64,000 nt of DNA from assembly GCA_030149365.1 (NCBI GenBank), contig JASBRP010000031.1, positions 1 through 64,000 on the forward strand. Direction: 5' to 3'. The position numbers and the translations under genes are program-made. Positions 1 through 64,000 of the stretch are shown here, piece by piece. Every line of letters starts with the position of its first letter. Positions within the stretch are counted from its first letter, which is position 1. Under the pieces are notes generated by a model. That model saw nothing but the letters and a program-made list of their open reading frames with translations, ran no database searches and was not told the origin of the DNA. The stretch is from Solimonas sp. (GTDB lineage Bacteria > Pseudomonadota > Gammaproteobacteria > Nevskiales > Nevskiaceae).

Positions 1-1
1 C

Positions 2-403
2 GAAGTGCTGCGCGACGGCTACGACGAAGCCCTGACCCTGGACACCCAGGGCTACATCGCCGAGGGCAGCGCCGAGAACATCTTCCTGGTGATCCGCGGC
101 GAGCTGCACACCCCGGACCTGACCGCCTGCCTGGACGGCATCACCCGCCGTACCGTCATGCAGCTGGCCCAGGACAACGGCCTGAAGATCGTCGAGCGCC
201 GCATCACCCGTGACGAGGTCTACGTCGCCGACGAGGCCTTCTTCACCGGCACCGCGGCCGAAGTGACCCCGATCCGCGAAGTGGACAACCGCCCCATCGG
301 CAGCGGCTCGCGCGGGCCGATCACCGAGAAGCTGCAGAAGCAGTACCTGCAGCTGGTCAAGGGCGAGAGCAGCCAATACCCGGAGTGGCTCAGCCACGTC
401 TGA
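2..403 (+). CDS. ilvE: Branched-chain amino acid aminotransferase, 3' part only
   Basis: This is the C-terminal 130 or so residues of a fold-type IV PLP aminotransferase; the 5' part lies outside the window. The enzyme transaminates valine, leucine and isoleucine with 2-oxoglutarate in the cytoplasm. The segments seen are typical of IlvE: GYIAEGSAENIF, where the acidic residue and the SAEN turn contact cofactor and substrate, then the DGITRRTVMQLA stretch, then the FFTGTAAEVTPI phosphate-binding turn. The reading frame is open from base 2, so no start can be assigned. A strong hairpin terminator follows immediately. The fragment is otherwise ordinary for the family. Confidence 0.93.
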   Translation, partial: EVLRDGYDEALTLDTQGYIAEGSAENIFLVIRGELHTPDLTACLDGITRRTVMQLAQDNGLKIVERRITRDEVYVADEAFFTGTAAEVTPIREVDNRPIGSGSRGPITEKLQKQYLQLVKGESSQYPEWLSHV

Positions 404-418
404 GCGGTCCGCAGCACG

Positions 419-448
419 AAAAAGCCCCGGCAGTGCCGGGGCTTTTTT
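419..448. terminator. Rho-independent terminator, bidirectional
   Basis: A perfect hairpin with arms AGCCCCGGC and GCCGGGGCT is flanked by an A-run on the left and a T-run on the right, so it can act on both strands. It separates ilvE from the convergent FAD-oxidase gene, which ends at 477. Confidence 0.92.
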
Positions 449-476
449 GTTGCTCTCCCGCTCAGGGCGAGGCAAT

Positions 477-1859
477 TCAGCCCAACTCCAGCACCTTGCC
501 CGGATTGAGGATGCCCTTGGGGTCCAGGCTGCGCTTGAGCAGGTGCATCAGCGCGATCTCGTCGGCCGAGCGCGAGATGCCCAGCTTGCCGCGCTTCTCG
601 GTGCCGATGCCATGCTCGGCGGAGATCGAGCCGCCGATGGGTTCCAGCGGCGCGTAGACCTCCGCGTCGGACTGCTCGTGCTGTCCCTCGCCCTCGCAGC
701 CGGGGTGGACGAACAGGTGCAGGTTGCCGTCGCCGATATGCCCGATCACATCGCAGCGGCTCTTGGGCCAGCGCTGCGTCAGGCGGCCCTGCACGGTGGT
801 GATGTACTGCTCCATCTCGCGGATCGGCAGGCTGACGTCGTAGAGGAAGATCGGCTTGCGCTGGTACAGCGCCGAGAAGTTCTCGCGGATTTCCCAGAGC
901 GCCCGGCGCTCGGTATCGGACTGCGGGATCACCGCGTCGGCCACCAGCCCCTCTTCCAGCGCCTGCGCCATCACAGCCTCGAACTGCTCGCGGTCGGCCT
1001 CGGGGTTGGCGCCCTCGGCCTCCAGCACCACGTAGTAGGCGTGCTCGCGCTCCATCGGCGCTCGATGCCATCCTGGCGCCGTCACTTCGCGAAAGTAGTC
1101 GCCCCACATCACCTCGTAGGCGCTGAGCTGGCCGCCCAGGGACTGCTGCAGGCGCTTGAGCAGGCCGGTCACGTGGCCGAAGCTGGCCAGGGCCACCATC
1201 GCGGTATTGCGGCTCACCGGCAGCTCTTCCAGGCGCACCACCACACGCGTGACCACGCCCAGCGTGCCCTCGCTGCCGATGAACAGTTGCTTGAGGTCGT
1301 AGCCGGCGTTGTTCTTCAGCATGTGGTTCATCGAGGAGATCACAGTGCCGTCCGCCAGCACCGCCTCCAGGCCCAGCACGCGGCTGCGCATCATGCCGTA
1401 GCGGATCACGTTGATGCCGCCGGCATTGGTGGCGACATTGCCGCCCACCGTGCAGGAGCCACGCGCACCCAGGTCCACCGGGAACATCAGCCCCTGCTCG
1501 CGCACCGCTTCCTGCAGGCGCTGCAGTACCACGCCGGCCTGTACCGTGGCCGTGCGGCCGACCGGATCGATGTCCTCGATCGCGGTCATGCGCTCCAGCG
1601 AGATCACGACGCTGGAGGTGTCGGTGGTGGCGCCCTCCACGCAGCCGGTGAGGCCGCCCTGCGTCACCACCGGCTGGCCACGCTCGTGGCAGATCTGCAG
1701 AAGCCGGGACAGTTCGGCGGTGCTGCGCGGACGCACCAGCGCCGCGGCGCGCATCGGCGACGGGTCCCAGTAGCTGTTGACCCGGTCGGCCACGCGCTCC
1801 GGTGGCAGCACGGCGTCGGTGCCCAGGGCTGCGGTCAATACTTCGAGAATGCTGCTCAT
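477..1859 (-). CDS. FAD-linked 2-hydroxyacid dehydrogenase (GlcD/LdhD family)
   Basis: A 460-residue flavoprotein of the PCMH-type FAD-binding family (GlcD, D-lactate and D-2-hydroxyglutarate dehydrogenases), oxidising a D-2-hydroxyacid. The N-terminal FAD domain shows VTQGGLTGCVEGAT and GSCTVGGNVATNAGG; the C-terminal domain carries HIGDGNLHLFVHPG and SAEHGIGTEKRGKL, the metal and substrate histidines, and the usual ending DPKGILNPGKVLEL. The ATG at 1859 is preceded by GAGAGGCGAG at a normal distance. It lies 13 bp after the esterase gene and is the last gene of the receptor-esterase operon. That context suggests it oxidises a hydroxyacid released by the esterase, but the substrate is not shown by sequence. 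Confidence 0.85.
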   Translation of the reverse strand: MSSILEVLTAALGTDAVLPPERVADRVNSYWDPSPMRAAALVRPRSTAELSRLLQICHERGQPVVTQGGLTGCVEGATTDTSSVVISLERMTAIEDIDPVGRTATVQAGVVLQRLQEAVREQGLMFPVDLGARGSCTVGGNVATNAGGINVIRYGMMRSRVLGLEAVLADGTVISSMNHMLKNNAGYDLKQLFIGSEGTLGVVTRVVVRLEELPVSRNTAMVALASFGHVTGLLKRLQQSLGGQLSAYEVMWGDYFREVTAPGWHRAPMEREHAYYVVLEAEGANPEADREQFEAVMAQALEEGLVADAVIPQSDTERRALWEIRENFSALYQRKPIFLYDVSLPIREMEQYITTVQGRLTQRWPKSRCDVIGHIGDGNLHLFVHPGCEGEGQHEQSDAEVYAPLEPIGGSISAEHGIGTEKRGKLGISRSADEIALMHLLKRSLDPKGILNPGKVLELG

Positions 1860-1872
1860 GGAATCTCGCCTC

Positions 1873-3588
1873 TCAGGCAGCGACCGGACAGCCGATCGCG
1901 GTATCAGAAACAGTGTCGGGAACAGCACTGGCAACGGCATACCCCGCCTTCAGCGACAGCGCGACGGCGCGAGGATAGACGCTGCTGTGGGTCTCGCCCT
2001 CCAGGCACTCGCAGCGCAGATCCAGCGCCGGCCGCTGCTCACGCAGGAGCCGGCCCCATTCCTCGGTACGATCGATGCCGGCCATGCGGTTGAACGCATT
2101 GTCCCTCTCCAGGCTGCCGAGTGTCAGCACCGCCAGGCCGGCACGCGGAGTCATGTCCCCGCGCTGCGTATGGTTCAGCAACCAGGAATCGCTGATGCCG
2201 ACGCCGGGGCTGACGGCAAAGTAGCGCCGGAACGGCGAGTCCGGCCGGTACAGCGCATAGCCGACGAAGGTGCCGCCAGCCGAATGGCCCAGCAGGCCCA
2301 GGTCGCCGGCATCGACCGGCAACTGCCGCTGCAGCAGCGGCAGCAGATCATCGACGATGAAGCGGAAGAACTCCGGCGCCCGGCCCAGGCGCCGCCGGGC
2401 ATCCTGGCCGCGCACCGCGAACAGGCTGCGGAACACGCGACCGAGATCGTCGCCATAGGCATAGCCCCGCGGTGCCGGCGGCGAGAATTCCTCGAAGCGC
2501 CGGAAGGCGAACTCCATCGGCCCCTCGCTGCGCGGGGTGCCAATGCCGATCACGAGGGTCTCGGCGATCTCGCCGGCCGCCGCCATGCGGGCGGCGGCTT
2601 CCGCCACCGTGGAGAATTCGATGTTGGCATCCAGCACCAGCAGCGTCGGGTAGCGGCGCAGGCTGGCCGGCGCATACGACGCCGGCAGCGACACGAAGAT
2701 CTCGAAGTTGCGCGCCATCTGCTCCGCGCGCAGCAGTTGCCGGTTGGCCGGGTCAAAGGCCGTCGGCGGCCGGCGCCGCAGGCGCCGGAAAACCGGGGAC
2801 AGCAGTTCCATCAGGCCGCTGACGGCCCGCTTGCCCATCGGCACGACGTTGTCGCCGTAGTTCTTGCCGGTGCCCCAGAGGCTGCGCAGGCCATCCAGCA
2901 GTGCCGGCATGGCCAGCGTGCTGGCACCGAGCCCGGGCTGCCAGCGCAGCGACACCGCGGCACCGCCGGCTGCCTTGGAAAGCGCCTTGCCGAACTCCTG
3001 CCAGTCCACCTCGCCGGCGCGGCCGGTGGCGGTGATGGACAGCTTGCGTCCAGCGCCAGGCTTGGCCGGCAGGTCCCTGAAGCGGCGCAGCACGGCGCTG
3101 GCCCGGGCCAGGTCATGCTCGCCCGCAATGAAGCGGCCGATGCCCTCGACACCGCCCAGCAGCGCCTGCAGCACCACGCCGGCCGCGGCATTGCAGCCGT
3201 ACAGTGCTACCTCGTCTTCCTCGACACGGTAGTGCTCGCGGCACCAGGCCAGGATCTCGCCACCGATCATCGCCGCGAGCCGGCCTGCGGCCTGGGCTGC
3301 GCCATCGCCGCCCAGGCCCGGCAAGCCCACCACGATGCATTCGCGGTTCTCGCTGGTGTCCGACATCAGGCGGCTCATCTCCACCGCGGAGCCGAACAGC
3401 CCTTCCGCATCCAGCACGAACAGCAGCGGAAAGCGCCCGCGACGCGAACCCTCGTAGCTCTTGGGCAGGGCCACGCACAGTTCACGCAGGGCGCCACCGG
3501 CCTCGACGGCGTGACGTTCAACATTGGCGAGACGGTCGGCGGCGGCATCGGCCCTGAGGACGAAGAGCGGTTGCATTTCAGAAGTCAT
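1873..3588 (-). CDS. Two-domain esterase (PF00756-like), N-terminal half degenerate
   Basis: A 571-residue protein made of two tandem esterase-D/enterochelin-esterase-like alpha/beta-hydrolase halves. The C-terminal half keeps the nucleophile elbow GHSAGG (Ser about 436) and a late GETH histidine. The N-terminal half has GCNAAAG at residues 131-137 where GxSxG is expected, so it is probably non-catalytic. No signal peptide is visible, so the protein is likely cytoplasmic. The start codon overlaps the last 11 bp of the receptor gene, implying translational coupling. The whole domain plan is shared with the gene at 15143-16798, including the linker motif around RSLWGTGKNYGD. The substrate is unknown; ester cleavage of an imported ligand is the simplest reading. 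Confidence 0.8.
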   Translation of the reverse strand: MTSEMQPLFVLRADAAADRLANVERHAVEAGGALRELCVALPKSYEGSRRGRFPLLFVLDAEGLFGSAVEMSRLMSDTSENRECIVVGLPGLGGDGAAQAAGRLAAMIGGEILAWCREHYRVEEDEVALYGCNAAAGVVLQALLGGVEGIGRFIAGEHDLARASAVLRRFRDLPAKPGAGRKLSITATGRAGEVDWQEFGKALSKAAGGAAVSLRWQPGLGASTLAMPALLDGLRSLWGTGKNYGDNVVPMGKRAVSGLMELLSPVFRRLRRRPPTAFDPANRQLLRAEQMARNFEIFVSLPASYAPASLRRYPTLLVLDANIEFSTVAEAAARMAAAGEIAETLVIGIGTPRSEGPMEFAFRRFEEFSPPAPRGYAYGDDLGRVFRSLFAVRGQDARRRLGRAPEFFRFIVDDLLPLLQRQLPVDAGDLGLLGHSAGGTFVGYALYRPDSPFRRYFAVSPGVGISDSWLLNHTQRGDMTPRAGLAVLTLGSLERDNAFNRMAGIDRTEEWGRLLREQRPALDLRCECLEGETHSSVYPRAVALSLKAGYAVASAVPDTVSDTAIGCPVAA

Positions 3589-6088
3589 AGCTGAGCCTCA
3601 GACCGATCACGCGCGGCGTGATGACCGTGTACTGGGCGATGGGAGCGGAGATGGCGACGACGGCGCGCTTGTCGGTGAGGTTGTCGCCGAACAACTGCAG
3701 GCGCCAGCTCTGGCGGCTGATGCCGATGCTGGCCTTGAGCTGGTCGTAGGCGTCGATGACGATGTCGTCCACGTCCTCGGAGCGGAAGATCACCGACTGC
3801 TTGTCGATGTACGAATAGGTGGCCGAGAACTCGCCCTGCAGGTCCATCGGCAGCAGCCAGGTGTAGGCCAGCGTGCTGCTCCAGGTCAGCTTGGGGCTGT
3901 TCGGCAGTGCCGAGCCCTTGACCACGTTGCTGCCTTCGCGGGGCTTGGTCACCTCGCCGTCGTTGTAGCCCAGGTTCAGGCTCCACATCAGCCCTTCCAG
4001 CGGCATCCAGGTGGTACCCAGCTCGGCGCCCAGCAGCTGCGCATCACCGGCATTGGCCAGGTAGGCGAAGTCCGTGGGCACGATGCCCAGGCGCGCCGTG
4101 CCGACCACCGTGCCCTGCATGTCTTCCCAGTCGATGTGGTAGAGCGCCAGGTTCGCGATCAGCGTACCGTCCAGCCAGCTCGACTTCAGGCCGATCTCCT
4201 TGTTCCAGACATAGTCCGGATCCACGATCGGCGGGCCGCTGGCCAGCGCCGCGTAGACGTTCGGCGTGCCGGAGCGGAAGCCGCGCGCCACCGTGGCATA
4301 GGCCATGTGGTCGTCGGTGATGTGCCAGGACAGCGAGACCTTCGGCAGGATGCCCTGCGTGCGCAGCTCCTGGCCGAAGTACTTTCTCGCGGTGCCGGTC
4401 TGCGGGTCGATGTTGCTCGGGTCGGTGGCCAGCAGGAAGGCCTCCACGCCGTAGAACTGTGTATCGATGAAGAAGGACACATCCTCGCGGAAGGCGCGAA
4501 GGCCGCCGATCAGCTCCAGCTTGCCGGGCAACAGCTCCCAGTTCACCTCGCCATAGGCCGCGATCTGCTTGAAGGTCTCGTCGCCGAAGCCCTGCTCCTG
4601 CCGCCCCTGGATCGGGTTGAAACCACGCAGCAGGCCGTTGAACAGGCCCGTAGGATCATCGGGGATCACGTCCTCGCGCTTCTCCTGGTCAAAGCGCTGG
4701 CTGCGGTCGCGGTAGAACAGCCCGCCGATCCAGTCGAAGCGCTCGTCGCCCGCCGACACCAGGCGCAGCTCCTGCGAGAACGACTCCAGCTGCGTCAGCA
4801 CCTGGGTGGAAGCATTGGAGAAGATGTCCGGCGCGGTGAGCCCCAGCTTGCCGAACTGCGTCTGCAGCAGCGACTGCAGCACCGGCGTGCGGCGACGGCT
4901 GTCGCGATCGGTGTTGTAGAAGGCGCTGACCGCGGTGAGCTGTGCGAAGGACAGGTCCCAGCGCGCCGTCAGGGCATGGATGTCGAACTCCGTCAGGGCG
5001 TACTGGTCCTCGCGGCGCGAGTTGGTCAGCACCTCCTGCTTGCCCGGGTCCACGGTCGGGAACTGGTCGCGGTCGGTCTTCTCGTAGAAGTACATGTACT
5101 CCAGCTCGAAGACGTCCCAGGGCTTGTAGGACAGGATCGCGCGCAGCGAGCGGTCGTCCTCGGAGTCCGCGTCCTCGCGGTCCAGCGCGGTGTAGTCCAC
5201 ATAGCCGCCGGTATGGCGCATCGTGCCGACGATACGGGCGGCGAGGCGGTCCTCCAGGATCGGCAGGTTCACCGCGCCGCGGAAGTCGCGGCTGGGCGCG
5301 CCGTCGGAAGTCACCGAGTACATGGCGGCGGTGCGGAACACCCACTCGTCCATGTCCGGCGCCATGGTGATCATCTTGATCGCGCCACCCATCGAGCCCT
5401 CGCCGTACAGCGTGCCCTGCGGGCCCTTGAGGATCTCCACGCGGTTCAGGTCGAACAGGTTCAGGTCCGGGAACACGCCGGAACCCTGGATCGCCACGTC
5501 ATTCAGATACACGCCCGTGGTCGGCGAGCCGGCGCCGTAGCCGAGATCCGAGGCGTTGACGTTGGAGATGCCGCGGATGCTGATCTTGGACGAGCCGTTG
5601 CCCGACTTCTGCAGCGACACGCTCGGCACCTCGAGCAGGTAGTCCTGCATGCCCTTGGCGCCGGCCTTGTCCAGGCCCTCGCCGCCGAAGACCTGCGCGC
5701 CACCGACCACGTCCTGGATGCTCTGCTCGCGGTAGGCCGCCGTCACCACGATCTCCTCCACCTGGCGGCTGGAGGGCGCCGAGGCCATGGCCGGGACCGG
5801 CTGCGGCTTCTGCGCCACCGGGATCACGTCCAGCGCTTCCGGCTCGGCTACGGTGGCGGGTTGCGCCGCCGCATCGCCGGCCGCCGGCGCGGTGTCCTGC
5901 GATGCGGCCTGCGGGATGGCATCGGCCACGGCGGCAGGAGCCGCAGGCGGCTCCGCCATCAAGGCATCCAGAAAGTCCGCATCCTCCGCCGCCGGGCTAG
6001 CGGGCTCGGCCTCCTGCGCGGTGGCAGTGGCCGCCACCGTCAGCACGACGATCGCGGCCACGGCGCGCGACAGCCCGGAAATCTTCAT
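3578..6088 (-). CDS. TonB-dependent outer-membrane receptor (set A)
   Basis: An 836-residue receptor importing an unidentified ligand across the outer membrane using TonB energy. A signal peptide covers about residues 1-24. An unusual Ala/Pro-rich extension of about 85 residues follows, carrying DFLDALMA (38-45) and IPVAQKPQPVPA (89-100). Then come the TonB box EEIVVTA (111-117), the plug with the GISN and EILKGPQGTLYG motifs, and a beta-barrel ending in Phe. The ATG at 6088 has GAGGAGAGCGTC just upstream. It is first in an operon with an esterase and an FAD oxidase, and divergent from a TetR gene. The receptor at 16808-19273 shares the extension motifs and the gene order. Confidence 0.92.
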   Translation of the reverse strand: MKISGLSRAVAAIVVLTVAATATAQEAEPASPAAEDADFLDALMAEPPAAPAAVADAIPQAASQDTAPAAGDAAAQPATVAEPEALDVIPVAQKPQPVPAMASAPSSRQVEEIVVTAAYREQSIQDVVGGAQVFGGEGLDKAGAKGMQDYLLEVPSVSLQKSGNGSSKISIRGISNVNASDLGYGAGSPTTGVYLNDVAIQGSGVFPDLNLFDLNRVEILKGPQGTLYGEGSMGGAIKMITMAPDMDEWVFRTAAMYSVTSDGAPSRDFRGAVNLPILEDRLAARIVGTMRHTGGYVDYTALDREDADSEDDRSLRAILSYKPWDVFELEYMYFYEKTDRDQFPTVDPGKQEVLTNSRREDQYALTEFDIHALTARWDLSFAQLTAVSAFYNTDRDSRRRTPVLQSLLQTQFGKLGLTAPDIFSNASTQVLTQLESFSQELRLVSAGDERFDWIGGLFYRDRSQRFDQEKREDVIPDDPTGLFNGLLRGFNPIQGRQEQGFGDETFKQIAAYGEVNWELLPGKLELIGGLRAFREDVSFFIDTQFYGVEAFLLATDPSNIDPQTGTARKYFGQELRTQGILPKVSLSWHITDDHMAYATVARGFRSGTPNVYAALASGPPIVDPDYVWNKEIGLKSSWLDGTLIANLALYHIDWEDMQGTVVGTARLGIVPTDFAYLANAGDAQLLGAELGTTWMPLEGLMWSLNLGYNDGEVTKPREGSNVVKGSALPNSPKLTWSSTLAYTWLLPMDLQGEFSATYSYIDKQSVIFRSEDVDDIVIDAYDQLKASIGISRQSWRLQLFGDNLTDKRAVVAISAPIAQYTVITPRVIGLRLSYDF

Positions 6089-6147
6089 GACGCTCTCCTC
6101 GCAGCAGCGCTACACTAATATGCAGCGTCTATTAATACTCTATGATT

Positions 6148-6168
6148 TTCAATATATTATGTATTGAA
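6148..6168. promoter_or_regulatory. Candidate TetR operator (set A)
   Basis: An inverted repeat TTCAATA-N7-TATTGAA with perfect 7-bp arms lies in the AT-rich gap between the divergent receptor and TetR genes. Location and symmetry fit autoregulation by the TetR protein; binding is inferred. Confidence 0.5.
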
Positions 6169-6196
6169 TTGGTCCGCAAGGGGAACCCGCCACATC

Positions 6197-6838
6197 ATGA
6201 AAACCGCCAAACCCGCGCCGGCCGGCAAGCCGCGGCTGTCGCGTGCCGAGCAGAAACTGCAGCGCAGTCAGGACCTGCTGCAGGCCGCGCGCATCAAGTT
6301 CATGGAGAAGGGCTACGAGGCCGTCACCATCGACGACGTCGCCGAATACGCCGGCATGTCGCGCATGCCGGTCTATTCCCTGTTCGGCGACAAGCAGAAC
6401 CTGTTCTTCGAGCTCTGGCACAGCACGGTCGGCCAGTTGTCCAAGCGCCTGGTCAGCGTCTCGGCGCCGGGCCAGCCGCTGCGAAACAAGCTCACGGCGC
6501 TGGCCGACCTGATCGGCCAGGGCGATGGCGCCGCCTCCCCCGACGATCCGGGCATGAGCCTGTTCTTCGTGGTGCAGACCATCGCGCTGAGCCGGCCGGA
6601 GATCGCCGCCAAGCTGCGCGTCACCGCACAGGAGATCGTCGCCGACTTCACCGACTTCATCCGCGACGCCAGCCACGCCAAGGGCGAGCGACTGCGCAGC
6701 GATCCCGAAACGGTCGCCGTCCATATCGTTGCCCACATCAACGGCCTGTCGACGGCGCAGTTCCAGACCGGCAAGCGCTACCTCGATCCACGCGAGTTGG
6801 CCGAGATCTTCATCGGCATCGCCATCAAGACCGCATGA
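6197..6838 (+). CDS. TetR-family transcriptional regulator (set A)
   Basis: A 213-residue one-component regulator. The N-terminal helix-turn-helix covers roughly residues 20-70 (AARIKFMEKGYEAVTIDDVAEYAGMSRMPVYSLFGDK), followed by an all-helical ligand domain ending with the distinctive HINGLSTAQFQTG. The ATG at 6197 is preferred to an in-frame TTG at 6164, which lies inside the candidate operator. The gene is divergent from the receptor and its stop overlaps the start of the polyol dehydrogenase (ATGA), so the regulator is cotranscribed with sugar genes. It is clearly paralogous to the TetR at 19388-20026. The ligand is unknown. Confidence 0.9.
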   Translation: MKTAKPAPAGKPRLSRAEQKLQRSQDLLQAARIKFMEKGYEAVTIDDVAEYAGMSRMPVYSLFGDKQNLFFELWHSTVGQLSKRLVSVSAPGQPLRNKLTALADLIGQGDGAASPDDPGMSLFFVVQTIALSRPEIAAKLRVTAQEIVADFTDFIRDASHAKGERLRSDPETVAVHIVAHINGLSTAQFQTGKRYLDPRELAEIFIGIAIKTA

Positions 6839-8328
6839 GCGCCCGCCTGTCGCTGCGCGCCAGCGAGCTGGAGCGGATCGCGCGCACCGCGGTCGACGGC
6901 ACCGCCGTGGACACGCCACGCTATACGCGGCAGATGCAAAAACGCATCTGCCACCTCGGCGTCGGCGGCTTCCACCGCGCGCACCAGGCACTGGTGCTGC
7001 ATCGCCTGCTGCAGCAGGGACTGGCCGACGGCTGGGGCCTCTGCGGCATCGGCCTGCGCGCCGCCGACCGCCCGATGCACCAAGCCCTGCAGGCCCAGGA
7101 CGGCCTCTACTCGCTGTGGGAACTGGAAGGCGATCAGCGCCGCGTCACCGTGGTCGGCTCGATCATGGATCATCTCGACGCCAGCGACGACAGCCGCGCC
7201 GCTGTGGCGCTGCTGGCCGACGCAGATACCCTCATCGTCTCGCTGACCGTCACCGAGGCCGGCTACTGCCTGGATGCCACCGGTGCCCTGGATACCCTGC
7301 ACCCCGACATCGTCCACGACCTCGCCCACCCCGCCCGCCCGCGCAGCGCGCCGGGCCTGCTGGTCGCCGCCCTCGCCGCACGCCGCGCCGCCGGCATCGG
7401 CGGCTTCACGGCCATGTCCTGCGACAACCTGGTCGGCAACGGCCACCGCCTGCGGGCCGCCGTGCTGGGCCTCGCCACGCACCTCGACCCGTCACTGGTA
7501 CCGTGGATCCAGGCCCAGGCCAGCTTCCCCTGCTCGATGGTCGACCGCATCACGCCGGCCGCCGATCCCGCGCGCAGCGCGCGCCTCTGCGCCGACTGGG
7601 GCTTGGACGACCGCATTCCCGTGGTCTGCGAGCCCTGGCTGCAGTGGGTGATGGAAGACCGCTTCGTCGCCGGACGTCCGCCCTTCGAGCAGGCCGGCGT
7701 GGTGTTCTCCGATGAGGTCGAGCGCTACGAGGACATGAAGGTCGGCCTGCTCAACGGCGGACACAGCGCCATCTCGCACCTGGGCCTGCTGCTGGGTTAC
7801 ACGCGGGTGCACGAGGCGCTGGCCGATCCCCTGGTGCGTGACTGGCATCTCGGCTACATGCAGGAAGTGGCGGCCACGCTGCAGCCCCTGAACCGCGTGG
7901 ACTGTCACGACTACCAGGCCTCGCTGGCGCGCCGCTTCGCCAACGCCGCCATCGAGGACCGCCTGCTGCGCCTGGCCATGGACAGCTCCACCAAGTTCCC
8001 CCAGGTGCTGCTGCCGCCAACGATCCGGCGCCTGCAGGCCGGGCAGACGCTCGATCACCTGGCCACCGCCATCGCACTGTGGATCGTCTACCTCGCCGGC
8101 CTCGCGCAGGACCCGGCGCAGCGCCGTGAGTATGTCGACCACGACAGCGATGGGCTGATCGCACTGGCCGTCGCCGCGACCGCCAGCCGCCAGGCCGACG
8201 CATTCCTGGCCTCGAAGCTATCATTGCCGCCCGCGTTGGCCACACCGTTCGCAGACGCCGTCACGCGGCAGCTGCGTTCGCTGCTCCAGCGCACACCCCG
8301 CGACCATATCCGGAGCCTCGCGCAATGA
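6835..8328 (+). CDS. Mannitol 2-dehydrogenase / long-chain polyol dehydrogenase
   Basis: A 497-residue NAD(P)-dependent polyol dehydrogenase of the mannitol dehydrogenase/fructuronate reductase family, oxidising a polyol such as D-mannitol to D-fructose in the cytoplasm. The N-terminal Rossmann segment is ICHLGVGGFHRAHQA. The catalytic signature KVGLLNGGH gives Lys302, Asn307 and His310, with the same spacing as the Lys/Asn/His set of Pseudomonas mannitol 2-dehydrogenase. The start overlaps the TetR stop, and the stop overlaps the kinase start (ATGA). Pairing with a fructokinase supports a polyol-to-fructose-phosphate route. Fructuronate reductase is the main alternative. Confidence 0.88.
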   Translation: MSARLSLRASELERIARTAVDGTAVDTPRYTRQMQKRICHLGVGGFHRAHQALVLHRLLQQGLADGWGLCGIGLRAADRPMHQALQAQDGLYSLWELEGDQRRVTVVGSIMDHLDASDDSRAAVALLADADTLIVSLTVTEAGYCLDATGALDTLHPDIVHDLAHPARPRSAPGLLVAALAARRAAGIGGFTAMSCDNLVGNGHRLRAAVLGLATHLDPSLVPWIQAQASFPCSMVDRITPAADPARSARLCADWGLDDRIPVVCEPWLQWVMEDRFVAGRPPFEQAGVVFSDEVERYEDMKVGLLNGGHSAISHLGLLLGYTRVHEALADPLVRDWHLGYMQEVAATLQPLNRVDCHDYQASLARRFANAAIEDRLLRLAMDSSTKFPQVLLPPTIRRLQAGQTLDHLATAIALWIVYLAGLAQDPAQRREYVDHDSDGLIALAVAATASRQADAFLASKLSLPPALATPFADAVTRQLRSLLQRTPRDHIRSLAQ

Positions 8329-9248
8329 CCGCCTCTTCCTCGCCTGCCCTCGTGGTCTTCGGCGAGGCCCTCACCGACTTCGTCCACCATGGCGACGGAC
8401 GCTGGCAAAGCGCCGCCGGCGGCGCCTGCTGGAACGTGGCACGCGTCGCGGCCACGCTGGGCACGTCCGCCGCCTGGGCCGGCGCGGTCAGCAACGATGC
8501 CTTTGGCCAGCAGATCGTAGAGCAGTCGCGCATCGCCGGCCTGGACCTGGACTACATCCAGGTGGTGGACAAGCCGCCCCTGCTGGCCATGGTCACGCAG
8601 ATCGATCCGCCGCGTTACCTGTTCATCGGCAACGACGCCGCGGACCTAGCCTTCGACGCCACGCGCATGCCGGCCGGCTGGCAGGGCGGCTGCCGGATCG
8701 CGCACTTCGGCTGCATCAGCCTGGTGCGACAGCCGCTGGGCGAACGCCTGCTGCACATCGCCGAGTCCCTGAAGCTGGCCGGCGTGCAGATCAGCTTCGA
8801 CCCCAACCACCGCGCGCTGATGGGCCCGGACTACCCGGCGCTGTTCGCACGCCTGGCCGCCATCGCGGACATCCTCAAGGTCTCCGACGAGGACCTGGCC
8901 GGCATCTACCCCGGGCTGCCGCTGCAGGAGTCCTTGCAGCGGGTGCTGGAGCTGGCGCCCCGCGCCCGCATCGTCCACACCCACGGCGCCGCCGGCATGA
9001 CCCTGCACTACGCCGGCATGCGCCTGGCGCAGGCCTCCTTCCCAGTACAGGTGGCCGACACTGTCGGCGCCGGCGACGCGTGCATGGGCGCCTTCCTCGC
9101 CCACCGGCTGGCCGAGCCGGACGCCCCGCCCGCGGCGGCCCTGCGCTATGCCGCCGCGGCCGGCGCCGCCACCTGCATGCAGGTCGGCGCCCACGCGCCC
9201 TCGCCAGGCGAACTGGATGCCCTGCTGGACCGCGCTGCCGTCGACTGA
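8325..9248 (+). CDS. PfkB-family sugar kinase, probable fructokinase
   Basis: A 307-residue ribokinase/PfkB-fold kinase that phosphorylates a sugar with ATP. The N-terminal signature is GGACWNVARVAATLG and the C-terminal signature is ADTVGAGDACMGAF, containing the catalytic Asp and anion-hole glycines. Its ATG overlaps the dehydrogenase stop. Because the upstream enzyme would make fructose from mannitol, phosphorylation of fructose is the likely reaction; the sequence alone does not fix the sugar. It is the last gene of the three-gene TetR operon. Confidence 0.88.
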   Translation: MTASSSPALVVFGEALTDFVHHGDGRWQSAAGGACWNVARVAATLGTSAAWAGAVSNDAFGQQIVEQSRIAGLDLDYIQVVDKPPLLAMVTQIDPPRYLFIGNDAADLAFDATRMPAGWQGGCRIAHFGCISLVRQPLGERLLHIAESLKLAGVQISFDPNHRALMGPDYPALFARLAAIADILKVSDEDLAGIYPGLPLQESLQRVLELAPRARIVHTHGAAGMTLHYAGMRLAQASFPVQVADTVGAGDACMGAFLAHRLAEPDAPPAAALRYAAAAGAATCMQVGAHAPSPGELDALLDRAAVD

Positions 9249-9389
9249 GGCTTCATGCAAAAAGCCGGCTCCCGCCGGCCATGCATCAGGCCTGCGCGCG
9301 GGGTGAGGCGACCAGGCCCCGGAATCGCCATCATGCCGAACCCATGCCCCGGCCTGTCGGTCGGTATGAGCAGTCGAACAGGTGAAGCG

Positions 9390-10103
9390 ATGAAGATCTA
9401 CCTCCAGGTTCTTGCACTGGCGCTGCTGCTGCCGCTGGGTGCCCATGCCGCCAACGCCTCCACGGCCGACGAAGTGCTGCAGCGCCATATCGAAGCCCTC
9501 GGCGGCCACGAGAAACTGGCGCGCATCCAGACGCGCGTCATGGAGGCCAAGGTTTCGGTCGGCTGGTTCAGCGCCAAGATGAAGTCACGCCTGATCCGTC
9601 CCAACATCTACGAAGCGGAAGCCACCATCCTCGGCCAGGGCGGCGGCAGCGGTTACGACGGCACCACCGGCTGGGTCCGCAAGGGCAGCAAGATCAGCGT
9701 TGCCCCGGACAAGGAGCTCAAGCGCATGCTGCGCGGCAACAGCCTGGACTGGGACCGCAAGTTCAAGCAGTTCTACCCCACGCGCCGCCTGCTGCCCGAC
9801 GAAACCGTCGACGGCAAGGGCGTCAAGGTGGTGGAGCTGATCGCCGACAACGGCGACCGCGAAATCTGGCGCTTCGACACCGCCACCGGCCTGCTCAAGC
9901 AATTGGAGACCACCAAGCAGGACGAGGAGAATCCCGAGCCGGTGAAGATCATCTCCAACGTCAGCGACTACCGCGAGGTCGGCGACATCCTGGTTGCGCA
10001 CAAGATCGCCGGCCTGGAAGGCAAGCGCGAGTTCTCGATGGAACTGTTGTCGGTGGTGTTCAACCAGCCGGTCGCGCCGATCCGCTTCCCCGGCACCAAG
10101 TAA
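9390..10103 (+). CDS. Secreted LolA-like / outer-membrane lipoprotein-sorting-like protein
   Basis: A 237-residue exported protein with a signal peptide cut near AHAANA, residues about 20-23. The mature part begins with ADEVLQRHIEALGGHEKLARIQT, a start typical of periplasmic proteins with a LolA/LppX-like fold. It continues with beta-rich segments ending in a DYREVGDILVAHKI stretch. Such proteins bind acyl chains or lipoproteins in the periplasm; the exact role here is unknown. The ATG at 9390 has AGGTGA 4 bp upstream. The gene stands alone and converges on the Lrp/AsnC gene with only 4 bp between the stops. Confidence 0.65.
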   Translation: MKIYLQVLALALLLPLGAHAANASTADEVLQRHIEALGGHEKLARIQTRVMEAKVSVGWFSAKMKSRLIRPNIYEAEATILGQGGGSGYDGTTGWVRKGSKISVAPDKELKRMLRGNSLDWDRKFKQFYPTRRLLPDETVDGKGVKVVELIADNGDREIWRFDTATGLLKQLETTKQDEENPEPVKIISNVSDYREVGDILVAHKIAGLEGKREFSMELLSVVFNQPVAPIRFPGTK

Positions 10104-10107
10104 GCCC

Positions 10108-10569
10108 CTACAGCTCCGGTCCGCGGCGACGGATCACCGACTTCAGCGCGAAGCTCGACTGGATGTGGGCGACGCCGGGAATGCGCGTCAGCTTCGACAG
10201 CAGCTGCTGGTAGTGATCCAGGTCGCGCACCACCACGCGCAGGGTGTAGTCGGCGCCGCCGGACATCAGGAAGCAGCTCATCACCTCCGGCAGCGCGCCC
10301 ACGCGCTCCTCGAAGCGCACCAGTATCTCCTCCACCTGCCGTTCCAGCGTCACCGAGACGAAGGCGCTCATCGCGCCCATCAGCCGCTTCTCGTCCAGGT
10401 GCGCGCTGTAGCCCTCGATGTAGCCCTCTTCCTCCAGGCGCCGCACCCGCCGCAGCGTCGGCGTCAGCGACAGGCCGATGTCGTCCGCCAGGCTGCGCCA
10501 GCTCATGCGCCCGTCCCGTGCCAGCGCGCGCAGGATCTTCATGTCATAGCTATCGAGTTCTTCAGGCAT
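10108..10569 (-). CDS. Lrp/AsnC-family transcriptional regulator
   Basis: A 153-residue regulator. An N-terminal winged helix-turn-helix (DSYDMKILRALARDGRMSWRSLADDIGLS, then LRRVRRLEEEGYI) is followed by a C-terminal RAM ligand domain (AFVSVTLERQVEEILVRFEE ... SGGADYTLRVVVRD). Family members sense amino acids and form dimers to octamers on DNA. The gene is divergent from the indolepyruvate oxidoreductase, a common arrangement for aromatic amino acid catabolism, so it probably responds to an aromatic amino acid or its 2-oxoacid. A strong inverted repeat lies in the shared promoter region. Confidence 0.93.
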   Translation of the reverse strand: MPEELDSYDMKILRALARDGRMSWRSLADDIGLSLTPTLRRVRRLEEEGYIEGYSAHLDEKRLMGAMSAFVSVTLERQVEEILVRFEERVGALPEVMSCFLMSGGADYTLRVVVRDLDHYQQLLSKLTRIPGVAHIQSSFALKSVIRRRGPEL

Positions 10570-10619
10570 ATATCACCAATGTTTGGCCATTTATTGGTTC
10601 ATTCATACTAAAACATCCC

Positions 10620-10643
10620 GATTCCAAAGTTAAATTTGGAATC
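10620..10643. promoter_or_regulatory. Candidate Lrp/AsnC operator
   Basis: A perfect inverted repeat GATTCCAAA-N6-TTTGGAATC lies in the AT-rich gap between the AsnC-type regulator and the indolepyruvate oxidoreductase gene. A second, looser dyad (CCAAT ... ATTGG) lies just to its left, near 10577. Multiple dyads suit an oligomeric Lrp-type protein. Confidence 0.6.
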
Positions 10644-10712
10644 CTGCACTCCGGCTCCGGACCTAAGATTTCCCCACGCAGAGGCGCCCCTGGCGCGCCC
10701 ACGGAGAATCCG

Positions 10713-13700
10713 ATGTCCGCCGCACCGATCCTGGCCCAGCCCGACTTCAGCTACGACGACGTCTACGCGCGCGCCGAAGGGCCGATCTTCATGACCGGCA
10801 TCCAGGCGCTGGTGCGCCTGCCGATGGCGCAGCGCCGCTTCGACCGCCAGCGCGGCCTGAACACCGCCGGCCTGGTGTCCGGCTACCGCGGCTCGCCGCT
10901 GGGCGCCTACGACCAGCAGCTGTGGAAGGCGCAGAAGCATCTCGACGCCTACGACGTGAAGTTCCAGCCCGGCCTCAACGAGGACCTGGCCGCCACCGCG
11001 CTGTGGGGCGCGCAGATGCACAAGGCCTTCGGCCCCACCAAGGTCGATGGCGTGTTCGGCGTCTGGTATGGCAAGGGCCCCGGCGTGGACCGCACCGGCG
11101 ACGTGTTCCGCAACGCCAACATCCTGGGCACCTCGCGCCTGGGCGGCGTGCTCGCGGTGGCCGGCGACGACCATGCCGCGCAGTCCTCCATGTTCCCGCA
11201 CCAGACCGACGGCATCTTCCAGTCGGTGATGATGCCGATCATCCAGCCCGCCAGCGTCGAGGAGATCCTGTCGCTAGGCTTGGCCGGCTTCGAGCTGTCG
11301 CGCTACTCCGGCCTGTGGGTGGCGATGAAGACCATCGCCGAGGTCGTGGAGAGCGCCTCCTCCTTCCTGCTGCCCGCCGCCGCCCCGCTGTTCATCGAGC
11401 CCGAGGGCGCACCCGCGCACGGCCTCAACTGGGATCCGCGCATCGCCTGGCCGGCGCAGCGCGCCGAGCTGGAGCGCCGCCTGGTGGACGAGCGCCTGCC
11501 CGCCGCCCTGGCCTGGGCCCGCGCCAATGCCCTCAACCGTCCGGTGGTGCGCGCGCGCCAGGCACGCTTGTGCATCGTCACCGTCGGCAAGGCACACCAG
11601 GACCTGATGCAGGCCCTGGCCGACCTGGGCCTGCGCGACAACGACCTGCAGGCCCTGGGCATCTCGGTATTCAAGGTCGCCATGAGCTGGCCGCTGGAAG
11701 CGGGCTCGCTGCTCGACTTCGCCGACGGCTGCGACGAGCTGCTGGTGATCGAAGAGAAGCAGCCCATCGTCGAATCGCAGGTCAAGAACGCGCTGTACCA
11801 CCGCCCCGCCGCGCGCCGCCCGCGCGTCACCGGCAAGACCGACCCCGAGGGCCGCCCGCTGCTGCCGGTGGTCTCCGAATTCACCCCGCTGATGGTGGCG
11901 CGCGTGCTGCGCGGCCGCCTCGCCGCCCTGGGCGAGACCCTGGCGCTGTCGGGCCGCATGGCCGAGATCGAAGCCCGCAGCGGCAGCGCGGCCGGCACGG
12001 TCACGCCGATGCCGGTGCGCAAGCCCTTCTTCTGCTCCGGCTGCCCGCACGGCACGTCCACCAAGACGCCGGAAGGCTCCATGACCGGCGGCGGCATCGG
12101 CTGCCACATCATGGCGCTGTCGCAACCGGCGCTGAAGACACCCACCTTCAGCCAGATGGGCGGTGAGGGCCTGCAGTGGGTCGGCGCCGCGCCGTTCTCC
12201 GAGACGCCGCACATCTTCCAGAACCTGGGTGATGGCACCTACCAGCACTCCGGCCTGCTGGCCGTGCGCGCCGCCGTGGCCGCCAAGACCCGCATCACCT
12301 TCAAGATCCTCTACAACGATGCCGTCGCCATGACCGGCGGCCAGCCCGCGGAGGGCAGCATCGATCCGGCGCGCATCACGCGCCAGCTCGCCGCCGAGGG
12401 CGTCGGCCGTATCGCCATGGTCAGCGACGACCCCGCCCGCTGGCACAAGGCCGAGGGCCTGGCCCCCGGCGTCGAGATCCATCACCGTGACGCGCTGGAC
12501 GCCGTGCAGCGCGAACTGCGCGAGCAGGACGGCGTCACCGCGATCATCTACGAGCAGACCTGCGCCGCCGAGAAGCGCCGCCGCCGCAAGAAGAAGCAGC
12601 TGGCGCCGTCCAGCCGCCGCCTGTTCATCAATCCGCGCGTCTGCGAGGGTTGCGGCGACTGCTCGGTGCAGTCCAGCTGCATCGCCGTGGAGCCGCTGGA
12701 AACCGGCTACGGCCGCAAGCGCCGCATCAACCAGTCGAGCTGCAACACCGACCTGTCCTGCGTGAAGGGCTTCTGCCCGAGCTTCGTCGAGATCGACGCG
12801 CCGGTGCTGCGCAAGCCGGACCCGGACCGCCTCAAGTCCTTCGAGGCCGAGACCTTCGCGCAATTGCCGGAGGCCACGCTGCCCGCGCTGGACGGGGTCT
12901 GCAACGTCTACGTCGCCGGCGTCGGCGGCACCGGCGTGCTGACCGTGGGCGCGCTGCTGGGCAGCGCCGCCTACTTCGACGGCCGCCACGCCTCGGTGCT
13001 GGACTTCACCGGCCTGGCACAGAAGAACGGCGCGGTGGTCAGCCAGGTGCGCATCGCCGCCACCGACGGGCAGATCCACGCCGTGCGCATCGGCGCGGCC
13101 GACATCGACCTGCTGCTGGGCGCCGATTTCGTCAGCGCCGCCGCGCCGGACGCACTGCAGAAGCTGGCACCCGGCCGCTCGGCCGTGGTGCTGAACACCG
13201 ACGAGACCCCGACCGCCGACATCGTCGCCGACCGCGACGCCCGCCTGCCCTCGCAGCGCATGATCGACGCCGTGCTGTCGCGCGCCGCCGCGGACAAGCG
13301 CCACGCACTGCAGGCCCACCGCATCGCCGAGGGCTTGTTCGGCGACACCGTTGCCGCCAACACCCTGCTGCTGGGCTATGCCTGGCAACAGGGCCTGGTG
13401 CCGCTGTCGCTCGCCGCCATCCGTCACGCCATCAAGGTCAACGGTGCCGCGGTAGGCCTTAACCAGCGCGCGCTGGACTGGGGACGCCTGGCCGCCATAG
13501 ATCTGGACAAGGTCGAGCAGATGGCCGGCCTGGTCGAAGCCGAGGAGACCGAGACCCTGGAGCAGTCCATCGAGCGCCGCGCCGCGGACCTGGTGGCCTA
13601 CCAGGGCCCGCAGCACGCCGAGCGCTACCGCGCGCTGCTGCAGCGCGTGCGCAGCGCCGCCGCGCCGCTGGGCGAGGCCGGGGAGGATTTCGTCGCCGCG

Positions 13701-14222
13701 GTCGCGGCCAACGCCTACAAGCTGATGGCCTACAAGGACGAATACGAGGTGGCGCGCCTGTACGTGGAGCCCGCCTTCCGCAACGCGCTGGACCAGCAGT
13801 TCGCCGGTGCCGGCAAGGTCTCCGTCTGGCTGGCGCCGCCGCTGCTGTCGCCCATCGACGGCCGCACCGGCCGGCCGCAGAAGCGCCGCTTCGGTCCCTG
13901 GATCTTCCGGGCCTTCGCACTGCTGGCCAAGCTGAAGTTCCTGCGCGGCACGCCGCTGGACCCGTTCGGCTACAGCGAGGAGCGCCGCGCCGAGCGCCGC
14001 CTGGCCAGGGAATACATCGAAACCATCGAGGCCCAGTCCAGCACGCTGTCGGCGGCCACGCTGCCCACCGCCATCGAGCTGGCCACGCTGCCGCAGCAGA
14101 TCCGCGGCTACGGCCCGGTGAAGATGGAAGCCATCGCCAAGGCCGACCTGCGCCGCACCGAGCTGCTGTCGACACCGGCGCGCGTGCCGCCGCCGGTGCG
14201 CATCTACAACGCCGCCGCCTGA
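10713..14222 (+). CDS. Indolepyruvate:ferredoxin oxidoreductase, fused alpha-beta form
   Basis: A 1169-residue fused 2-oxoacid:ferredoxin oxidoreductase that decarboxylates indolepyruvate and other aryl-pyruvates to acyl-CoA with reduction of ferredoxin. The N-terminal pyrimidine-binding domain is followed by the TPP region (QNLGDGTYQHSG, YNDAVAMTGGQPAEG). Next is a cysteine-rich Fe-S segment from about residue 643 (VCEGCGDCSVQSSC ... CNTDLSCVKGFCPSF), and then the gamma-type domain GVGGTGVLTVGALLG. Length matches the single-chain proteobacterial enzymes. The ATG at 10713 follows ACGGAGAATCCG and is chosen over longer in-frame starts that would cross the operator. The gene is divergent from its likely Lrp/AsnC regulator and serves aromatic amino acid breakdown. 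Confidence 0.93.
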   Translation: MSAAPILAQPDFSYDDVYARAEGPIFMTGIQALVRLPMAQRRFDRQRGLNTAGLVSGYRGSPLGAYDQQLWKAQKHLDAYDVKFQPGLNEDLAATALWGAQMHKAFGPTKVDGVFGVWYGKGPGVDRTGDVFRNANILGTSRLGGVLAVAGDDHAAQSSMFPHQTDGIFQSVMMPIIQPASVEEILSLGLAGFELSRYSGLWVAMKTIAEVVESASSFLLPAAAPLFIEPEGAPAHGLNWDPRIAWPAQRAELERRLVDERLPAALAWARANALNRPVVRARQARLCIVTVGKAHQDLMQALADLGLRDNDLQALGISVFKVAMSWPLEAGSLLDFADGCDELLVIEEKQPIVESQVKNALYHRPAARRPRVTGKTDPEGRPLLPVVSEFTPLMVARVLRGRLAALGETLALSGRMAEIEARSGSAAGTVTPMPVRKPFFCSGCPHGTSTKTPEGSMTGGGIGCHIMALSQPALKTPTFSQMGGEGLQWVGAAPFSETPHIFQNLGDGTYQHSGLLAVRAAVAAKTRITFKILYNDAVAMTGGQPAEGSIDPARITRQLAAEGVGRIAMVSDDPARWHKAEGLAPGVEIHHRDALDAVQRELREQDGVTAIIYEQTCAAEKRRRRKKKQLAPSSRRLFINPRVCEGCGDCSVQSSCIAVEPLETGYGRKRRINQSSCNTDLSCVKGFCPSFVEIDAPVLRKPDPDRLKSFEAETFAQLPEATLPALDGVCNVYVAGVGGTGVLTVGALLGSAAYFDGRHASVLDFTGLAQKNGAVVSQVRIAATDGQIHAVRIGAADIDLLLGADFVSAAAPDALQKLAPGRSAVVLNTDETPTADIVADRDARLPSQRMIDAVLSRAAADKRHALQAHRIAEGLFGDTVAANTLLLGYAWQQGLVPLSLAAIRHAIKVNGAAVGLNQRALDWGRLAAIDLDKVEQMAGLVEAEETETLEQSIERRAADLVAYQGPQHAERYRALLQRVRSAAAPLGEAGEDFVAAVAANAYKLMAYKDEYEVARLYVEPAFRNALDQQFAGAGKVSVWLAPPLLSPIDGRTGRPQKRRFGPWIFRAFALLAKLKFLRGTPLDPFGYSEERRAERRLAREYIETIEAQSSTLSAATLPTAIELATLPQQIRGYGPVKMEAIAKADLRRTELLSTPARVPPPVRIYNAAA

Positions 14223-14225
14223 GAC

Positions 14226-14250
14226 CGGCGCCGGGGCCAGCCCGGCGCCG
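14226..14250. terminator. GC-rich stem-loop between convergent genes
   Basis: A perfect 10-bp stem (CGGCGCCGGG / CCCGGCGCCG) with a 5-base loop fills the 34-bp gap between the stops of the indolepyruvate oxidoreductase and the hydrolase gene. There is no T-run, so intrinsic termination is uncertain. Confidence 0.4.
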
Positions 14251-14256
14251 CTTCCA

Positions 14257-15159
14257 TCAGCGATATAGCCGCGCCATCCAGGCCTGGATATCCGCCAGCG
14301 CCTGCTCGTGCGCCGCTGTCGGCTCCAGGCCGACGAAGCCATGCTTCTGGCCGGCATAGGTCTTCACCTGCACCTCGGCACCGGCCTCCTGCATGCGCCG
14401 GGCGTAAGCCTGCCCCTCGTCGTGCAGCAGGTCTTCCTCGGCCAGCACCACCAGGGCCGGCGGCAGGCCGGAGAGATCGGCGACGCGGTAGGGCGTGGCC
14501 AGGTCGTGGCTATTGGAAGCGGGCCATTCGCGACTGCCGGCGGTATACCAGCGCCACAGGTCCGCCAGGCTTTCACACGTCAGCGGATAGGGCTTGCGGC
14601 CATAGCGCGCATGGGACGGCCAATCACCGGATGCATGATCGGTGACCGGGTAGATCAGCACCTGACCCTTGATCACGCCGGGATGCCGGCTGCGCGCCTG
14701 CAGCGCCAGCACCGCGGCCAGGTTGCCGCCGGCGCTGTCGCCACCCAGGCAGATGCGCTGCGGGTCCGCACCGATGCGGGCGGCATTGATCACCAGCCAG
14801 TCGAGCGCGTCCAGGCAATCCTGCACGCCGGCCGGGAACGGATGCTCCGGCGCCAGCCGGTAGTCCACCGAGATGACCATGTGACCGGTGCGGCGACAGA
14901 GGTCGCGACACAACGCGTCGTGGGTATCCAGGTTGAAGCCCACCCAGCCGCCGCCGTGGAAGAACAGCATCACCGGCAACGCGCGATGCTCGCCTGCTGG
15001 GGTGTAGCGCCGCGCCGACACCCAGGTCTCTCCAGAGGCCATCCCCAGCGGCTCGGCGACGACGCCGGCGGGCAGCTTGCCGCGCCACTTGAGGCGGATC
15101 ACCGGCGCCAGTATCCGGCGCAGGATCCGCAGCTTGATCAGCTCAAAGATGGGGGTCAT
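14257..15159 (-). CDS. Alpha/beta hydrolase of the hormone-sensitive lipase family
   Basis: A 300-residue carboxylesterase of family IV. The oxyanion-hole motif HGGGW starts at residue 68, the nucleophile elbow is GDSAGG (Ser142), and the acid and His lie in the C-terminal EEDLLHDEG and KHGFV segments. No signal peptide is seen. The ATG at 15159 overlaps the last 17 bp of the two-domain esterase gene and has GAGGAGAACCGGGA upstream, so it is translated as the third gene of the set B receptor operon. It gives this operon a second, different ester-cleaving enzyme. Set A has an FAD oxidase in the same position. Confidence 0.88.
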   Translation of the reverse strand: MTPIFELIKLRILRRILAPVIRLKWRGKLPAGVVAEPLGMASGETWVSARRYTPAGEHRALPVMLFFHGGGWVGFNLDTHDALCRDLCRRTGHMVISVDYRLAPEHPFPAGVQDCLDALDWLVINAARIGADPQRICLGGDSAGGNLAAVLALQARSRHPGVIKGQVLIYPVTDHASGDWPSHARYGRKPYPLTCESLADLWRWYTAGSREWPASNSHDLATPYRVADLSGLPPALVVLAEEDLLHDEGQAYARRMQEAGAEVQVKTYAGQKHGFVGLEPTAAHEQALADIQAWMARLYR

Positions 15160-16798
15160 TCCCGGTTCTCCTCGGATGGAAGCGCGCGAGCAACAAGGCA
15201 TAGGCCCGCGCCAGGACAGTGGTATGGGTTTCGCCTTCCAGGCAAGCGTAGTCAATGCAGCCGGCTTGCCCGCGCCGGCGCAGCGCCTCGGCGTAATCCT
15301 GGGCCTGCGGAATGCCCGCCAGACGGTTGAAGGCATTGTCGCGCTCTTCACCACCCATGGTCACCAGCAGCTCGCCGGATCGCGGCACCAGTGCGAGGCC
15401 GCCGTCGTCCCGCAGCATCCAGTCGCGGCTGATGGCCACGCCGGGGCTGAGCACGCCGATGGCGCCGAACGGCGTACCGGGCTGCGCACGTTCGTACGCG
15501 GCATAGGTACCGCCGGCCGAGTGACCCACCAGGCAGAGGCGGTCAGGGTCGATCGGCAGGCTGCGCAGCAATTCCGGCAGCAACTCCTCGCACAGGAAGC
15601 GGTGGAACAGCGGCGCTCCGCCGAAATGCTGGCGCGCATCGCGGCCGAACATCGAGAAGATCGACAGGAAGAAGCGGCCCAGCGCGCCGTCGAAGGCGCC
15701 CTCGGCCGGGGGCGAGAATTCCTCGAAACGGCGCAGGCCGAAGGCCACCTCGCCTTCGGCGCGCGGCACACCGATGCCGACGGTGATGAGGTCTTCGATT
15801 TCGTCCGCGTCGATCATGCGCGCGGCGATCTCCGAGATACAGGACCAAGTGGAATTCGCATCGAGGGCCAGCACCGCCGGATAGCGGCCACCCACCCTCG
15901 GCCGGCCGCGCGGCAGGCTGACGAAGATCTCGAAGTCGCGGTCCATGATCTGCGAGCGCAGCACATGGCGGTTCTGGCTGCCCGCAGCGGCCAGCGGCTC
16001 GCGACGCAGGCGGCGGATCAGCGGCGACGCCGTGCGCAGCAGGCGCTCCACCAGAGGACGGCTCAAAGGCATCACGTCATCGCCATAGGCGCGGCCGGAA
16101 CCCCAGAAGCTGCGGATGCCATGGCACAACGCCGGCACTGCCAGGCCCTCGCTGGTAGCTTCCGGCAAGCGCTTGATGGCAGCGCCGGCCGGTGCGGCCT
16201 CCGCCGGCCCGGTGTTGGTGGACCAGGCCACGCGGGGCCGCCCGCGATGCAGTCCGGACGGCCAGGGCAAGCCGGCCGCATCGGCACCGGCCAGAATCCA
16301 GCGATCAACGGCTGCCGTGCGCTGCCGCAGCAGTTCGCGCGCGGCGGCCAGGCTGCGGCCGGCCGCGAACAGCGCGACCTCGCCTGGCTGCAGGCGGTAG
16401 CGCTGCCGGCACCATTCCAGGATGCGCTCGATCCGTTCGGCCTGCACGGCGGCGTCCGCGCGTGCCAGCCAGGGATCGTCATGGCTGATGACGATGCACT
16501 CCCCCGCTTCCTTGGTGGCGACGAGCACGCGCGCCATCTCGATACTGGCACCCAGCATGCGGGCACCATCGGCCAGCAACAGCAGCGGATAGCGGCGGCG
16601 CCCGTGCCGGCGATACGACAACGGCAGTGCCACGGTCAGCCTGAACCCGTCGGCCGGCCCGGTGCCGTGCACGGCATGGCTCTCCACCAGGGGAAAGCGC
16701 AGGCGCGCGGAATCGTCGGTGCCGATGACGAAGCGGCAATGATCCAGGGGTGCCGCCAAGCGGGCGGCGTCGATCGGCTGGTTCAAGGCGCTCAGCAT
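15143..16798 (-). CDS. Two-domain esterase (PF00756-like), paralogue of 1873-3588
   Basis: A 551-residue protein with the same two-half plan as its paralogue. The C-terminal half has GHSAGG (Ser about 427), the FGLRRFEEFSPP segment and GETHTTV. The N-terminal half has AAGRSLA near 145-151 instead of GxSxG, so its nucleophile is missing, and the replacement differs from that in the other copy. The inter-domain linker IRSFWGSGRAYGD is conserved. No signal peptide is visible. The gene begins 9 bp after the receptor stop with no clear Shine-Dalgarno, which suggests coupled translation. The substrate is unknown. Confidence 0.8.
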   Translation of the reverse strand: MLSALNQPIDAARLAAPLDHCRFVIGTDDSARLRFPLVESHAVHGTGPADGFRLTVALPLSYRRHGRRRYPLLLLADGARMLGASIEMARVLVATKEAGECIVISHDDPWLARADAAVQAERIERILEWCRQRYRLQPGEVALFAAGRSLAAARELLRQRTAAVDRWILAGADAAGLPWPSGLHRGRPRVAWSTNTGPAEAAPAGAAIKRLPEATSEGLAVPALCHGIRSFWGSGRAYGDDVMPLSRPLVERLLRTASPLIRRLRREPLAAAGSQNRHVLRSQIMDRDFEIFVSLPRGRPRVGGRYPAVLALDANSTWSCISEIAARMIDADEIEDLITVGIGVPRAEGEVAFGLRRFEEFSPPAEGAFDGALGRFFLSIFSMFGRDARQHFGGAPLFHRFLCEELLPELLRSLPIDPDRLCLVGHSAGGTYAAYERAQPGTPFGAIGVLSPGVAISRDWMLRDDGGLALVPRSGELLVTMGGEERDNAFNRLAGIPQAQDYAEALRRRGQAGCIDYACLEGETHTTVLARAYALLLARFHPRRTGNDPHL

Positions 16799-16807
16799 GG
16801 AGTGCGC

Positions 16808-19273
16808 TCAGAACGACAGGCCGATGCGCGCCACGAAGGTGCGCGGACGGATGTAGCCTTGGTCCTTGGCGAACTGCGGGTTGTTGATGCCGCTGACCAC
16901 GCCACGCTCGTCGGTGAGGTTGACCAGGGACAGCGACAGTTCGGGCTTGCCGGTGATCTCGGCATTGCCCAGCGTGAGGACGGCATCCAGCGTCTCGTAG
17001 CCGAACACGCTGTCGAGATAGGCCAAGGTATTGGGTGCGGAGCTGATCGTGGTGTAGGTCAGCGCACCACCGCCGTTCCAGGCCCCGGCCAGCGGGCGCG
17101 CATAGCTCAGCGTGGTGGCGGTCTGCCACTCCGCCGCCAGCGGCCAGCGCGTGCCGGGCTCGATCTCGTCGCCGTTGTTGGCGGTGAAAGGCTTGGTGGT
17201 AACGGTATCCACCCAGGAGCCGGCGAAGGCCAGGGCCAGGCCGGGAACCGGCGTGAGGTAGCGCAGCGCCAGCTCCACCCCGCGCGAGCGCGCACCGCCA
17301 ACGTTGTCGAAGTAGGCACCCAGGCCAGTGGAGTCGGACTGCTGCAACTGCGGGTCGATCCAGTCGAGCTGGAACGGCGTGATGTCCACCTGGAGCGTGT
17401 CGTCCAGCCACTGCGTGCGCAGGCCCAGCTCGTAGCTCCAGATGGTGTCGGACTTGTAGTTGTCGGGCGCGCGCGAGGTCAGCGTGCCCACCAGCACCTG
17501 CGCGCCGCCAAAGCGGAATCCGCGGCTCACCGAACCATAGACCCCGACGTGCTCGTTGAACTGGTACTTCACCGCGAACTTGGGGTTCAGGCCCTGCTCT
17601 TCCAACGTGCCCTGCTTGACCGCCTGCAGGCTGCCGTTGGGCAGCGTCTGGTTGGCTGCCAGCGCACCGGAGAAGATCACGCGGCTGTCGGACACGGCGC
17701 GGAAGGCGCGCAGGCCCAGCGTCACTTCCAGCGAATCCCAGAAGGTCCCGGTCATTTCGCCGAACAGCGCGCTCTCCTGCACCACGATCGGGTCGGCGTT
17801 GCCGCGCGCGAGATTGAAGCGGCCGTCCTCGGTGATGGTGCCGCCAAGGCCCGGCAGCACACGGCCCAGGGCCTGCAACAGCGCGGGTGGCAGCGGCAGC
17901 GTGACATCGGTCAGCAGCAGGTCCGTGGTCTCCACCATGCGCAGGCGGCGGTAGAACGCACCGCCCAGCACTTTCCAGCGATCGCTGAAGCCGTCGTTGG
18001 AGGTGAAGCGCAGCTCCTGCATGAAGCTCTCGGACTCGTTGTCGTTGGCCGTGGTGGCCAGCGGCGGTGGGCGGTCCATCAGGTTGGCGATGCGCGAGAC
18101 ATCGATCCGCGCGTGGAATTCCTTGTAGGTGCGGCTGGTCTGCGACAGCAGGTCGAAGTGGTCGAAGGAATACTGGATGCCCAGCGTCTCCAGGTCGTAG
18201 CGCGTGTTCGTCGGACTGGCCTTGGGCGTGTTCGAGCGGCTCAGGCGCCCCTCGCGATTGTCGGTGACGGCAGAGTCGAGCACGTCGGTCTCCTGCAACA
18301 CCGCCATGCCACTGATCTTCCAGCGCTCGGACGGCTGCCACAGGCCCAGCACGCGGCCACCGCGCTGCTCCACCTCGTTGACGTCATCCAGGCCGCGCTG
18401 CAGGTCATCCACCCAGCCCGGCGAGCCGCGGTCGAAGCCGACCAGGCGCAGCGCGAAGGTCTCGCCCACCGGGATGTTCACCGCGGCGCCATAGATCAGC
18501 CCCATGCCACCCTCGTGTACCACCTCGGTCTGCGCGAAGGTCTTGAGCTCCCACTGCTCCAGGCGCGGCTCCTGCGGCACGTAGCGCACCGCACCGTTGA
18601 GCGCCGAGCCGCCGAACAGCGTGCCCTGCGGGCCCTTGAGCACCTCGATGCGCGCAAAGTCGAAGGGATTGGGGTCCAGCGTCACGCGCGGCAGCACCGG
18701 ATCGTCAAAGGGCACGTCGCCCAGGAACACACCGGTGGTGCTGCTGGTGTTGAGATCGGCGCCGATGCCGCGGAAGGTGATGCGGCTGGCGTTGATGGAA
18801 TCGTTGGTGAAGGTCACACCCGGCACCAGCTTGAGGAAGTCCTCCTGCCCCTGTGCGCCGCGCATCTCCAGCTCCTGCGCGCCCAGCGCCGTGACGCTGC
18901 CCGGCAGGTCACGCGGATTGGCCTCGCGCTTGGTGGCGGTGACCACGATCTCCTCCAGCAGGCCGGTCGGCGCGCGCGGCGGCTTCTGCGCCGGCAGCGG
19001 TTCTTCCTTGGCGGCCACCGGGATGGTCGGCAGCGGCTCCTGTGCAGGCGCCTGCGACGATTCGCCAGCGGTGGGCGACGCTGCCGGCTCGGGCGCAGCG
19101 GGCGGCAGCTCCCGTGAGGCTTGAGGTTCCCCCGCATCGGCCGCCAGCAGTTCGTCCAGCAGCAGATCGTCCGCACCCGGAGCAGCCTGGGAGACGGCCG
19201 GCATCGGTGCCAGCCAGAGCAGCGCGCACAGGCTTCCCTCCGCGAATCCGCGCATCAGCCGCCCCTGCCTCAT
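16808..19273 (-). CDS. TonB-dependent outer-membrane receptor (set B)
   Basis: An 821-residue receptor. A signal peptide (to about residue 30) is followed by an Ala/Pro-rich extension with DLLLDELLA (36-44) and IPVAAKEEPLPA (84-95). Then come the TonB box EEIVVTA, a plug with RIEVLKGPQGTLFGGSALNGAV, and a barrel ending in Phe. Two ATGs compete. The one at 19273 has AGGAGG at ideal spacing, while the one at 19288 lies within that ribosome-binding site, so 19273 is chosen. It is first gene of an operon with two hydrolases and divergent from a TetR gene. The extension motifs match those of the receptor at 3578-6088 but not those of the receptor at 31148. Confidence 0.92.
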   Translation of the reverse strand: MRQGRLMRGFAEGSLCALLWLAPMPAVSQAAPGADDLLLDELLAADAGEPQASRELPPAAPEPAASPTAGESSQAPAQEPLPTIPVAAKEEPLPAQKPPRAPTGLLEEIVVTATKREANPRDLPGSVTALGAQELEMRGAQGQEDFLKLVPGVTFTNDSINASRITFRGIGADLNTSSTTGVFLGDVPFDDPVLPRVTLDPNPFDFARIEVLKGPQGTLFGGSALNGAVRYVPQEPRLEQWELKTFAQTEVVHEGGMGLIYGAAVNIPVGETFALRLVGFDRGSPGWVDDLQRGLDDVNEVEQRGGRVLGLWQPSERWKISGMAVLQETDVLDSAVTDNREGRLSRSNTPKASPTNTRYDLETLGIQYSFDHFDLLSQTSRTYKEFHARIDVSRIANLMDRPPPLATTANDNESESFMQELRFTSNDGFSDRWKVLGGAFYRRLRMVETTDLLLTDVTLPLPPALLQALGRVLPGLGGTITEDGRFNLARGNADPIVVQESALFGEMTGTFWDSLEVTLGLRAFRAVSDSRVIFSGALAANQTLPNGSLQAVKQGTLEEQGLNPKFAVKYQFNEHVGVYGSVSRGFRFGGAQVLVGTLTSRAPDNYKSDTIWSYELGLRTQWLDDTLQVDITPFQLDWIDPQLQQSDSTGLGAYFDNVGGARSRGVELALRYLTPVPGLALAFAGSWVDTVTTKPFTANNGDEIEPGTRWPLAAEWQTATTLSYARPLAGAWNGGGALTYTTISSAPNTLAYLDSVFGYETLDAVLTLGNAEITGKPELSLSLVNLTDERGVVSGINNPQFAKDQGYIRPRTFVARIGLSF

Positions 19274-19300
19274 GGATCTCCTCCTCATGCTCCCTTTTTA

Positions 19301-19340
19301 AATGGGAACATTGTGTTCTTTAGAACATTATGTTCCCATT
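19301..19340. promoter_or_regulatory. Candidate double TetR operator (set B)
   Basis: A 40-bp palindrome with 17 of 20 positions paired begins AATGGGAACAT and ends ATGTTCCCATT. It contains two near-identical 13-bp dyads of form GAACATTRTGTTC at 19306-19318 and 19323-19335, 17 bp apart. It sits between the divergent receptor and TetR starts. The pattern suits two TetR-type dimers binding side by side. Confidence 0.65.
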
Positions 19341-19387
19341 ATCGACAGCAGATGCGATCAAATGCAAGCCTCGAAGCCGGAAGCCCG

Positions 19388-20026
19388 ATGAACACGCCTG
19401 TAAAGCCCAAACGCCCGCGCCTGAACCGTGGAGAGCAGAAGGAAATCCGCAGCCAGGAACTGCTCGACGCCGCCTGGGAGCTGTTCTGCGAGCGGGGCTA
19501 TGACGCGGTGACCATCGATCAGGTCGCCGAGCTCGCCGGCTATTCGCGCAAGCCGGTGTACACCCTGTTCGGCGACAAGCAGGTGCTGTTCTTCGAGCTG
19601 TGGTCGCGCATGTTCATGGGCATGACGGACCTGACCGCGTCCCTGTTCGATCCGCGGCAGACGCTGCGGGCCAATCTCCAGCGCGTGGCCGAGCTCGGTG
19701 CCGAGCGCAGCGGCCAGGGGCAGTCCCGCAAGGCCGAAGGGCTGCTGTACTTCGTGATCCAGACCATCACGCTGAGCCGGCCCGATCTGGAGAAGCGGGT
19801 GAGGGAGCTGTTCGAAGAAGCTCAGGGGCGGCTGACCCAGGCCATCCGCAACTGTCCGCTGGAGCGCGGCGAGCGCCTGCGCGGATCGGCGGAACTGGTG
19901 GCCGCGCACCTGGCAGCGCACATCAACGGCCTCTCGCTGCTGCAGTTCCAGACCGGCCGCAACTACATGCAGGCCCAGGATCTCTACGAGCTGTTCGTGC
20001 ACATGGCGATCGTGCGCGAGGCCTAG
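19388..20026 (+). CDS. TetR-family transcriptional regulator (set B)
   Basis: A 212-residue regulator. The N-terminal helix-turn-helix includes AAWELFCERGYDAVTIDQVAELAGYSRKPVYTLFGDKQ, followed by a helical ligand domain with HINGLSLLQFQTGRNYM. The paralogue at 6197-6838 shares the FGDKQ-LFFELW and HINGLS-QFQTG blocks. The ATG at 19388 has GGAAG upstream; an in-frame ATG at 19352 is a less supported alternative. The gene is divergent from the set B receptor. Its stop overlaps the convergent tonB stop by 4 bp. It probably represses the receptor operon through the double dyad; the inducer is unknown. Confidence 0.9.
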   Translation: MNTPVKPKRPRLNRGEQKEIRSQELLDAAWELFCERGYDAVTIDQVAELAGYSRKPVYTLFGDKQVLFFELWSRMFMGMTDLTASLFDPRQTLRANLQRVAELGAERSGQGQSRKAEGLLYFVIQTITLSRPDLEKRVRELFEEAQGRLTQAIRNCPLERGERLRGSAELVAAHLAAHINGLSLLQFQTGRNYMQAQDLYELFVHMAIVREA

Positions 20027-20769
20027 CGCCGCAGCAGGAACTCGATCGGCACCACGATCTCCAGCGTCTCGCCGGGAATATCCTCCGGCAGTGACGGCAG
20101 CGGCTGCGCACGGGCCGGCAGCGACAGCGCCTCCGCATCCAGTGACGCGAATCCACTGGAACGCTCCAGCGCGGCGGACAGCACCCTCCCCTGCCGGTCC
20201 ATGCGGAAGCGGATATAGGGCACGCCTTGCTGGCGCCGCTGCTGCGCCATCTGCGGATAGCGCTTGTGCCGCTCCAGGTGGCCGAGCAGGCGCTGGCGGA
20301 AGCTGATCTGCGCCGCGCTGGAGATCGTCGCCGTCGCGCTCTGCAGCGGCGCCGCCGACACCGGTGCCTGCGGCAGCGCGGCCGCGGCCGGCGCCGTCGT
20401 TTCGGCCGCCGGCGTCTCGGGGCTCGCCTCTGCGGGCACTGGCGGAGCCTCCGGCAGCGCCACGTCCGCCGCCGGCAGCGGCGGCACCTCGGGCTGCGGT
20501 CGCGGCTCGGCCGTCGCCTTCGGCGCCTCGGTGCGGCGCGGCCCCTCCGGCGCGGCGATGGGCGCAGCATTGGCCTGCGGCAATACCGCCAGCTCCACCA
20601 CCATCGGCGCCGCCGGCGGCTTGCGTGGCGGTTCGGTGGTGCTCCAGCCCTGCAGCACCAGCGCTACCGCTGCACCGGCCATCAGCAGGCTCATGCTGCT
20701 GGCCAGCCAGCGCCGCCGCTCCAGCCTCGCCTGCGCCCGCTCCCAGTCGTCGAGCCAGTGCGTCGTCAC
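20023..20769 (-). CDS. tonB: Energy transducer TonB
   Basis: A 248-residue periplasm-spanning protein. The cytoplasmic N-terminus is followed by one membrane helix (about residues 23-42), a long Pro/Ala-rich spacer, and the TonB C-terminal domain with RYPQMAQQRRQQG and the RMDRQGRVLSAALERSSG stretch. It transmits proton-motive-force energy from ExbB/ExbD to outer-membrane receptors. It is last in the TPR-heme oxygenase-exbB-exbD-tonB operon, with its start overlapping exbD by 4 bp. Its position suggests service to the neighbouring heme-type receptor, though it may also energise the other receptors in this window. Confidence 0.93.
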   Translation of the reverse strand: MTTHWLDDWERAQARLERRRWLASSMSLLMAGAAVALVLQGWSTTEPPRKPPAAPMVVELAVLPQANAAPIAAPEGPRRTEAPKATAEPRPQPEVPPLPAADVALPEAPPVPAEASPETPAAETTAPAAAALPQAPVSAAPLQSATATISSAAQISFRQRLLGHLERHKRYPQMAQQRRQQGVPYIRFRMDRQGRVLSAALERSSGFASLDAEALSLPARAQPLPSLPEDIPGETLEIVVPIEFLLRR

Positions 20770-21188
20770 GGCGCCGCCTCCTCCAGCCCCACCAGCGCCA
20801 GCTTCAGGTAGCCGGCCTCTCGCAGCAGGTCCATCAGCGCCATCAGCTCGCCATAGTCCACGGTCCTGTCAGCGCGCAGGAACAGCGGCTCGTCGCGGCG
20901 CCCCTGGGTGTGGCGGTCGAGTTCCGCCGCCAGCGCCTCGCGCGCCACCGGTACATCGCCCACCGCCACCGACAGGTCTGCCTGCAGGGTCAGGAACAGC
21001 GGCTGCTCCGGCTTCGGCTGTGGCTCCGCCTGGCTGCCGGGCAGGTTCACCGGCACGTCCACCGTCGCCAGCGGTGCCGCCACCATGAAGATGATCAGCA
21101 GCACCAGCATCACGTCGATGAACGGCGTGACGTTGATCTCGTGGACCTCCTCCGGCAGTTCCTCGCCACGATCCAGCCGCAGGCTCAT
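20766..21188 (-). CDS. exbD: Biopolymer transport protein ExbD
   Basis: A 140-residue inner-membrane protein with one N-terminal helix and a periplasmic domain. The family signature INVTPFIDVMLVLLIIFMV includes the essential proton-carrying Asp (residue 25). It forms the TonB motor with ExbB. Both ends overlap neighbouring genes by 4 bp (ATGA), showing tight coupling with exbB and tonB. Confidence 0.95.
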   Translation of the reverse strand: MSLRLDRGEELPEEVHEINVTPFIDVMLVLLIIFMVAAPLATVDVPVNLPGSQAEPQPKPEQPLFLTLQADLSVAVGDVPVAREALAAELDRHTQGRRDEPLFLRADRTVDYGELMALMDLLREAGYLKLALVGLEEAAP

Positions 21189-21847
21189 GCGCGGCGGTCC
21201 AGGTCGCGGCCCAGCAGGTTCAGCACCTCGGTGCCGGCATCGGCCACCAAGGCGCGGTAGCCCGCGATACGGCGCGCAAACACGTTGTAGAGGATCACCG
21301 CCGGAATCGCGGCAAACAGCCCCAGCGCGGTCGCCAGCAGGGCCTCCGCGATACCGGGTGCCACCACCGCCAGGTTCGTCGTCTGGGTCTTCGAGATGCC
21401 GATGAAGCTGTTCATGATCCCCCAGACCGTGCCGAACAGTCCCACGAACGGCGCCGTCGCGCCGATGGTGGCCAGCAGGCCGGTGCCACGGTTCATGCGC
21501 CGCCCCAGCGCCGCCTCGATGCGTCCGAGGCTCGCCGCAGCACGCTCCTTGATGCCGTCTGCCGACAGGCCCACGGACTGCCGCGCCTCGTGCCGCGCCG
21601 TCGCCGCCAGCAGGTGCAGCGGACCACCGTCGTCATCGCCCACGGCATCCAGCGTCGGGCCCTGCCGCAGGCGCTGCAGGGCCTCGCGGGCCTGACGCTG
21701 TGCGCCACGCAACTCCCAGGCCTTGGCCAGGCCGATGATCCAGCTCAGCAGCGCCGCCAGCAGCAGGCCCAGCATCACCGTCTGCACCACGGCATCGGCC
21801 GCAGCGAACATGCCCCAGGGCGAAAGATCGTGCGGCAGCGTGCTCAT
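21185..21847 (-). CDS. exbB: Biopolymer transport protein ExbB (MotA/TolQ/ExbB family)
   Basis: A 220-residue proton-channel subunit with three membrane helices. The first is AVVQTVMLGLLLAALLSWII near residues 19-38. The conserved pair of later helices contains LLATIGATAPFVGLFGTVWGIM and the GIAEALLATALGLFAAIPAVILYN block. It pairs with ExbD to energise TonB. It overlaps the heme oxygenase and exbD genes by 4 bp each. Confidence 0.95.
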   Translation of the reverse strand: MSTLPHDLSPWGMFAAADAVVQTVMLGLLLAALLSWIIGLAKAWELRGAQRQAREALQRLRQGPTLDAVGDDDGGPLHLLAATARHEARQSVGLSADGIKERAAASLGRIEAALGRRMNRGTGLLATIGATAPFVGLFGTVWGIMNSFIGISKTQTTNLAVVAPGIAEALLATALGLFAAIPAVILYNVFARRIAGYRALVADAGTEVLNLLGRDLDRRA

Positions 21848-22434
21848 GCGGCGGCCCGCAGTCCGAAGGTCTCGGAGAACAGCCCGGCGAAGCGCCGGAA
21901 CGCCGCGTCCGCACCCGCCAGCACCTCGGCATCCTGCTCCGCTGTCAGCGGCAAGCCGTCGATGGTCTCGACGAAGGCCTTCCAGTGCCGTGCCCGCCCT
22001 TCCGCCGACGGCGCCAGGTAGCGCGCACCGAAACTGGCCGACAGGCCCAGGGCCTCGGCGCGCTTCAGCAGGATCGCCGCCCCCAGGGTCGAGCCTTCGG
22101 ACACGAACAACCAGCCCAGCGCCGCGTGGTCACTCACGACCGCCTGGCTGCTGCCCACATCAGCCAGGGCCACACCGAGATCCGCGAGGTCGGCGGCCAC
22201 TGCCTTGCGACGGCTGCGCGCCTCAAGGCCAGGCAGCAGGGCCTGCAGCGAGCCGCGCCGGTACAGCGGCTCGATCTCGCTCTGGAAGCGGTATTGCATC
22301 TGCGCGAAGCGACCGAAGTTCTCGCGGCTCGCGAACGGTGCGGCGGCGGCCACCAGCGTGTGCAGGTGTTGATGCAGGGCGTCGGTCGACGCCGACAATC
22401 GCTCGCTGCGCAAGGCAGGGTTGCTGATGTTCAT
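21844..22434 (-). CDS. Heme oxygenase, PigA/HemO type
   Basis: A 196-residue cytoplasmic heme oxygenase that opens heme to biliverdin, CO and iron. Family features are the N-terminal STDALHQHLH with His21 as candidate proximal ligand, the FASRENFGRFAQMQYRFQSEIEPLY helix, and the distal-helix stretch ALGWLFVSEGSTLGAAILLK near the middle, much like Pseudomonas PigA. The ATG at 22434 overlaps the TPR gene stop; the stop overlaps exbB. Its place in one operon with exbB-exbD-tonB, downstream of a FecI/FecR-controlled receptor, argues that the imported ligand is heme. Whether it cuts at the alpha or beta/delta position cannot be read from sequence. Confidence 0.9.
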   Translation of the reverse strand: MNISNPALRSERLSASTDALHQHLHTLVAAAAPFASRENFGRFAQMQYRFQSEIEPLYRRGSLQALLPGLEARSRRKAVAADLADLGVALADVGSSQAVVSDHAALGWLFVSEGSTLGAAILLKRAEALGLSASFGARYLAPSAEGRARHWKAFVETIDGLPLTAEQDAEVLAGADAAFRRFAGLFSETFGLRAAA

Positions 22435-23393
22435 GAGGAAGATTCCATGGGAAATGATGGGACCGGCAACCCTGCCGATCCCGTGGAGGAAGGCCGAAGG
22501 GAGTGCAACTCCTGTGTCTTGCGGATGGCCGCGGCACGGCGGCGGAACTCCTCCGCACACTGGTCCTGGCCGGTGGCGCGGAAGAGCGCTACCAAGTTGT
22601 CCAGCACCGGCAACAGGTCCGCATGCAGGGCGCCCTGCCGCTGCTCCAGCAATTGCAGCGCACGGCGGAACAGCGGCTCCGCCTGCCGGTACTGCCGCTG
22701 CCGGTAGTGCACGGCGGCCAGCGAGTTGAGAACGCCGGCCTGCGCCAACGTCTCGTCCGGGAGCTGCTCGTAAAGTGCCAATGCCGCCGCATAGCGCGAC
22801 GCAGCCTCGTCGTACTGCCGCAGTTCCGCCCGCGCATCGCCGAGGCTGGCCAGGACACGGGCCATCTCGGCACCCTGGGCACCGCAGCACTGCGCCACCA
22901 GCGGCAGCGCCTGCTCATACTGCTCCGCCGCCTGCAGGAACTCGCCGCGCTGGTGCAACGCCAGGGCCGCTTCGTTCAGTGCTTCGGCCTGCCGGGCCAC
23001 CGCGGTGGCCGCTTGCCGGTCCCGTGCCTCCTGCAGCGAGGCCAGGTTGTTGCGCAGTACCTCGATGTTGGAATGCCCCGCTGGCAGCGCATGCTCCGAC
23101 TCGCGCAAGGCTCGCTCCAGCAGGAGTTGCGCCTCGTCGTACTGCCCCTGTGCCTGCAGCACCAGGGCCAAGGCGTTGAGGCTGCTGACCACGCGCGCGG
23201 CACCCGCGGCCGGCTGCTGCTCCGCCACGACCAGGGCCCGCTGCGCGCTGACCAGGGCCGCGGCGTAGTCGCCAGCGCGGTATTGGGTAGCGAACTGCTG
23301 GTCCAGTTGTGTCCAGGCATCCGCCGCCAACACCGTGGTGCTGGCCAGCAACAGCGCCGCGAGGGAGGCTCCCAGGCCGGGGATTCTGCTCAT
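22431..23393 (-). CDS. Exported tetratricopeptide-repeat protein
   Basis: A 320-residue protein with a signal peptide ending near VLAADA and at least five TPR/Sel-type helical pairs (for example YRAGDYAAALVSAQRALVVA, QYDEAQLLLERALRESE, QYRQAEPLFRRALQLLEQ). It has no catalytic motif. The ATG at 23393 has GGGAG upstream. The stop overlaps the heme oxygenase start, so it is the first gene of the heme oxygenase/TonB operon. A periplasmic scaffold or adaptor role in the heme uptake system is inferred from position only. Confidence 0.8.
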   Translation of the reverse strand: MSRIPGLGASLAALLLASTTVLAADAWTQLDQQFATQYRAGDYAAALVSAQRALVVAEQQPAAGAARVVSSLNALALVLQAQGQYDEAQLLLERALRESEHALPAGHSNIEVLRNNLASLQEARDRQAATAVARQAEALNEAALALHQRGEFLQAAEQYEQALPLVAQCCGAQGAEMARVLASLGDARAELRQYDEAASRYAAALALYEQLPDETLAQAGVLNSLAAVHYRQRQYRQAEPLFRRALQLLEQRQGALHADLLPVLDNLVALFRATGQDQCAEEFRRRAAAIRKTQELHSLRPSSTGSAGLPVPSFPMESSS

Positions 23394-23410
23394 TGCCGTA
23401 CTCCCGTTAG

Positions 23411-23459
23411 AAAACAAAAAGCGGATGGCGAGGCGCCGTGGAGCCGCCCCGCCATCCGC
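23411..23459 (-). terminator. Rho-independent terminator after the PKD lipoprotein gene
   Basis: Read on the minus strand, a stem with arms GCGGATGGCG and CGCCATCCGC, extended by further GC pairs, is followed by TTTTTGTTTTC. It lies between the PKD gene stop (23468) and the TPR gene start, dividing the iron region into two transcription units. Confidence 0.9.
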
Positions 23460-23467
23460 CGCCCGCA

Positions 23468-25927
23468 TCAGTACATGTAAGGCTGGTACTCGAAGCTCCA
23501 GCCCGGCTTCTCCGCCACGTCGAAGCGGAAGACGATGCCCTCAGCCAGGTTGTTGTTGGTGTTGGTGGTGCCCTGTCCACCCGGCACGGTCAGCACCAGG
23601 CTGAACTCCATCGATTCACCCTTCTTGATCAGCTGCCCACTGGTCAGGCCGACGAATTTGCCCGAGTAGCCGGGATAGGCCGTGTTGGTGGAGGCGCCTA
23701 CAGACAGGTTGCCGATGGTGTAGTCACCGCCGAAAGCCGTGAGGCGGTAGTTCTTCACCTTGTAGTCGCCGGCCGTCGTCAGGCCGCTGACGAACACCGG
23801 GAAGCTGCCGTCGGCATGGTCCCAGTAGGGGAAGGCACGCTGGCGCGAGAAGTCCCCGGCGAGACGGATGCTGCGGTCCCACTGGTTGGGCGGATAGGCC
23901 GTGTAGTGATCCTCCAGCAGCAGGCTCGGGTAATTCGCGCGCTCCACCGCGTTGAAGCGCAGCGTGTGCGGTGCCGAGGCGGCGATGCCGTCGCTGATCA
24001 GCGCGGTCACGCTATAGTTTCCGACCACCGTCGGGATGCCCGGAGTGAAGTTCACCAGCGTCCCGGCGTCGGTCAGCGTGCTGCCCGAGGGCTGCGTCAG
24101 CGTCCACAGGTAGTACAGCGTGTCGAGATCCGGGTCCACCGCGTTCTGCGCATACAGCGTCACCGGCTCGCCGCCGACGATATAGGGCTGGTCGCTGTCG
24201 TTGAAGTGCGTGTTGCTGCGGCGGAAGCTCTGGTGGTTGTTGTCGTTGCTGATGCTGGCGATGTTCGGCGCGTTGTTCTGAGCCTTGGCCAGCACGCGGC
24301 CGTAGTTCAACAGGATCATGCTGCTGGTCACGCCGTGACTGTCCTTCACCGCCAGCGCCGCCAAGTAGATACCCGGCTTGTCGGTCACCACGCCGGCGCG
24401 TGCGCCCTTGAGCACGGTGCCGTCGGCGCGGGTGGCATCGGCGAACTGCAGCGTGGCGGTGCTGCCATCCGGCTTGTCGATCAGCTTCCAGTGGTAGGTC
24501 AGCGCATTGCCGTCCGCATCGGTGCTGCCGGAGCCGTCGAACCAGGCGGTGCCGCCCATCAGGATGGTCTGCGAATCGACCTTGACCAACGCTACCGGCG
24601 CGCGGTTGGCGCCGGTACGGGCGGTGTAGGTCCGCAGCTGCGGCGCGCTGTCGGCCTGGCCGTCATTGACGATCATTTCCCAGGTGTAGTCACCGGCCAC
24701 GGTCGGCGTGAAGCTGAAGGACGTGGCGGTGGACAGGTCGTTCTGCGTGAAACCGGCTGGGGTGCTGATCCAGCGGTAGCGGCGCGTCACCGCATCGCCG
24801 TCGATATCCCAGGAGTTGCCGCTGGCATAGACGGTAGTCGAAAGCTCCGCTTCGCTGATGTAGCCGGGCTCCAGGAAGCCAACGCGCGCGGTGCCGAAGG
24901 TGCTGGCCACCGGCGGCGTGTTGACGGCGCCGGCCGGCTTGGTCACGGTAATGCTGGCTGTGCTGAAGTTGCTGATGGACGTACCGTCATAGACCACCAG
25001 GTAGGCGGACCAGCTGCCGACCACATCAGGGGTCAAGGTGGGCGTGGCCGTGTCGAAGCCGACAAGGGCATCCTCGACCCGGAGCGCCGAACCGTTGCGC
25101 GTCCAGGTGGACGCGGTTCCAGCGCCCGACGTTTCGTTGGGGCTGAACAGGTACCAGCGGTAGCTCAGGCGGTCGCCGTCCGCATCGGAACTGGCGCTGC
25201 CGTCGAGCTTCAGCGGCTTGCCGCGCTCGATCGTGTAGGGGCCGCCGGCATTGGCGACGGGGCGGGTGTTGGCGTTGCTGGCCGTGATGGTGACCGTCAG
25301 CGGTTCGGTGACCTTGTCGGCATAACGCACCACCAGGGTTGCGGTGTAGGTGCCGACCGCATTGGGATAGAGACTGGCCTTGGCGGTGTTGGCACCGACA
25401 AGAGCCGAGTTGCTGGCCGCCGGCTTTTCGACCAGCGTCCACTCATAGATCAGCGCAGCGGCATCGCCGCCGGTGGGCGGCAGGCTGGCGCTGCCATCCA
25501 GGATCACCGTGGTGCCGATCAGCACATTCTGGTCGGCCGGCGCAATCGCCACCGGGTCCGGATTGGTCACGGCGATGGCCACGCGATCGTGCTCGCTGCT
25601 GTCGGTGCCGTCGTTGACCAGAAGGTCCGCCTCGTAGGCGCCCGGCAGGTCAGCCGTGAAACTCGGCTTCTGTGCGGTGGCGCTGGATAGCGCGGCGGCG
25701 CTGCCGTCCGGCTTCTTCACCAGGGTCCAGGTGTAGCTCAGCGTGGCACCGCTGCGCGAGGTCGAGCTGGCGGAGCCGTCCAGCGTCACGGTGTTGCCCA
25801 TCTCCACGGTCTGGTCGGCGCCGGCATGGGCGACGGGCTTGGGCGTGCCGCCGCCGCCACCGCCGCCGCAGGCGGCGAGCAGCAGCGACAGGCACAGCAG
25901 TGCGAACAGTCTCTGTAGCGGAATCAT
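23468..25927 (-). CDS. PKD-repeat lipoprotein
   Basis: An 819-residue lipoprotein. The lipobox LLAAC lies near residue 20, followed by a poly-Gly tether and about six PKD/Ig-like repeats. Each repeat has the pattern G-x-A/P-V-x-LDGSASxDxDGDxLxYxWxL and a later GxYxAxLxVxD. The last about 200 residues differ and end EYQPYMY; they contain no motif I recognise. It is probably anchored in the outer membrane and may be surface exposed. It lies 25 bp after the STN receptor gene on the same strand and ends at a strong terminator, so it is most likely the last gene of the fecI-fecR-receptor operon. A ligand-binding partner of the receptor is a reasonable inference but unproven. Confidence 0.78.
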   Translation of the reverse strand: MIPLQRLFALLCLSLLLAACGGGGGGGTPKPVAHAGADQTVEMGNTVTLDGSASSTSRSGATLSYTWTLVKKPDGSAAALSSATAQKPSFTADLPGAYEADLLVNDGTDSSEHDRVAIAVTNPDPVAIAPADQNVLIGTTVILDGSASLPPTGGDAAALIYEWTLVEKPAASNSALVGANTAKASLYPNAVGTYTATLVVRYADKVTEPLTVTITASNANTRPVANAGGPYTIERGKPLKLDGSASSDADGDRLSYRWYLFSPNETSGAGTASTWTRNGSALRVEDALVGFDTATPTLTPDVVGSWSAYLVVYDGTSISNFSTASITVTKPAGAVNTPPVASTFGTARVGFLEPGYISEAELSTTVYASGNSWDIDGDAVTRRYRWISTPAGFTQNDLSTATSFSFTPTVAGDYTWEMIVNDGQADSAPQLRTYTARTGANRAPVALVKVDSQTILMGGTAWFDGSGSTDADGNALTYHWKLIDKPDGSTATLQFADATRADGTVLKGARAGVVTDKPGIYLAALAVKDSHGVTSSMILLNYGRVLAKAQNNAPNIASISNDNNHQSFRRSNTHFNDSDQPYIVGGEPVTLYAQNAVDPDLDTLYYLWTLTQPSGSTLTDAGTLVNFTPGIPTVVGNYSVTALISDGIAASAPHTLRFNAVERANYPSLLLEDHYTAYPPNQWDRSIRLAGDFSRQRAFPYWDHADGSFPVFVSGLTTAGDYKVKNYRLTAFGGDYTIGNLSVGASTNTAYPGYSGKFVGLTSGQLIKKGESMEFSLVLTVPGGQGTTNTNNNLAEGIVFRFDVAEKPGWSFEYQPYMY

Positions 25928-25952
25928 CGAAGGTCTCCGGGGTACGTCGGTA

Positions 25953-28763
25953 TCAGAAATGCAGCGTCAGGCTGAGGCGAGCGGTGCGGCCTGGCGCGGG
26001 CACTAGGCCCAGGCTGAGTGCATCGAGGTAGTAGCGGTCCATCACGTTGTCGACGTTGAAGTCGATGCTGAAGGTGTCGTCGTGCTTCCAGCTGGCATAG
26101 AGATCCAGCAAGTTGTAGCTGTGCCAGGGCACCACGCGGTTGAAACCCTGCGCCGTCGAATTGTCGAAGGGCGGGGTTTCGGTGCGCTGGCCCATGAAGG
26201 TGCCGCGCGCCCCGATGTCGAGGCGGCGCGAAAACAGCCTCGCACCGAGCGTGGCGCTGGCATGCCACTCCGGTGGGATCATGTTGTTGAAGTAGGAGTT
26301 GGCGACGCCGTAGTCGTTGCAGCGCTCGCGGCGATAGCTGCCGTAGTGGCACACCTCGATATGGTGATAGCGCGTGGCACTGAACTCGCCGTAGATCCAG
26401 CCGGCGTCGTACTCCATCGAAAGCTCGAACCCATGCAGGTCGACGCTCTCGATGTTGCGCATCACGAAGATCTGCCCGCCTTCCTCCCAGGTGTTGGGCG
26501 AAGTGCGGGTTAGATAATTGCGGCTGCGGTTGCGGAACCAGGCCAGCTTGGCTGCCAGGCGATCCTCCGCTACCAGCACGCCGCGTGTCAGCAGGTTGCT
26601 GCCGAGCTCCAGGTTGTAGGCGCGCTCGGGCTGCAGCGGCACGTCCAGCGCCGGCGCCACCGACCAACCATGCGTGCCCTCGAACAGGCTGGGCATGCGC
26701 AGCGCCTGGGCGTAGCGGGTGTAGAACTGCAGGCCGTTGAGCCAGGGCTCCCAGTTCAGGCTCACCACCGGGGCGGTGCCGCTGTTGTCGGTACGGTAGC
26801 GGATCGGGTCGCAGGCACCGTTGCCGTCACCGTCCTCGCAGAAGATGCTCTCCACGTAGACCTGCTCGTCGCAGTTGCCCTGGTCGTCATAGAGCACACA
26901 ATCCATGCGCCCGGTAGGCACCACCAGCTTGTGGTCGTCGGTCTTGGCCCGGCTGTGGCGCAAGCCGGCGTCCAGCGTCAGGGTTGGCAGCATCCTCCAC
27001 TGCCAATTCAGGAACAGGCTGAGCTCCTGCCGGTCGCCGATGCGGCCGTAGGACAGGTTGTGAGGCACCGAGCCGTCGTCGGTGAGCGGCACCTGGGTGT
27101 CCATGTCCTCCCACTGGGCGGTGAGTCCATAGGTCAGCTCATGCGAGCCCCAGCCCTGGAACTCCATGCGATTGCTCAGGTCCCCGCCCCAGCGGTCGTA
27201 GCGCTCCGGTGTCGGCGGCGACGAATACAACTCGTAGATATCTTCCGAGTAGCTGCGGTTGGTGCTGTTGGCGTGTGTATGCCAGAGGTTGAACGAGACG
27301 TTGATCGCATCGCTGGCAGGGTCCCAGCGATAGCGGCTGGTGTAGGTGTGCGCGGTAACCGTGCTGTTGTCGGTCTGCTTGATCTGGTCCAGCCATATCA
27401 GCTGCGAAGGCATCAGCTCGCCGTACTCGCTGTCGTAGCGCATGTAGCCCAGTTCCCAGCTCTGATCGGCCGGAAGATAGAAGTTGCCCTTCAACAGCAT
27501 CGAGTTGCTGTGGCTGTTGCTGTTGACGATGCGCTCGCCGCCGCGGAAGCGGGCGATGCCATCGCGGACCGCCGTCACTTCGGTATAGAACGGCAGCACC
27601 CGGTAGCTCAGCTCCACCTCCGGCGTCGGCCCATGGGTGCCGGAGTAGTAGTTGCCCTGCTGGCGCTGCGCGTAGGCCGCGACGAGGTCGAAGGACTCGA
27701 AGCGCTTGGCCGCCGCGATGCTGCCGGACCAGCTGCGCAGGTCCGTGAAATCCGGGCGGTTCATGCCCTCGGTGGAGCCGAAGGCGCTGGGCAACTGGTA
27801 CTCACCCTGGCACAGGCTCGCTGCCGCACAGTCGATGCGGTAGACGCGGCCGGTGCCGTTCATGCCGGCGACGGTGCCGGCCGGCGGTGCCTCGCTGCTG
27901 TTGCCCATGGCGCCGGCACGCAGGCGCAGCCCCCAGTCCTTGCCGTCCTTGATCAGGTCATTGGCGCCGATCGTGCGCATGCTGACCACGCCGCCGACCG
28001 CTCCGGTGCCATCCGCGCCGACAGAAGGCCCTTTGGTGATGTCGATGCCGCCGATCAGGTCCGGATCGACATAGCTGCGCGAGGACACGCCGGCATAGCC
28101 GCGGTAGACCGTGGTCTCCTGTCGCGCGCCATCGACCAGCACCGGCACGCGGCTCTGGCCCTGCATGCCACGGATGTTCACGTCTAGGCCGCCGCTGTTG
28201 CGGTTTTCGCCGATCAGAACGCCGGGCGTGCCCTGGAAGATGTCGCCTACCGAGGTGCCGCGGAAACGCTCGATCTTCTGCTGACTGATGTGCACCGCCG
28301 AGCCCGGCGTGCTGTAGGGCTTGTCGCCCTCCGCCGGCAGGGCCGAGGCCTCGACCTTGACCGGGTCCAGCAGCATCGCACCGTCGCGCGCCTGTCGCTC
28401 CAGGGTCACCGCGCCCGGCCGCAGGTAGCGCCAGGTCAAGGCGGTGTCCGACAGCAGCTGCGAGAAGGCCTCGGCGATCTCGTAGCGCCCGTTCAGGCCG
28501 GAACTCTGGCGGCCCTCGGTCAGCGAGCCGTCATACGACAGCACGATGTGACTCTGCTGCGCGAACAGGTTCAGGACATCGCGCAGTCGGCCCGGCGGGA
28601 TTGCGTAGTCGAGCGCCGCCCCTGTCTCCAGGGGCTGCGGCTCGGCCGCCCCGCCCTCCGGCGGCTGCGCCGCGGACGGCCACGGCGCCATCAGCGCGGC
28701 GGCCGCGATCAGGCCGGCGGCGGTGAATCGGGTGACGTCATGGGTTTGCCGGGTGGAAAGCAT
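25953..28763 (-). CDS. TonB-dependent receptor with STN signalling domain, probable heme receptor
   Basis: A 936-residue transducer-type receptor. The signal peptide ends near PSAAQ. An N-terminal secretin/TonB (STN) domain (ALDYAIPPGRLRDVLNLFAQQSHIVLSYDGSLTEG) of the kind that contacts FecR is followed by the plug (NIRGMQGQSRVPVLVDGARQ) and a beta-barrel ending in Phe. The barrel has ALRMPSLFEGTHGW, resembling the FRAP-type motif of heme receptors. The ATG at 28763 is preferred; upstream in-frame codons begin with TTG. Downstream of fecI-fecR and near a heme oxygenase, it probably takes up heme or a heme protein. A siderophore ligand is the alternative. Confidence 0.85.
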   Translation of the reverse strand: MLSTRQTHDVTRFTAAGLIAAAALMAPWPSAAQPPEGGAAEPQPLETGAALDYAIPPGRLRDVLNLFAQQSHIVLSYDGSLTEGRQSSGLNGRYEIAEAFSQLLSDTALTWRYLRPGAVTLERQARDGAMLLDPVKVEASALPAEGDKPYSTPGSAVHISQQKIERFRGTSVGDIFQGTPGVLIGENRNSGGLDVNIRGMQGQSRVPVLVDGARQETTVYRGYAGVSSRSYVDPDLIGGIDITKGPSVGADGTGAVGGVVSMRTIGANDLIKDGKDWGLRLRAGAMGNSSEAPPAGTVAGMNGTGRVYRIDCAAASLCQGEYQLPSAFGSTEGMNRPDFTDLRSWSGSIAAAKRFESFDLVAAYAQRQQGNYYSGTHGPTPEVELSYRVLPFYTEVTAVRDGIARFRGGERIVNSNSHSNSMLLKGNFYLPADQSWELGYMRYDSEYGELMPSQLIWLDQIKQTDNSTVTAHTYTSRYRWDPASDAINVSFNLWHTHANSTNRSYSEDIYELYSSPPTPERYDRWGGDLSNRMEFQGWGSHELTYGLTAQWEDMDTQVPLTDDGSVPHNLSYGRIGDRQELSLFLNWQWRMLPTLTLDAGLRHSRAKTDDHKLVVPTGRMDCVLYDDQGNCDEQVYVESIFCEDGDGNGACDPIRYRTDNSGTAPVVSLNWEPWLNGLQFYTRYAQALRMPSLFEGTHGWSVAPALDVPLQPERAYNLELGSNLLTRGVLVAEDRLAAKLAWFRNRSRNYLTRTSPNTWEEGGQIFVMRNIESVDLHGFELSMEYDAGWIYGEFSATRYHHIEVCHYGSYRRERCNDYGVANSYFNNMIPPEWHASATLGARLFSRRLDIGARGTFMGQRTETPPFDNSTAQGFNRVVPWHSYNLLDLYASWKHDDTFSIDFNVDNVMDRYYLDALSLGLVPAPGRTARLSLTLHF

Positions 28764-28901
28764 GGTCTCGACGCTTGAACACCCCTCTCGGGGCCAGGAT
28801 CGGCAGCGGCATTCCGCAGCTGCTTTCCCTGTATGTCGCACCAGTCCGGAAAAGGTATAAGTCTCTTTCAATCGCCACCCGCATCCGCGGAGGCGGGACC
28901 C

Positions 28902-29882
28902 TCAGCGTGGCGCCACCACCACCCAGTAGCGGCTGCGGTAGTCGATGCGCACCGGCAGCGTCTGCTGCAGGGTGGCCAGCACCCGGTCGATATCCGCCAG
29001 GGGGAATACGCCCGACAGCCGCAGCGACGCCACCGCATCGTCGCAGCGCAGCAGGCCGCGCCGGTAGCGCGACAGCTCCGCGATGAACTCACCGAGCGTG
29101 CCGGCCGCGAAGATCAGGCCCTCGCGCCAGGCGCCGGTCCCTGGCTCCACCGGAACGCTCGCCATCGCCGCCCGCGCATGGAAGTCCAGCCGCTGTCCCG
29201 CGTCCACGCGTGACAGCGTGGGCGACCAGGCCGGCAGCACCTCCACCGCGCCGTCCAGCACTGCCACGCGCACAGCGTCGTCGTAGCGGCGCACGACGAA
29301 GCGCGTGCCGATCGGCCGGATGCGGCCCTCGTCGGTTTCCACCACGAACGGCCGTCCGAACAGGTCCGGCACGGTCTCCACCAGGATCTCGCCACGCCGC
29401 AGCTGCACTCGTCGCTGCACGGCGTCGATCGCCACGTCCACGGCGCTGTCGGTATTCAGGAAGAGGCGACTGCCGTCGGCCAGCACCAGGTCCTGGCGCT
29501 CGCCGATCGCGGTGTGCCAGTCGGCCGTTGCCTTTTGCCAGGCCGGCGTTTCCTGGCCCAGCCACAGCAGCGCGCCGGTGCCACCGATCGCCGCCAGCGT
29601 GCGCAAGGCCTGGCGACGCGACATCACCGGGCTTGAGATCGCCGCCACCGCAGGCGCCGCCGAGAGCCCGCGCATGCGCGCATCCATCGTTTCGATCCGC
29701 TGCCAGGCCCGCTCGTGCTCCAGGTCCGCCGCACGCCAGCGCCGCCAGGCATCCCGCACCTCGTCATCGGCATCGTCGGAGCCCAGTTCCACCAGCCAGC
29801 GCACCGCCTCCTGCGCCACCCGCGGTGACACCAGCGGCAGGTCCGGGCGTGCCGCCGTTCCGCATTCGGGATGGCGGCGCAT
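28902..29882 (-). CDS. FecR-family anti-sigma / sigma regulator
   Basis: A 326-residue inner-membrane regulator. The N-terminal cytoplasmic domain (AVRWLVELGSDDADDEVRDAWRRWRAADLEHERAWQRI) is typical for FecR. A membrane segment lies around residues 92-108 (ALRTLAAIGGTGALLWLG). A periplasmic FecR domain (LVLADGSRLFLNTDSAVDV ... RPFVVETDEGRIRPIGTRFVV) and a C-terminal STN-like region follow. It relays occupancy of the receptor's STN domain to the sigma factor. The start shares one base with the fecI stop (TGATG). It belongs to the same operon as the sigma factor and, with a 138-bp gap, the receptor. Confidence 0.93.
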   Translation of the reverse strand: MRRHPECGTAARPDLPLVSPRVAQEAVRWLVELGSDDADDEVRDAWRRWRAADLEHERAWQRIETMDARMRGLSAAPAVAAISSPVMSRRQALRTLAAIGGTGALLWLGQETPAWQKATADWHTAIGERQDLVLADGSRLFLNTDSAVDVAIDAVQRRVQLRRGEILVETVPDLFGRPFVVETDEGRIRPIGTRFVVRRYDDAVRVAVLDGAVEVLPAWSPTLSRVDAGQRLDFHARAAMASVPVEPGTGAWREGLIFAAGTLGEFIAELSRYRRGLLRCDDAVASLRLSGVFPLADIDRVLATLQQTLPVRIDYRSRYWVVVAPR

Positions 29883-30400
29883 CAGTAGCTCCAGTCCGGC
29901 GCCGAGAAATAGCAGCGCTGCGCCGCCGCGGCCATGTATTTCTTCACCGAGATTTCCGACACGCCCAGCTCCGTCGCGATCTCGGAATAGCGCATGCCTT
30001 CCAGGCGCGCCAGCAGGAAAGCCGTCTTGGCCTTGACCGAGAGACCCTCGAGCAGTCGGTCCACCTCGACCAATGCCTCCAGCATCAGCGCCTGCGTCTC
30101 CGGCGAAGGCGTGCTGGCCTCCGGCATCTGCGCCAGCGCATCGAGATAGGCCTGCTCCAGCGTCTGCCGCCGGTAGTGGCTCGCCACCAGCCGGCGCGCG
30201 ATCACCGTCAGGAAGGCACGCGGCTCCTCCAGCACACCGCGCTCGCGCGAGGCAAAGGCGCCCAGGAAAGTATCGTGTGCCAGGTCCTCCGCCGTATGGC
30301 CGCAGGACAGGCGCCGACGCAACCAGGCCAGCAACCAGCGGTGATGATCGGTGTACAGGTCATGCATCAATCGCCGGTTGGCGATCTCGCCCGCAGCCAT
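29882..30400 (-). CDS. FecI-type ECF sigma factor
   Basis: A 172-residue extracytoplasmic-function sigma factor. Region 2 is AWLRRRLSCGHTAEDLAHDTFLGAFA plus the RAFLTVIARRLVASHYRRQ stretch; region 4 is LSVKAKTAFLLARLEGMRYSEIATELGVSEISVKKYMAAA. It directs RNA polymerase to the receptor operon when FecR is triggered. A Fur-box-like sequence lies 33-51 bp upstream of the ATG, the usual way iron scarcity permits expression of fecI genes. Confidence 0.94.
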   Translation of the reverse strand: MAAGEIANRRLMHDLYTDHHRWLLAWLRRRLSCGHTAEDLAHDTFLGAFASRERGVLEEPRAFLTVIARRLVASHYRRQTLEQAYLDALAQMPEASTPSPETQALMLEALVEVDRLLEGLSVKAKTAFLLARLEGMRYSEIATELGVSEISVKKYMAAAAQRCYFSAPDWSY

Positions 30401-30432
30401 GGCTCACTCTCGATTCAGGATGGCGGGCAAAT

Positions 30433-30451
30433 ATTAACGATAATCGTTCTC
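30433..30451 (-). promoter_or_regulatory. Fur-box-like site upstream of fecI
   Basis: On the minus strand this 19-bp site reads GAGAACGATTATCGTTAAT, matching the GATAATGATAATCATTATC consensus at 14 of 19 positions by hand count. It overlaps the 3' end of the upstream gene. It shares the core GAACRATTATCGTT with the site at 31023-31041. Confidence 0.65.
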
Positions 30452-30886
30452 AATTGAAAGGCTGAGACCCTTCGCCCGCTCGGCAGGGCTCGCAACGAAT
30501 CTGCCGAGGCGGGCACGCAGCCAGCGCAGCGCCGCATCGCCATCGTCGAAGCTGCCGATCGGGCAACCCATGATCCGCTGCAGGCTCTCGACATCGTCCT
30601 GGTCGTTCGTGCCCGGCTGCAGTCCGCCGGGAATCACGCAGGCAATCCCGGCGCAGTTGCGCCCGGCGAGACGACGCAGCTCAGCCGTCCAGAAGGGACC
30701 ATGGATCACGCGATGCAGCGACTCCGGCGTCGGCTCCACCGGCTGGAAACTGAGAATGGCGAACGGCCTGCCTCGCGCCAGCCAGCCTTCGAGCCGCGCG
30801 CGATACAGGCCCAGATCCATGTCGCCGATCGGCGGCTCCCAGCGCAGCAGCACCAGCGGCCAGTCGGCCTCGTCGATCAGCAGCAT
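30434..30886 (-). CDS. Conserved-looking hypothetical protein in the iron-regulated cluster
   Basis: A 150-residue soluble protein without signal peptide or membrane helix. It starts MLLIDEADWPLVLLRWEPPIGDMDLGLYRARLEGWLARG and has an alternating beta/alpha pattern reminiscent of SpoIIAA/STAS-like folds (FAILSFQPVEPTPE). I do not recognise a family. It contains two Cys in the stretch NCAGIACVIPGG and in CPIGS. The ATG at 30886 lacks an obvious Shine-Dalgarno. The gene lies upstream of fecI on the same strand, and both its start and its end are close to Fur-like boxes, so it is probably iron regulated. Function unknown. Confidence 0.6.
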   Translation of the reverse strand: MLLIDEADWPLVLLRWEPPIGDMDLGLYRARLEGWLARGRPFAILSFQPVEPTPESLHRVIHGPFWTAELRRLAGRNCAGIACVIPGGLQPGTNDQDDVESLQRIMGCPIGSFDDGDAALRWLRARLGRFVASPAERAKGLSLSIENDYR

Positions 30887-30930
30887 GCCGGCACCGCGCC
30901 TGGCGCGGCCCCGCAGGGGCCAGCAATGGA

Positions 30931-30958
30931 GTCGTGAATGAAGTCGTGAATGAAGTCG
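30931..30958. repeat. Short 12-bp tandem repeat
   Basis: The unit GTCGTGAATGAA occurs twice in full plus four bases of a third, just upstream of the hypothetical gene. It may be simple slippage; a regulatory role is not shown. Confidence 0.5.
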
Positions 30959-31022
30959 CAGCGCTGCATGGAGTCTCCTCGAGTGGAGCGCTCGCAGCAG
31001 CTGGCGCCTTGCCAGTGTAGAT

Positions 31023-31041
31023 AAGAACAATTATCGTTTGC
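31023..31041 (+). promoter_or_regulatory. Fur-box-like site upstream of the third TonB receptor
   Basis: The sequence AAGAACAATTATCGTTTGC shares 13 of 14 core bases with the site before fecI. It lies between the divergent hypothetical gene (start 30886) and the receptor (start 31148) and could serve both. The 261-bp gap otherwise holds only the 12-bp repeat. Confidence 0.55.
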
Positions 31042-31147
31042 AAACCATGGGCCAGGGGCTGGCCACCGCAGCGGCTACAGAACAGCCGCGCAGGCGCGAC
31101 CGGCCCGCGAGCCGGATCGCACTCACCGATACGCCTTGGGGGCCATC

Positions 31148-33454
31148 GTGTCACGCATCCGCAGACTCCTCTCACCGGCGCCGCTGGCCGCCGCGCTTTC
31201 GCTCGCCTTGCAGGCTCCGGCGCTGTCCGCACAGCCGCCCGACGAGACGGCGCTCGACACCATCGTCTTGCCGGAGCAACCCACCCCCACCCCTGCGCCG
31301 CTGGCGGAGCCAAAACCGCAGAAACCCGTCGCCCTGCCCGACGTCGTCGTCACCGGCGAGAAACTCGGCCGCGCCGCCGCGCAGACCGCCTCGTCGGTCA
31401 GCGTCACCAGCGGCCAGAGCCTGGAGGATCACGGCGACGAATCGGTGCAGGACCTGATGCGCCGCATCGGCAATGCCACCGCCACCGACCAGGGCCGCTT
31501 CAGCATCCGCGGCATCTCCAACACCGGCCCCGACGGTATGCAGCTGAACACGCCGGTGGCCACCGTCTACATCGACGGCGTGCCGCTGGACCGGCTCGGC
31601 CTGCAGAGCGGCCTCACCGACACCTACGACATCGAGCAGATCGAGGTCCTGCGCGGCCCCCAGTCCACCTCGCAGGGCCGCAACGCCCTGGCCGGCGCCG
31701 TGGTCGTGCGCAGCCGCGAGCCCGAGTTCCAGTGGGACGCCAACGCCCGCGCACGCATCGGCGACCAGGGCGCGCGCCAGTACTCCTTCGCCGGTGGCGG
31801 CCCGCTGACCGACACCCTCGCCTTCCGCCTGGTCTACGACGACAACGACCAGCAAGGCTCTGTCACCAACATCACGCGCGGCGAAGACGACTGGGCCCAT
31901 AGCGACAACCGCATGCTGCGCGCGCGCCTGCTGTGGAAGCCCGAGGCGCTCGACCGGCTCAGCGTGCTGGCCGGCATCACCGACGTGCGCACCCGTAACG
32001 GCATGCGCGAAGTCGGCTTCGTCCCCGACAGCCTCTACCAGCAGTACCGCGAGAAGCGTGTCGCCACCGCCGACGAGCCGGGCTTCATGGACGTGGACGC
32101 CAGCATTGCCTCGCTGGAACTGCGCTACGCCCTGTCGGAGCGCTTCTCGCTGACTGCCACCACCGCCTTCCTCGACAGCGACAACCATACCCACCGCGAC
32201 GCCGACTACTCGGCCGCCGCCGTCGCCACCGGCGACGCCATCAGCTCCGGCTCCACGCTGACCCAGGAGCTGCGCCTCAACGTCAAGGACTGGCAGGGCT
32301 GGACCGGCGTGGTCGGTGTCTTCGTCGGACGCTTCGACAACCGCTACTACTCGCGCAACACCGGCACGCGCATCCTGCTCAGCGACGTCCTCGGCCTGCC
32401 CTTCAACACCGGCTACGTCGACATCGACTACAACGGTCGCGCCGACCGCGACAATGACAACCTCGCCCTCTTCACCGAATTCGATTACGCCTGGACCGAG
32501 CGCCTGACCGGCACCCTGGGCCTGCGCTACGACCGAGAATCGTCCTGGGCCCGCGCCCCCTTCGAAATCACCCGCGCCGACTATCGCCTGATCCCGGCCA
32601 TGCCGCCGCTGGACGTGCGCCTGCTGGTGGAACAAGCCGGCATCTTCCCTGGCAACGACGGCACGCCGGCCGAAGGCGACTACGACGCCCTGTTGCCCAA
32701 GCTGGGCCTGCGCTACGCCCTGCGCTCCTGGCTGACCGCCTTCGCCACCTACACCGAGGCCTACCGCGCCGGCGGCGCCGAGGTGCTGACCAGCACCGGC
32801 CAGATCACCACCTACGACCCGGAGTACACGCGCAACTACGAGATCGGCCTGCGCGGCGAATGGCCCGAGCAGAAGCTCACCATGGCCCTGAACCTGTTCC
32901 GCATCGACTGGCGCGACCAGCAGGTCATGGTCCGCACCGCCAGCAACAATGACAGCTACACCGCCAACGCCGGGCGCTCGCGCCTGCACGGTGGTGAGCT
33001 GGAGCTGCACTGGCAGCCCCTGCGCGCCTGGCAGCTCGGGCTCAGCCTCGGCGCCTCGCAGAGCGAGTACCTGGAGTTCATCGACCAGAATCTCGGCGAC
33101 TTCGCCGGCAACCGCTTCACCCGCTCACCACGCTACAGCGGCGCCCTGTCCAGCAGCTGGCGCAGCCCCTCGGGCCTGTTCGCCAGCGCCGTGCTGAACC
33201 GCACCGCGTCCCAGTACTCCGAGGTGGATAACAGCGCGGACTCTCTCAACGCCGCCTACACGCTGCTGGACGCGCGCCTGGGCTACGAGTCGGATCACTG
33301 GTCGCTCGTCGCCTACGGCCGCAACCTGCTCGACGAGTTCTACACCACCGACCGCTTCGCCATGCCTGCCGACGCCGGCCGCAGCGAGGCCGGCATCGCG
33401 CGCAGCTACGGCGACGGCCGCCGCTACGGCCTGCAGGTGGAGCTGCGCTTCTGA
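31148..33454 (+). CDS. TonB-dependent outer-membrane receptor, probably iron regulated
   Basis: A 768-residue receptor starting at GTG 31148; a TTG 12 bp earlier is less likely. The signal peptide ends near ALSAQ. A short Pro-rich linker leads to the TonB box DVVVTG, the plug (SIRGISNTGPDGMQ, QIEVLRGPQSTSQGRNALAGAVV) and a barrel ending GLQVELRF. It lacks an STN domain and lacks the long extension seen in the two esterase-linked receptors. A Fur-box-like site is centred about 115 bp upstream. The ligand is unknown; an iron complex is likely from the promoter and neighbourhood. It converges on the HTHP gene with 4 bp between stops. Confidence 0.9.
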   Translation: MSRIRRLLSPAPLAAALSLALQAPALSAQPPDETALDTIVLPEQPTPTPAPLAEPKPQKPVALPDVVVTGEKLGRAAAQTASSVSVTSGQSLEDHGDESVQDLMRRIGNATATDQGRFSIRGISNTGPDGMQLNTPVATVYIDGVPLDRLGLQSGLTDTYDIEQIEVLRGPQSTSQGRNALAGAVVVRSREPEFQWDANARARIGDQGARQYSFAGGGPLTDTLAFRLVYDDNDQQGSVTNITRGEDDWAHSDNRMLRARLLWKPEALDRLSVLAGITDVRTRNGMREVGFVPDSLYQQYREKRVATADEPGFMDVDASIASLELRYALSERFSLTATTAFLDSDNHTHRDADYSAAAVATGDAISSGSTLTQELRLNVKDWQGWTGVVGVFVGRFDNRYYSRNTGTRILLSDVLGLPFNTGYVDIDYNGRADRDNDNLALFTEFDYAWTERLTGTLGLRYDRESSWARAPFEITRADYRLIPAMPPLDVRLLVEQAGIFPGNDGTPAEGDYDALLPKLGLRYALRSWLTAFATYTEAYRAGGAEVLTSTGQITTYDPEYTRNYEIGLRGEWPEQKLTMALNLFRIDWRDQQVMVRTASNNDSYTANAGRSRLHGGELELHWQPLRAWQLGLSLGASQSEYLEFIDQNLGDFAGNRFTRSPRYSGALSSSWRSPSGLFASAVLNRTASQYSEVDNSADSLNAAYTLLDARLGYESDHWSLVAYGRNLLDEFYTTDRFAMPADAGRSEAGIARSYGDGRRYGLQVELRF

Positions 33455-33458
33455 GAGC

Positions 33459-33695
33459 CTAGCTCCGCCAGTAACCGTTGGCCGCCGCGATGGTGGCGAA
33501 CTCCAGCGCCACCACGTGGCCGATCTGGATCAGCGCCGCGGCATCGTTGGCATAGACCTCGCGCAGCCGGCCGCGCACGGCCTCGTCCGGCTGCGTCGCC
33601 TTGATCACCAGGCGCGCCATCTTGATCGCCAGCTGGCGGCCCTCTTCCGGCGTGGCCGTGACCAGGGAGTTGTTCGGTACCAGTGTTGCGTTCAT
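33459..33695 (-). CDS. Hexameric tyrosine-coordinated heme protein (HTHP)
   Basis: A 78-residue protein that matches, from memory, the HTHP family first described from a marine alphaproteobacterium. The shared features are TPEEGRQLAIKMARLVIKATQP, REVYANDAAALI with Tyr48 as the likely heme ligand, and the ending FATIAAANGYWRS. HTHP forms a ring of six chains, each with one Tyr-ligated heme, and has modest peroxidase/catalase activity. It is the last of three overlapping genes (ATGA overlap with the amidotransferase), in a region rich in heme genes and a catalase. A role in heme storage or peroxide removal is inferred. Confidence 0.8.
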   Translation of the reverse strand: MNATLVPNNSLVTATPEEGRQLAIKMARLVIKATQPDEAVRGRLREVYANDAAALIQIGHVVALEFATIAAANGYWRS

Positions 33696-34417
33696 GCCTG
33701 CCCCCGTGACGTTTCCTGTGGCGCCTGCAGCCCATCCAGCCAGGCGCCCATCACCTGGCGGGCGGCACGCTCCAGTGCCTCGCCCTCCACCACCGCCTGG
33801 CCCCGCAGCACTCGCGGGTCGAGCCCCGCCTGCGACAGCTCGCAGGCATGCCCCACCAACCAGCGGTCGATCTGCGCGGGGTCAGCCTCCAGGTGGAACT
33901 GCAGCCCCAACACGTTCGGCCCGCGCGAGAACGCCTGGTTCAAGCCCACCTGCGTGCTGGCCAGGCGCAGCGCCCCATCCGGGATGTCGAACTGGTCGCC
34001 ATGCCAGTGCAGCACCGACGCCCCGCCCAGCGCCGCCAGCGGCGAACGCTCGCCATCCTGCGTCAACGCCAGCGGCGAATAGCCAATCTCCTTGACCCCC
34101 AGCGGATAGACCCTGGCGCCGAGCGCGCGCGCCATCACCTGCGCTCCCAGGCAAATGCCGAGGATCGGGCGGCCGCTGTCCAGGCGCTGGCGCACCAGTT
34201 CCAGCTCCTGCGACAGGAACGGATGGATCGCCTCGTCGTAGGCGCCGATCGGCCCGCCGAGCACCACCAGCAGCTCCGCATCGGCGATGTCCGCCGCCCG
34301 CAGGTCGTCCACGGGCGCCTCGACATAACGGATCGCATAGCCGCGCTCACGCAGCAGCGGCTCCAGCGTTCCCAGGTTTTCGAAATGGATATGACGAACG
34401 GCAACGACGGTACTCAC
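33692..34417 (-). CDS. Class I glutamine amidotransferase (GMP synthase-like)
   Basis: A 241-residue stand-alone glutaminase-type protein. The nucleophile Cys lies in GICLGAQVMARALGARVYP and the catalytic His/Glu in LGLQFHLEADP; the GGPIGAYDE oxyanion strand is also present. Such proteins release ammonia from glutamine or gamma-glutamyl compounds; the partner is not evident. It starts at GTG, overlapping the yggS stop (GTGA), and ends over the HTHP start (ATGA), so all three genes are translationally coupled. Confidence 0.85.
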   Translation of the reverse strand: MSTVVAVRHIHFENLGTLEPLLRERGYAIRYVEAPVDDLRAADIADAELLVVLGGPIGAYDEAIHPFLSQELELVRQRLDSGRPILGICLGAQVMARALGARVYPLGVKEIGYSPLALTQDGERSPLAALGGASVLHWHGDQFDIPDGALRLASTQVGLNQAFSRGPNVLGLQFHLEADPAQIDRWLVGHACELSQAGLDPRVLRGQAVVEGEALERAARQVMGAWLDGLQAPQETSRGQA

Positions 34418-35202
34418 GCCGGGTGCTCCTGGGTGTTCGGCCCCGTGGGCCAGTAATGGCTGTCCGGCAAGGCACGAGATCCGAAGATCGCCTGCCCCAC
34501 GCGCACCACGGTGGCGCCTTCCTCCACCGCGATCTCGTAGTCGCCCGACATGCCCATCGACAATTCCTGCAGCTCCACGCCCGCGGGCGCATCCTGGCGC
34601 AGCCGATCGCGCAGGCCACGCAGCAGGACAAAGCAACCGCGCACTTTCGCCGCATCCGGGGACAGCAGCGCCAAGGTCATGAAGCCGCGCACGCGCAGCG
34701 AATGAAAGGCCGGCAGTTCACGGATGAAGGCCGGCACCGCCGCAGGCTCCAGGCCGTACTTGCTCGCCTCGCCGGAACTGTTCACCTGCACGAACACGTC
34801 CAGCGCCCGCCCCGCGGCCTGCAGCCGCCGGTCCAGCGCCTCCGCCACGCGCAGGCTATCCAGCGCCTGGAACTCGCTGGCAAAGGCAGCCACCTGCCGG
34901 GCCTTGTTGGTCTGCAAATGGCCGATCACCGACCAGCGCAGAGCCGGCAACTCGGCCAGCGCGCTGGACTTGATCTCCGCCTCCTGCACCTTGTTCTCGC
35001 CGAACTCGCGGCAGCCCGCCGCGTACGCCAGGCGGATGCGCTCCAGCTCCACTGTCTTGCTGACCGGCAGCAGGCGCACCTCGGCGGGATCGCGCCCCGC
35101 GCGCCGCGCCGCCGCGTCGATACGCGCACGCACCGCCGCCAGGTTGCGGGACAGCTCGTCCTGCGTCCGCGCGGCGGGATAGGCTTCGTTCAAGGCCGTC
35201 AT
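34414..35202 (-). CDS. yggS: YggS/PROSC-family pyridoxal phosphate homeostasis protein
   Basis: A 262-residue alanine-racemase-fold protein that binds PLP without known catalysis and balances vitamin B6 and amino acid pools. The PLP lysine is in LLPVSKTVE. The family motifs GENKVQEAEIK, WSVIGHLQTNKARQV, VQVNSSGEASKYGL and LSMGMSGDYEIAVEEGATVVRVGQAIFG are all present. The ATG at 35202 with CGGAGC upstream gives the usual length; an ATG at 35220 is possible. It is the first gene of the yggS-amidotransferase-HTHP group. It is unusual here in not being next to pilT or proC. Confidence 0.93.
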   Translation of the reverse strand: MTALNEAYPAARTQDELSRNLAAVRARIDAAARRAGRDPAEVRLLPVSKTVELERIRLAYAAGCREFGENKVQEAEIKSSALAELPALRWSVIGHLQTNKARQVAAFASEFQALDSLRVAEALDRRLQAAGRALDVFVQVNSSGEASKYGLEPAAVPAFIRELPAFHSLRVRGFMTLALLSPDAAKVRGCFVLLRGLRDRLRQDAPAGVELQELSMGMSGDYEIAVEEGATVVRVGQAIFGSRALPDSHYWPTGPNTQEHPA

Positions 35203-35262
35203 CTGCGGCTCCGTGTGCATCGGCAATACGGAACGCCGGCCCTCGCGGGCCGGCATCCGGAT

Positions 35263-36009
35263 TCAGCGGTTGGTCTTGCCCGGCAGGCTCAGGTTGCCCG
35301 AGGCCACCTTGAACACGTCCGCCACGCAGAGCAGCGGCGCATGCACGCTGGCATTCACGCGCAGGCCGGCGGTCACGCCGTCGAAGCTGCCGGCGTTGAC
35401 CACGCCGATGTCGTCGAAGGGCACCTTGACCTCCACCGTCTCGCCGGAGAACGTCGGCGTCCAGTTCGGGCTGTCGATCAGGATCGGCAGGCCCGGCCAG
35501 GTCTTGGGCAGGCGCGGCTTCTGGCCGGCCGGAATGTCCACCACGCCCAGCGCGCCCTTGCCGCAGGCCTCGTTGGGCTTCAGCACCACCCAGTGGCTGT
35601 GCCAGAGGTCGCCATCGTTGTCGAGCTTGCCGTCGCCGTTCTCGTCGTACAGCGGCGTGTCGTCGAAGTCCGGGTGCGCGGTCAGCGCCATCGCCAGGAT
35701 GCCCGAGCCCTTCTCGAAGCCCACCTCGTAGGGATCGATCGAGGTCGGCCAGACATAGGAGAACACCGAGCTGCCGGCCAGCTTGCCGCTGGCGGCCGGG
35801 CGCGTCTTGCCGGCCTTGCCGGACACCGCCATGTGGAAGGTGGCGACATTGCCCTGGGTGCTGATCTTGGCGTGGACGATGTCGAAGTCGGCCTTCACGG
35901 CCTTGTTCGGCTTCACCTGGATGCCGCCCGTGTGCTTGGCGTGGTCATGGGCCTGGGCGCCGGCAGCGAACAGCGCCGCCGCCAGGAACAACGCAGTCTT
36001 CTGGTTCAT
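35263..36009 (-). CDS. Periplasmic protein with a calcium-loop-like motif, function unknown
   Basis: A 248-residue exported protein; the signal peptide ends AQAHDHAKH, leaving a His-rich mature N-terminus. The middle has DENGDGKLDNDGD, which looks like an EF-hand/thrombospondin-type Ca-binding loop, followed by LWHSHWVVL. Two Cys remain, in NEACGKG and LLCVAD. I do not recognise a characterised family. The ATG at 36009 has AGAGG upstream. It lies behind a MarR gene with a four-Cys tail, separated by a strong stem-loop. The histidines suggest metal binding at the N-terminus, but this is inference. Confidence 0.65.
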   Translation of the reverse strand: MNQKTALFLAAALFAAGAQAHDHAKHTGGIQVKPNKAVKADFDIVHAKISTQGNVATFHMAVSGKAGKTRPAASGKLAGSSVFSYVWPTSIDPYEVGFEKGSGILAMALTAHPDFDDTPLYDENGDGKLDNDGDLWHSHWVVLKPNEACGKGALGVVDIPAGQKPRLPKTWPGLPILIDSPNWTPTFSGETVEVKVPFDDIGVVNAGSFDGVTAGLRVNASVHAPLLCVADVFKVASGNLSLPGKTNR

Positions 36010-36055
36010 AATGGGATGCCTCTTGCTTGCTCTGATAGGTGGGTTCTGAGGTATC

Positions 36056-36087
36056 GGGTGGCGTCCGACTGCAATCGGACGCCACCC
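36056..36087. terminator. Strong stem-loop between marR and the periplasmic protein gene
   Basis: A perfect 13-bp stem (GGGTGGCGTCCGA / TCGGACGCCACCC) with loop CTGCAA. On the minus strand no T-run follows; on the plus strand TTTT comes a few bases later. It may be an RNA-stability element or a weak terminator in the marR transcript. Confidence 0.5.
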
Positions 36088-36100
36088 CCTGGTTTTCCGC

Positions 36101-36733
36101 TTACTGCGGAACGGCTTGCCGGAAGCGCCTGGCGTTGGCGGCAACCTGCTGTTTCTTGCCCGGGTCCTGCTCCGCGCAATCCACGCGCAGATCCGCATCC
36201 CCGAACGGTTTCTGGACGAAGCCGCAGAAATGCGGCCGGTCCCTGTCCTGTGTCGCATACGGCTGGAAGAAGCGGCAGCCCAGGCAGGTGCGCGGGCCAG
36301 TCGCCAGGCCCTGCTGCTGCGCCTCGTAGACCATCAGCTGCGTGATGCGCAGCAGCGCACCCAGGTCCTCGGCCTCCAGGCGCTTGAGCAGGCCGGCCAT
36401 GCCGCCCTCCCCGCCCAGCAGTTCCTGCGCCATCTTCCCGCCCTCGACGCTCAGCCGCACGATCGCCGCGCGCCCGTCGGCCGGGTCGGGCAGTCGCTCG
36501 ATCCAGCCCTTGGTCTCCAGCACCTTCAGCGAATCGCTCAGGCTCGCCGCCGAGATGCCCAGGCGCTCCGCCAGCTGCCGCGCGCGCTGCCCGGCCGGCA
36601 CGCCCTCCAGGGCCCGCAATACCGCCGCCTGCGTCGGCGGCAGGTCCTTGCTCCAGGACTGCGCTCGCACCAGCGACGCCAGCTGGTCCAAGCCGGCGGC
36701 CGCCTGTCTGCGCTGATCGTTGCTGGTGCTCAT
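36101..36733 (-). CDS. MarR-family regulator with C-terminal four-cysteine motif
   Basis: A 210-residue regulator. The winged helix-turn-helix spans about residues 35-100 (PPTQAAVLRALEGVPAGQRARQLAERLGISAASLSDSLKVLETKGWIERLPDPADGRAAIVRLS). Beyond the usual dimer helix the protein adds about 60 residues with Cys150, Cys153, Cys170 and Cys186 (CLGC ... HFCGF ... VDCAE), a spacing suited to Zn or an Fe-S cluster. The ATG at 36733 is used. An 11-bp palindrome lies 12 bp upstream. It follows the catalase gene by 43 bp on the same strand, hinting at a redox or metal signal. Confidence 0.82.
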   Translation of the reverse strand: MSTSNDQRRQAAAGLDQLASLVRAQSWSKDLPPTQAAVLRALEGVPAGQRARQLAERLGISAASLSDSLKVLETKGWIERLPDPADGRAAIVRLSVEGGKMAQELLGGEGGMAGLLKRLEAEDLGALLRITQLMVYEAQQQGLATGPRTCLGCRFFQPYATQDRDRPHFCGFVQKPFGDADLRVDCAEQDPGKKQQVAANARRFRQAVPQ

Positions 36734-36744
36734 GCGACATAAGA

Positions 36745-36755
36745 TAGGAGTCCTA
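36745..36755. promoter_or_regulatory. Candidate MarR operator
   Basis: The palindrome TAGGA-G-TCCTA lies between the catalase stop and the MarR start, with flanking TTA/TAA on both sides. Autoregulation by the MarR protein is the likely use. Confidence 0.45.
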
Positions 36756-36776
36756 GTTAAATTCCGCAAGCCCTTT

Positions 36777-38219
36777 TTATTGACTTCCGGCCAGCGCCGC
36801 CAGCGCCCGCGCCACGCCCGCCCCGTAGGCCGGGTCGGCCTTGGTGCAGTTGCCGATATGGCGCGCGTGCACCTCCGGGCTGGCGCCCAGGATCGACCGC
36901 GCCGTGTTCTCGAACAGCGCCTGCTGCTGCGCCGCGCTCATCAGGCGGAACAGGTTGCCCGGCTGCTCGAAGTTGTCCTGGTCCAGGCGGTGGTCCCAAT
37001 GGCCGGCCTCGCCCTGCAGCGGCAGGCGCGGCTCCTGCAGCTCCGGCGAATCCGGCCACTCGCCATACATGTTCGGCGCGTAGGCCAGGCGGCTGCCCTG
37101 GTTGCCGTCCACGCGCATCTGACCGTCGCGGTGGTAGCTGTGGTATGGGCACTTCGGCGCGTTGACCGGGATCTGGTTGAAGTTCACCCCCAGGCGGTAG
37201 CGCTGCGCATCGCCGTAGGAGAACAGGCGCGCCTGCAGCATGCGGTCCGGCGAGAACGACACGCCCGGCACCACATTGGCCGGCGAGAATGCCGCCTGCT
37301 CCACCTCGGCGAAGACATTGTCCGGGTTGCGGTTGAGCTCGAGCACGCCCACCTCGATCAGCGGGAATTCCCCATGCGGCCAGATCTTGGTCAGGTCGAA
37401 GGGATTCTTGCCCCAGGTCCGCGCCTGCTCCTCGCTCATCACCTGGATGAACATCGTCCAGCGCGGGAAGTCGCCGTTCTCGATGGACTCGTAGAGATCG
37501 CGCTGCGAGCTCTCGCGGTCACGCCCCACCAGTTCCTGGGCCTGCGCGTCCGTCAGGTTCTCGATGCCCTGGTGGGTACGGAAGTGGAACTTCACCCAGT
37601 GGCGCTCGTTGGCGGCATTGATGAAACTGAAGGTATGGCTGCCGAAGCCGTGCATGTTCCGGTAGCTGCGCGGCAGACCGCGGTCGCTCATCACGATGGT
37701 GACCTGGTGCAGGGCCTCCGGCATCAGCGTCCAGAAATCCCAGTTGTTCTGCGCGCTGCGCATGCCGGTGCGCGGGTCGCGCTTCACCGCATGGTTCAGG
37801 TCCGGGAAGCGCAGCGGGTCACGCAGGAAGAACACCGGCGTGTTGTTGCCCACGATGTCCCAGTTGCCTTCCTCGGTATAGAACTTCACCGCAAAGCCGC
37901 GGATATCGCGCTCGGCATCGGCCGCGCCGCGCTCGCCGGCCACGGTCGAGAAGCGCAGGAACACATCGGTCTTCTTGCCCACCTGCGACAGCATCCTGGC
38001 GCGGGTGTAGCGGCTCACGTCCTGGGTCACCGTGAAGCTGCCGTAGGCCGCCGATCCCTTGGCGTGCATGCGCCGCTCCGGGATCACCTCGCGGTCGAAA
38101 TGCGCCAGCTTCTCCAGCAGCCAGATGTCCTGCAGCAGCGCCGGGCCACGCGGGCCGGCGGTCTGGGTATTGAAGTTGTCCGCCACCGGGGCGCCGGTGG
38201 CATTGGTGAGCTTGGTCAT
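36777..38219 (-). CDS. katA: Monofunctional heme catalase (small-subunit clade)
   Basis: A 480-residue heme catalase that dismutates hydrogen peroxide. The distal His region is [20 protein letters not shown], the Asn region is [14 protein letters not shown], and the proximal Tyr signature is [14 protein letters not shown]. Length and the short C-terminus fit the small-subunit clade. The ATG at 38219 has AAGGA upstream. An unusually Gln/Arg-rich leader would result from longer in-frame starts and is rejected. Its neighbours are a MarR regulator downstream and a two-component system upstream. About 250 bp of upstream region holds one inverted repeat. Confidence 0.95.
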
Positions 38220-38357
38220 CGGGGAATCCTTGATCGCAGTGGAATGGTCTTGGCCCGGGCCTCCGGTGGCTCCCTGCGCCCCCGCAGCCCATGCATGCAG
38301 ACTAGGTTTCCCGTCCGCCAGCGTCATTCACATCAAGGTATGTTTCACCCGCGGCCC

Positions 38358-38377
38358 ACCTATACCTGCGCATAGGT
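38358..38377. promoter_or_regulatory. Inverted repeat upstream of the catalase gene
   Basis: ACCTAT-N8-ATAGGT lies about 140 bp upstream of the catalase ATG. The CTAT/ATAG halves recall OxyR sites, but spacing and the missing outer halves make that assignment weak. Nothing else is evident in 38220-38471. Confidence 0.25.
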
Positions 38378-38471
38378 CTCGTCAGGGCTGCTGCGAGGAC
38401 ACAGGGCGTCCGTGCCTGCCGTGGTGCCGGGAATCGACACCTCTCCGCCCCCGCATCGATACGACACCCGG

Positions 38472-39521
38472 CTAGCTGCGCGGCTCCGTCGGCAAGGTGG
38501 AGATCACGCTGAGCCCGCCACCCGCGCGCGGCTCGGCGCGGATGGAGCCGCCGTGCAGCGTCAGCGCGCGCCGGGCGATCGCCAGGCCCAGGCCGGTCCC
38601 GGGGATGCTCTGGCCCGATGCATCCGTCCGGCCGTTTTCCAGCCGGCGGAACGGCTGGAATATCTCCTCGCAGAGTTCCGCCGGCACACTGGGCCCGCGG
38701 TCCATCACCCGCACCTCCAGCACCCCCTCCCGGATGCCGGCCTGAACTTCCACGATCGTCTCCGCCGCCGTGTACTTCACCGCGTTGCGGATGACGTTCT
38801 CGAACGCCCGGTAGATCAGTTCGCCGTTGACGTCGGCCACGAAGCACGCCGCCCCCTGGAGCTGCACGCCGCAATGGCGCGCACGCGCCTCGAAGTCGGC
38901 ATCCTCCACGATGGCCGCCAGCAACTCGATCACATCGACACGCTCGCGGGCCGGGCCGGTGGTCCCCGTTTCCAGCTTGTGCAGCGTCAGCAGTTCCTCC
39001 ACCAGCGCATCGAGGCGCTGTGCCTCGCGCTTGATGCGCTCGATCGCCAGCTCGGCCTGCTGCGGGTCCTGCTGCATCAGGCCGATGGCAGCCTGCAGGC
39101 GCGCCAGCGGCGAGCGCAGCTCGTGCGAGATGTCGTGGAACAGCCGCTGCATGTGCAGCACCGCATCCTGCAGGCGCTGCGCCATGTGGTCGAACTCGCG
39201 GCCCAGGTCCGCGATCTCGTCCTGGCGATTGCCCAGCGCAGGCGCCATGCGCACCTCGAAGCGTGCCTGGGAGGCCTCGCGCAGCGCCTGGCGCAGCTGG
39301 GTCAGCGGCCGCGACAGGTACCAGGCCGCGATCAGCCCCGCGAGCAAGGCGAACAGCAGGCCCAGGCTCAGCGGCACCAGCGGCACCCAGGCCGGCGGCC
39401 GTTCCGACGGCCGGCCGATGCTCAACTGCAGCAACAGGATGCTGCTGATCACGCCCAGCAGCGTGGCCAGGCCAAAGGTCGCGAACAGCTTCCAGAACAG
39501 GCGCCCGAACGGGAGTTTCAT
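38472..39521 (-). CDS. Sensor histidine kinase without a periplasmic domain
   Basis: A 349-residue kinase. Two membrane helices (about residues 12-33 and 44-66) are separated by only about 10 residues, so no periplasmic sensor domain exists. A HAMP region (LSRPLTQLRQALREASQARFEVRMAPALGNRQDEI) follows, then the H-box FHDISHELRSPLARLQ, the N-box ENVIRNAVKYT and the G-boxes DRGPSVP and GTGLGLAIARR. It phosphorylates the response regulator encoded 11 bp upstream. CpxA-like in its catalytic part, it must sense through the membrane or a partner. Its likely target is the divergent RND efflux operon. Confidence 0.93.
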   Translation of the reverse strand: MKLPFGRLFWKLFATFGLATLLGVISSILLLQLSIGRPSERPPAWVPLVPLSLGLLFALLAGLIAAWYLSRPLTQLRQALREASQARFEVRMAPALGNRQDEIADLGREFDHMAQRLQDAVLHMQRLFHDISHELRSPLARLQAAIGLMQQDPQQAELAIERIKREAQRLDALVEELLTLHKLETGTTGPARERVDVIELLAAIVEDADFEARARHCGVQLQGAACFVADVNGELIYRAFENVIRNAVKYTAAETIVEVQAGIREGVLEVRVMDRGPSVPAELCEEIFQPFRRLENGRTDASGQSIPGTGLGLAIARRALTLHGGSIRAEPRAGGGLSVISTLPTEPRS

Positions 39522-39532
39522 GTCAGTGCCGG

Positions 39533-40249
39533 CTAGTCGGTGAGCAACTGGTAACCCATGCCGCGCACACTCTGGATCCAGGGCTGTCCATCGGCACGCT
39601 GGCCGAGCTTCTGGCGGATGCTGCTGATGTGCACGTCGATGCGCCGGTCGAAAGGCGCCAGCGGCCGGCCGAAAGCCTGCCGCGAAATCTCGTCCTTGCT
39701 GATCAGGTGGCCCGAGGCCCGCGCCAGCACCTCCAGCAAGCTGAACTCGGTGCCGGTGAGGTCCAGGGCCCGGCCCTGCCAGGCGGCGCGGCGGCTGCCC
39801 GGCCACAGTTCGAGCGGCCCGGCCTGGATCGTGGCCGGCGCCACCGACGAACTCCCCGGCACGGCCTGGGTACGCCGCAGGATGGCGCGCAGCCGCGCCA
39901 CCAGTTCGCCCGGCGTGCAGGGCTTGGGCACGTAATCGTCCGCCCCCATGTCGAGCCCGACGATGCGGTCGATGTTGTCGCCACGCGCCGTCAGCATCAC
40001 CACAGGCACATGGCTGGACGCGCGGATGCGGCGCAGCGCCTCGATGCCCGACAACCCCGGCATCATCACGTCCAGCACCACGATCGCGAAACGGCCGCTC
40101 AACGCCGCCTGGGCCCCACTGGCGCCGTCGTGAGCCACCTCCACGGCAAAGCCCTCGCCCGCCAGGTACTGGCTGAGCAGCGACGTCAGTTCCGCATCGT
40201 CGTCGACGAGCAGGACCGGCGTGCGGGATGGGGCGGCGGCGGCTTGCAT
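39533..40249 (-). CDS. OmpR/CpxR-family response regulator
   Basis: A 238-residue regulator. The receiver has the acidic pocket (VDDD), the phosphoacceptor Asp60 in VVLDVMMPG, and Lys109 in YVPKP. The C-terminal winged helix ends RRIDVHISSIRQKLGQRADGQPWIQSVRGMGYQL. The ATG at 40249 is used; a TTG 30 bp upstream is unlikely. It is first in the operon with the kinase and divergent from an RND efflux operon, with a CpxR-like direct repeat in between. Confidence 0.94.
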   Translation of the reverse strand: MQAAAAPSRTPVLLVDDDAELTSLLSQYLAGEGFAVEVAHDGASGAQAALSGRFAIVVLDVMMPGLSGIEALRRIRASSHVPVVMLTARGDNIDRIVGLDMGADDYVPKPCTPGELVARLRAILRRTQAVPGSSSVAPATIQAGPLELWPGSRRAAWQGRALDLTGTEFSLLEVLARASGHLISKDEISRQAFGRPLAPFDRRIDVHISSIRQKLGQRADGQPWIQSVRGMGYQLLTD

Positions 40250-40299
40250 GGGCGCAGTATGCGCAGCCCCCACCCCCAAATACAGATTCCGCCGCCGGT

Positions 40300-40314
40300 T
40301 TTACCCAGCTTTAC
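40300..40314 (-). promoter_or_regulatory. CpxR-like binding site (GTAAA-N5-GTAAA)
   Basis: On the minus strand the sequence reads GTAAAGCTGGGTAAA, exactly the GTAAA-N5-GTAAA pattern known for CpxR, within two 10-bp direct repeats of TTTACCCAGC on the plus strand. It lies between the response-regulator and efflux operons. Confidence 0.65.
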
Positions 40315-40393
40315 CCAGCTTGACGGTAGCCAACACCCCAGTCCCTAACATGCACTCAGAGCACCGCGACGACCGCAGTGCCGGAGCCTTCGA

Positions 40394-41803
40394 GTGAAGC
40401 TGAAGCCCTTGAGTAAGACCTGTGTCGCCGGGCTGGCCGCCCTGCTCGCCGGCTGCGCGCTGCAGCCGGCCTACCAGCCGCCGGCAACGACCGTCGCCGG
40501 CCAGTGGCAGACCCCCGCCCCCCATGGCGGCAGCGTCGAAGCCCTGGCCGACTGGTGGCAGCGCTTTGACGACGCGACCGTCGCGACGCTGGTGCGCCAG
40601 GCCGAGTCCGACAGCCCGACGCTGGCCCAGGCGCTGGCGCAGATCGACGGTGCCCGCGCGGCACTGGCGTCTGCCGGCGCGGCGAGCCTGCCGGACCTCA
40701 GCGCCGGCGGCTCGGTGACGCGCGGCCAGCAGGCCCAGGTCGGCGTCACCACCACGACCCGCAGCGGCGGGCTCGACGCCTCCTGGGAAGCCGACCTCTT
40801 CGGCCGGCAGCGCAGCGGCCGCGAATCCGCCCGCGCGCAGCTGCAGGCACGCGTGGACGACTGGCACGACGCCCGCGTCTCGCTGGCCGCGGAAGTCGCG
40901 GACAGCTACGTGCAGTACCGGGCCTGCCGCCAGCTGGCCGCGGCCTACCAGGCCCAGGCCGATTCCCAGGCGCAGACACTGCGGGCCACACGCATCGCCG
41001 TGTCCGCCGGCTTCAATGCGCCGACCGATGGCTATCTCGCCGAAGCCAGCGCCGCCAGCGCACAGGAAGCGAACGTCGCGCAGCAGGTGCAATGCGAGCT
41101 GCTGGTGAAGTCGCTGGTGGCACTCACCGGCCTGGAGGAACCCGCGCTGCGCGCCGAGATCGACCAGCGGCAAGCGATTCCGCAACCCGCGGATTTCGAA
41201 GTCCGCAGCCTGCCCGCCGACCTGTTGCGCCAGCGCCCGGACCTGGCCTCCGCCGAGCGGACCCTGGCCGCACGCTACGCCGGGATCGGCCAGGCGCGCG
41301 CCGACCGCTGGCCCAGCCTCACGCTCGGCGGATCGATCTCGATCTCCGCCACCAGCCTGGTCTCGCCGGCCTCCAGCTGGTCCTTCGGCCCCAGCCTCAA
41401 CCTGCCACTGTTCGACGGCGGCCAGCGGCGCGCGGCGGTGGATACCGCCGAGGCCGCCTATGCACAGCAACTCGCTGCCTACCAGGGCGCGGTGCGCAAC
41501 GCCGTCAGCGAAGTCGAGCAGGCCCTGGTGCAGCTCGAAGGCACGGCACGGCGCAGCGGCGATGCCCACACCGCCGCCGAGCAATATCGCCGCTACGCCA
41601 CCGCCGCCGAAGCCAACTGGCGCGCCGGCCTCGACAGCCTGCTGACGCTGGAGCAGGCGCGACGCTCTGCGATCGGCGCCGAACTCACCGACATCCAGCT
41701 GCAGCGCGACCGCGTGCGTGCCTGGATCGCGCTGTACAAGTCCCTGGGCGGCGGCTGGAGCCACGCCCAGCAGGAAACCAACACCCAAGGAGCCGCTTCA
41801 TGA
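40394..41803 (+). CDS. Outer-membrane efflux factor (OprM/NodT family lipoprotein)
   Basis: A 469-residue outer-membrane channel of tripartite efflux pumps. The lipobox LLAGCALQP gives a lipidated Cys near residue 21. Two OEP repeats follow, with the family's DWWQRFDDATVATLVRQA start, the LDASWEADLFGRQRSGRESA motif, LRQRPDLASAERTLAARYAGIGQARADRWPSL, and LNLPLFDGGQRRAAVDTAEAAY. The start is GTG at 40394, with GGAG 7 bp upstream. The stop overlaps the adaptor gene (ATGA). It is first gene of the efflux operon, which is unusual: the outer-membrane gene commonly comes last. Confidence 0.93.
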   Translation: MKLKPLSKTCVAGLAALLAGCALQPAYQPPATTVAGQWQTPAPHGGSVEALADWWQRFDDATVATLVRQAESDSPTLAQALAQIDGARAALASAGAASLPDLSAGGSVTRGQQAQVGVTTTTRSGGLDASWEADLFGRQRSGRESARAQLQARVDDWHDARVSLAAEVADSYVQYRACRQLAAAYQAQADSQAQTLRATRIAVSAGFNAPTDGYLAEASAASAQEANVAQQVQCELLVKSLVALTGLEEPALRAEIDQRQAIPQPADFEVRSLPADLLRQRPDLASAERTLAARYAGIGQARADRWPSLTLGGSISISATSLVSPASSWSFGPSLNLPLFDGGQRRAAVDTAEAAYAQQLAAYQGAVRNAVSEVEQALVQLEGTARRSGDAHTAAEQYRRYATAAEANWRAGLDSLLTLEQARRSAIGAELTDIQLQRDRVRAWIALYKSLGGGWSHAQQETNTQGAAS

Positions 41804-42888
41804 AGAGCCCCTGCCTGCCCCTCGCCTTGGCCCTGCTGCTGCTCGCCGGCTGCCACGCGCCCGAGCCGGCATCCGCCACGCCGCCCTCCGCGCTGACCGT
41901 GAACCTGATCCAGCCGCAGCGCGAGCAGTGGCCACAGATCATCCACGCCAATGGTGCGGTGGCCGCCTGGCAGGAGGCCGTGATCGGCGCCGAGACCGGC
42001 AGCCTGCGCATCGTCGAGGTGCTGGCCGACGTCGGCGACCGCGTGCAGCGCGGCCAGCTCTTGGCGCGGCTCGCCGACGACACCGTGAAGGCCGACCTGG
42101 GCAAGCAGGAAGCGGCCCTGGCCGAAGCCCGCGCCAGCCTGGAGCAGGCCGAAGCCAACCTGCGCCGCTCCGAGGTGGTGGCGGACAGCGGCTCGCTCTC
42201 CAGCCAGCAGCTCGACCAGTACCGCGTGGCCGCGCAGAGCGCCCGCGCCGCGCTGGCCTCGGCGCAGGCCCAACTGGACAGCGAGCGCATCCGCCTGCGC
42301 CAGACCCGCATCGTCGCCGTGGACGACGGCGTGGTCTCCTCGCGCTCCGCATTGCTCGGCAACGTCGTGCCGGCCGGCACCGAACTGTTCCGACTGGTGC
42401 GCCAGGAGCGCATCGAGTGGCAGGCCGAGGTCGACGCGCGCCAGCTCGCACAGATCCAGGCCGGCCAGGCCGCCAGGCTCACCCTGCCAGGCGGCAAGGG
42501 CGTGGAAGGCCGCGTGCGCCTGGCCTCGCCGACCCTGTCGCTGCAGACCGGCCGTGCCATCGTCTACGTGCAACTGCCGACCGGCAGCGGCGCCCAGCCG
42601 GGCATGTACGCCAGCGGCACCATCGAGCAGGCCGCCACGCCGGCGCTGACGCTGCCCGAGTCGGCCCTGGTGCTGCGCGACGGCCGCAGCGAGGTGTACC
42701 TGTTCAAGGCCGAGGGCAGCACCGTGGCCCGCTCGCGCGTGGAGACCGGGCGCCGGCGAGACGGCCGCGTCGAGATCCTGTCGGGCCTTGAAGCCGGCGC
42801 CCGCGTCGTCGCCTCCGGCGGCGCCTTCCTGTCCGACGGCGCCGTGGTCACCACCGCCCAGGCCGCCGCGGGGAGCAAGACCCCGTGA
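41800..42888 (+). CDS. RND efflux membrane-fusion (adaptor) protein
   Basis: A 362-residue periplasmic adaptor. The lipobox LLAGCHAPE is near residue 18. The barrel-sandwich part begins NGAVAAWQEAVIGAETGSLRIVEVLADVGDRVQRGQLLARL, and the hairpin is alanine-rich (residues about 95-160). The beta-barrel and proximal domains are typical of the HlyD/AcrA family. It links the RND pump to the outer-membrane factor. The ATG follows AAGGAGCCGCTTC and overlaps the preceding stop; the stop overlaps the pump start (GTGA). Confidence 0.93.
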   Translation: MKSPCLPLALALLLLAGCHAPEPASATPPSALTVNLIQPQREQWPQIIHANGAVAAWQEAVIGAETGSLRIVEVLADVGDRVQRGQLLARLADDTVKADLGKQEAALAEARASLEQAEANLRRSEVVADSGSLSSQQLDQYRVAAQSARAALASAQAQLDSERIRLRQTRIVAVDDGVVSSRSALLGNVVPAGTELFRLVRQERIEWQAEVDARQLAQIQAGQAARLTLPGGKGVEGRVRLASPTLSLQTGRAIVYVQLPTGSGAQPGMYASGTIEQAATPALTLPESALVLRDGRSEVYLFKAEGSTVARSRVETGRRRDGRVEILSGLEAGARVVASGGAFLSDGAVVTTAQAAAGSKTP

Positions 42889-45800
42889 ACGTCTCCTCCT
42901 GGTCGATCCGCCAGCCAGTGCCGGCGGTGCTCTGCTTCATCCTGCTGACCGTGATCGGCCTGATCGGCTTCCACAAGCTCCAGATCCAGGACTTTCCGGA
43001 CATGGACCTGCCGATGATCCAGATCACCGCGGCGCTGGAGGGCGCCTCGCCCACGCAGCTGGAGAACGAGGTCGCGCGCAAGATCGAGGACAAGCTCACC
43101 TCGCTGACGCGGCTGGACCACCTCAGCACCACCATCACCGACGGCTCGGTTTCCATCCTCGTCAGCTTCGAGCTGGAGAAGGACATCCAGGCGGCCCTGA
43201 GCGAGGTGCGCAATGCCGTGGACAGCGCCCGCGCCGACCTGCCGGCCGAGATGATCGCTCCAGTGGTGGCCAAGATCGAGGCCGCCGGCCGGCCCCTGCT
43301 GACCTACACCGTGGCCTCGGACGCGATGGACGAGCGCGACCTGTCCTGGTTCGTCGACAACGACCTGTCCAAGGCCCTGCTGTCGGTCGACGGCGTCTAC
43401 TCCGCCACCCGCGTCGGCGGCGTGGACCGCGAAGTGCTGATCGACCTCGACCCGGCCCTGATGAGCGGCCTCGGCCTCACCCCGGAGGCCGTGTCCAGCC
43501 AGCTCAAGGCCATGCAGCGCGACCGCTCCGGTGGCCAGGGCGATATCGGCGGGCAGCGCCAGTCCTCGCGCTCGCTGGTCGGCATCGGCTCGGTGGAGGA
43601 CCTCGCCGCGCTGAGCATCACCAGCGGCGACGGCCGCAGCCTGCGCCTGGACCAGATCGCACAGATCCGCGACGGCAACGCCGAGCGCCTGACCTACATC
43701 TACATCGACGGCAAGCCGGTGGTGGCCGTGCAGATCACGCGCGCCAAGGGCAGCTCCGACGTCACCGTGGTGCGCGACGTGCGCGAGGCCATGACCCGCT
43801 TCGCCCGGGCGCACCCGCAGCTCAGCCTGCGCGAGGCCAGCAACACCGTCACCCACATCGAGGAGAACTACGAAGGCTCGATGCACCTGCTGATCGAGGG
43901 TGCGCTGCTCGCCGTGATCGTGGTCTGGTGGTTCCTGCGCGACTGGCGCGCCACGCTGGTCTCGGCGGCGGCGCTGCCGCTGTCGATCATCCCCACCTTC
44001 CTGGTGATGCAGTTGCTCGGCTACAGCCTCAACACCGTCACGCTGCTGGCGCTGTCGCTGGTGATCGGCGTGCTGGTGGACGACGCCATCGTCGAGATCG
44101 AGAACATCATGCGCCACCTGCGCATGGGCAAGACCCCGATGCAGGCCGCCATGGAAGCCGCCGACGAGATCGGCCTGGCCGTGATCGCCACCACCTTCAC
44201 GCTGGTGGCGGTATTTCTGCCCACCGCCTTCATGTCCGGCATCCCCGGCCTGATCTTCTCGCAGTTCGGCATCACCGCGTCCGTCGCGGTGCTGATGTCG
44301 CTGCTGGTCGCGCGCCTGCTGACCCCGATGATGGCCGCCTACCTGCTGCACTCCATCTCCCAGGAGGAGCACGACGGCGCGCTGATGAACCGCTACATGG
44401 GCTGGGCTCGCGCCTGCCTCACGCATCGCCGCCGCGCCATGTTCGCCACAGCGCTGTTCCTGGCGCTGTCGCTGGCCATGGCCGGCGGCCTCAAGGTGGC
44501 CTTCTTCCCGGCGCAGGACCGGGCGCAGACCTCGCTGAACCTGGAGCTCGCTCCCGGCAGCAGCCTCGATGAGATGCGCGCAGCCGGCCTGCGCGCCGCC
44601 GAACTGGCCCGCGCCGTCCCCGGCGTCAGCAGCGTGCTGCTTTCCGTCGGCAACGGCAGCAGCGGTGGTATCAACAGCGCCTCCCTGACCGTGGACTTGG
44701 TGCCGCGCACCGAGCGCGAGCGCAAGCAGTCCGCCATCGAGCAGGAGATCCGCGAACGGCTGCGCACCCTGCCCGGCCTGCGCTCCTCCCTGAGCGCCAG
44801 CGGCGCCGGTGGCGAGACGCTGCAGATCACCCTGGCCGGCAGCGACTCGGATCTGCTGGAATCCACCGCCACCAAGCTCGAGGAAGAACTGCGCACGCTC
44901 GGCGGCATCGGCAGCGTGACCTCCAGCGCGGCGCTGCAGCGGCCCGAAGTGCAGTTCCGCCCCGATCCCGCCCGCGCCGCGGCCCTGGGCGTCACCACCG
45001 AATCAGCCGCCAACGCCTTGCGCGTGGGGACCTACGGCAGCTACTCCAACGGCCTGCCCAAGCTCAACCTGCCCGAACGGCAGATCCCATTGCGCGTGCG
45101 CATGGACACCGCGCTGCGCAGCGACCTGGACACCATCGGCCAGCTGCGCGTACAGGGCAGCCAGGGCAGCGTCACGCTGTCCTCGGTGGGCGAGCTCTCC
45201 ATCGGCAGCGGCGCGGCCAAGATCACCCGCATCGACCGCGAGCGCAACATCACCCTGACAGTGGAACTGAACGGGCAGGCCCTGGGCGACGTCAACCGCA
45301 AGGCGCAGGCCCTGCCCACGCTGCGGCAACTGCCGGCCGGCGTGCACACCGTGGACCAGGGTGAGCTGCAGCGCATGGGCGAGTTGTTCCAGAGCTTCGG
45401 CCTGTCCATGGCCATCGGCATCTTCTGCATCTATGCCGTGCTGGTGCTGCTGTTCCACGACTTCCTGCAGCCGGTCACCATCCTCTGCGCCCTGCCGCTG
45501 TCGCTCGGTGGTGCGCTGCTGGCCCTGCTGGTATCCGGCATGAGCTTCTCCATGCCCGCCACCATCGGCCTGCTGATGCTGATGGGCATCGTCACCAAGA
45601 ACTCCATCCTGCTGGTGGAGTACGCCATCATCGCCCGTCGCGAGCGCGGCATGGACCGCCTCAGCGCGATCCTGGACGCCTGCCACAAGCGTGCCCGGCC
45701 GATCCTGATGACCACCATCGCCATGGCCGCCGGCATGCTGCCCAATGCCCTGGGCATCGGCGCCGAGCCCAGCTTCCGCCAGCCCATGGCCATCGTCGTG

Positions 45801-45953
45801 ATCGGCGGCCTGGTGACCTCGACCCTGCTCAGCCTGCTGGTGATCCCGGTGGTGTTCACCTACGTGGACGACCTGCTCGAATGGCTGCGCCGCAGCGCAA
45901 GGCGCTGGCGGCGGCATCCGGCCGTGCCCGCCCCCGGTGTGGCCTCCGACTAA
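42885..45953 (+). CDS. RND-family efflux pump (HAE1-type)
   Basis: A 1022-residue inner-membrane proton-driven exporter with 12 expected membrane helices and two large periplasmic loops. Family features are IQDFPDMDLPMIQITAALEGASPTQLENEV, the TM4 proton-relay pair Asp399-Asp400 in VLVDDAIVEIENI, and TM10-12 with FSMPATIGLLMLMGIVTKNSILLVEYA. The start is GTG, overlapping the adaptor stop. Its neighbour genes complete a tripartite pump, and a CpxR-like box upstream suggests induction by envelope stress. The substrate range is not predictable. Confidence 0.95.
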   Translation: MNVSSWSIRQPVPAVLCFILLTVIGLIGFHKLQIQDFPDMDLPMIQITAALEGASPTQLENEVARKIEDKLTSLTRLDHLSTTITDGSVSILVSFELEKDIQAALSEVRNAVDSARADLPAEMIAPVVAKIEAAGRPLLTYTVASDAMDERDLSWFVDNDLSKALLSVDGVYSATRVGGVDREVLIDLDPALMSGLGLTPEAVSSQLKAMQRDRSGGQGDIGGQRQSSRSLVGIGSVEDLAALSITSGDGRSLRLDQIAQIRDGNAERLTYIYIDGKPVVAVQITRAKGSSDVTVVRDVREAMTRFARAHPQLSLREASNTVTHIEENYEGSMHLLIEGALLAVIVVWWFLRDWRATLVSAAALPLSIIPTFLVMQLLGYSLNTVTLLALSLVIGVLVDDAIVEIENIMRHLRMGKTPMQAAMEAADEIGLAVIATTFTLVAVFLPTAFMSGIPGLIFSQFGITASVAVLMSLLVARLLTPMMAAYLLHSISQEEHDGALMNRYMGWARACLTHRRRAMFATALFLALSLAMAGGLKVAFFPAQDRAQTSLNLELAPGSSLDEMRAAGLRAAELARAVPGVSSVLLSVGNGSSGGINSASLTVDLVPRTERERKQSAIEQEIRERLRTLPGLRSSLSASGAGGETLQITLAGSDSDLLESTATKLEEELRTLGGIGSVTSSAALQRPEVQFRPDPARAAALGVTTESAANALRVGTYGSYSNGLPKLNLPERQIPLRVRMDTALRSDLDTIGQLRVQGSQGSVTLSSVGELSIGSGAAKITRIDRERNITLTVELNGQALGDVNRKAQALPTLRQLPAGVHTVDQGELQRMGELFQSFGLSMAIGIFCIYAVLVLLFHDFLQPVTILCALPLSLGGALLALLVSGMSFSMPATIGLLMLMGIVTKNSILLVEYAIIARRERGMDRLSAILDACHKRARPILMTTIAMAAGMLPNALGIGAEPSFRQPMAIVVIGGLVTSTLLSLLVIPVVFTYVDDLLEWLRRSARRWRRHPAVPAPGVASD

Positions 45954-46147
45954 ACCATAAGCCCTGCAGCGGGATCCCTCCGGGCAAGGCCAGCGAGGGT
46001 TCCTCCTGGCAGGTCCGGAAATCACAACTCCAGTCCGGAAAGATCCTCCCCCACCACCGCACAATGCAAAAACCAGAGCGGGGCCCTCAGCAGGCTCGCA
46101 TCTGCGCGTGCCGTGGCCATAGAAACGCAGCCGAGGGGAGTAGTGAA

Positions 46148-47794
46148 ATGATTGGGAAGACGTTGGACATGCCGTTGCTTCAGGGTCTTGCTCGCGCCCA
46201 TGCGCGGCGCAGCCGCGCCACCGCCCTTGCAGCCCTGCTGCTCGCCGGCACATCGGGCATGGCCTCGGCCGCGACCTATTACGTCGATGCCGTAGCAGGG
46301 GCCGACACGGCAGCAGGAACCACCACCGGCACCGCCTGGAAAACCCTCGCCAAGGTGAATGCCACGACCTTCCGCCCCGGGGACTCGGTCCTCTTCCAGG
46401 CCGGGCAGAGCTGGGCCGGGCAACTGCGCCCGCGCGGCTCCGGCGCATCAGGCAATCCGATCACGCTGTCCCGCTACGGCTCCGGCGCCGCGCCGATCAT
46501 CGATGGCCGCTCACTGGCGAGCGGCGGCGCCATCTACCTGAACAACCAGAGCTGGTGGGTCATCGACGGTTTCGAGGTGACCAACGATTCCGGCGTGAAC
46601 AATCTGGGGGCGACCAAAGCAGGCTCACATCGCAGCGGCATCTTCGTCGACAACAATGGCGGCGGCATACTCGGCGGCATCACCATCCGCAACAACTACG
46701 TGCACGACGTCAACGGCTGCTTTGTCTGCAACGGCGCCGCTCCGCACAACAATGGCGGCATCGTCGTCACCGCCGACCTGATGAACCCCCTGTCCTTCGG
46801 CACGGGCAGCTACAACGGCGTCCTGATCGAGAACAACCGCGTCGAACGCGTCGGCCGCACCGGCATCATCTTCAACGACTGGTCCATCGGCCTGCTCTAT
46901 ACGATCAACAAGGGCGCCTTGAGCAAGAACGTCACCGTCCGCGGAAACACCGTGCATACGGTCGACAGCGACGGCATTATCGTGGGTGGATCACAGAACA
47001 ACCTGATTTCCCACAACATCGTGGGCCATGCGGGACTGAAGACGGTGGCGGGTACTTCCGTGCCCTCCGCAGCCGGCATCTGGACCGCCAAGTCGATCAC
47101 CACCACTATCGAATACAACGAGGTCTATGGCGTCCTGACCCAGCAGAACGTCGACGGGCAAGGATTCAACGCCGATCTCGTCGCATCGAACGTGACGGTG
47201 CAGTACAACTACAGCCATGACAACGAGGGTGGCTTCATGCTGATGCTGGGCGGCCCTCTCGCCGGCAGCGGCCTCGTGGTGCGCTACAACCTGAGCGTGA
47301 ACGACGGCTGGGGCGGCTCCAAGGGCATCTTCACCTTCGCCCTGGGCTTGATCCAGAACACCTCGATCTACAACAACACGGTCTACGTGGCCGACGGCCT
47401 GCCGTCCAAGATCATGTATTGCGACGGTTGGGACGGAGTGATCTACAACCAACGCAAGGTGAACTTCCACAACAACATCATCGCCAACTTCGGCTCCGGC
47501 ACCTACAACGCTCCCTCCGGAACCACCGCCAAGATCAGCCACAACCTGTTCTTCGGCAACCATCCGTCCAGCGAACCGGCCGATGCCTACAAGATCGTCA
47601 GCGATCCCCTGTTCACTGCCGCACCCGACACGGCGCCCTACGGTATCGCGTCGGTATCGGGTTACCGGGTCAACAGCGCATCGCCGGCAGCGATGAGCGG
47701 CACCGTGCTTGCCAACAATGGCGGGCAGGACTATTTCGGAAACCTGGTCCCGGCGACGGCGGCACCGACGCGCGGATTCCACGAGGCACGCTGA
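46148..47794 (+). CDS. Secreted right-handed beta-helix protein
   Basis: A 548-residue exported protein. A long signal peptide ends near SGMASAA (about residue 42). The mature start TYYVDAVAGADTAAGTTTGTAWKTLAKVNATTFRPGDSVLFQAG is typical of pectate-lyase-fold surface polysaccharide lyases and related parallel beta-helix proteins. Many N-x-I/V-rich coils follow (NNYVHDVNG, ENNRVERVG, GNTVHTVDSDGIIVGGSQNNLISHNIVGH). No catalytic set can be assigned. GAGGGGAG precedes the ATG. The 194 bp upstream hold only a short direct repeat (TCCGGAAA twice). It may degrade or bind an extracellular polysaccharide. Confidence 0.8.
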   Translation: MIGKTLDMPLLQGLARAHARRSRATALAALLLAGTSGMASAATYYVDAVAGADTAAGTTTGTAWKTLAKVNATTFRPGDSVLFQAGQSWAGQLRPRGSGASGNPITLSRYGSGAAPIIDGRSLASGGAIYLNNQSWWVIDGFEVTNDSGVNNLGATKAGSHRSGIFVDNNGGGILGGITIRNNYVHDVNGCFVCNGAAPHNNGGIVVTADLMNPLSFGTGSYNGVLIENNRVERVGRTGIIFNDWSIGLLYTINKGALSKNVTVRGNTVHTVDSDGIIVGGSQNNLISHNIVGHAGLKTVAGTSVPSAAGIWTAKSITTTIEYNEVYGVLTQQNVDGQGFNADLVASNVTVQYNYSHDNEGGFMLMLGGPLAGSGLVVRYNLSVNDGWGGSKGIFTFALGLIQNTSIYNNTVYVADGLPSKIMYCDGWDGVIYNQRKVNFHNNIIANFGSGTYNAPSGTTAKISHNLFFGNHPSSEPADAYKIVSDPLFTAAPDTAPYGIASVSGYRVNSASPAAMSGTVLANNGGQDYFGNLVPATAAPTRGFHEAR

Positions 47795-47796
47795 GC

Positions 47797-48207
47797 ATGC
47801 CCTGCAAGCCGCCAGGCACATGGGCGAGGCCCCTGTGTCTGGCGGCTTTCATGCTGACGGCTTGCAGCGAGGGCGGACTGGGACAGGACCCGGACTCCAC
47901 CGTGGACCCTGCCACCCTTTGCGTGGTCTCGGACTGCGGCAGCAAGCTCAAGCTGGTCGATATTCCCGGCGGACGGACCTCCATGGCACCGGCTGGCGCC
48001 GGGAGGAAGGCGGACCTACCCATCCAGCGCTTCGAGCATCCCTATCCGGTAGCGCTCATGAATCCCGGGGCTCGCCCAGGATGGGCCGGGTCCTGTCCAG
48101 GCCCAGCAAGGCCGGGGACAGGAAGCCCGCCAGGCTCACCAACGCGCCGAGCGCTCCCATCAGTACGAACAGCCAGCGGATCCCGAGCCACTCCCCCAGC
48201 GGCGTAG
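47797..48207 (+). CDS. Small lipoprotein, 3' end probably disrupted
   Basis: A 136-codon frame starting 2 bp after the beta-helix gene. The signal peptide has lipobox LTAC (Cys23), followed by SEGGLGQDPDSTVDPATLCVVSDCGSKLKLVDIPGG, a plausible secreted sequence. From about residue 88 the frame runs antisense through the last 150 bp of the MFS gene and becomes Pro/Arg/Gly-rich with no natural look. The likely explanation is that a rearrangement replaced the original 3' part. The first about 85 residues are probably genuine; the tail is not. Function unknown. Confidence 0.5.
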   Translation: MPCKPPGTWARPLCLAAFMLTACSEGGLGQDPDSTVDPATLCVVSDCGSKLKLVDIPGGRTSMAPAGAGRKADLPIQRFEHPYPVALMNPGARPGWAGSCPGPARPGTGSPPGSPTRRALPSVRTASGSRATPPAA

Positions 48208-49357
48208 CGAGGATCAATCCCACCGGCGCCGCCAGCCCCATGACCATGCTGAGCAGTGACAGCACGCGGCCCTGCAGGTGATTGGGAATCGTCGTTTGCA
48301 GCAACGCGGTCAGCGGCGCATTGCCGAGAATGAAGCTCGTCCCGCTGAGAACCCAGCAGGCCACCGCCACCGCGAAGAGTCCCGCGGGCGCCAGCGCGGT
48401 CAGCGACATCGCCAGGCACGACAGCGCGAAGCCCCACAGCACCCAAGGCATCTGCCGCCGCGGCGCGAACGCCGCCACCAGCAAGCCGCCCAGCACCATA
48501 CCGATGCCGCCCAGCCCCTCCATCAGGGCAACTTGCGGCGCCCCACCGCCAAAGTGTTCCTTGACCAGCAGGGGCACCAGCGTGAACGTCGGCATGATGA
48601 CCAGCACCACGGCGCCCAGCAGGACGTAAAGCCAGCGCAGGCCCGGCTCATTCCACACCAGGTGGATGCCTTCACGGAACTCCCGCCAGATGCCACCGGC
48701 CTCCGCCTTGGGCAGGCGCGGCTGGGGAATGCGGAACAGCAGCAGCGGCACCACGCCCAGAAAGGCAGTGATGACATCCAGGCCCAGTGCCCAGCCCATC
48801 GGCATCACGCTGATGGCCAGCGCACCCAGGGGCGCGGCGGCAACCACGGTCAATGCCTGAAGGGTCTGGTTCAGCCCCGCAGCCCGCGGCAGGAAGCTGG
48901 CAGGCACCAGCATGGCCATGCTCGCCGCCGCCGCGGGAGCCTGGAAGGCCTGCATGGCGCTGCGGATGAACATCATGGCGTAGACATGCCAGAGCGCGAT
49001 GCTGTCAGTCAGGAACAGCGCGATCAGCACCGTCATGCATAGCGCGCTGATGACATCGGCCCCGATCATCAGCAGCCGCCTGCTATAGCGGTCCGCAAAG
49101 GTTCCGCCCAGCGGGCTGAGCAAGGCCTGCGGCAGCAGCGCCACCATGCCGGCGGTGGCCAGCGCCGACACACTGCCGGTGGTATCCGTGATCCACCAGA
49201 GCAGCACGAACTGCGTCAGGGCAGATCCGACCAGCGACAGCGCCTGGCCACCGAAGATGGCCCAGAAGCGCAATTGCCAGCCGGGACCAGGATCCTGCGC
49301 CAGTGCCTGGACCTCGATGACCGTGCTGGCGGCGGCGGGACCGCTGGGGGGCTGCAT
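48056..49357 (-). CDS. MFS exporter (drug/siderophore-efflux type)
   Basis: A 433-residue major facilitator with about 12 membrane helices. The N-terminal helix FWAIFGGQALSLVGSALTQFVLLWWITDTTGS and the loop GGTFADRYSRRLLMIGADV resemble MefA/EntS-type drug:H+ antiporters. The ATG at 49357 is used; the preceding in-frame codon is TTG. Its 3' end overlaps, antisense, the damaged lipoprotein frame, which supports insertion of this gene next to an older locus. The substrate is unknown. Confidence 0.88.
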   Translation of the reverse strand: MQPPSGPAAASTVIEVQALAQDPGPGWQLRFWAIFGGQALSLVGSALTQFVLLWWITDTTGSVSALATAGMVALLPQALLSPLGGTFADRYSRRLLMIGADVISALCMTVLIALFLTDSIALWHVYAMMFIRSAMQAFQAPAAAASMAMLVPASFLPRAAGLNQTLQALTVVAAAPLGALAISVMPMGWALGLDVITAFLGVVPLLLFRIPQPRLPKAEAGGIWREFREGIHLVWNEPGLRWLYVLLGAVVLVIMPTFTLVPLLVKEHFGGGAPQVALMEGLGGIGMVLGGLLVAAFAPRRQMPWVLWGFALSCLAMSLTALAPAGLFAVAVACWVLSGTSFILGNAPLTALLQTTIPNHLQGRVLSLLSMVMGLAAPVGLILATPLGEWLGIRWLFVLMGALGALVSLAGFLSPALLGLDRTRPILGEPRDS

Positions 49358-49479
49358 CAATGATGATCTTCGGGTTGAGAGGCAGGCCGGGGTCGAAAAA
49401 TCAGCATGTCCGCCAGTGACGGATGCTTTTGACGTATCGGCAAAGGAGACAGCAGTTTACCCGCTGTATCGGCGCACAC

Positions 49480-49507
49480 CCCACCCTCCCAAGATGGGTA
49501 GGGTGGG
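49480..49507. other. Stem-loop between the AraC and MFS genes
   Basis: CCCACCCT pairs with AGGGTGGG, with an additional CCC/GGG inside. There is no T-run on the minus strand, so it is not a clear terminator for the AraC-type gene. Confidence 0.4.
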
Positions 49508-49535
49508 ACTCAACAGGCCTGCACAACTGCCGAAA

Positions 49536-50570
49536 TCACCCCCGACTCGGCACGTTCGAGCGCTTCCGATGCCGACCGGGGCTGTACCCCGCGAATGTCC
49601 TGAATGATCGATTGAAGTTCGAGGGGTCCTGGAAGCCCAACGAATACGCCACCTCGTTGGCACTCATTCCACGGCCGAGGCGTTCGCACGCGACCTCATG
49701 CTGGATGCGACCGGCGAGTTCGCGAAACGAAGTGCCTTCGCGCTCCAGATAGCGGTGCAGCGTCCGTGTCGACAGGTTGAGCTGACCCGCCAGCTCCTCC
49801 TGCGAGGGCAGGCCATCGGCGACTTCGCGTAGGGTCATCGCGACCCAGTCGGCAAATCGTCCACCGTCGGCCGCTTTTTTAACCAGCGAACGGCATCGAT
49901 CCTCGGCAACCCGCCGGGCGTGGCTGTCGGCCATGTCGAGTCTCAGCGCGTCGGGATCCTCCAGGATGCACAGGCTGACGCACGGCAGGGCGCTGGCTTC
50001 GAAGCGAACTCGCACGCCCTTGAGCTCCTTCTGATATCGATGCAGGTGCGGCGGCTCGGGGATGGATATATCCAATCGGCACTGCGGGCGCCGGGCGCCG
50101 GTGAGATCGCGAACCCCCCGCAGGGCGGCCATGCCGATCGCCTCGAGGTGGAATGACAAGCTGAGATGGCTCATTGCCACCCGTGGCCGAAACTGCACCT
50201 CGCCATGGTTCGGCCCCCGCACATACCGCATGCTGAAGCTCGGCATCACGAGTCGGAAGTATTGCGCTTCGAAGCGCAAGGCCTCACCCAGCGTGGCACT
50301 GTTGAGCATGCCGAACCCGACGAAGCTGTGGGAACTGGCGCTCACCAGCTTGCCCAGGTCGAAGCCCAGGTCGGTTCGGCCCAGCATTCGCGACAGTTCG
50401 GCGATCAGCCGGTCGACTTTCGAAACCGGAATCGTCGCGTCGGGGGCTGTGAGCGTTCGCGGGGCGATACGGAGCGTTTTAAGGGCTACCTCCAGCGCGG
50501 ATTCCAGTTCCGGCGAGACTTCGGCGAGTCGCGCGTAGTAGCGGGCAGGCACTTTGGGTTCGGCGTCCAT
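49536..50570 (-). CDS. AraC-family transcriptional regulator (OruR-like)
   Basis: A 344-residue regulator. The N-terminal ligand domain (about residues 1-200, with RTLTAPDATIPVSKVDRLIAELSRMLGRTDLGFDLG) is of the arabinose-binding/OruR type. The C-terminal double helix-turn-helix contains PSQEELAGQLNLSTRTLHRYLEREGTSFRELAGRIQHEVACERLGRGMSANEVAYSLGFQDPSNFNRSFRTFAGYSPGRHRK. It is divergent from the P450 fusion gene with 146 bp between starts, an arrangement typical of an activator of alkane or terpene hydroxylase genes. The inducer is unknown. Confidence 0.92.
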   Translation of the reverse strand: MDAEPKVPARYYARLAEVSPELESALEVALKTLRIAPRTLTAPDATIPVSKVDRLIAELSRMLGRTDLGFDLGKLVSASSHSFVGFGMLNSATLGEALRFEAQYFRLVMPSFSMRYVRGPNHGEVQFRPRVAMSHLSLSFHLEAIGMAALRGVRDLTGARRPQCRLDISIPEPPHLHRYQKELKGVRVRFEASALPCVSLCILEDPDALRLDMADSHARRVAEDRCRSLVKKAADGGRFADWVAMTLREVADGLPSQEELAGQLNLSTRTLHRYLEREGTSFRELAGRIQHEVACERLGRGMSANEVAYSLGFQDPSNFNRSFRTFAGYSPGRHRKRSNVPSRG

Positions 50571-50597
50571 TGACAGGTCCCTGGAGGATTCATCTAC

Positions 50598-50703
50598 CTA
50601 TGGCGGATTATGACCATAAAGTGGCTGAATATCACCATCACGCAGTTAAGGATCAATCCAAGCTGATTGCCTGATGCTGTCCGGTCGCAAAAACTCGCCA
50701 TAG
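50598..50703. promoter_or_regulatory. Shared AraC / P450 promoter region with separated inverted repeat
   Basis: CTATGGCG (50598-50605) recurs inverted as CGCCATAG (50696-50703), about 90 bp apart, close to the two divergent starts. They might be AraC-type half sites; the evidence is only sequence symmetry. The P450 ribosome-binding site AGGGGGAATG follows the second copy. Confidence 0.3.
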
Positions 50704-50716
50704 GGGGAATGCAGTC

Positions 50717-53173
50717 ATGAGCTTGCTAAAAAAGGTGATCGACAAGGCACAGGCGAAGATTCCGCTGGAGCGACAGGTCCAGGGACTGAACCTGTACCAC
50801 AAGGCCAAGAGGCTCGTGGTCGAAGACAACCAGCCGGATTTCGTGGAGGAGAGGATCCCCGATGTCAACGAAGTTGCGCTGACTGACATCGACGTGAGCA
50901 ACCCGTTCTTGTGGCGGCAAGGACAGTGGCAGCCGTACTTCAAGCGACTGCGGGACGAAGCGCCTGTGCACTACCAGGCGAACAGCGCCTTCGGACCTTA
51001 CTGGTCGGTCACCCGCTACGACGATATCGTCACGGTGGACAAGGACTTCGAGACATTCTCTGCCGCGCCACAGATCGTGATCGGCAGCCCGCCCGAAGGC
51101 CTCGACATCGAGATGTTCATCGCCATGGACCCGCCGCGTCATGATGAGCAGCGGGCAGCGGTCCAGGGGGTCGTGGCCCCCCAGAACCTCGAGGAGCTGG
51201 AGGGACTCATCCGCTCTCGCGTGCAGGAGGTTCTCGACAATCTGCCTGTGCACGAACCATTCGACTGGGTGGACAAGGTCAGCATCGAGCTGACCGCTCG
51301 GATGCTCGCTACCCTCCTCGACTTTCCGTACGAGCAGCGTCGCAAGCTCGTCTATTGGACCGACGCGACGGCTGCCGCCGCCTCCGCGACCGGCGGCCTG
51401 AGTGACGTGGACGAGATATGGCGAGCCGTTGCCGACATGGCGAAGAGCTTCAGCGCCCTGTGGCACGACAAGGCGGCCCGACTGGCGGCTGGAGAGAAGC
51501 CCGGCTACGACCTGATCACGCTCATGCAGATGTCAGAGGATACCAAGGACCTGATCAACAGGCCGATGGAATTCCTCGGCAACCTCATCCTGCTGATCGT
51601 CGGAGGCAACGACACTACGCGCAACTCGATGTCGGGTGGCGTCTTTGCGCTGAACCTGTTCCCGGATGAGTTTGCTCGCCTCAAGAAGGACCACAAGCTC
51701 GTCCCGAAGCTGGTCAGTGAGATCATCCGCTGGCAGACTCCCCTGGCCTACATGCGCCGGATCGCCAAGAAGGACACTGTCCTCAACGGCCAATTCATCC
51801 GCAAGGGCGACAAGGTCGTCATGTGGTACGCGTCGGCCAATCGTGACGAGCGCACGTTCGAGAAGCCCGATGACTTCATCGTCGACCGTCCCAACGCACG
51901 CCACCACCTGGCATTCGGCATCGGCGTTCATCGCTGCATGGGCAGCCGCCTGGCCGAAATGCAGTTGCGGATCCTGTGGGAGGAGCTGCTGGCGCGGTTC
52001 GACGACATCGAAGTCATGGAAGAGCCGGAGTACATCCAGTCGAACTTCGTCAGGGGCTACACCAGGATGATGGTCACCCTCACGCCGATCGGCGAGACGA
52101 GTCGAACGGGAGGCCGCAGACGGGACGCGCTTCGAAATGGACAGGCGCAACGCGCCGGTGCAGGACGACAGCCCGACGTTACTCGAGCCACGCCGCTCGG
52201 CGCGCGTGAGGCGCGCGTCTCGAGCATCGCGGAACGCGATCTCGACCTTCGCGTCGCGGGCCGTCGAGACGTGGCGAAGGGCGTCGTCGAACTCACTCTG
52301 GCTGCCCCATCAGGGGCACAGCTGCCCTCCTGGACCGCCGGCGCTCACATCGATCTCGTACTTGGCCCGACTCTGACACGACAGTACTCCCTGTGCGGCA
52401 GTACCGCCGACAAGTCGATATGGAAAGTCGCCGTCCTTCGCGAGCCGGAAAGCCGGGGCGGTTCGGAACACGTCCACGAAGAGCTGACAGAGGGTGCCCT
52501 CATCCGAACTCGAGGTCCGCGCAACCACTTTCCCCTCGTCTCGTCCCCATGCTACCAATTCATTGCCGGCGGCATCGGCATCACGCCGATCCTCGCGATG
52601 ATCGAGGCCGCCGACGCGCGCGGCGCCGCGTGGAAGCTGTTTTACCTCGGTCGGTCCCGAGCGTCGATGGCATTCCTCGACAAGCTCGATGGCGACAGCC
52701 GGGTAACGGTCTGGGCGAAGGACGAGAAAGGACGGTTCGATCTCGCGTCGGTGCTCGGCACACCGCAGCCAGACACCTTGGTCTACTGCTGCGGCCCGGA
52801 AGCACTTCTTGACGCGGTCGAAGAAATGGGCGAATCGTGGCCCGAAGGCAGCGTACACATCGAGCGGTTCGCAGCCAAGAAGGTCGAGGCCCCCGAGGAC
52901 GCGCTGGACTCATTCGAGGTCGTGTGCACGCGCTCAGGGACGACCGTGAAGGTCAGCGAAGGCACCTCAACCTTCGAAGCACTCGAGAATGCCGGTGTCC
53001 ATGTGATGGGGTCCTGCATGAAAGGCATCTGCGGCACCTGCGAGGTTGACGTCATGGAGGGCACGCCCGACCACCGCGACTCGATCCTGTCCAAGGCAGA
53101 GCGTGCGCGTGGAGACACGATCATGCTTTGTGTTTCCCGCTCACTGTCAAAGAGGCTGGTGCTCGATGTGTGA
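50717..53173 (+). CDS. Self-sufficient cytochrome P450: CYP153-like heme domain fused to a PFOR-type reductase
   Basis: An 818-residue fusion. Residues 1-455 form a bacterial P450. The I-helix is GGNDTTRNSMSGG (297-309), the ExxR motif is E335-R338, and the heme loop is FGIGVHRCMG with Cys407; these most resemble CYP153 alkane/fatty-acid hydroxylases. A linker (456-500) leads to a phthalate-dioxygenase-reductase-type module: the flavin motif RQYSLCG (555-561), the NADH-binding GGIGITP (618-624) and CGP (692-694), then a C-terminal plant-type [2Fe-2S] domain with Cys767, 772, 775 and 805. It should oxidise its substrate with NADH and no separate redox partners. No in-frame start lies in the linker. 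The gene is divergent from an AraC-type activator. The substrate is unproven. Confidence 0.88.
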   Translation: MSLLKKVIDKAQAKIPLERQVQGLNLYHKAKRLVVEDNQPDFVEERIPDVNEVALTDIDVSNPFLWRQGQWQPYFKRLRDEAPVHYQANSAFGPYWSVTRYDDIVTVDKDFETFSAAPQIVIGSPPEGLDIEMFIAMDPPRHDEQRAAVQGVVAPQNLEELEGLIRSRVQEVLDNLPVHEPFDWVDKVSIELTARMLATLLDFPYEQRRKLVYWTDATAAAASATGGLSDVDEIWRAVADMAKSFSALWHDKAARLAAGEKPGYDLITLMQMSEDTKDLINRPMEFLGNLILLIVGGNDTTRNSMSGGVFALNLFPDEFARLKKDHKLVPKLVSEIIRWQTPLAYMRRIAKKDTVLNGQFIRKGDKVVMWYASANRDERTFEKPDDFIVDRPNARHHLAFGIGVHRCMGSRLAEMQLRILWEELLARFDDIEVMEEPEYIQSNFVRGYTRMMVTLTPIGETSRTGGRRRDALRNGQAQRAGAGRQPDVTRATPLGAREARVSSIAERDLDLRVAGRRDVAKGVVELTLAAPSGAQLPSWTAGAHIDLVLGPTLTRQYSLCGSTADKSIWKVAVLREPESRGGSEHVHEELTEGALIRTRGPRNHFPLVSSPCYQFIAGGIGITPILAMIEAADARGAAWKLFYLGRSRASMAFLDKLDGDSRVTVWAKDEKGRFDLASVLGTPQPDTLVYCCGPEALLDAVEEMGESWPEGSVHIERFAAKKVEAPEDALDSFEVVCTRSGTTVKVSEGTSTFEALENAGVHVMGSCMKGICGTCEVDVMEGTPDHRDSILSKAERARGDTIMLCVSRSLSKRLVLDV

Positions 53174-53537
53174 ACCATTCAAAGGACTGCCGGTTCGTCG
53201 CTGCAACCGCCGATGAGGCCTGGCATTTCCGATGACTGCGAAATGCTGGCGCGTCGATGTGCCTTGTCAGGCACAGGGTAAAGCGTCGTTGGACCTGGGT
53301 GATGAGTTCAACATCGCCGCCCGGCTCGCGAGGATTCGGGAGTCGATAACCTACGGGGCAAGCCAGCGCGGCACGGAGCGTGTGCCTGATATCGCGAGGA
53401 TTTCGATGCTGGTTTGCCCCCAAAGCCGTCATTGGTGAGAGGCAGCTGCTGGCACATTTGAGCCGCTCCGGCCGAATGTCTCAGGCCAGCCCAAAGCGGA
53501 ATTGGCGATATACCAATTCATTGCTGGTAAGCGGTCG
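53174..53537. other. Non-coding stretch between the P450 and arsenic genes
   Basis: These 364 bp hold no convincing gene; a 68-codon frame at 53232-53438 lacks a ribosome-binding site and family features. A short hairpin (GGTCG / CGACC near 53530-53543) overlaps the arsH stop. No terminator with a T-run was seen. Confidence 0.6.
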
Positions 53538-54308
53538 TTAGCGACCACCCACTTCTGGCGCCTCAGCCCCTGAGATAGCTATCGACGACAAGTCGGTCTC
53601 CGGGTCGATTGGGCGCTGCTCTTCCTTCCGCTCCGAGTACCGATCCACCAATGTTCCGGCATGAGGCCGCAGCAGGATCGTGAAGCGAACCAGTTCCTCC
53701 ATGACATCGACGATGCGATCGTAGTAGGACGAAAGCCGCATGCGGCCGTTGGCGTCGAACTCCTCGAAGGCCTTCGCGACGCTCGACTGGTTGGGGATCG
53801 TAAACATGCGCATCCAGCGCCCCAGGAGGCGCAGCGTGTTCACCGCGTTGAACGACTGCGAGCCGCCACTGACCTGCATGACCGCCAGCGTCCGACCCTG
53901 CGTCGGGCGGATTCCACCCATGTTGAGGGGCAGGTGATCAATCTGGGATTTCATCAGGCCGGTAATCTGGCCGTGGCGCTCAGGGCTGCACCAGACATGG
54001 CCTTCTGACCACGTGGACAGCTCCCTCAGTTCCTGCACCGCCGGATGCTTATCGCCGGCAACCTGATCGGGCATCGGCAAGTCCGAAGGATCGAAGATGC
54101 GGGCTTCAGCGCCGAAGTGATTCAGGATGCGAGCTGCCTCTTCCGTAGCGAAACGAGAGAAGGATCGCGGCCTCAGCGATCCGTAAAGCAGGAGGATGCG
54201 AGGCTTGTGCGTATCGGGGCCCAGGCCAAGGCCGGGCCGGCTCAGCACATAGCGCGAATCGAGTGCGGGAAGATGCTCTGCATCAGCGAGGATTCTAACG
54301 CGGCTCAC
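53538..54308 (-). CDS. arsH: ArsH NADPH-dependent FMN oxidoreductase
   Basis: A 256-residue flavodoxin-fold protein that oxidises trivalent organoarsenicals and reduces azo or metal substrates with NADPH. The FMN-phosphate loop is [13 protein letters not shown]. ArsH motifs include [61 protein letters not shown] and [27 protein letters not shown]. The start is GTG, overlapping the arsC stop (GTGA). It is last gene of the arsenic operon. Confidence 0.95.
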
Positions 54309-54748
54309 GATGTGCCACCGGCCTTCACCCGGATGCCTGCTGCGTCAACAACGACCTCGCCGTCTTCCTTGCTGAATGCGCCCTGCTGCGGTGTCGGCAG
54401 CAGGTCGAGCACCAATTCCGAGGGGCGGCACAAGCGGACCCCCTGAGGCGAGACGACAATGGGCCGATTGATGAGAATAGGGTGCTGCATCATCGCATCG
54501 AGCAGTTGCTCACCACTCAGCTCCGAGTTATCCAGGCCAAGCTCCGCAAAGGGCGTTCCTTTCTCGCGGAGAATCTCGCGAATCGGAATGCCCATTCGGC
54601 GGATGAGGGATGCCAGCAAGGGCTTTGCAGGAGGGGTCTTCAGGTACTCGATCACGTGCGGTTCGATGCCCGCGTTCCGGATCATTGCCAGGGTATTGCG
54701 GGAGGTTCCGCAATCCGGGTTGTGGTAGATGACGATATCGATATCCAT
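54305..54748 (-). CDS. arsC: Arsenate reductase, glutaredoxin-coupled type
   Basis: A 147-residue arsenate reductase. The active Cys sits in [16 protein letters not shown]; the arginine-containing motifs [22 protein letters not shown] are also typical. It reduces arsenate to arsenite using glutathione and glutaredoxin. The ATG at 54748 is used. A second, unrelated arsenate reductase type lies two genes upstream, so the operon has both mechanisms. Confidence 0.95.
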
Positions 54749-54777
54749 GCCAGTGCTCAATGTGGGCGGCTAAGTGC

Positions 54778-55473
54778 CTAATCCTGATGTGGCTGCAATA
54801 CATCTGGAGCGTGTTGCGGCAGAGCCGGCACGAGCCAGCGGAACAGCGCCGTGGCAGCCATGGCTCCCAGCAGTTGCGCGAGGATGAAGCCCGGAGCATC
54901 CCACGGCCGGATGCCCGCAAAACTTTCGGTGGCAGCACGGGCGAGCGTGACGGCGGGATTGGCGAACGAGGTGGACGCGGTGAACCAGTAGGCCGCAACG
55001 ATGTAGGAGGCCACGGCCAGCGGCACGGACTCTGCCCGGCGACGCGAGCAACCCCAGATCACAGCCAGCAAGCCGAAGGTGGCGACGAACTCGCTGAACA
55101 GCTGCGGCGCCCCGGCCCGCACCTTGGTGGATGCCGAAAATATTGGCTCTCCGAACATGAGGTGTGCCGCCGCCACGCCTGCAAAGGCGCCGGAGATCTG
55201 TGCCAAGACATAGCCAGGAACTTCGCCCCACGGCAGGCCACGTTGCCAGGCATCGGCGAGCGTCACGGCCGGGTTGAAGTGGGCCCCGGAAATGGGGCCG
55301 AACGTCAGGATCAGCGCCACCAGGGCGGCGCCCGTTGCCAGTGTATTCGCCAGCAGCGCAAGGGCAACGTTCCCGCCAGCCAGGCGCTCGGCCATGATGC
55401 CGGAGCCAACTACTGTGGCCAGCAGCAGCGAGGTGCCAAGGGCTTCGGCGACGAGACGACGGGAATAGCTCAT
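54778..55473 (-). CDS. aqpS: Aquaporin-type arsenite channel (AqpS-like)
   Basis: A 231-residue major intrinsic protein with six membrane helices and two NPA boxes, HFNPAVTLADA and FANPAVTLARA. In the arsenic operon of Sinorhizobium meliloti, a channel of this kind replaces the efflux pump: arsenite made inside by ArsC leaves by diffusion through AqpS. No arsB or acr3 is present here, which matches that scheme. The start overlaps the upstream arsC stop by 4 bp. A 5'-truncated second copy lies at 58432-58738. Confidence 0.93.
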   Translation of the reverse strand: MSYSRRLVAEALGTSLLLATVVGSGIMAERLAGGNVALALLANTLATGAALVALILTFGPISGAHFNPAVTLADAWQRGLPWGEVPGYVLAQISGAFAGVAAAHLMFGEPIFSASTKVRAGAPQLFSEFVATFGLLAVIWGCSRRRAESVPLAVASYIVAAYWFTASTSFANPAVTLARAATESFAGIRPWDAPGFILAQLLGAMAATALFRWLVPALPQHAPDVLQPHQD

Positions 55474-55970
55474 TCCTTGCCGATGTCCGCGACGCGCTTC
55501 TGGAGGGCCAGCCGATCAAGCTTGTCGAAGGGAAGGCTGGCGAAGAGTTCGATGCGACGGCGCAGTACCAGGAAGGTGTCGGTGAAGGCGCGGCGCTTCT
55601 GATCATCGGAGCCTTCCACGGCGGCCGGGTCAGGCATACCCCAATGTGCCGTCATTGGCTGCCCTGGCCAATAGGGGCATTGCTCACCGGCCGCCTGATC
55701 GCAAACGGTAAAAACGAAGTCCAACCCCGGAGCCCCCGGCAGCGCGAATTCGTCCCAACTTTTGCTGCGTAGGCCCTCAGTAGACAGGTGGCTGCGCTGA
55801 AGCAGTTCGATGGCGAAGGGGTTTACCTCGCCTCGGGGCTGACTGCCCGCGCTATAGGCCTTGAACTTGCCCATGCTGAGACTGAGATTGTTCATCGCAG
55901 CTTCGGCCAGGATCGACCGGGCGGAGTTACCCGTGCAGAGGAACAGGACGTTGAAAGGTTTGTGCGACAC
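55470..55970 (-). CDS. arsC: Arsenate reductase, low-molecular-weight phosphatase type
   Basis: A 166-residue LMW-PTPase-fold arsenate reductase. The P-loop is LFLCTGNSARSILAEA with nucleophile Cys; the second catalytic Cys is probably in FVFTVCDQAAGEQCPYWPGQP, and DP of GMPDPAAVEG is the general acid. It reduces arsenate with thioredoxin or a similar partner. It is the first enzyme gene after arsR and overlaps aqpS. Confidence 0.94.
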   Translation of the reverse strand: MSHKPFNVLFLCTGNSARSILAEAAMNNLSLSMGKFKAYSAGSQPRGEVNPFAIELLQRSHLSTEGLRSKSWDEFALPGAPGLDFVFTVCDQAAGEQCPYWPGQPMTAHWGMPDPAAVEGSDDQKRRAFTDTFLVLRRRIELFASLPFDKLDRLALQKRVADIGKE

Positions 55971-56028
55971 GGTGGACTCCGTCCATCAGCAGTAAGACTT
56001 GGCGGGGGTGGTGTGAAGACGCTGCATA

Positions 56029-56361
56029 TCAGCACTCCTTGCAGCTGGCAGGCGTGGAGCACTCAGTCGCGGTCGTGCTCTCTGCGCAGCAGTTCTCGGT
56101 GAGGTATGCGAGAAGGCTGTTCATGACCTTGAAGTCAGGCGCGTAATAGATGAAACGGCCTTCCTGGCGGGACTTCAGCAGGCCGACGCTGCTCAGTTCC
56201 TTGAGGTGGAACGAGAGGGTGTTGGGTGCCACGCCCAGGCGCTCAGCGATATCGCCGGCAGCCATGCCGTCCGGGCCCTTTTGGACGAGCAGGCGGAATA
56301 GGGCGAGACGAGACCCCTGAGCCAAGGCTCCCAGCAGTGAAACAGCGGCATCGATCTTCAT
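56029..56361 (-). CDS. arsR: ArsR-family arsenite-responsive repressor
   Basis: A 110-residue winged-helix repressor (DGMAAGDIAERLGVAPNTLSFHLKELSSVGLLKSRQEGRFIYY). It lacks the classical Cys-Val-Cys site in the DNA-binding helix. Instead it ends with Cys91, Cys92, Cys101, Cys107 and Cys110, similar to the C-terminal As(III) site of the Acidithiobacillus ferrooxidans type. It represses the ars operon through dyads just upstream of its own start. Confidence 0.94.
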   Translation of the reverse strand: MKIDAAVSLLGALAQGSRLALFRLLVQKGPDGMAAGDIAERLGVAPNTLSFHLKELSSVGLLKSRQEGRFIYYAPDFKVMNSLLAYLTENCCAESTTATECSTPASCKEC

Positions 56362-56364
56362 ATT

Positions 56365-56406
56365 TCAATAATTATCGAATTAAAGTGTCATGTCAATAAT
56401 CATTGA
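56365..56406. promoter_or_regulatory. Candidate ArsR operator pair
   Basis: Two near-identical dyads of form TCAATAATYATYGA at 56365-56378 and 56393-56406, 28 bp apart, stand directly upstream of arsR in an AT-rich stretch. The rest of the gap, to 56698, shows no gene or other element. Confidence 0.55.
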
Positions 56407-56698
56407 AATGTCATCTGCAACAGGTGGGCCGCTTCTGACCAAACGGATAAAGTTGGATCGTCACTTGCGCTCGAACTGCGTGGCAGGCGTGCTTAGCGGG
56501 GTTATCTGCCAGAAGGGGGTGTCGAATACGCCAATCACGGCGCCCCAAAGCGGTCAGTCACGACCGGCGGCAGTTGGCACGAAACGGACATCTAACTGAA
56601 GGATGATTGGCGACAACAGCCTCCTACTCGATTCCGGCGACCTTTTACGCTGGCACGAATTTGTTCGCGAGGCTACGCCCAGCAATGGGGAGTCCGCT

Positions 56699-57787
56699 TC
56701 ACCAGCTGGAACTTGAGCCGCCGCCACCGGATCTTCCGCCGCCTGAAGACGACGAACTGGAACTCGAGCTGGAACCCGAGGAGGACGATGCGCGGCTTGC
56801 ATGGTAGGCCGGGGTATAGGCATACACACCGGGCGCAGTCTCCTTCAGATGCCCCTTCTCGAGCATCTCCACGCGTTTCCGTGCGAGTCGGTCCAGAAAT
56901 CTGCGGTAGTGCTCCGGGGAAGCATATCTGCGCCCGGACAAGATCATCGTCAGGCCGAGAATCAGCAGAGACGCCACCACGCAGATGTAGAACGCCTCCA
57001 CGAATAGCGCTGATAGGAGGAACACGAAGATTCCAGGATTGATGGACAGGAAGGCCTGGATTCCCAAGGAGGATTTCGATGGCTTCCACCCGCCCTTGCT
57101 CCCGACGATCTCTTCGTCATCCATCGACAGGCTGGGATCCAGCTTCTGCAAGCGCATGCGCCCGCGCTTTACCCGCCAGTTGCGAATCGGAGAGAAAAGC
57201 CAGATGACCAGGACCAGCGCCCCCCAGGCCTTGCCCCCACGCTCCCAATCGAATTCCTCCCCCTCCTCGACGCTTACCTGCTCCATTTCGCCCATTGCGT
57301 ATGGATCATTGGCGGCAACACGCGACAGGAACTCAAAGGACGCAATGATGGCTCCGGCCGTGTCACCCTCGCGCATCTTCGGCGCGAGGTAGTCGTCCAG
57401 CGCATGCCGCGCCACCACGTCCGGTATGCTGCCTTCCAGGCCGTAGCCGACCTCGAAACGGGACTTGCGGTCGTTCATTGCCAGAACCAGCAGCAGGCCG
57501 TTGTCCACGCCCTTTTGTCCTAGCTGCCATTTCCCGAAGGCTTCGACGGCCACGCTTTCGATCGGCCGGCCATCGAGCGTGGACACGATGAAAACTGCAC
57601 CCCAGAGGTGGTTGGACTCGCGAATCCGCTGCAGTTCAGCGTTGACCTGTTGCTTGCCGGCTTCATCGAGATAGCCATCGGGATCGACGACGTTGGGTGT
57701 GAACTCGGGAATCTCGACAGCAGATGCCGAGCCCGGAAAAAGGAAGTTTGCCAGGGCGACAATGGCCAGCATCCGCAGAATACGCAT
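56699..57787 (-). CDS. TPM-domain membrane protein (YgcG family)
   Basis: A 362-residue protein. A signal peptide (to about residue 23) is followed by a TPM domain (VVDPDGYLDEAGKQQVNAELQRI ... GVDNGLLLVLAMNDRKSRFEVGYGLEGSIPD). Membrane segments lie near residues 185-200 and 245-285, and the C-terminal tail is rich in Ser and Gly, ending SGGGGSSSSW. Tails of this kind are common in YgcG proteins. Function is poorly known; acid-phosphatase activity and photosystem-repair roles are reported for plant TPM proteins. The ATG at 57787 has GAGGGAG upstream. No operon partner is apparent; 57788-58018 is non-coding. Confidence 0.85.
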   Translation of the reverse strand: MRILRMLAIVALANFLFPGSASAVEIPEFTPNVVDPDGYLDEAGKQQVNAELQRIRESNHLWGAVFIVSTLDGRPIESVAVEAFGKWQLGQKGVDNGLLLVLAMNDRKSRFEVGYGLEGSIPDVVARHALDDYLAPKMREGDTAGAIIASFEFLSRVAANDPYAMGEMEQVSVEEGEEFDWERGGKAWGALVLVIWLFSPIRNWRVKRGRMRLQKLDPSLSMDDEEIVGSKGGWKPSKSSLGIQAFLSINPGIFVFLLSALFVEAFYICVVASLLILGLTMILSGRRYASPEHYRRFLDRLARKRVEMLEKGHLKETAPGVYAYTPAYHASRASSSSGSSSSSSSSSSGGGRSGGGGSSSSW

Positions 57788-58018
57788 CGGCACTCCCTCG
57801 GCTATCCACACCAGAGCCCCGATTATGGCACCGGCCCCGCATCAGGATGCAGGAGGAAAAGCGATCTTCCCGGCAAATAGCCGGATCAGCTTGACCAGGC
57901 ATCAAAGCAAGCCGCTACGGGCCAGGACAACATCGCATGTCGACGAGTGCGGCAACACCAAGGTGTGTGTGCTTGGGCTTGCAGAAGCTCTTGTCGATTC
58001 GCCAAAGCGGCCGATCAC

Positions 58019-58429
58019 TCACACCCCTGTGCGCGCCCATCCATTGGCTTGCAGCAGCGCCAGCACCCGCTGACGGATGTCATCGCGAATGCCACGCACC
58101 TGGTCCGCCGAGCCACCCTTGGGATACTGCAAGGGCCAGTCGTCGCGGCGCAGCCCGGGGACGTAAGGGCATTCGTCGCCGCAGCCCATCGTGACCAGCA
58201 GTTCCGCGCCCTGCGCCAGCTCCGCCGTCAGCTTCGCAGGGCGAGCCGCGGAGAGGTCGATACCGACCTCGCGCATCGCCTCCAGCACCTCCGGATGCAC
58301 GCGCGCGGCCGGCTGGGTACCGGCGGAAATGGCACGTGCCTGGGCCGGGTCGGCTAGCTGTCTGAAGAAGGCGGCAGACATCTGCGAGCGTCCCGCATTG
58401 TGTACGCAGGCGAAAATCACGGTCTTCAT
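58019..58429 (-). CDS. arsC: Second low-molecular-weight arsenate reductase
   Basis: A 136-residue LMW-PTPase-type arsenate reductase. The P-loop is FACVHNAGRSQMSAAFF with catalytic Cys; the loop ELLVTMGCGDECPYVPG holds further Cys residues, and the acid is replaced by a DDWPLQYPKG region. It differs clearly from the one at 55470-55970, so it is not a recent copy. It lies 2 bp after a truncated aqpS, the remnant of another arsenic gene group. Confidence 0.92.
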   Translation of the reverse strand: MKTVIFACVHNAGRSQMSAAFFRQLADPAQARAISAGTQPAARVHPEVLEAMREVGIDLSAARPAKLTAELAQGAELLVTMGCGDECPYVPGLRRDDWPLQYPKGGSADQVRGIRDDIRQRVLALLQANGWARTGV

Positions 58430-58431
58430 GG

Positions 58432-58738
58432 TCAGGGCGGTTCGTGGCAGGACAACAGGACTTCCGGCGGGGGCGCTGGCTCCGGCGCCAGGAGCCAGCG
58501 GAACAAGGCCGCGGCACAGAGGGCGCCGATCAGTTGTGCCAGGATGAAACCCGGCACGTCCGCAAGGCGAATGCCGGCGAAGCTGTCCGTGGCGGCACGC
58601 GCCAGCGTGACGGCGGGATTGGCGAAGGACGTGGATGCAGTGAACCAGTAAGCGGCGACGATGTAGGCCGCCACCGCAAAGGGCGCGGCGTCCGCACGGC
58701 GGCGCGAGCAGCCGGCGATGACGGCCACCAGCCCGAAC
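58432..58738 (-). pseudogene. 5'-truncated aquaporin (AqpS) gene
   Basis: The frame encodes only the C-terminal half of an AqpS-type channel: FGLVAVIAGCSRRRADAAPFAVAAYIVAAYWFTASTSFANPAVTLARAATDSFAGIR and onward. This aligns with residues about 133-230 of the copy at 54778-55473. Similarity stops abruptly at FGL, at about 58738, where the upstream sequence becomes unrelated and a stop appears. The first NPA box and three helices are missing, so no channel can form. It marks a deletion or recombination breakpoint. Confidence 0.88.
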
Positions 58739-58892
58739 TATGAAAGGGCCGCAGCGCCCCCGCCCACCCCTGCCCGCCCCGCTTGGCTGCATCCGCAGCC
58801 CCACTTGCCCTCGCGGGCATTTACGTGGCCCGCCGACTGCGTCGAGGCCGCATTCACCGCAACATCGTCATGGACCGGCCACCCGCAACTCC

Positions 58893-59810
58893 ATGAATCC
58901 TTCCAGCGCGCCCCGCATCCTGATCACCGGCAGTGCCAACGGCATTGGCCTGCAGGCCGCCCTGCAGCTGTCGCAGCGCGGCTGCCGCCTGATCCTGGCC
59001 GACCGCAACGTCGAGGCCGGCGAAGCCGCTGCCGCGCGCATCCGCCAGGCGGGAGGCCAGGCCGAATTCCGCCCGCTGGACCTCGGCAGCCTGGCGCACA
59101 TCCGCGCCTTCGCCCAGGAAGAGCTGTCGCGCGGCGAGCCTCTGGACGTGCTGGTCAACAACGCCGGCCTGCTGCCGCCGATGCACCGCAGCACCACCGC
59201 CGACGGCTTCGAGCTGGCCTTCGGCGTAGCCTTCCTGGGGCACTTCGCGCTGGCCGGCCTGCTGATGCCGGCGCTGCTGCGCAGCCCTGCGCCGCGCGTC
59301 GTCAGCGTCTCCAGCAACTCCCACCCCAGCGGCCGCATCGACTTCGCCAACCTGCAGCTCGAAAGCGGCTACCAGTCCTCGAAGGCCTACACCAACTCCA
59401 AGCTGGCCTGCCTGATGTTCGCGATGGAGCTGCAGCGCCGCGCGGATGCGGCGGGCCGCCGCCTGCTCAGCGTCGCCGCGCATCCGGGGATCTCCACCAC
59501 CTCCATCGCCGCCGGCTGGCGCAGCGAAGACCGCCGCAAGCTGATGGACCGTTTCGAGGTGCTGGGCTACAACCTGCTGATGCGCTACGTCGGCCAGGGT
59601 GCCGAGGACGGCGCGCGTCCGCTGGTGCTCGCCGCGCTCGATGACGGCATCCGCCCCGGCGGCTACTACGGACCCACCGGCTTCATGCAGGCCGGCGGCG
59701 AGCCGGGGCCGGTGAAGCCGGCGCGCAAGGCCCTGGACACCGCCACCGCCGCGCGCCTCTGGGAGCGCGCCCAGGCACTGACCGGCGTCCACTGGGAAGC
59801 ACTCGACTAA
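58893..59810 (+). CDS. Short-chain dehydrogenase/reductase (retinol-dehydrogenase-like)
   Basis: A 305-residue SDR. The cofactor loop is ILITGSANGIGLQAA, followed by the structural NNAGLL motif, the catalytic Ser in VVSVSSNSHP, and YTNSK (Tyr-x3-Lys). It resembles the WW-domain oxidoreductase/retinol dehydrogenase-like group acting on hydrophobic alcohols or ketones. The ATG at 58893 is used. It lies 3 bp before an MFS gene, and the two probably form an operon. The 154 bp upstream, next to the aqpS breakpoint, show no feature. Confidence 0.88.
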   Translation: MNPSSAPRILITGSANGIGLQAALQLSQRGCRLILADRNVEAGEAAAARIRQAGGQAEFRPLDLGSLAHIRAFAQEELSRGEPLDVLVNNAGLLPPMHRSTTADGFELAFGVAFLGHFALAGLLMPALLRSPAPRVVSVSSNSHPSGRIDFANLQLESGYQSSKAYTNSKLACLMFAMELQRRADAAGRRLLSVAAHPGISTTSIAAGWRSEDRRKLMDRFEVLGYNLLMRYVGQGAEDGARPLVLAALDDGIRPGGYYGPTGFMQAGGEPGPVKPARKALDTATAARLWERAQALTGVHWEALD

Positions 59811-59813
59811 GCC

Positions 59814-61016
59814 ATGTCCACCGTCATCGACCACCAGGAAATGCGCCAGCACTGGCGCGCACTGCTCGCCGCCACGCTGGGCATGAGTGCCGGCATCGGC
59901 ATCATCGGCTACGTCAACAGCGTGATCGCGCCCTACCTGCTGGCGGACTTCAGCTGGTCCCGCAGCCAGTTCGCGCTGGCCAGCACCGCCACCCTGCTGA
60001 CCATCCTCTGCATTCCCCTGGTCGGCCGCTGCACCGACCTGTTCGGCGTGCGTCGCGTCGCGGCCGTGGGCATCGTGGTGTTTCCCGCCAGCTTCCTGGT
60101 GCTGTCATCCATGCAGGGCGACATCCGCCTGTACTTCGCGATGCTGATCGTGCAGTCGCTGCTGTGCACCACCACCTCGGCCACGGTCTACAGCCGCCTG
60201 ATCGCTGAGAACTTCCGCGCCAACCGCGGCCTGGCACTCGGCCTGATCGCCGCCGGCCCCGCCGTGGTGGGCGCCATCGGCAGCCCCCTGCTGACTGGCT
60301 TCATCGACTGGGCTGGCTGGCGCGCGGGCTACTTCGCGATCTCGGCCTTCTGCGCGCTGCTGGGCCTGGCGGCGCTGCTGATGATCCCGGCACGCAACCC
60401 GGCCCTGGCCGCGCAGGCCCAGCAGGCACCGCGCCGCGCACGGACCGACTACGGCGTGATCTTCCGCTCGCGTGCCTTCTGGATCATCGTGACCGGCTCG
60501 CTGCTGTGCAGCCTGCCGCATGCCCTCTCCGCCTCGCAGCTCAAACTGATGCTGTCGGACCGCCAGTTGTCATCGACAGTAGCCGGCTTCATGGTGTCGG
60601 TGTTCGCGGTAGGCGTGATCGTGGCGCGCATCGTCTCCGGGCTGGCGCTGGACCGCTGGCCGGCCTACCGGGTCGCTGCCGTCGGCATGGGCCTGCCGCT
60701 GTTCGGCCTGCTGATCCTGGCCTCCAGCACCTCGAACCTGGCCCTGATCGGCTTCGCGGTATTGCTGCTGGGGATGTCCTTCGGCGTGGAGGGCGACGTC
60801 CTCACCTATCTCGCCGCGCGCTATTTCCCGCTGGAGATCTACAGCAGCGTGCTCGGCCTGCTGCTGGGCAGCGTGGGCGCGGCGATGGCGCTCGGCGCCG
60901 CCCTGCTCAGCATCACGCTGGCGCAGACCGAGACCTATCGTTTGTTCATGATCATCTCGGGCGCCGGCGTGGCCATCGGCTCGCTCAGCTTCCTGCGCCT
61001 GCGCTCGGTCGCCTGA
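59814..61016 (+). CDS. MFS transporter
   Basis: A 400-residue major facilitator with about 12 membrane helices. The first cytoplasmic loop is PLVGRCTDLFGVRRVAAVG, and the family-typical RGLALGLIAAGPAVVGAIGSPLLTGFIDWAGWRAGYF helix region follows. It looks like a monocarboxylate/oxalate-formate-like permease; the substrate is not defined. It follows the SDR gene by 3 bp, so uptake of the SDR substrate is possible. Confidence 0.88.
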   Translation: MSTVIDHQEMRQHWRALLAATLGMSAGIGIIGYVNSVIAPYLLADFSWSRSQFALASTATLLTILCIPLVGRCTDLFGVRRVAAVGIVVFPASFLVLSSMQGDIRLYFAMLIVQSLLCTTTSATVYSRLIAENFRANRGLALGLIAAGPAVVGAIGSPLLTGFIDWAGWRAGYFAISAFCALLGLAALLMIPARNPALAAQAQQAPRRARTDYGVIFRSRAFWIIVTGSLLCSLPHALSASQLKLMLSDRQLSSTVAGFMVSVFAVGVIVARIVSGLALDRWPAYRVAAVGMGLPLFGLLILASSTSNLALIGFAVLLLGMSFGVEGDVLTYLAARYFPLEIYSSVLGLLLGSVGAAMALGAALLSITLAQTETYRLFMIISGAGVAIGSLSFLRLRSVA

Positions 61017-61045
61017 TCGCCGCGCATCGGCGCGGCGTCGGGCTT

Positions 61046-61312
61046 TCAGGCCTCTTCGCGAAGCTGCTCGGTCACATGCTTCTCGACCGCCTTGGCGCGC
61101 TGCGTCACGCCGAACTTGGCGTAGACGTTTTTCAGGTGGAACTTGATCGTGTTGTGCGACAGGCCCAGTTGCGCCGCGACGCCGCGATCCGTCAGGCCGC
61201 TGGCGACGCAGTCCATCACCTGCCGCTCGCGCGAGGTGAGCCGCTCCGTCGGCATCGACGCCGGCCATGCCGCCCGCGCTCCCGCCGCTTCATGTCCTCT
61301 CATGGAATCCAC
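61046..61312 (-). CDS. Stand-alone LuxR-type HTH regulator
   Basis: An 88-residue protein that is almost only a GerE/LuxR DNA-binding domain (LTSRERQVMDCVASGLTDRGVAAQLGLSHNTIKFHLKNVYAKFGVTQRAKAVE). No receiver or ligand domain exists. It converges on the MFS gene. A 17-bp palindrome lies about 55 bp upstream of its start. The downstream target is unknown; the SDR/MFS pair and the flavoprotein to the right are candidates. Confidence 0.88.
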   Translation of the reverse strand: MDSMRGHEAAGARAAWPASMPTERLTSRERQVMDCVASGLTDRGVAAQLGLSHNTIKFHLKNVYAKFGVTQRAKAVEKHVTEQLREEA

Positions 61313-61366
61313 TCCAAGCCTGTTGCTGCCTGTGATCCCGCCCGAGCGGGTCTATGGACCTATAAT

Positions 61367-61383
61367 AAACAACGCTGTTGTTT
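61367..61383. promoter_or_regulatory. Palindrome upstream of the LuxR-type gene
   Basis: AAACAAC-GCT-GTTGTTT is a perfect 7-bp-arm dyad in a locally AT-rich stretch, a candidate operator. Confidence 0.45.
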
Positions 61384-61440
61384 TATATAAGGGGAACGCC
61401 CGCGAAACCGGGCTGCCATCCCTGCCGCAACCGCTAGGCT

Positions 61441-61474
61441 CCAAAAAGCAAAAGGGCCGCGAAAATCGCGGCCC
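61441..61474 (-). terminator. Rho-independent terminator of the small membrane protein gene
   Basis: On the minus strand the stem GGGCCGCGA / TCGCGGCCC with loop TTT is followed by TTTTGCTTTTT, 60 bp after the stop at 61537. Confidence 0.9.
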
Positions 61475-61536
61475 TCGGGCTGAAAACTTGCCTGAGCGGG
61501 AGCCCCAAGACTCCCACCCGGTACCGCCAGGCGCTG

Positions 61537-61734
61537 TTAGGCGGCCTTCTTGAGCGGCAGGGGCTCGGCCTGGTAGGCCGGCTTCGGTGCCACAATCTGG
61601 TGCACGGTCTTGGCGACCTTGCGGACCGGGCCGGAGGCCAGGCGGCGCTCGTCGAAGCTGGTGTCGACGAACTCCAGGGCGACCATCACCAGGAGGATCA
61701 GGACCACGCTTACTGCCACGATTGTTCCGAACAT
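61537..61734 (-). CDS. Small single-helix membrane protein
   Basis: A 65-residue protein: one membrane helix (about residues 3-22, GTIVAVSVVLILLVMVALEF), then a basic cytoplasmic or periplasmic tail with VRKVAKTVHQIVAP. The ATG at 61734 is used; GTG codons at 61743 and 61746 are alternatives, and no clear Shine-Dalgarno helps. It has its own terminator and lies between terminators, so it is a separate transcription unit. I do not recognise the family. Confidence 0.6.
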   Translation of the reverse strand: MFGTIVAVSVVLILLVMVALEFVDTSFDERRLASGPVRKVAKTVHQIVAPKPAYQAEPLPLKKAA

Positions 61735-61816
61735 TTGCTGCACCACTTTGATTCAGGGGTGCACCAAGATAGACCGGATGTTGCGTTGCAACAATTGACT
61801 AATTCTTAGCAATGCA

Positions 61817-61845
61817 ACAAAAAAAACTAAACGCTCCGCGTTTAG
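61817..61845 (-). terminator. Rho-independent terminator of the RNase T2-like gene
   Basis: On the minus strand the stem CTAAACGC / GCGTTTAG with loop GGA is followed by eight T's, 20 bp after the stop at 61865. Confidence 0.93.
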
Positions 61846-61864
61846 CCGGACGGGGTCTTCCGGC

Positions 61865-62536
61865 TCATTCGCCCCGGTCGGAGCGCAGGGCCGGGCGGAT
61901 GGCCCGCAGGCGCAGCGGCTCGGCACAGCCCTCCGTCAGGGCCTGCGGGCAAGCCTGGAAGCCGAACCCGGCATCCACGCAGAAGCTGGCGCTTTCCAGC
62001 CAGGCGCCACGGCACTGCAGCGTGATGGCATCCGCCCGCAGCCCCGGGTTGTCGCGCAGGAAGGCGTCCTTGAACTCCGCCTGCGAGAGCTGTAGCCCCT
62101 CGCGCGGCGTGCTGCGGAAGCGGTCCGGCACCGAGATGCGGCGCCCGGCCCGCTCCAGCTGCAGGACATACTCCCCCGCCGCCAGGCCGCTGCAGCCGCC
62201 CTGCTGCCGCCAGATCTTCTTGAGCCGGGCCTCGTTATGCACGACATCCAGCGCCCGCGGAAACAACTCGCGCGGCAGTGATTCGCGGTCGCAGGCCGGC
62301 CCCTCGCCCGCGAAGCCCGGCGCCAGGCCGGACAACACGAAATAATTCTCCTGCAGGCACTGCATCTCCTTGATGCCCAGGTTGCGCTTGCAGAACTCCG
62401 GCGACCACGAAAAGGAAATGGTCCAGCCGGTCACGGCGGCCGGCGCTGGGGCTATCGGCTGCGGGATCGGCTCCTGCGCCGAGGCCAGGCCCGCCACCAT
62501 CAAGACTGCCGCACCCACCCAGTTCCGGATCTTCAC
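61865..62536 (-). CDS. Exported RNase T2-family protein lacking catalytic histidines
   Basis: A 223-residue secreted protein starting at GTG 62536 with AGGAGCGAACGA upstream; the signal peptide ends GLASAQ. The RNase T2 pattern is visible: FSWSPEFCK, then FVLSGLAP (66-73) where active enzymes have FxxHGLWP, so the first catalytic His is Ser69. Next, KIWRQQGGC (107-115) stands where active enzymes have HEWxKHGTC, so the second-site His, Glu and His are replaced by Lys, Ile and Gln. Six or more Cys suggest conserved disulphides. It is probably an inactive relative, perhaps a binding protein or inhibitor. Confidence 0.75.
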   Translation of the reverse strand: MKIRNWVGAAVLMVAGLASAQEPIPQPIAPAPAAVTGWTISFSWSPEFCKRNLGIKEMQCLQENYFVLSGLAPGFAGEGPACDRESLPRELFPRALDVVHNEARLKKIWRQQGGCSGLAAGEYVLQLERAGRRISVPDRFRSTPREGLQLSQAEFKDAFLRDNPGLRADAITLQCRGAWLESASFCVDAGFGFQACPQALTEGCAEPLRLRAIRPALRSDRGE

Positions 62537-62597
62537 TCGTTCGCTCCTGCAGGAAGGGCAAGGATATCGCCCCTGGCTCCGACAAGCGCTCCGCTCT

Positions 62598-64000
62598 TCA
62601 GTTTCCGGGTACCGCCTGCTCGGTGGCATGCCGCGCCGCGACATAGCCCCACACGAAGGAAGGGCCGACACTGCCGCCCGCCCCGGGGTAGTAGCGGCCC
62701 ATCACCGAGGCCGTGGAAACGCCGGTGGCATACAGGCCCGGGATCACCGAGCCGTCCTCGCGCAGCACCCGCGCCTGCTCGTCGGTCACCACGCCGCCAT
62801 AGGTCCCCACGTCCCCGGGATACACCGGCACCGCGTGGAACGGTGGCCGGTCGATGCGGCCCAGCGCCGAGCAGGGCCGCTGCAGCTCGTCACCCAGCCA
62901 GCGGTCGTAGGCCCGCTCGCCGCGCTGGAAATCCTCGTCGCGGTTGCGGTCGACGAAGCCGTTGAAGCGCTCCACCGTCGCGCGCAGCGCCGCCGGCTCC
63001 ATCCCCAGCAGGCCGGCCAGTTCCTCGAGTGTGTCCGCCCGCTTCAGGTAGCCCTGCTCGTACCACGCCGCCGGCTTGCGGCTGCCGGGCATGGTGCCGG
63101 CGAGCATGTACTTGGCCAGGTACTGGCTGTCGAACACCGCCCAGCTCGGCACCGCCGGCGCGGTCCGGTTCCGCTCCAGCATGGCCTTGGCATAGGCCAT
63201 GTAGGAACCGCCCTCGTTCATGTAGCGCGAGCCGCCCTGGTCCACCAGGATGCAGTGCGGTGCCGCCGTCATCGACTGCGCCGTCGGCTTGATCTCGCTG
63301 TCCTCGGTGCCGGGCGGGATCGTGATCTGGTTGCCGACGCGCTCGTCCATCTGTGCCACCGCGGCACCGTGTCGCATCATTTCCTCGATCATCTCGCCGG
63401 TGTCGCAAGGCGCCGCCAGGCTCCATCGGACCGAGGTACCCGGCAGCCAGCGGTCGCGCATCGCCTGGTTGCGCGCGAAGCCACCGGCATTCACGAGCAC
63501 GCCGAGCCGCGCCCCCACCCGCCAGGGCTTGCCGTCCTTCACCGTGCGCACGCCGGTGACGGCGCCGCTCTCAACGATCAGCCCGCTCACCGGCGATTCG
63601 GTGCGGATATCCGTACCGGCGCGCAACGCCGCCTGAAGCATGCGCCCCTGCAGCGCCGCGCCGCCCGCCACCCAGCGCTTGCCCGTGAGCCGCGCCAGGA
63701 TCGCGCGGAACACCAGCTTCAGCAGCAGCCCCTTCACCCGCCAGGAGCGCTTCATCGCCGGCAGCTCCAGCATCTCCTCCAGCGAGGCCGGCAGCGGGAT
63801 CTGCACGAAACTGGGCCGCAGCTTCGGCGCCCAGTCGCCAAGTTCCTTGAGGTTGAACAGCTCTGCCACGACGGTACGGCCCGGCACCGAACCACCCGGC
63901 AACTCGTCGTAGTAGTCCGGCCACTCCTTCACGCGATTCAGCCGCACGCCCTGCCCCAGCAGGAATTCGATCATGCGTGGCGCCTCGCGCAGGTAGCGGG
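62598..64000 (-). CDS. KstD/fumarate-reductase-like FAD-dependent dehydrogenase, 5' end outside the window
   Basis: At least 467 residues of a flavoprotein of the 3-ketosteroid-1-dehydrogenase/succinate-dehydrogenase flavoprotein family; the frame continues past base 64000. Visible parts are YLREAPRMIEFLLGQGVRL, the substrate domain (GKRWVAGGAALQGRMLQAALRAGTDI), the FAD-related VLVNAGGFARN, and the C-terminal GTYGGVVTDEQARVLREDGSVIPGLYATGVSTASVMGRYYPGAGGSVGPSFVWGYVAARHA. It probably introduces a double bond in a steroid or related ring ketone. The N-terminal dinucleotide fold is not in the window. Confidence 0.88.
   Translation of the reverse strand, partial: RYLREAPRMIEFLLGQGVRLNRVKEWPDYYDELPGGSVPGRTVVAELFNLKELGDWAPKLRPSFVQIPLPASLEEMLELPAMKRSWRVKGLLLKLVFRAILARLTGKRWVAGGAALQGRMLQAALRAGTDIRTESPVSGLIVESGAVTGVRTVKDGKPWRVGARLGVLVNAGGFARNQAMRDRWLPGTSVRWSLAAPCDTGEMIEEMMRHGAAVAQMDERVGNQITIPPGTEDSEIKPTAQSMTAAPHCILVDQGGSRYMNEGGSYMAYAKAMLERNRTAPAVPSWAVFDSQYLAKYMLAGTMPGSRKPAAWYEQGYLKRADTLEELAGLLGMEPAALRATVERFNGFVDRNRDEDFQRGERAYDRWLGDELQRPCSALGRIDRPPFHAVPVYPGDVGTYGGVVTDEQARVLREDGSVIPGLYATGVSTASVMGRYYPGAGGSVGPSFVWGYVAARHATEQAVPGN

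Follow-up and report, generated by a model that had tools for sequence, protein, structure and literature searches.

A natural fusion of a CYP153A heme domain with a PDR/VanB-type reductase in Solimonas sp. and its mostly actinobacterial relatives

The fusion gene and its surroundings

The stretch of DNA analysed here, referred to as the window, comprises 64,000 nucleotides of contig JASBRP010000031.1 of Solimonas sp. On its forward strand, a single open reading frame codes for a CYP153A heme domain followed, after a linker, by a PDR/VanB-type reductase (Table 1). An AraC-family regulatory gene is divergently oriented with respect to the fusion gene, and the space between the two genes contains a tandem repeat. 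Adjoining the AraC gene is a gene for an MFS transporter (48056-49360, minus strand), the product of which resembles NCBIfam models for H+ antiporters and for macrolide efflux, at scores under their cut-offs. Downstream of the fusion lies what is probably the degraded start of a Rieske gene and, past it, an arsenic gene group (53538-56361, minus strand), in which ArsH and a glutaredoxin-type ArsC score above the NCBIfam cut-offs and aquaporin-like, phosphatase-like and ArsR-like ORFs were recognized by reading only.

Table 1. Features of the fusion locus (positions in the window)
Feature	Position	Strand	Remarks
CYP153A-PDR/VanB fusion, predicted natural self-sufficient P450	50717..53173	+	818 aa, ATG 50717 to TGA 53173
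CYP153A heme domain	50717..52087	+	residues 1-457; heme Cys407
Interdomain linker	52088..52240	+	residues ~458-508; length and sequence variable; without start codon
PDR/VanB-type reductase	52241..53170	+	residues 509-818: flavin/NAD(P)H part followed by the [2Fe-2S] part (Cys767, 772, 775, 805)
AraC-family regulator, Arabinose_bd N-terminus	49536..50570	-	divergent from fusion; 146 bp between starts
Tandem 17-bp direct repeats, putative AraC operator	50601..50638		50601-50617 and 50622-50638; 21-bp period; also in S. fluminis
Probable degraded start of VanA-type Rieske gene	53170..53271	+	GTG overlaps fusion TGA by 4 bp; TGA after 21 codons; no clear similarity past ~53217

The original prediction, made from the sequence of the window, had proposed that a heme domain and a flavin/[2Fe-2S] reductase are encoded by one ORF. 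In agreement with this, the ORF listing and the translation contain no internal stop, and Pfam recognizes along the protein, in this order, P450, NAD_binding_1 (22.0 bits, which is exactly the cut-off) and Fer2. The residues expected to bind the cofactors are all in place in the window protein and are invariant across 15 aligned fusions, as assessed for Cys407 of the FGIGVHRCMG motif, Y557-S558-L559 of RQYSL, G618-G619-I620-G621, T623-P624, and Cys767, 772, 775 and 805; the cofactor role of each is known from the respective families. The linker was also found to lack a start codon, as predicted, with no ATG, GTG or TTG codon between residues 453 and 518. Two full-length P450-reductase chains in the PDB, 6kbh and 6laa, align with residues 77-816 and 75-818 of the fusion, respectively. 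The heme, flavin/NAD(P)H and PFOR-type [2Fe-2S] domains are thus carried on one chain, as in class VII enzymes. Conversely, the class I arrangement usual for CYP153A, with a separate ferredoxin and ferredoxin reductase, is not what we find, since the PDR/VanB-type reductase is part of the same ORF. Structure prediction for the fusion gave a mean pLDDT of 54.1 (15 close relatives aligned), which is unusable, and we make no claim about domain geometry.

In a scan of genome contigs, the best 80 of 596 confirmed stretches consisted of 14 loci that cover all 818 residues and 66 that match the heme part only, the latter reaching residue 499 at most. The 14 loci, a plasmid of Tsukamurella tyrosinosolvens, ten loci from a family sample (that of Nocardioides G147) and one from an order sample (that of Tsukamurella G149) together make up the 26 loci besides the window. 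By genome, these at least 26 loci are distributed over Solimonas fluminis, 13 and 11 further genomes (the 11 actinobacterial) and one plasmid. Duplicate entries of a genome, recognized by their handles and coordinates, were removed ahead of the count (L013, G001 and G146 all stand for S. fluminis); the reductases of L156 and L157, both counted, are identical.

Both domains lie within one ORF at 25 of the 26 other loci. In the exception (L165:1387-3951), an in-frame TGA in the linker splits the CYP153A-reductase pair, and the first ATG, GTG or TTG among the codons printed past this TGA is a GTG at the start of the reductase domain. Comparison with six relatives gave pN/pS values of 0.19-0.30 for the heme domain and 0.26-0.40 for the reductase; values for the linker were 0.62-0.71, computed from only 30-42 poorly alignable codons. 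As judged from these ratios, both domains are under purifying selection. A sequencing or assembly error could in principle have joined two adjacent genes, and a separate reductase gene does adjoin a stand-alone CYP153A-like gene in 17 of the 40 plasmid matches listed. In those 17 matches, however, the neighbours are annotated as FAD-dependent oxidoreductases and not as PDR/VanB proteins, and the single ORFs at the other loci, together with the low pN/pS of both domains, leave such an error next to no probability. We conclude that the fusion is due neither to chance nor to a sequencing error. In particular, because 25 of 26 related loci hold both domains in one ORF, it is not the product of a frameshift in the linker, which the original prediction had named as the finding that would overturn it.

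Relationships of the heme and reductase domains

The best match of residues 6-457 in the PDB is 5fyf (1.8e-211), which we take to be CYP153A33; the next chains include 3rwl (CYP153A7) and 5h1z (CYP153D17). The heme domain is 74-85% identical to those of the 26 other fusions and 61-73% identical to 94 stand-alone CYP153A rows, and in a tree of 126 rows, built with a quick method, the fusion hemes (27 of 27) form one clade inside CYP153A (SH-aLRT 100). Members of a CYP subfamily share more than 55% identity. By both identity and position in the tree, the heme domain is a CYP153A; the earlier description "CYP153-like" had the affinity right and was too loosely worded.

The possibility that the protein is an ordinary class VII P450 of the CYP116B type, with a heme domain that merely resembles CYP153, is suggested by the order of its domains, shared with 6kbh and 6laa over the ranges given above. 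It is contradicted by the heme domain itself, only 29-30% identical to three CYP116B-type rows, and by the tree, in which the CYP116B-type rows, set as outgroup, sit beyond very long branches. The label of these rows is based on PDB matches: L208 spans the whole of 6kbh, and both L206 and L208 match 6laa, 6gii, described as CYP116B46 (PMC7260179), and P450 RhF (6ro8). Membership of the heme domain in CYP116B, a grouping that the original prediction had offered as a means of refuting it, is thereby ruled out, and we give this reading of the protein almost no credence. Three positions of CYP153A33 at which mutation is described to shift regioselectivity, G307, L354 and S233 (PMC9112060), are identical in the alignment with the window protein, as G296, L343 and S223.

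When the reductase part alone was used, the matches in the PDB were 6kbh, 6laa, phthalate dioxygenase reductase (2pia) and 7ylr, and the domain is co-linear with the first three of these. A 310-residue match to 2pia and the four cysteines invariant in the 15 fusions place it in the PDR/VanB family. In a reductase tree of 69 rows, all 27 reductases of CYP153 fusions form one clade (100/98) and four CYP116B-type fusions form a separate one (100/100). The bootstrap of this tree has not fully settled, and a topology uniting the two groups in one clade was not rejected in an AU test (p 0.156). The reductase of the window is 57-76% identical to those of the other CYP153 fusions, at most 57% identical to stand-alone reductases and at most 56% identical to the reductases of other P450 fusions, down to 41% for one CYP116B-type protein. 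Several stand-alone reductases resemble it to much the same degree as those of other P450 fusions do (55-57%). Other natural P450-PFOR fusions were seen in the Nocardioides family sample (L186, L187, L189, L190 and L191); their heme domains are 27-29% identical to CYP153, and their reductases, 52-57% identical to that of the window, fall outside the CYP116B-type clade.

A stand-alone reductase (57%) encoded on a plasmid of M. paragordonae groups as a weakly supported sister in the reductase tree (95/68). Its gene overlaps a Rieske gene by 4 bp, and beside it are genes for a P450 only 29% like CYP153 and for an aldehyde dehydrogenase. Because of the overlap with a Rieske gene, a VanB-VanA origin of the fusion reductase is possible. 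The reductase may derive from a VanB-like stand-alone gene, from a different P450 fusion or, a source that we do not favour, from CYP116B. As far as the heme domains go, the CYP153-reductase junction is an event separate from the CYP116B junction, since the fusion hemes lie inside CYP153A and are 29-30% identical to the CYP116B-type rows.

Distribution, regulator and downstream Rieske gene

Full-length matches were found in 13 of 294 genomes in the family of G147 (one being the split L165), in 5 of 397 genomes in the order of G149 (strict threshold), in 2 of 146 relatives of the window, and in 1 of 369 genomes of its class, which is the window itself. These counts are not unbiased rates, as the samples include known carriers (3 of the 13 and 4 of the 5). 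Among 1,230 matching plasmid records, one has the reductase part at 60% identity or more; this is the T. tyrosinosolvens plasmid, whose fusion copy is already annotated as "cytochrome P450/oxidoreductase". We found no natural CYP153-PFOR fusion in the open-licence full-text literature; papers behind subscription fall mostly outside it, and one may be in print elsewhere. The original prediction of a natural CYP153-reductase fusion holds as to its being natural; the fusion is not a one-off, as it belongs to a mostly actinobacterial clade.

In the reductase tree, the window falls in a set of 14 rows (98/80), the other 13 of which are actinobacterial by name or by sample, and the S. fluminis copy branches just outside this set (97/91). 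Nested as it is among actinobacterial copies, the window copy was probably acquired horizontally. Because the two Solimonas copies are not sisters, one or two transfers are possible. The direction of transfer is supported less strongly than are the fusion, its clade, the cofactor residues and the purifying selection on both domains.

The AraC protein is 79% identical to the S. fluminis AraC. The idea that the fusion has a dedicated AraC regulator could be upheld in part. A divergent AraC gene is indeed present; among 18 other fusion loci with neighbours called (the 14 scan loci, L146 and L227-L229), it occurs only in S. fluminis (L013). Moreover, the family is large, 37 of 100 relatives having matches. 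In four genomes (G052, G060, G064 and G070), the listed coordinates place a stand-alone CYP153 match 265-575 bp away from an AraC relative (42-61% identical), and most AraC relatives among the matches listed are not at CYP153 genes. The protein hits the NCBIfam models CypR, QhpR and GliR, with scores that fall well short of the cut-offs. CypR is described as the AraC-type protein that activates CYP153 in Alcanivorax and Dietzia; CYP153 clusters of Dietzia and Mycolicibacterium NBB4 are reported to have AraC genes divergently placed beside them (PMC8784404). The AraC protein may regulate the fusion gene. The tandem repeat was seen in an alignment; the repeat search reported the S. fluminis copy and not that of the window. 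Elsewhere in the genome the pattern matches only three sites, with two mismatches (two sites for a reversed-pattern control), and both this count and the chance estimate use a pattern built from the repeats themselves. A promoter scan between the AraC gene and the fusion gave one minus-strand match against a shuffle mean of 0.3, which is uninformative.

A link to a Rieske gene was unexpected and was absent from the original prediction. At 16 of the 26 other loci, the stop codon of the fusion and the start of the next gene (14 ATG, 2 GTG) overlap by 4 bp; this gene codes for a protein of 336-349 aa, and Pfam detected Rieske and VanA_C domains in the two proteins scanned. In the reductase tree, all 16 Rieske-bearing loci and the window form one set of 17 rows (96/88); the ten loci that lack the gene are all outside it, and in six of them a convergent TetR-type gene follows the fusion instead. 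The neighbour gene caller was crude (it overlooked, for instance, the L227 pair and the L226 reductase), and the absence of neighbours rests also on an ORF search. Because all ten Rieske-less loci lie outside the set, the gene would either have been gained in the sub-clade or have been lost several times outside it. As the ten fusions without it branch outside, so that several losses would be needed, we consider the Rieske gene unsupported as an ancestral part of the cassette.

In the window, the frame that opens with the GTG resembles the first 16 residues of the Rieske proteins and then ends in a TGA. Local scores against seven Rieske proteins were 39-53, whereas shuffled sequences averaged about 18 and peaked at 35-42; mononucleotide shuffles reached the score of the remnant in 0 of 2000 cases for six queries and in 1 of 2000 for the seventh. 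In a plain tblastn search over the whole window the site had an E value of 0.15 and even so ranked first. The window probably carries a decayed Rieske gene, a reading based on the combination of score, position and phase. Six-frame scores past about 53271 are without a control, and our claim stops there. No close Rieske relative was found elsewhere in the genome of the window, the best match being 26% identical (the assembly is 93% complete).

The Rieske proteins of the 16 loci keep all four Cys/His ligands of the Rieske cluster. At the iron site, however, comparison with 7qwt and dicamba O-demethylase showed that the usual N..D..H....H reads H..D..N....H, the roles of these positions being those generally known for Rieske enzymes. 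His153, Asp156, Asn159, His164 and Asp291 (S. fluminis numbering) are present in all 16 proteins, such as L013:7421-8434 and L024:7403-8422; the M. paragordonae Rieske protein has Tyr at position 159. Structure prediction for the S. fluminis Rieske protein was unusable (mean pLDDT 48.1, 7 close relatives aligned). Ligand loss was seen in VanA-like proteins encoded beside stand-alone PDR/VanB reductases (L214-L219 and L226): at least one Rieske ligand is lost in 7 of 7, and in five of them Asp, Ser and Ser replace Cys, Cys and His. The neighbours of L219 code for a glutamine-synthetase-like protein and an amino acid permease, perhaps part of an amine pathway.

The reductase may be a shared hub that supplies the CYP153A heme on its own chain and also, in trans, a co-translated Rieske protein of the VanA type, with the Rieske half decayed in the window and the P450 function alone left. 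The overlapping genes at the 16 loci, the Rieske and VanA_C domains, the intact Rieske ligands and a remnant at the same position and in the same phase as the Rieske start elsewhere are all consistent with this, and VanB-type reductases are established as the natural partners of VanA-type oxygenases. However, the gene is missing from ten loci, all outside the sub-clade, and may be a late addition; the first iron-site His is Asn in all 16 proteins, which may not be active oxygenases; and the remnant is weak by itself in plain tblastn. On balance, we regard a shared hub as possible, though somewhat doubtful. More speculative still, and in our view unlikely, is a two-oxygenase machine in the sub-clade of the window, in which the CYP153A-fused reductase would also drive a co-translated Rieske protein whose iron site has been rewired; the lineage of the window would have discarded the second half. 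If true, there would be one electron source for two kinds of C-H oxidation, or a new, non-classical role for a Rieske protein.

Predicted function and comparison with known systems

Our preferred reading, which we hold with considerable confidence, is that the fusion is a natural, class VII-like, self-sufficient CYP153A terminal hydroxylase of actinobacterial origin that reached Solimonas by transfer. A CYP153A gene would have been joined in frame to a gene for a PDR/VanB-type reductase; the cassette would have evolved in Actinomycetota and entered the lineage of the window horizontally, where it sits beside an AraC gene of a family also found near other CYP153 genes and appears to have lost the downstream Rieske gene. 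Within the one chain, the flavin would take up electrons from NAD(P)H and relay them through the C-terminal [2Fe-2S] cluster to the heme, where alkanes, fatty acids or chains like these would be hydroxylated at a terminal C-H. CYP153A enzymes are known for oxidizing alkanes and fatty acids at the chain end. We infer this path and reaction, as well as activity, substrate and nucleotide preference, from the sequence. A second CYP153 was not found in the genome, in which the next P450 match is 33% identical (assembly 93% complete).

The native substrate could also be something other than an alkane or fatty acid, such as a terpene or an aromatic side chain. CYP153A13 is described to accept phenols as well as aromatic compounds, the latter at their alkyl chains (PMC12416667), and within the locus no alkane-pathway genes were seen adjoining the fusion. 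We think this improbable, as the selectivity positions match those of CYP153A33 and the AraC family also adjoins CYP153 genes.

With VanAB-type Rieske systems, the fusion shares the reductase family and, at the 16 loci, a VanA-type gene downstream; unlike in those systems, the reductase is fused to a P450 and the Rieske iron site is altered. A P450 is here tied to a Rieske gene via a reductase that is possibly shared.

Laboratory chimeras of CYP153A with PFOR reductases were reportedly made by Nodate (2006) and Fujita (2009). Terminal oxyfunctionalisation is a use to which CYP153A enzymes are put, and fusions were built because of inefficient electron supply (PMC3815936). The chimeras of Scheps (2013) consist of the same two parts in the same order as the natural fusion. 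That such chimeras exist, as the original prediction had stated, agrees with the constructs described in PMC3815936; these used CYP116B-type reductases, whereas the natural fusion has its own junction and its own reductase. With the CYP116B3 construct, coupling is reported to be about twofold better than that of the three-component system with C12 acid and 1.6-fold worse than that of a CPR fusion for both n-octane and C12 acid; octanoic acid was not converted (PMC3815936). A combination built by hand by chemists occurs here in nature. The natural clade, with its varied linker lengths, offers ready templates and lets the co-adaptation of P450 and reductase be studied.

Compared with CYP153A33 of Marinobacter and its relatives, the heme domain is alike by tree and identity and conserves the residues corresponding to G307, L354 and S233. 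Native CYP153A enzymes, however, are described as needing a separate ferredoxin and ferredoxin reductase (PMC3815936), and here a PDR/VanB-type reductase is fused at the C-terminus. The class VII CYP116B enzymes P450 RhF and CYP116B46 have the same order of heme, flavin/NAD(P)H reductase and [2Fe-2S] domains on one chain with linkers (PMC7260179), and CYP116B is reported to prefer NADPH (PMC11889516). They differ from the fusion in belonging to another P450 family (29-30% heme identity), and their reductases lie in a separate tree clade, although the union of the two clades is not rejected (p 0.156). With the fusion, the class VII architecture would come to include, besides CYP116B, another P450 family that is well studied.
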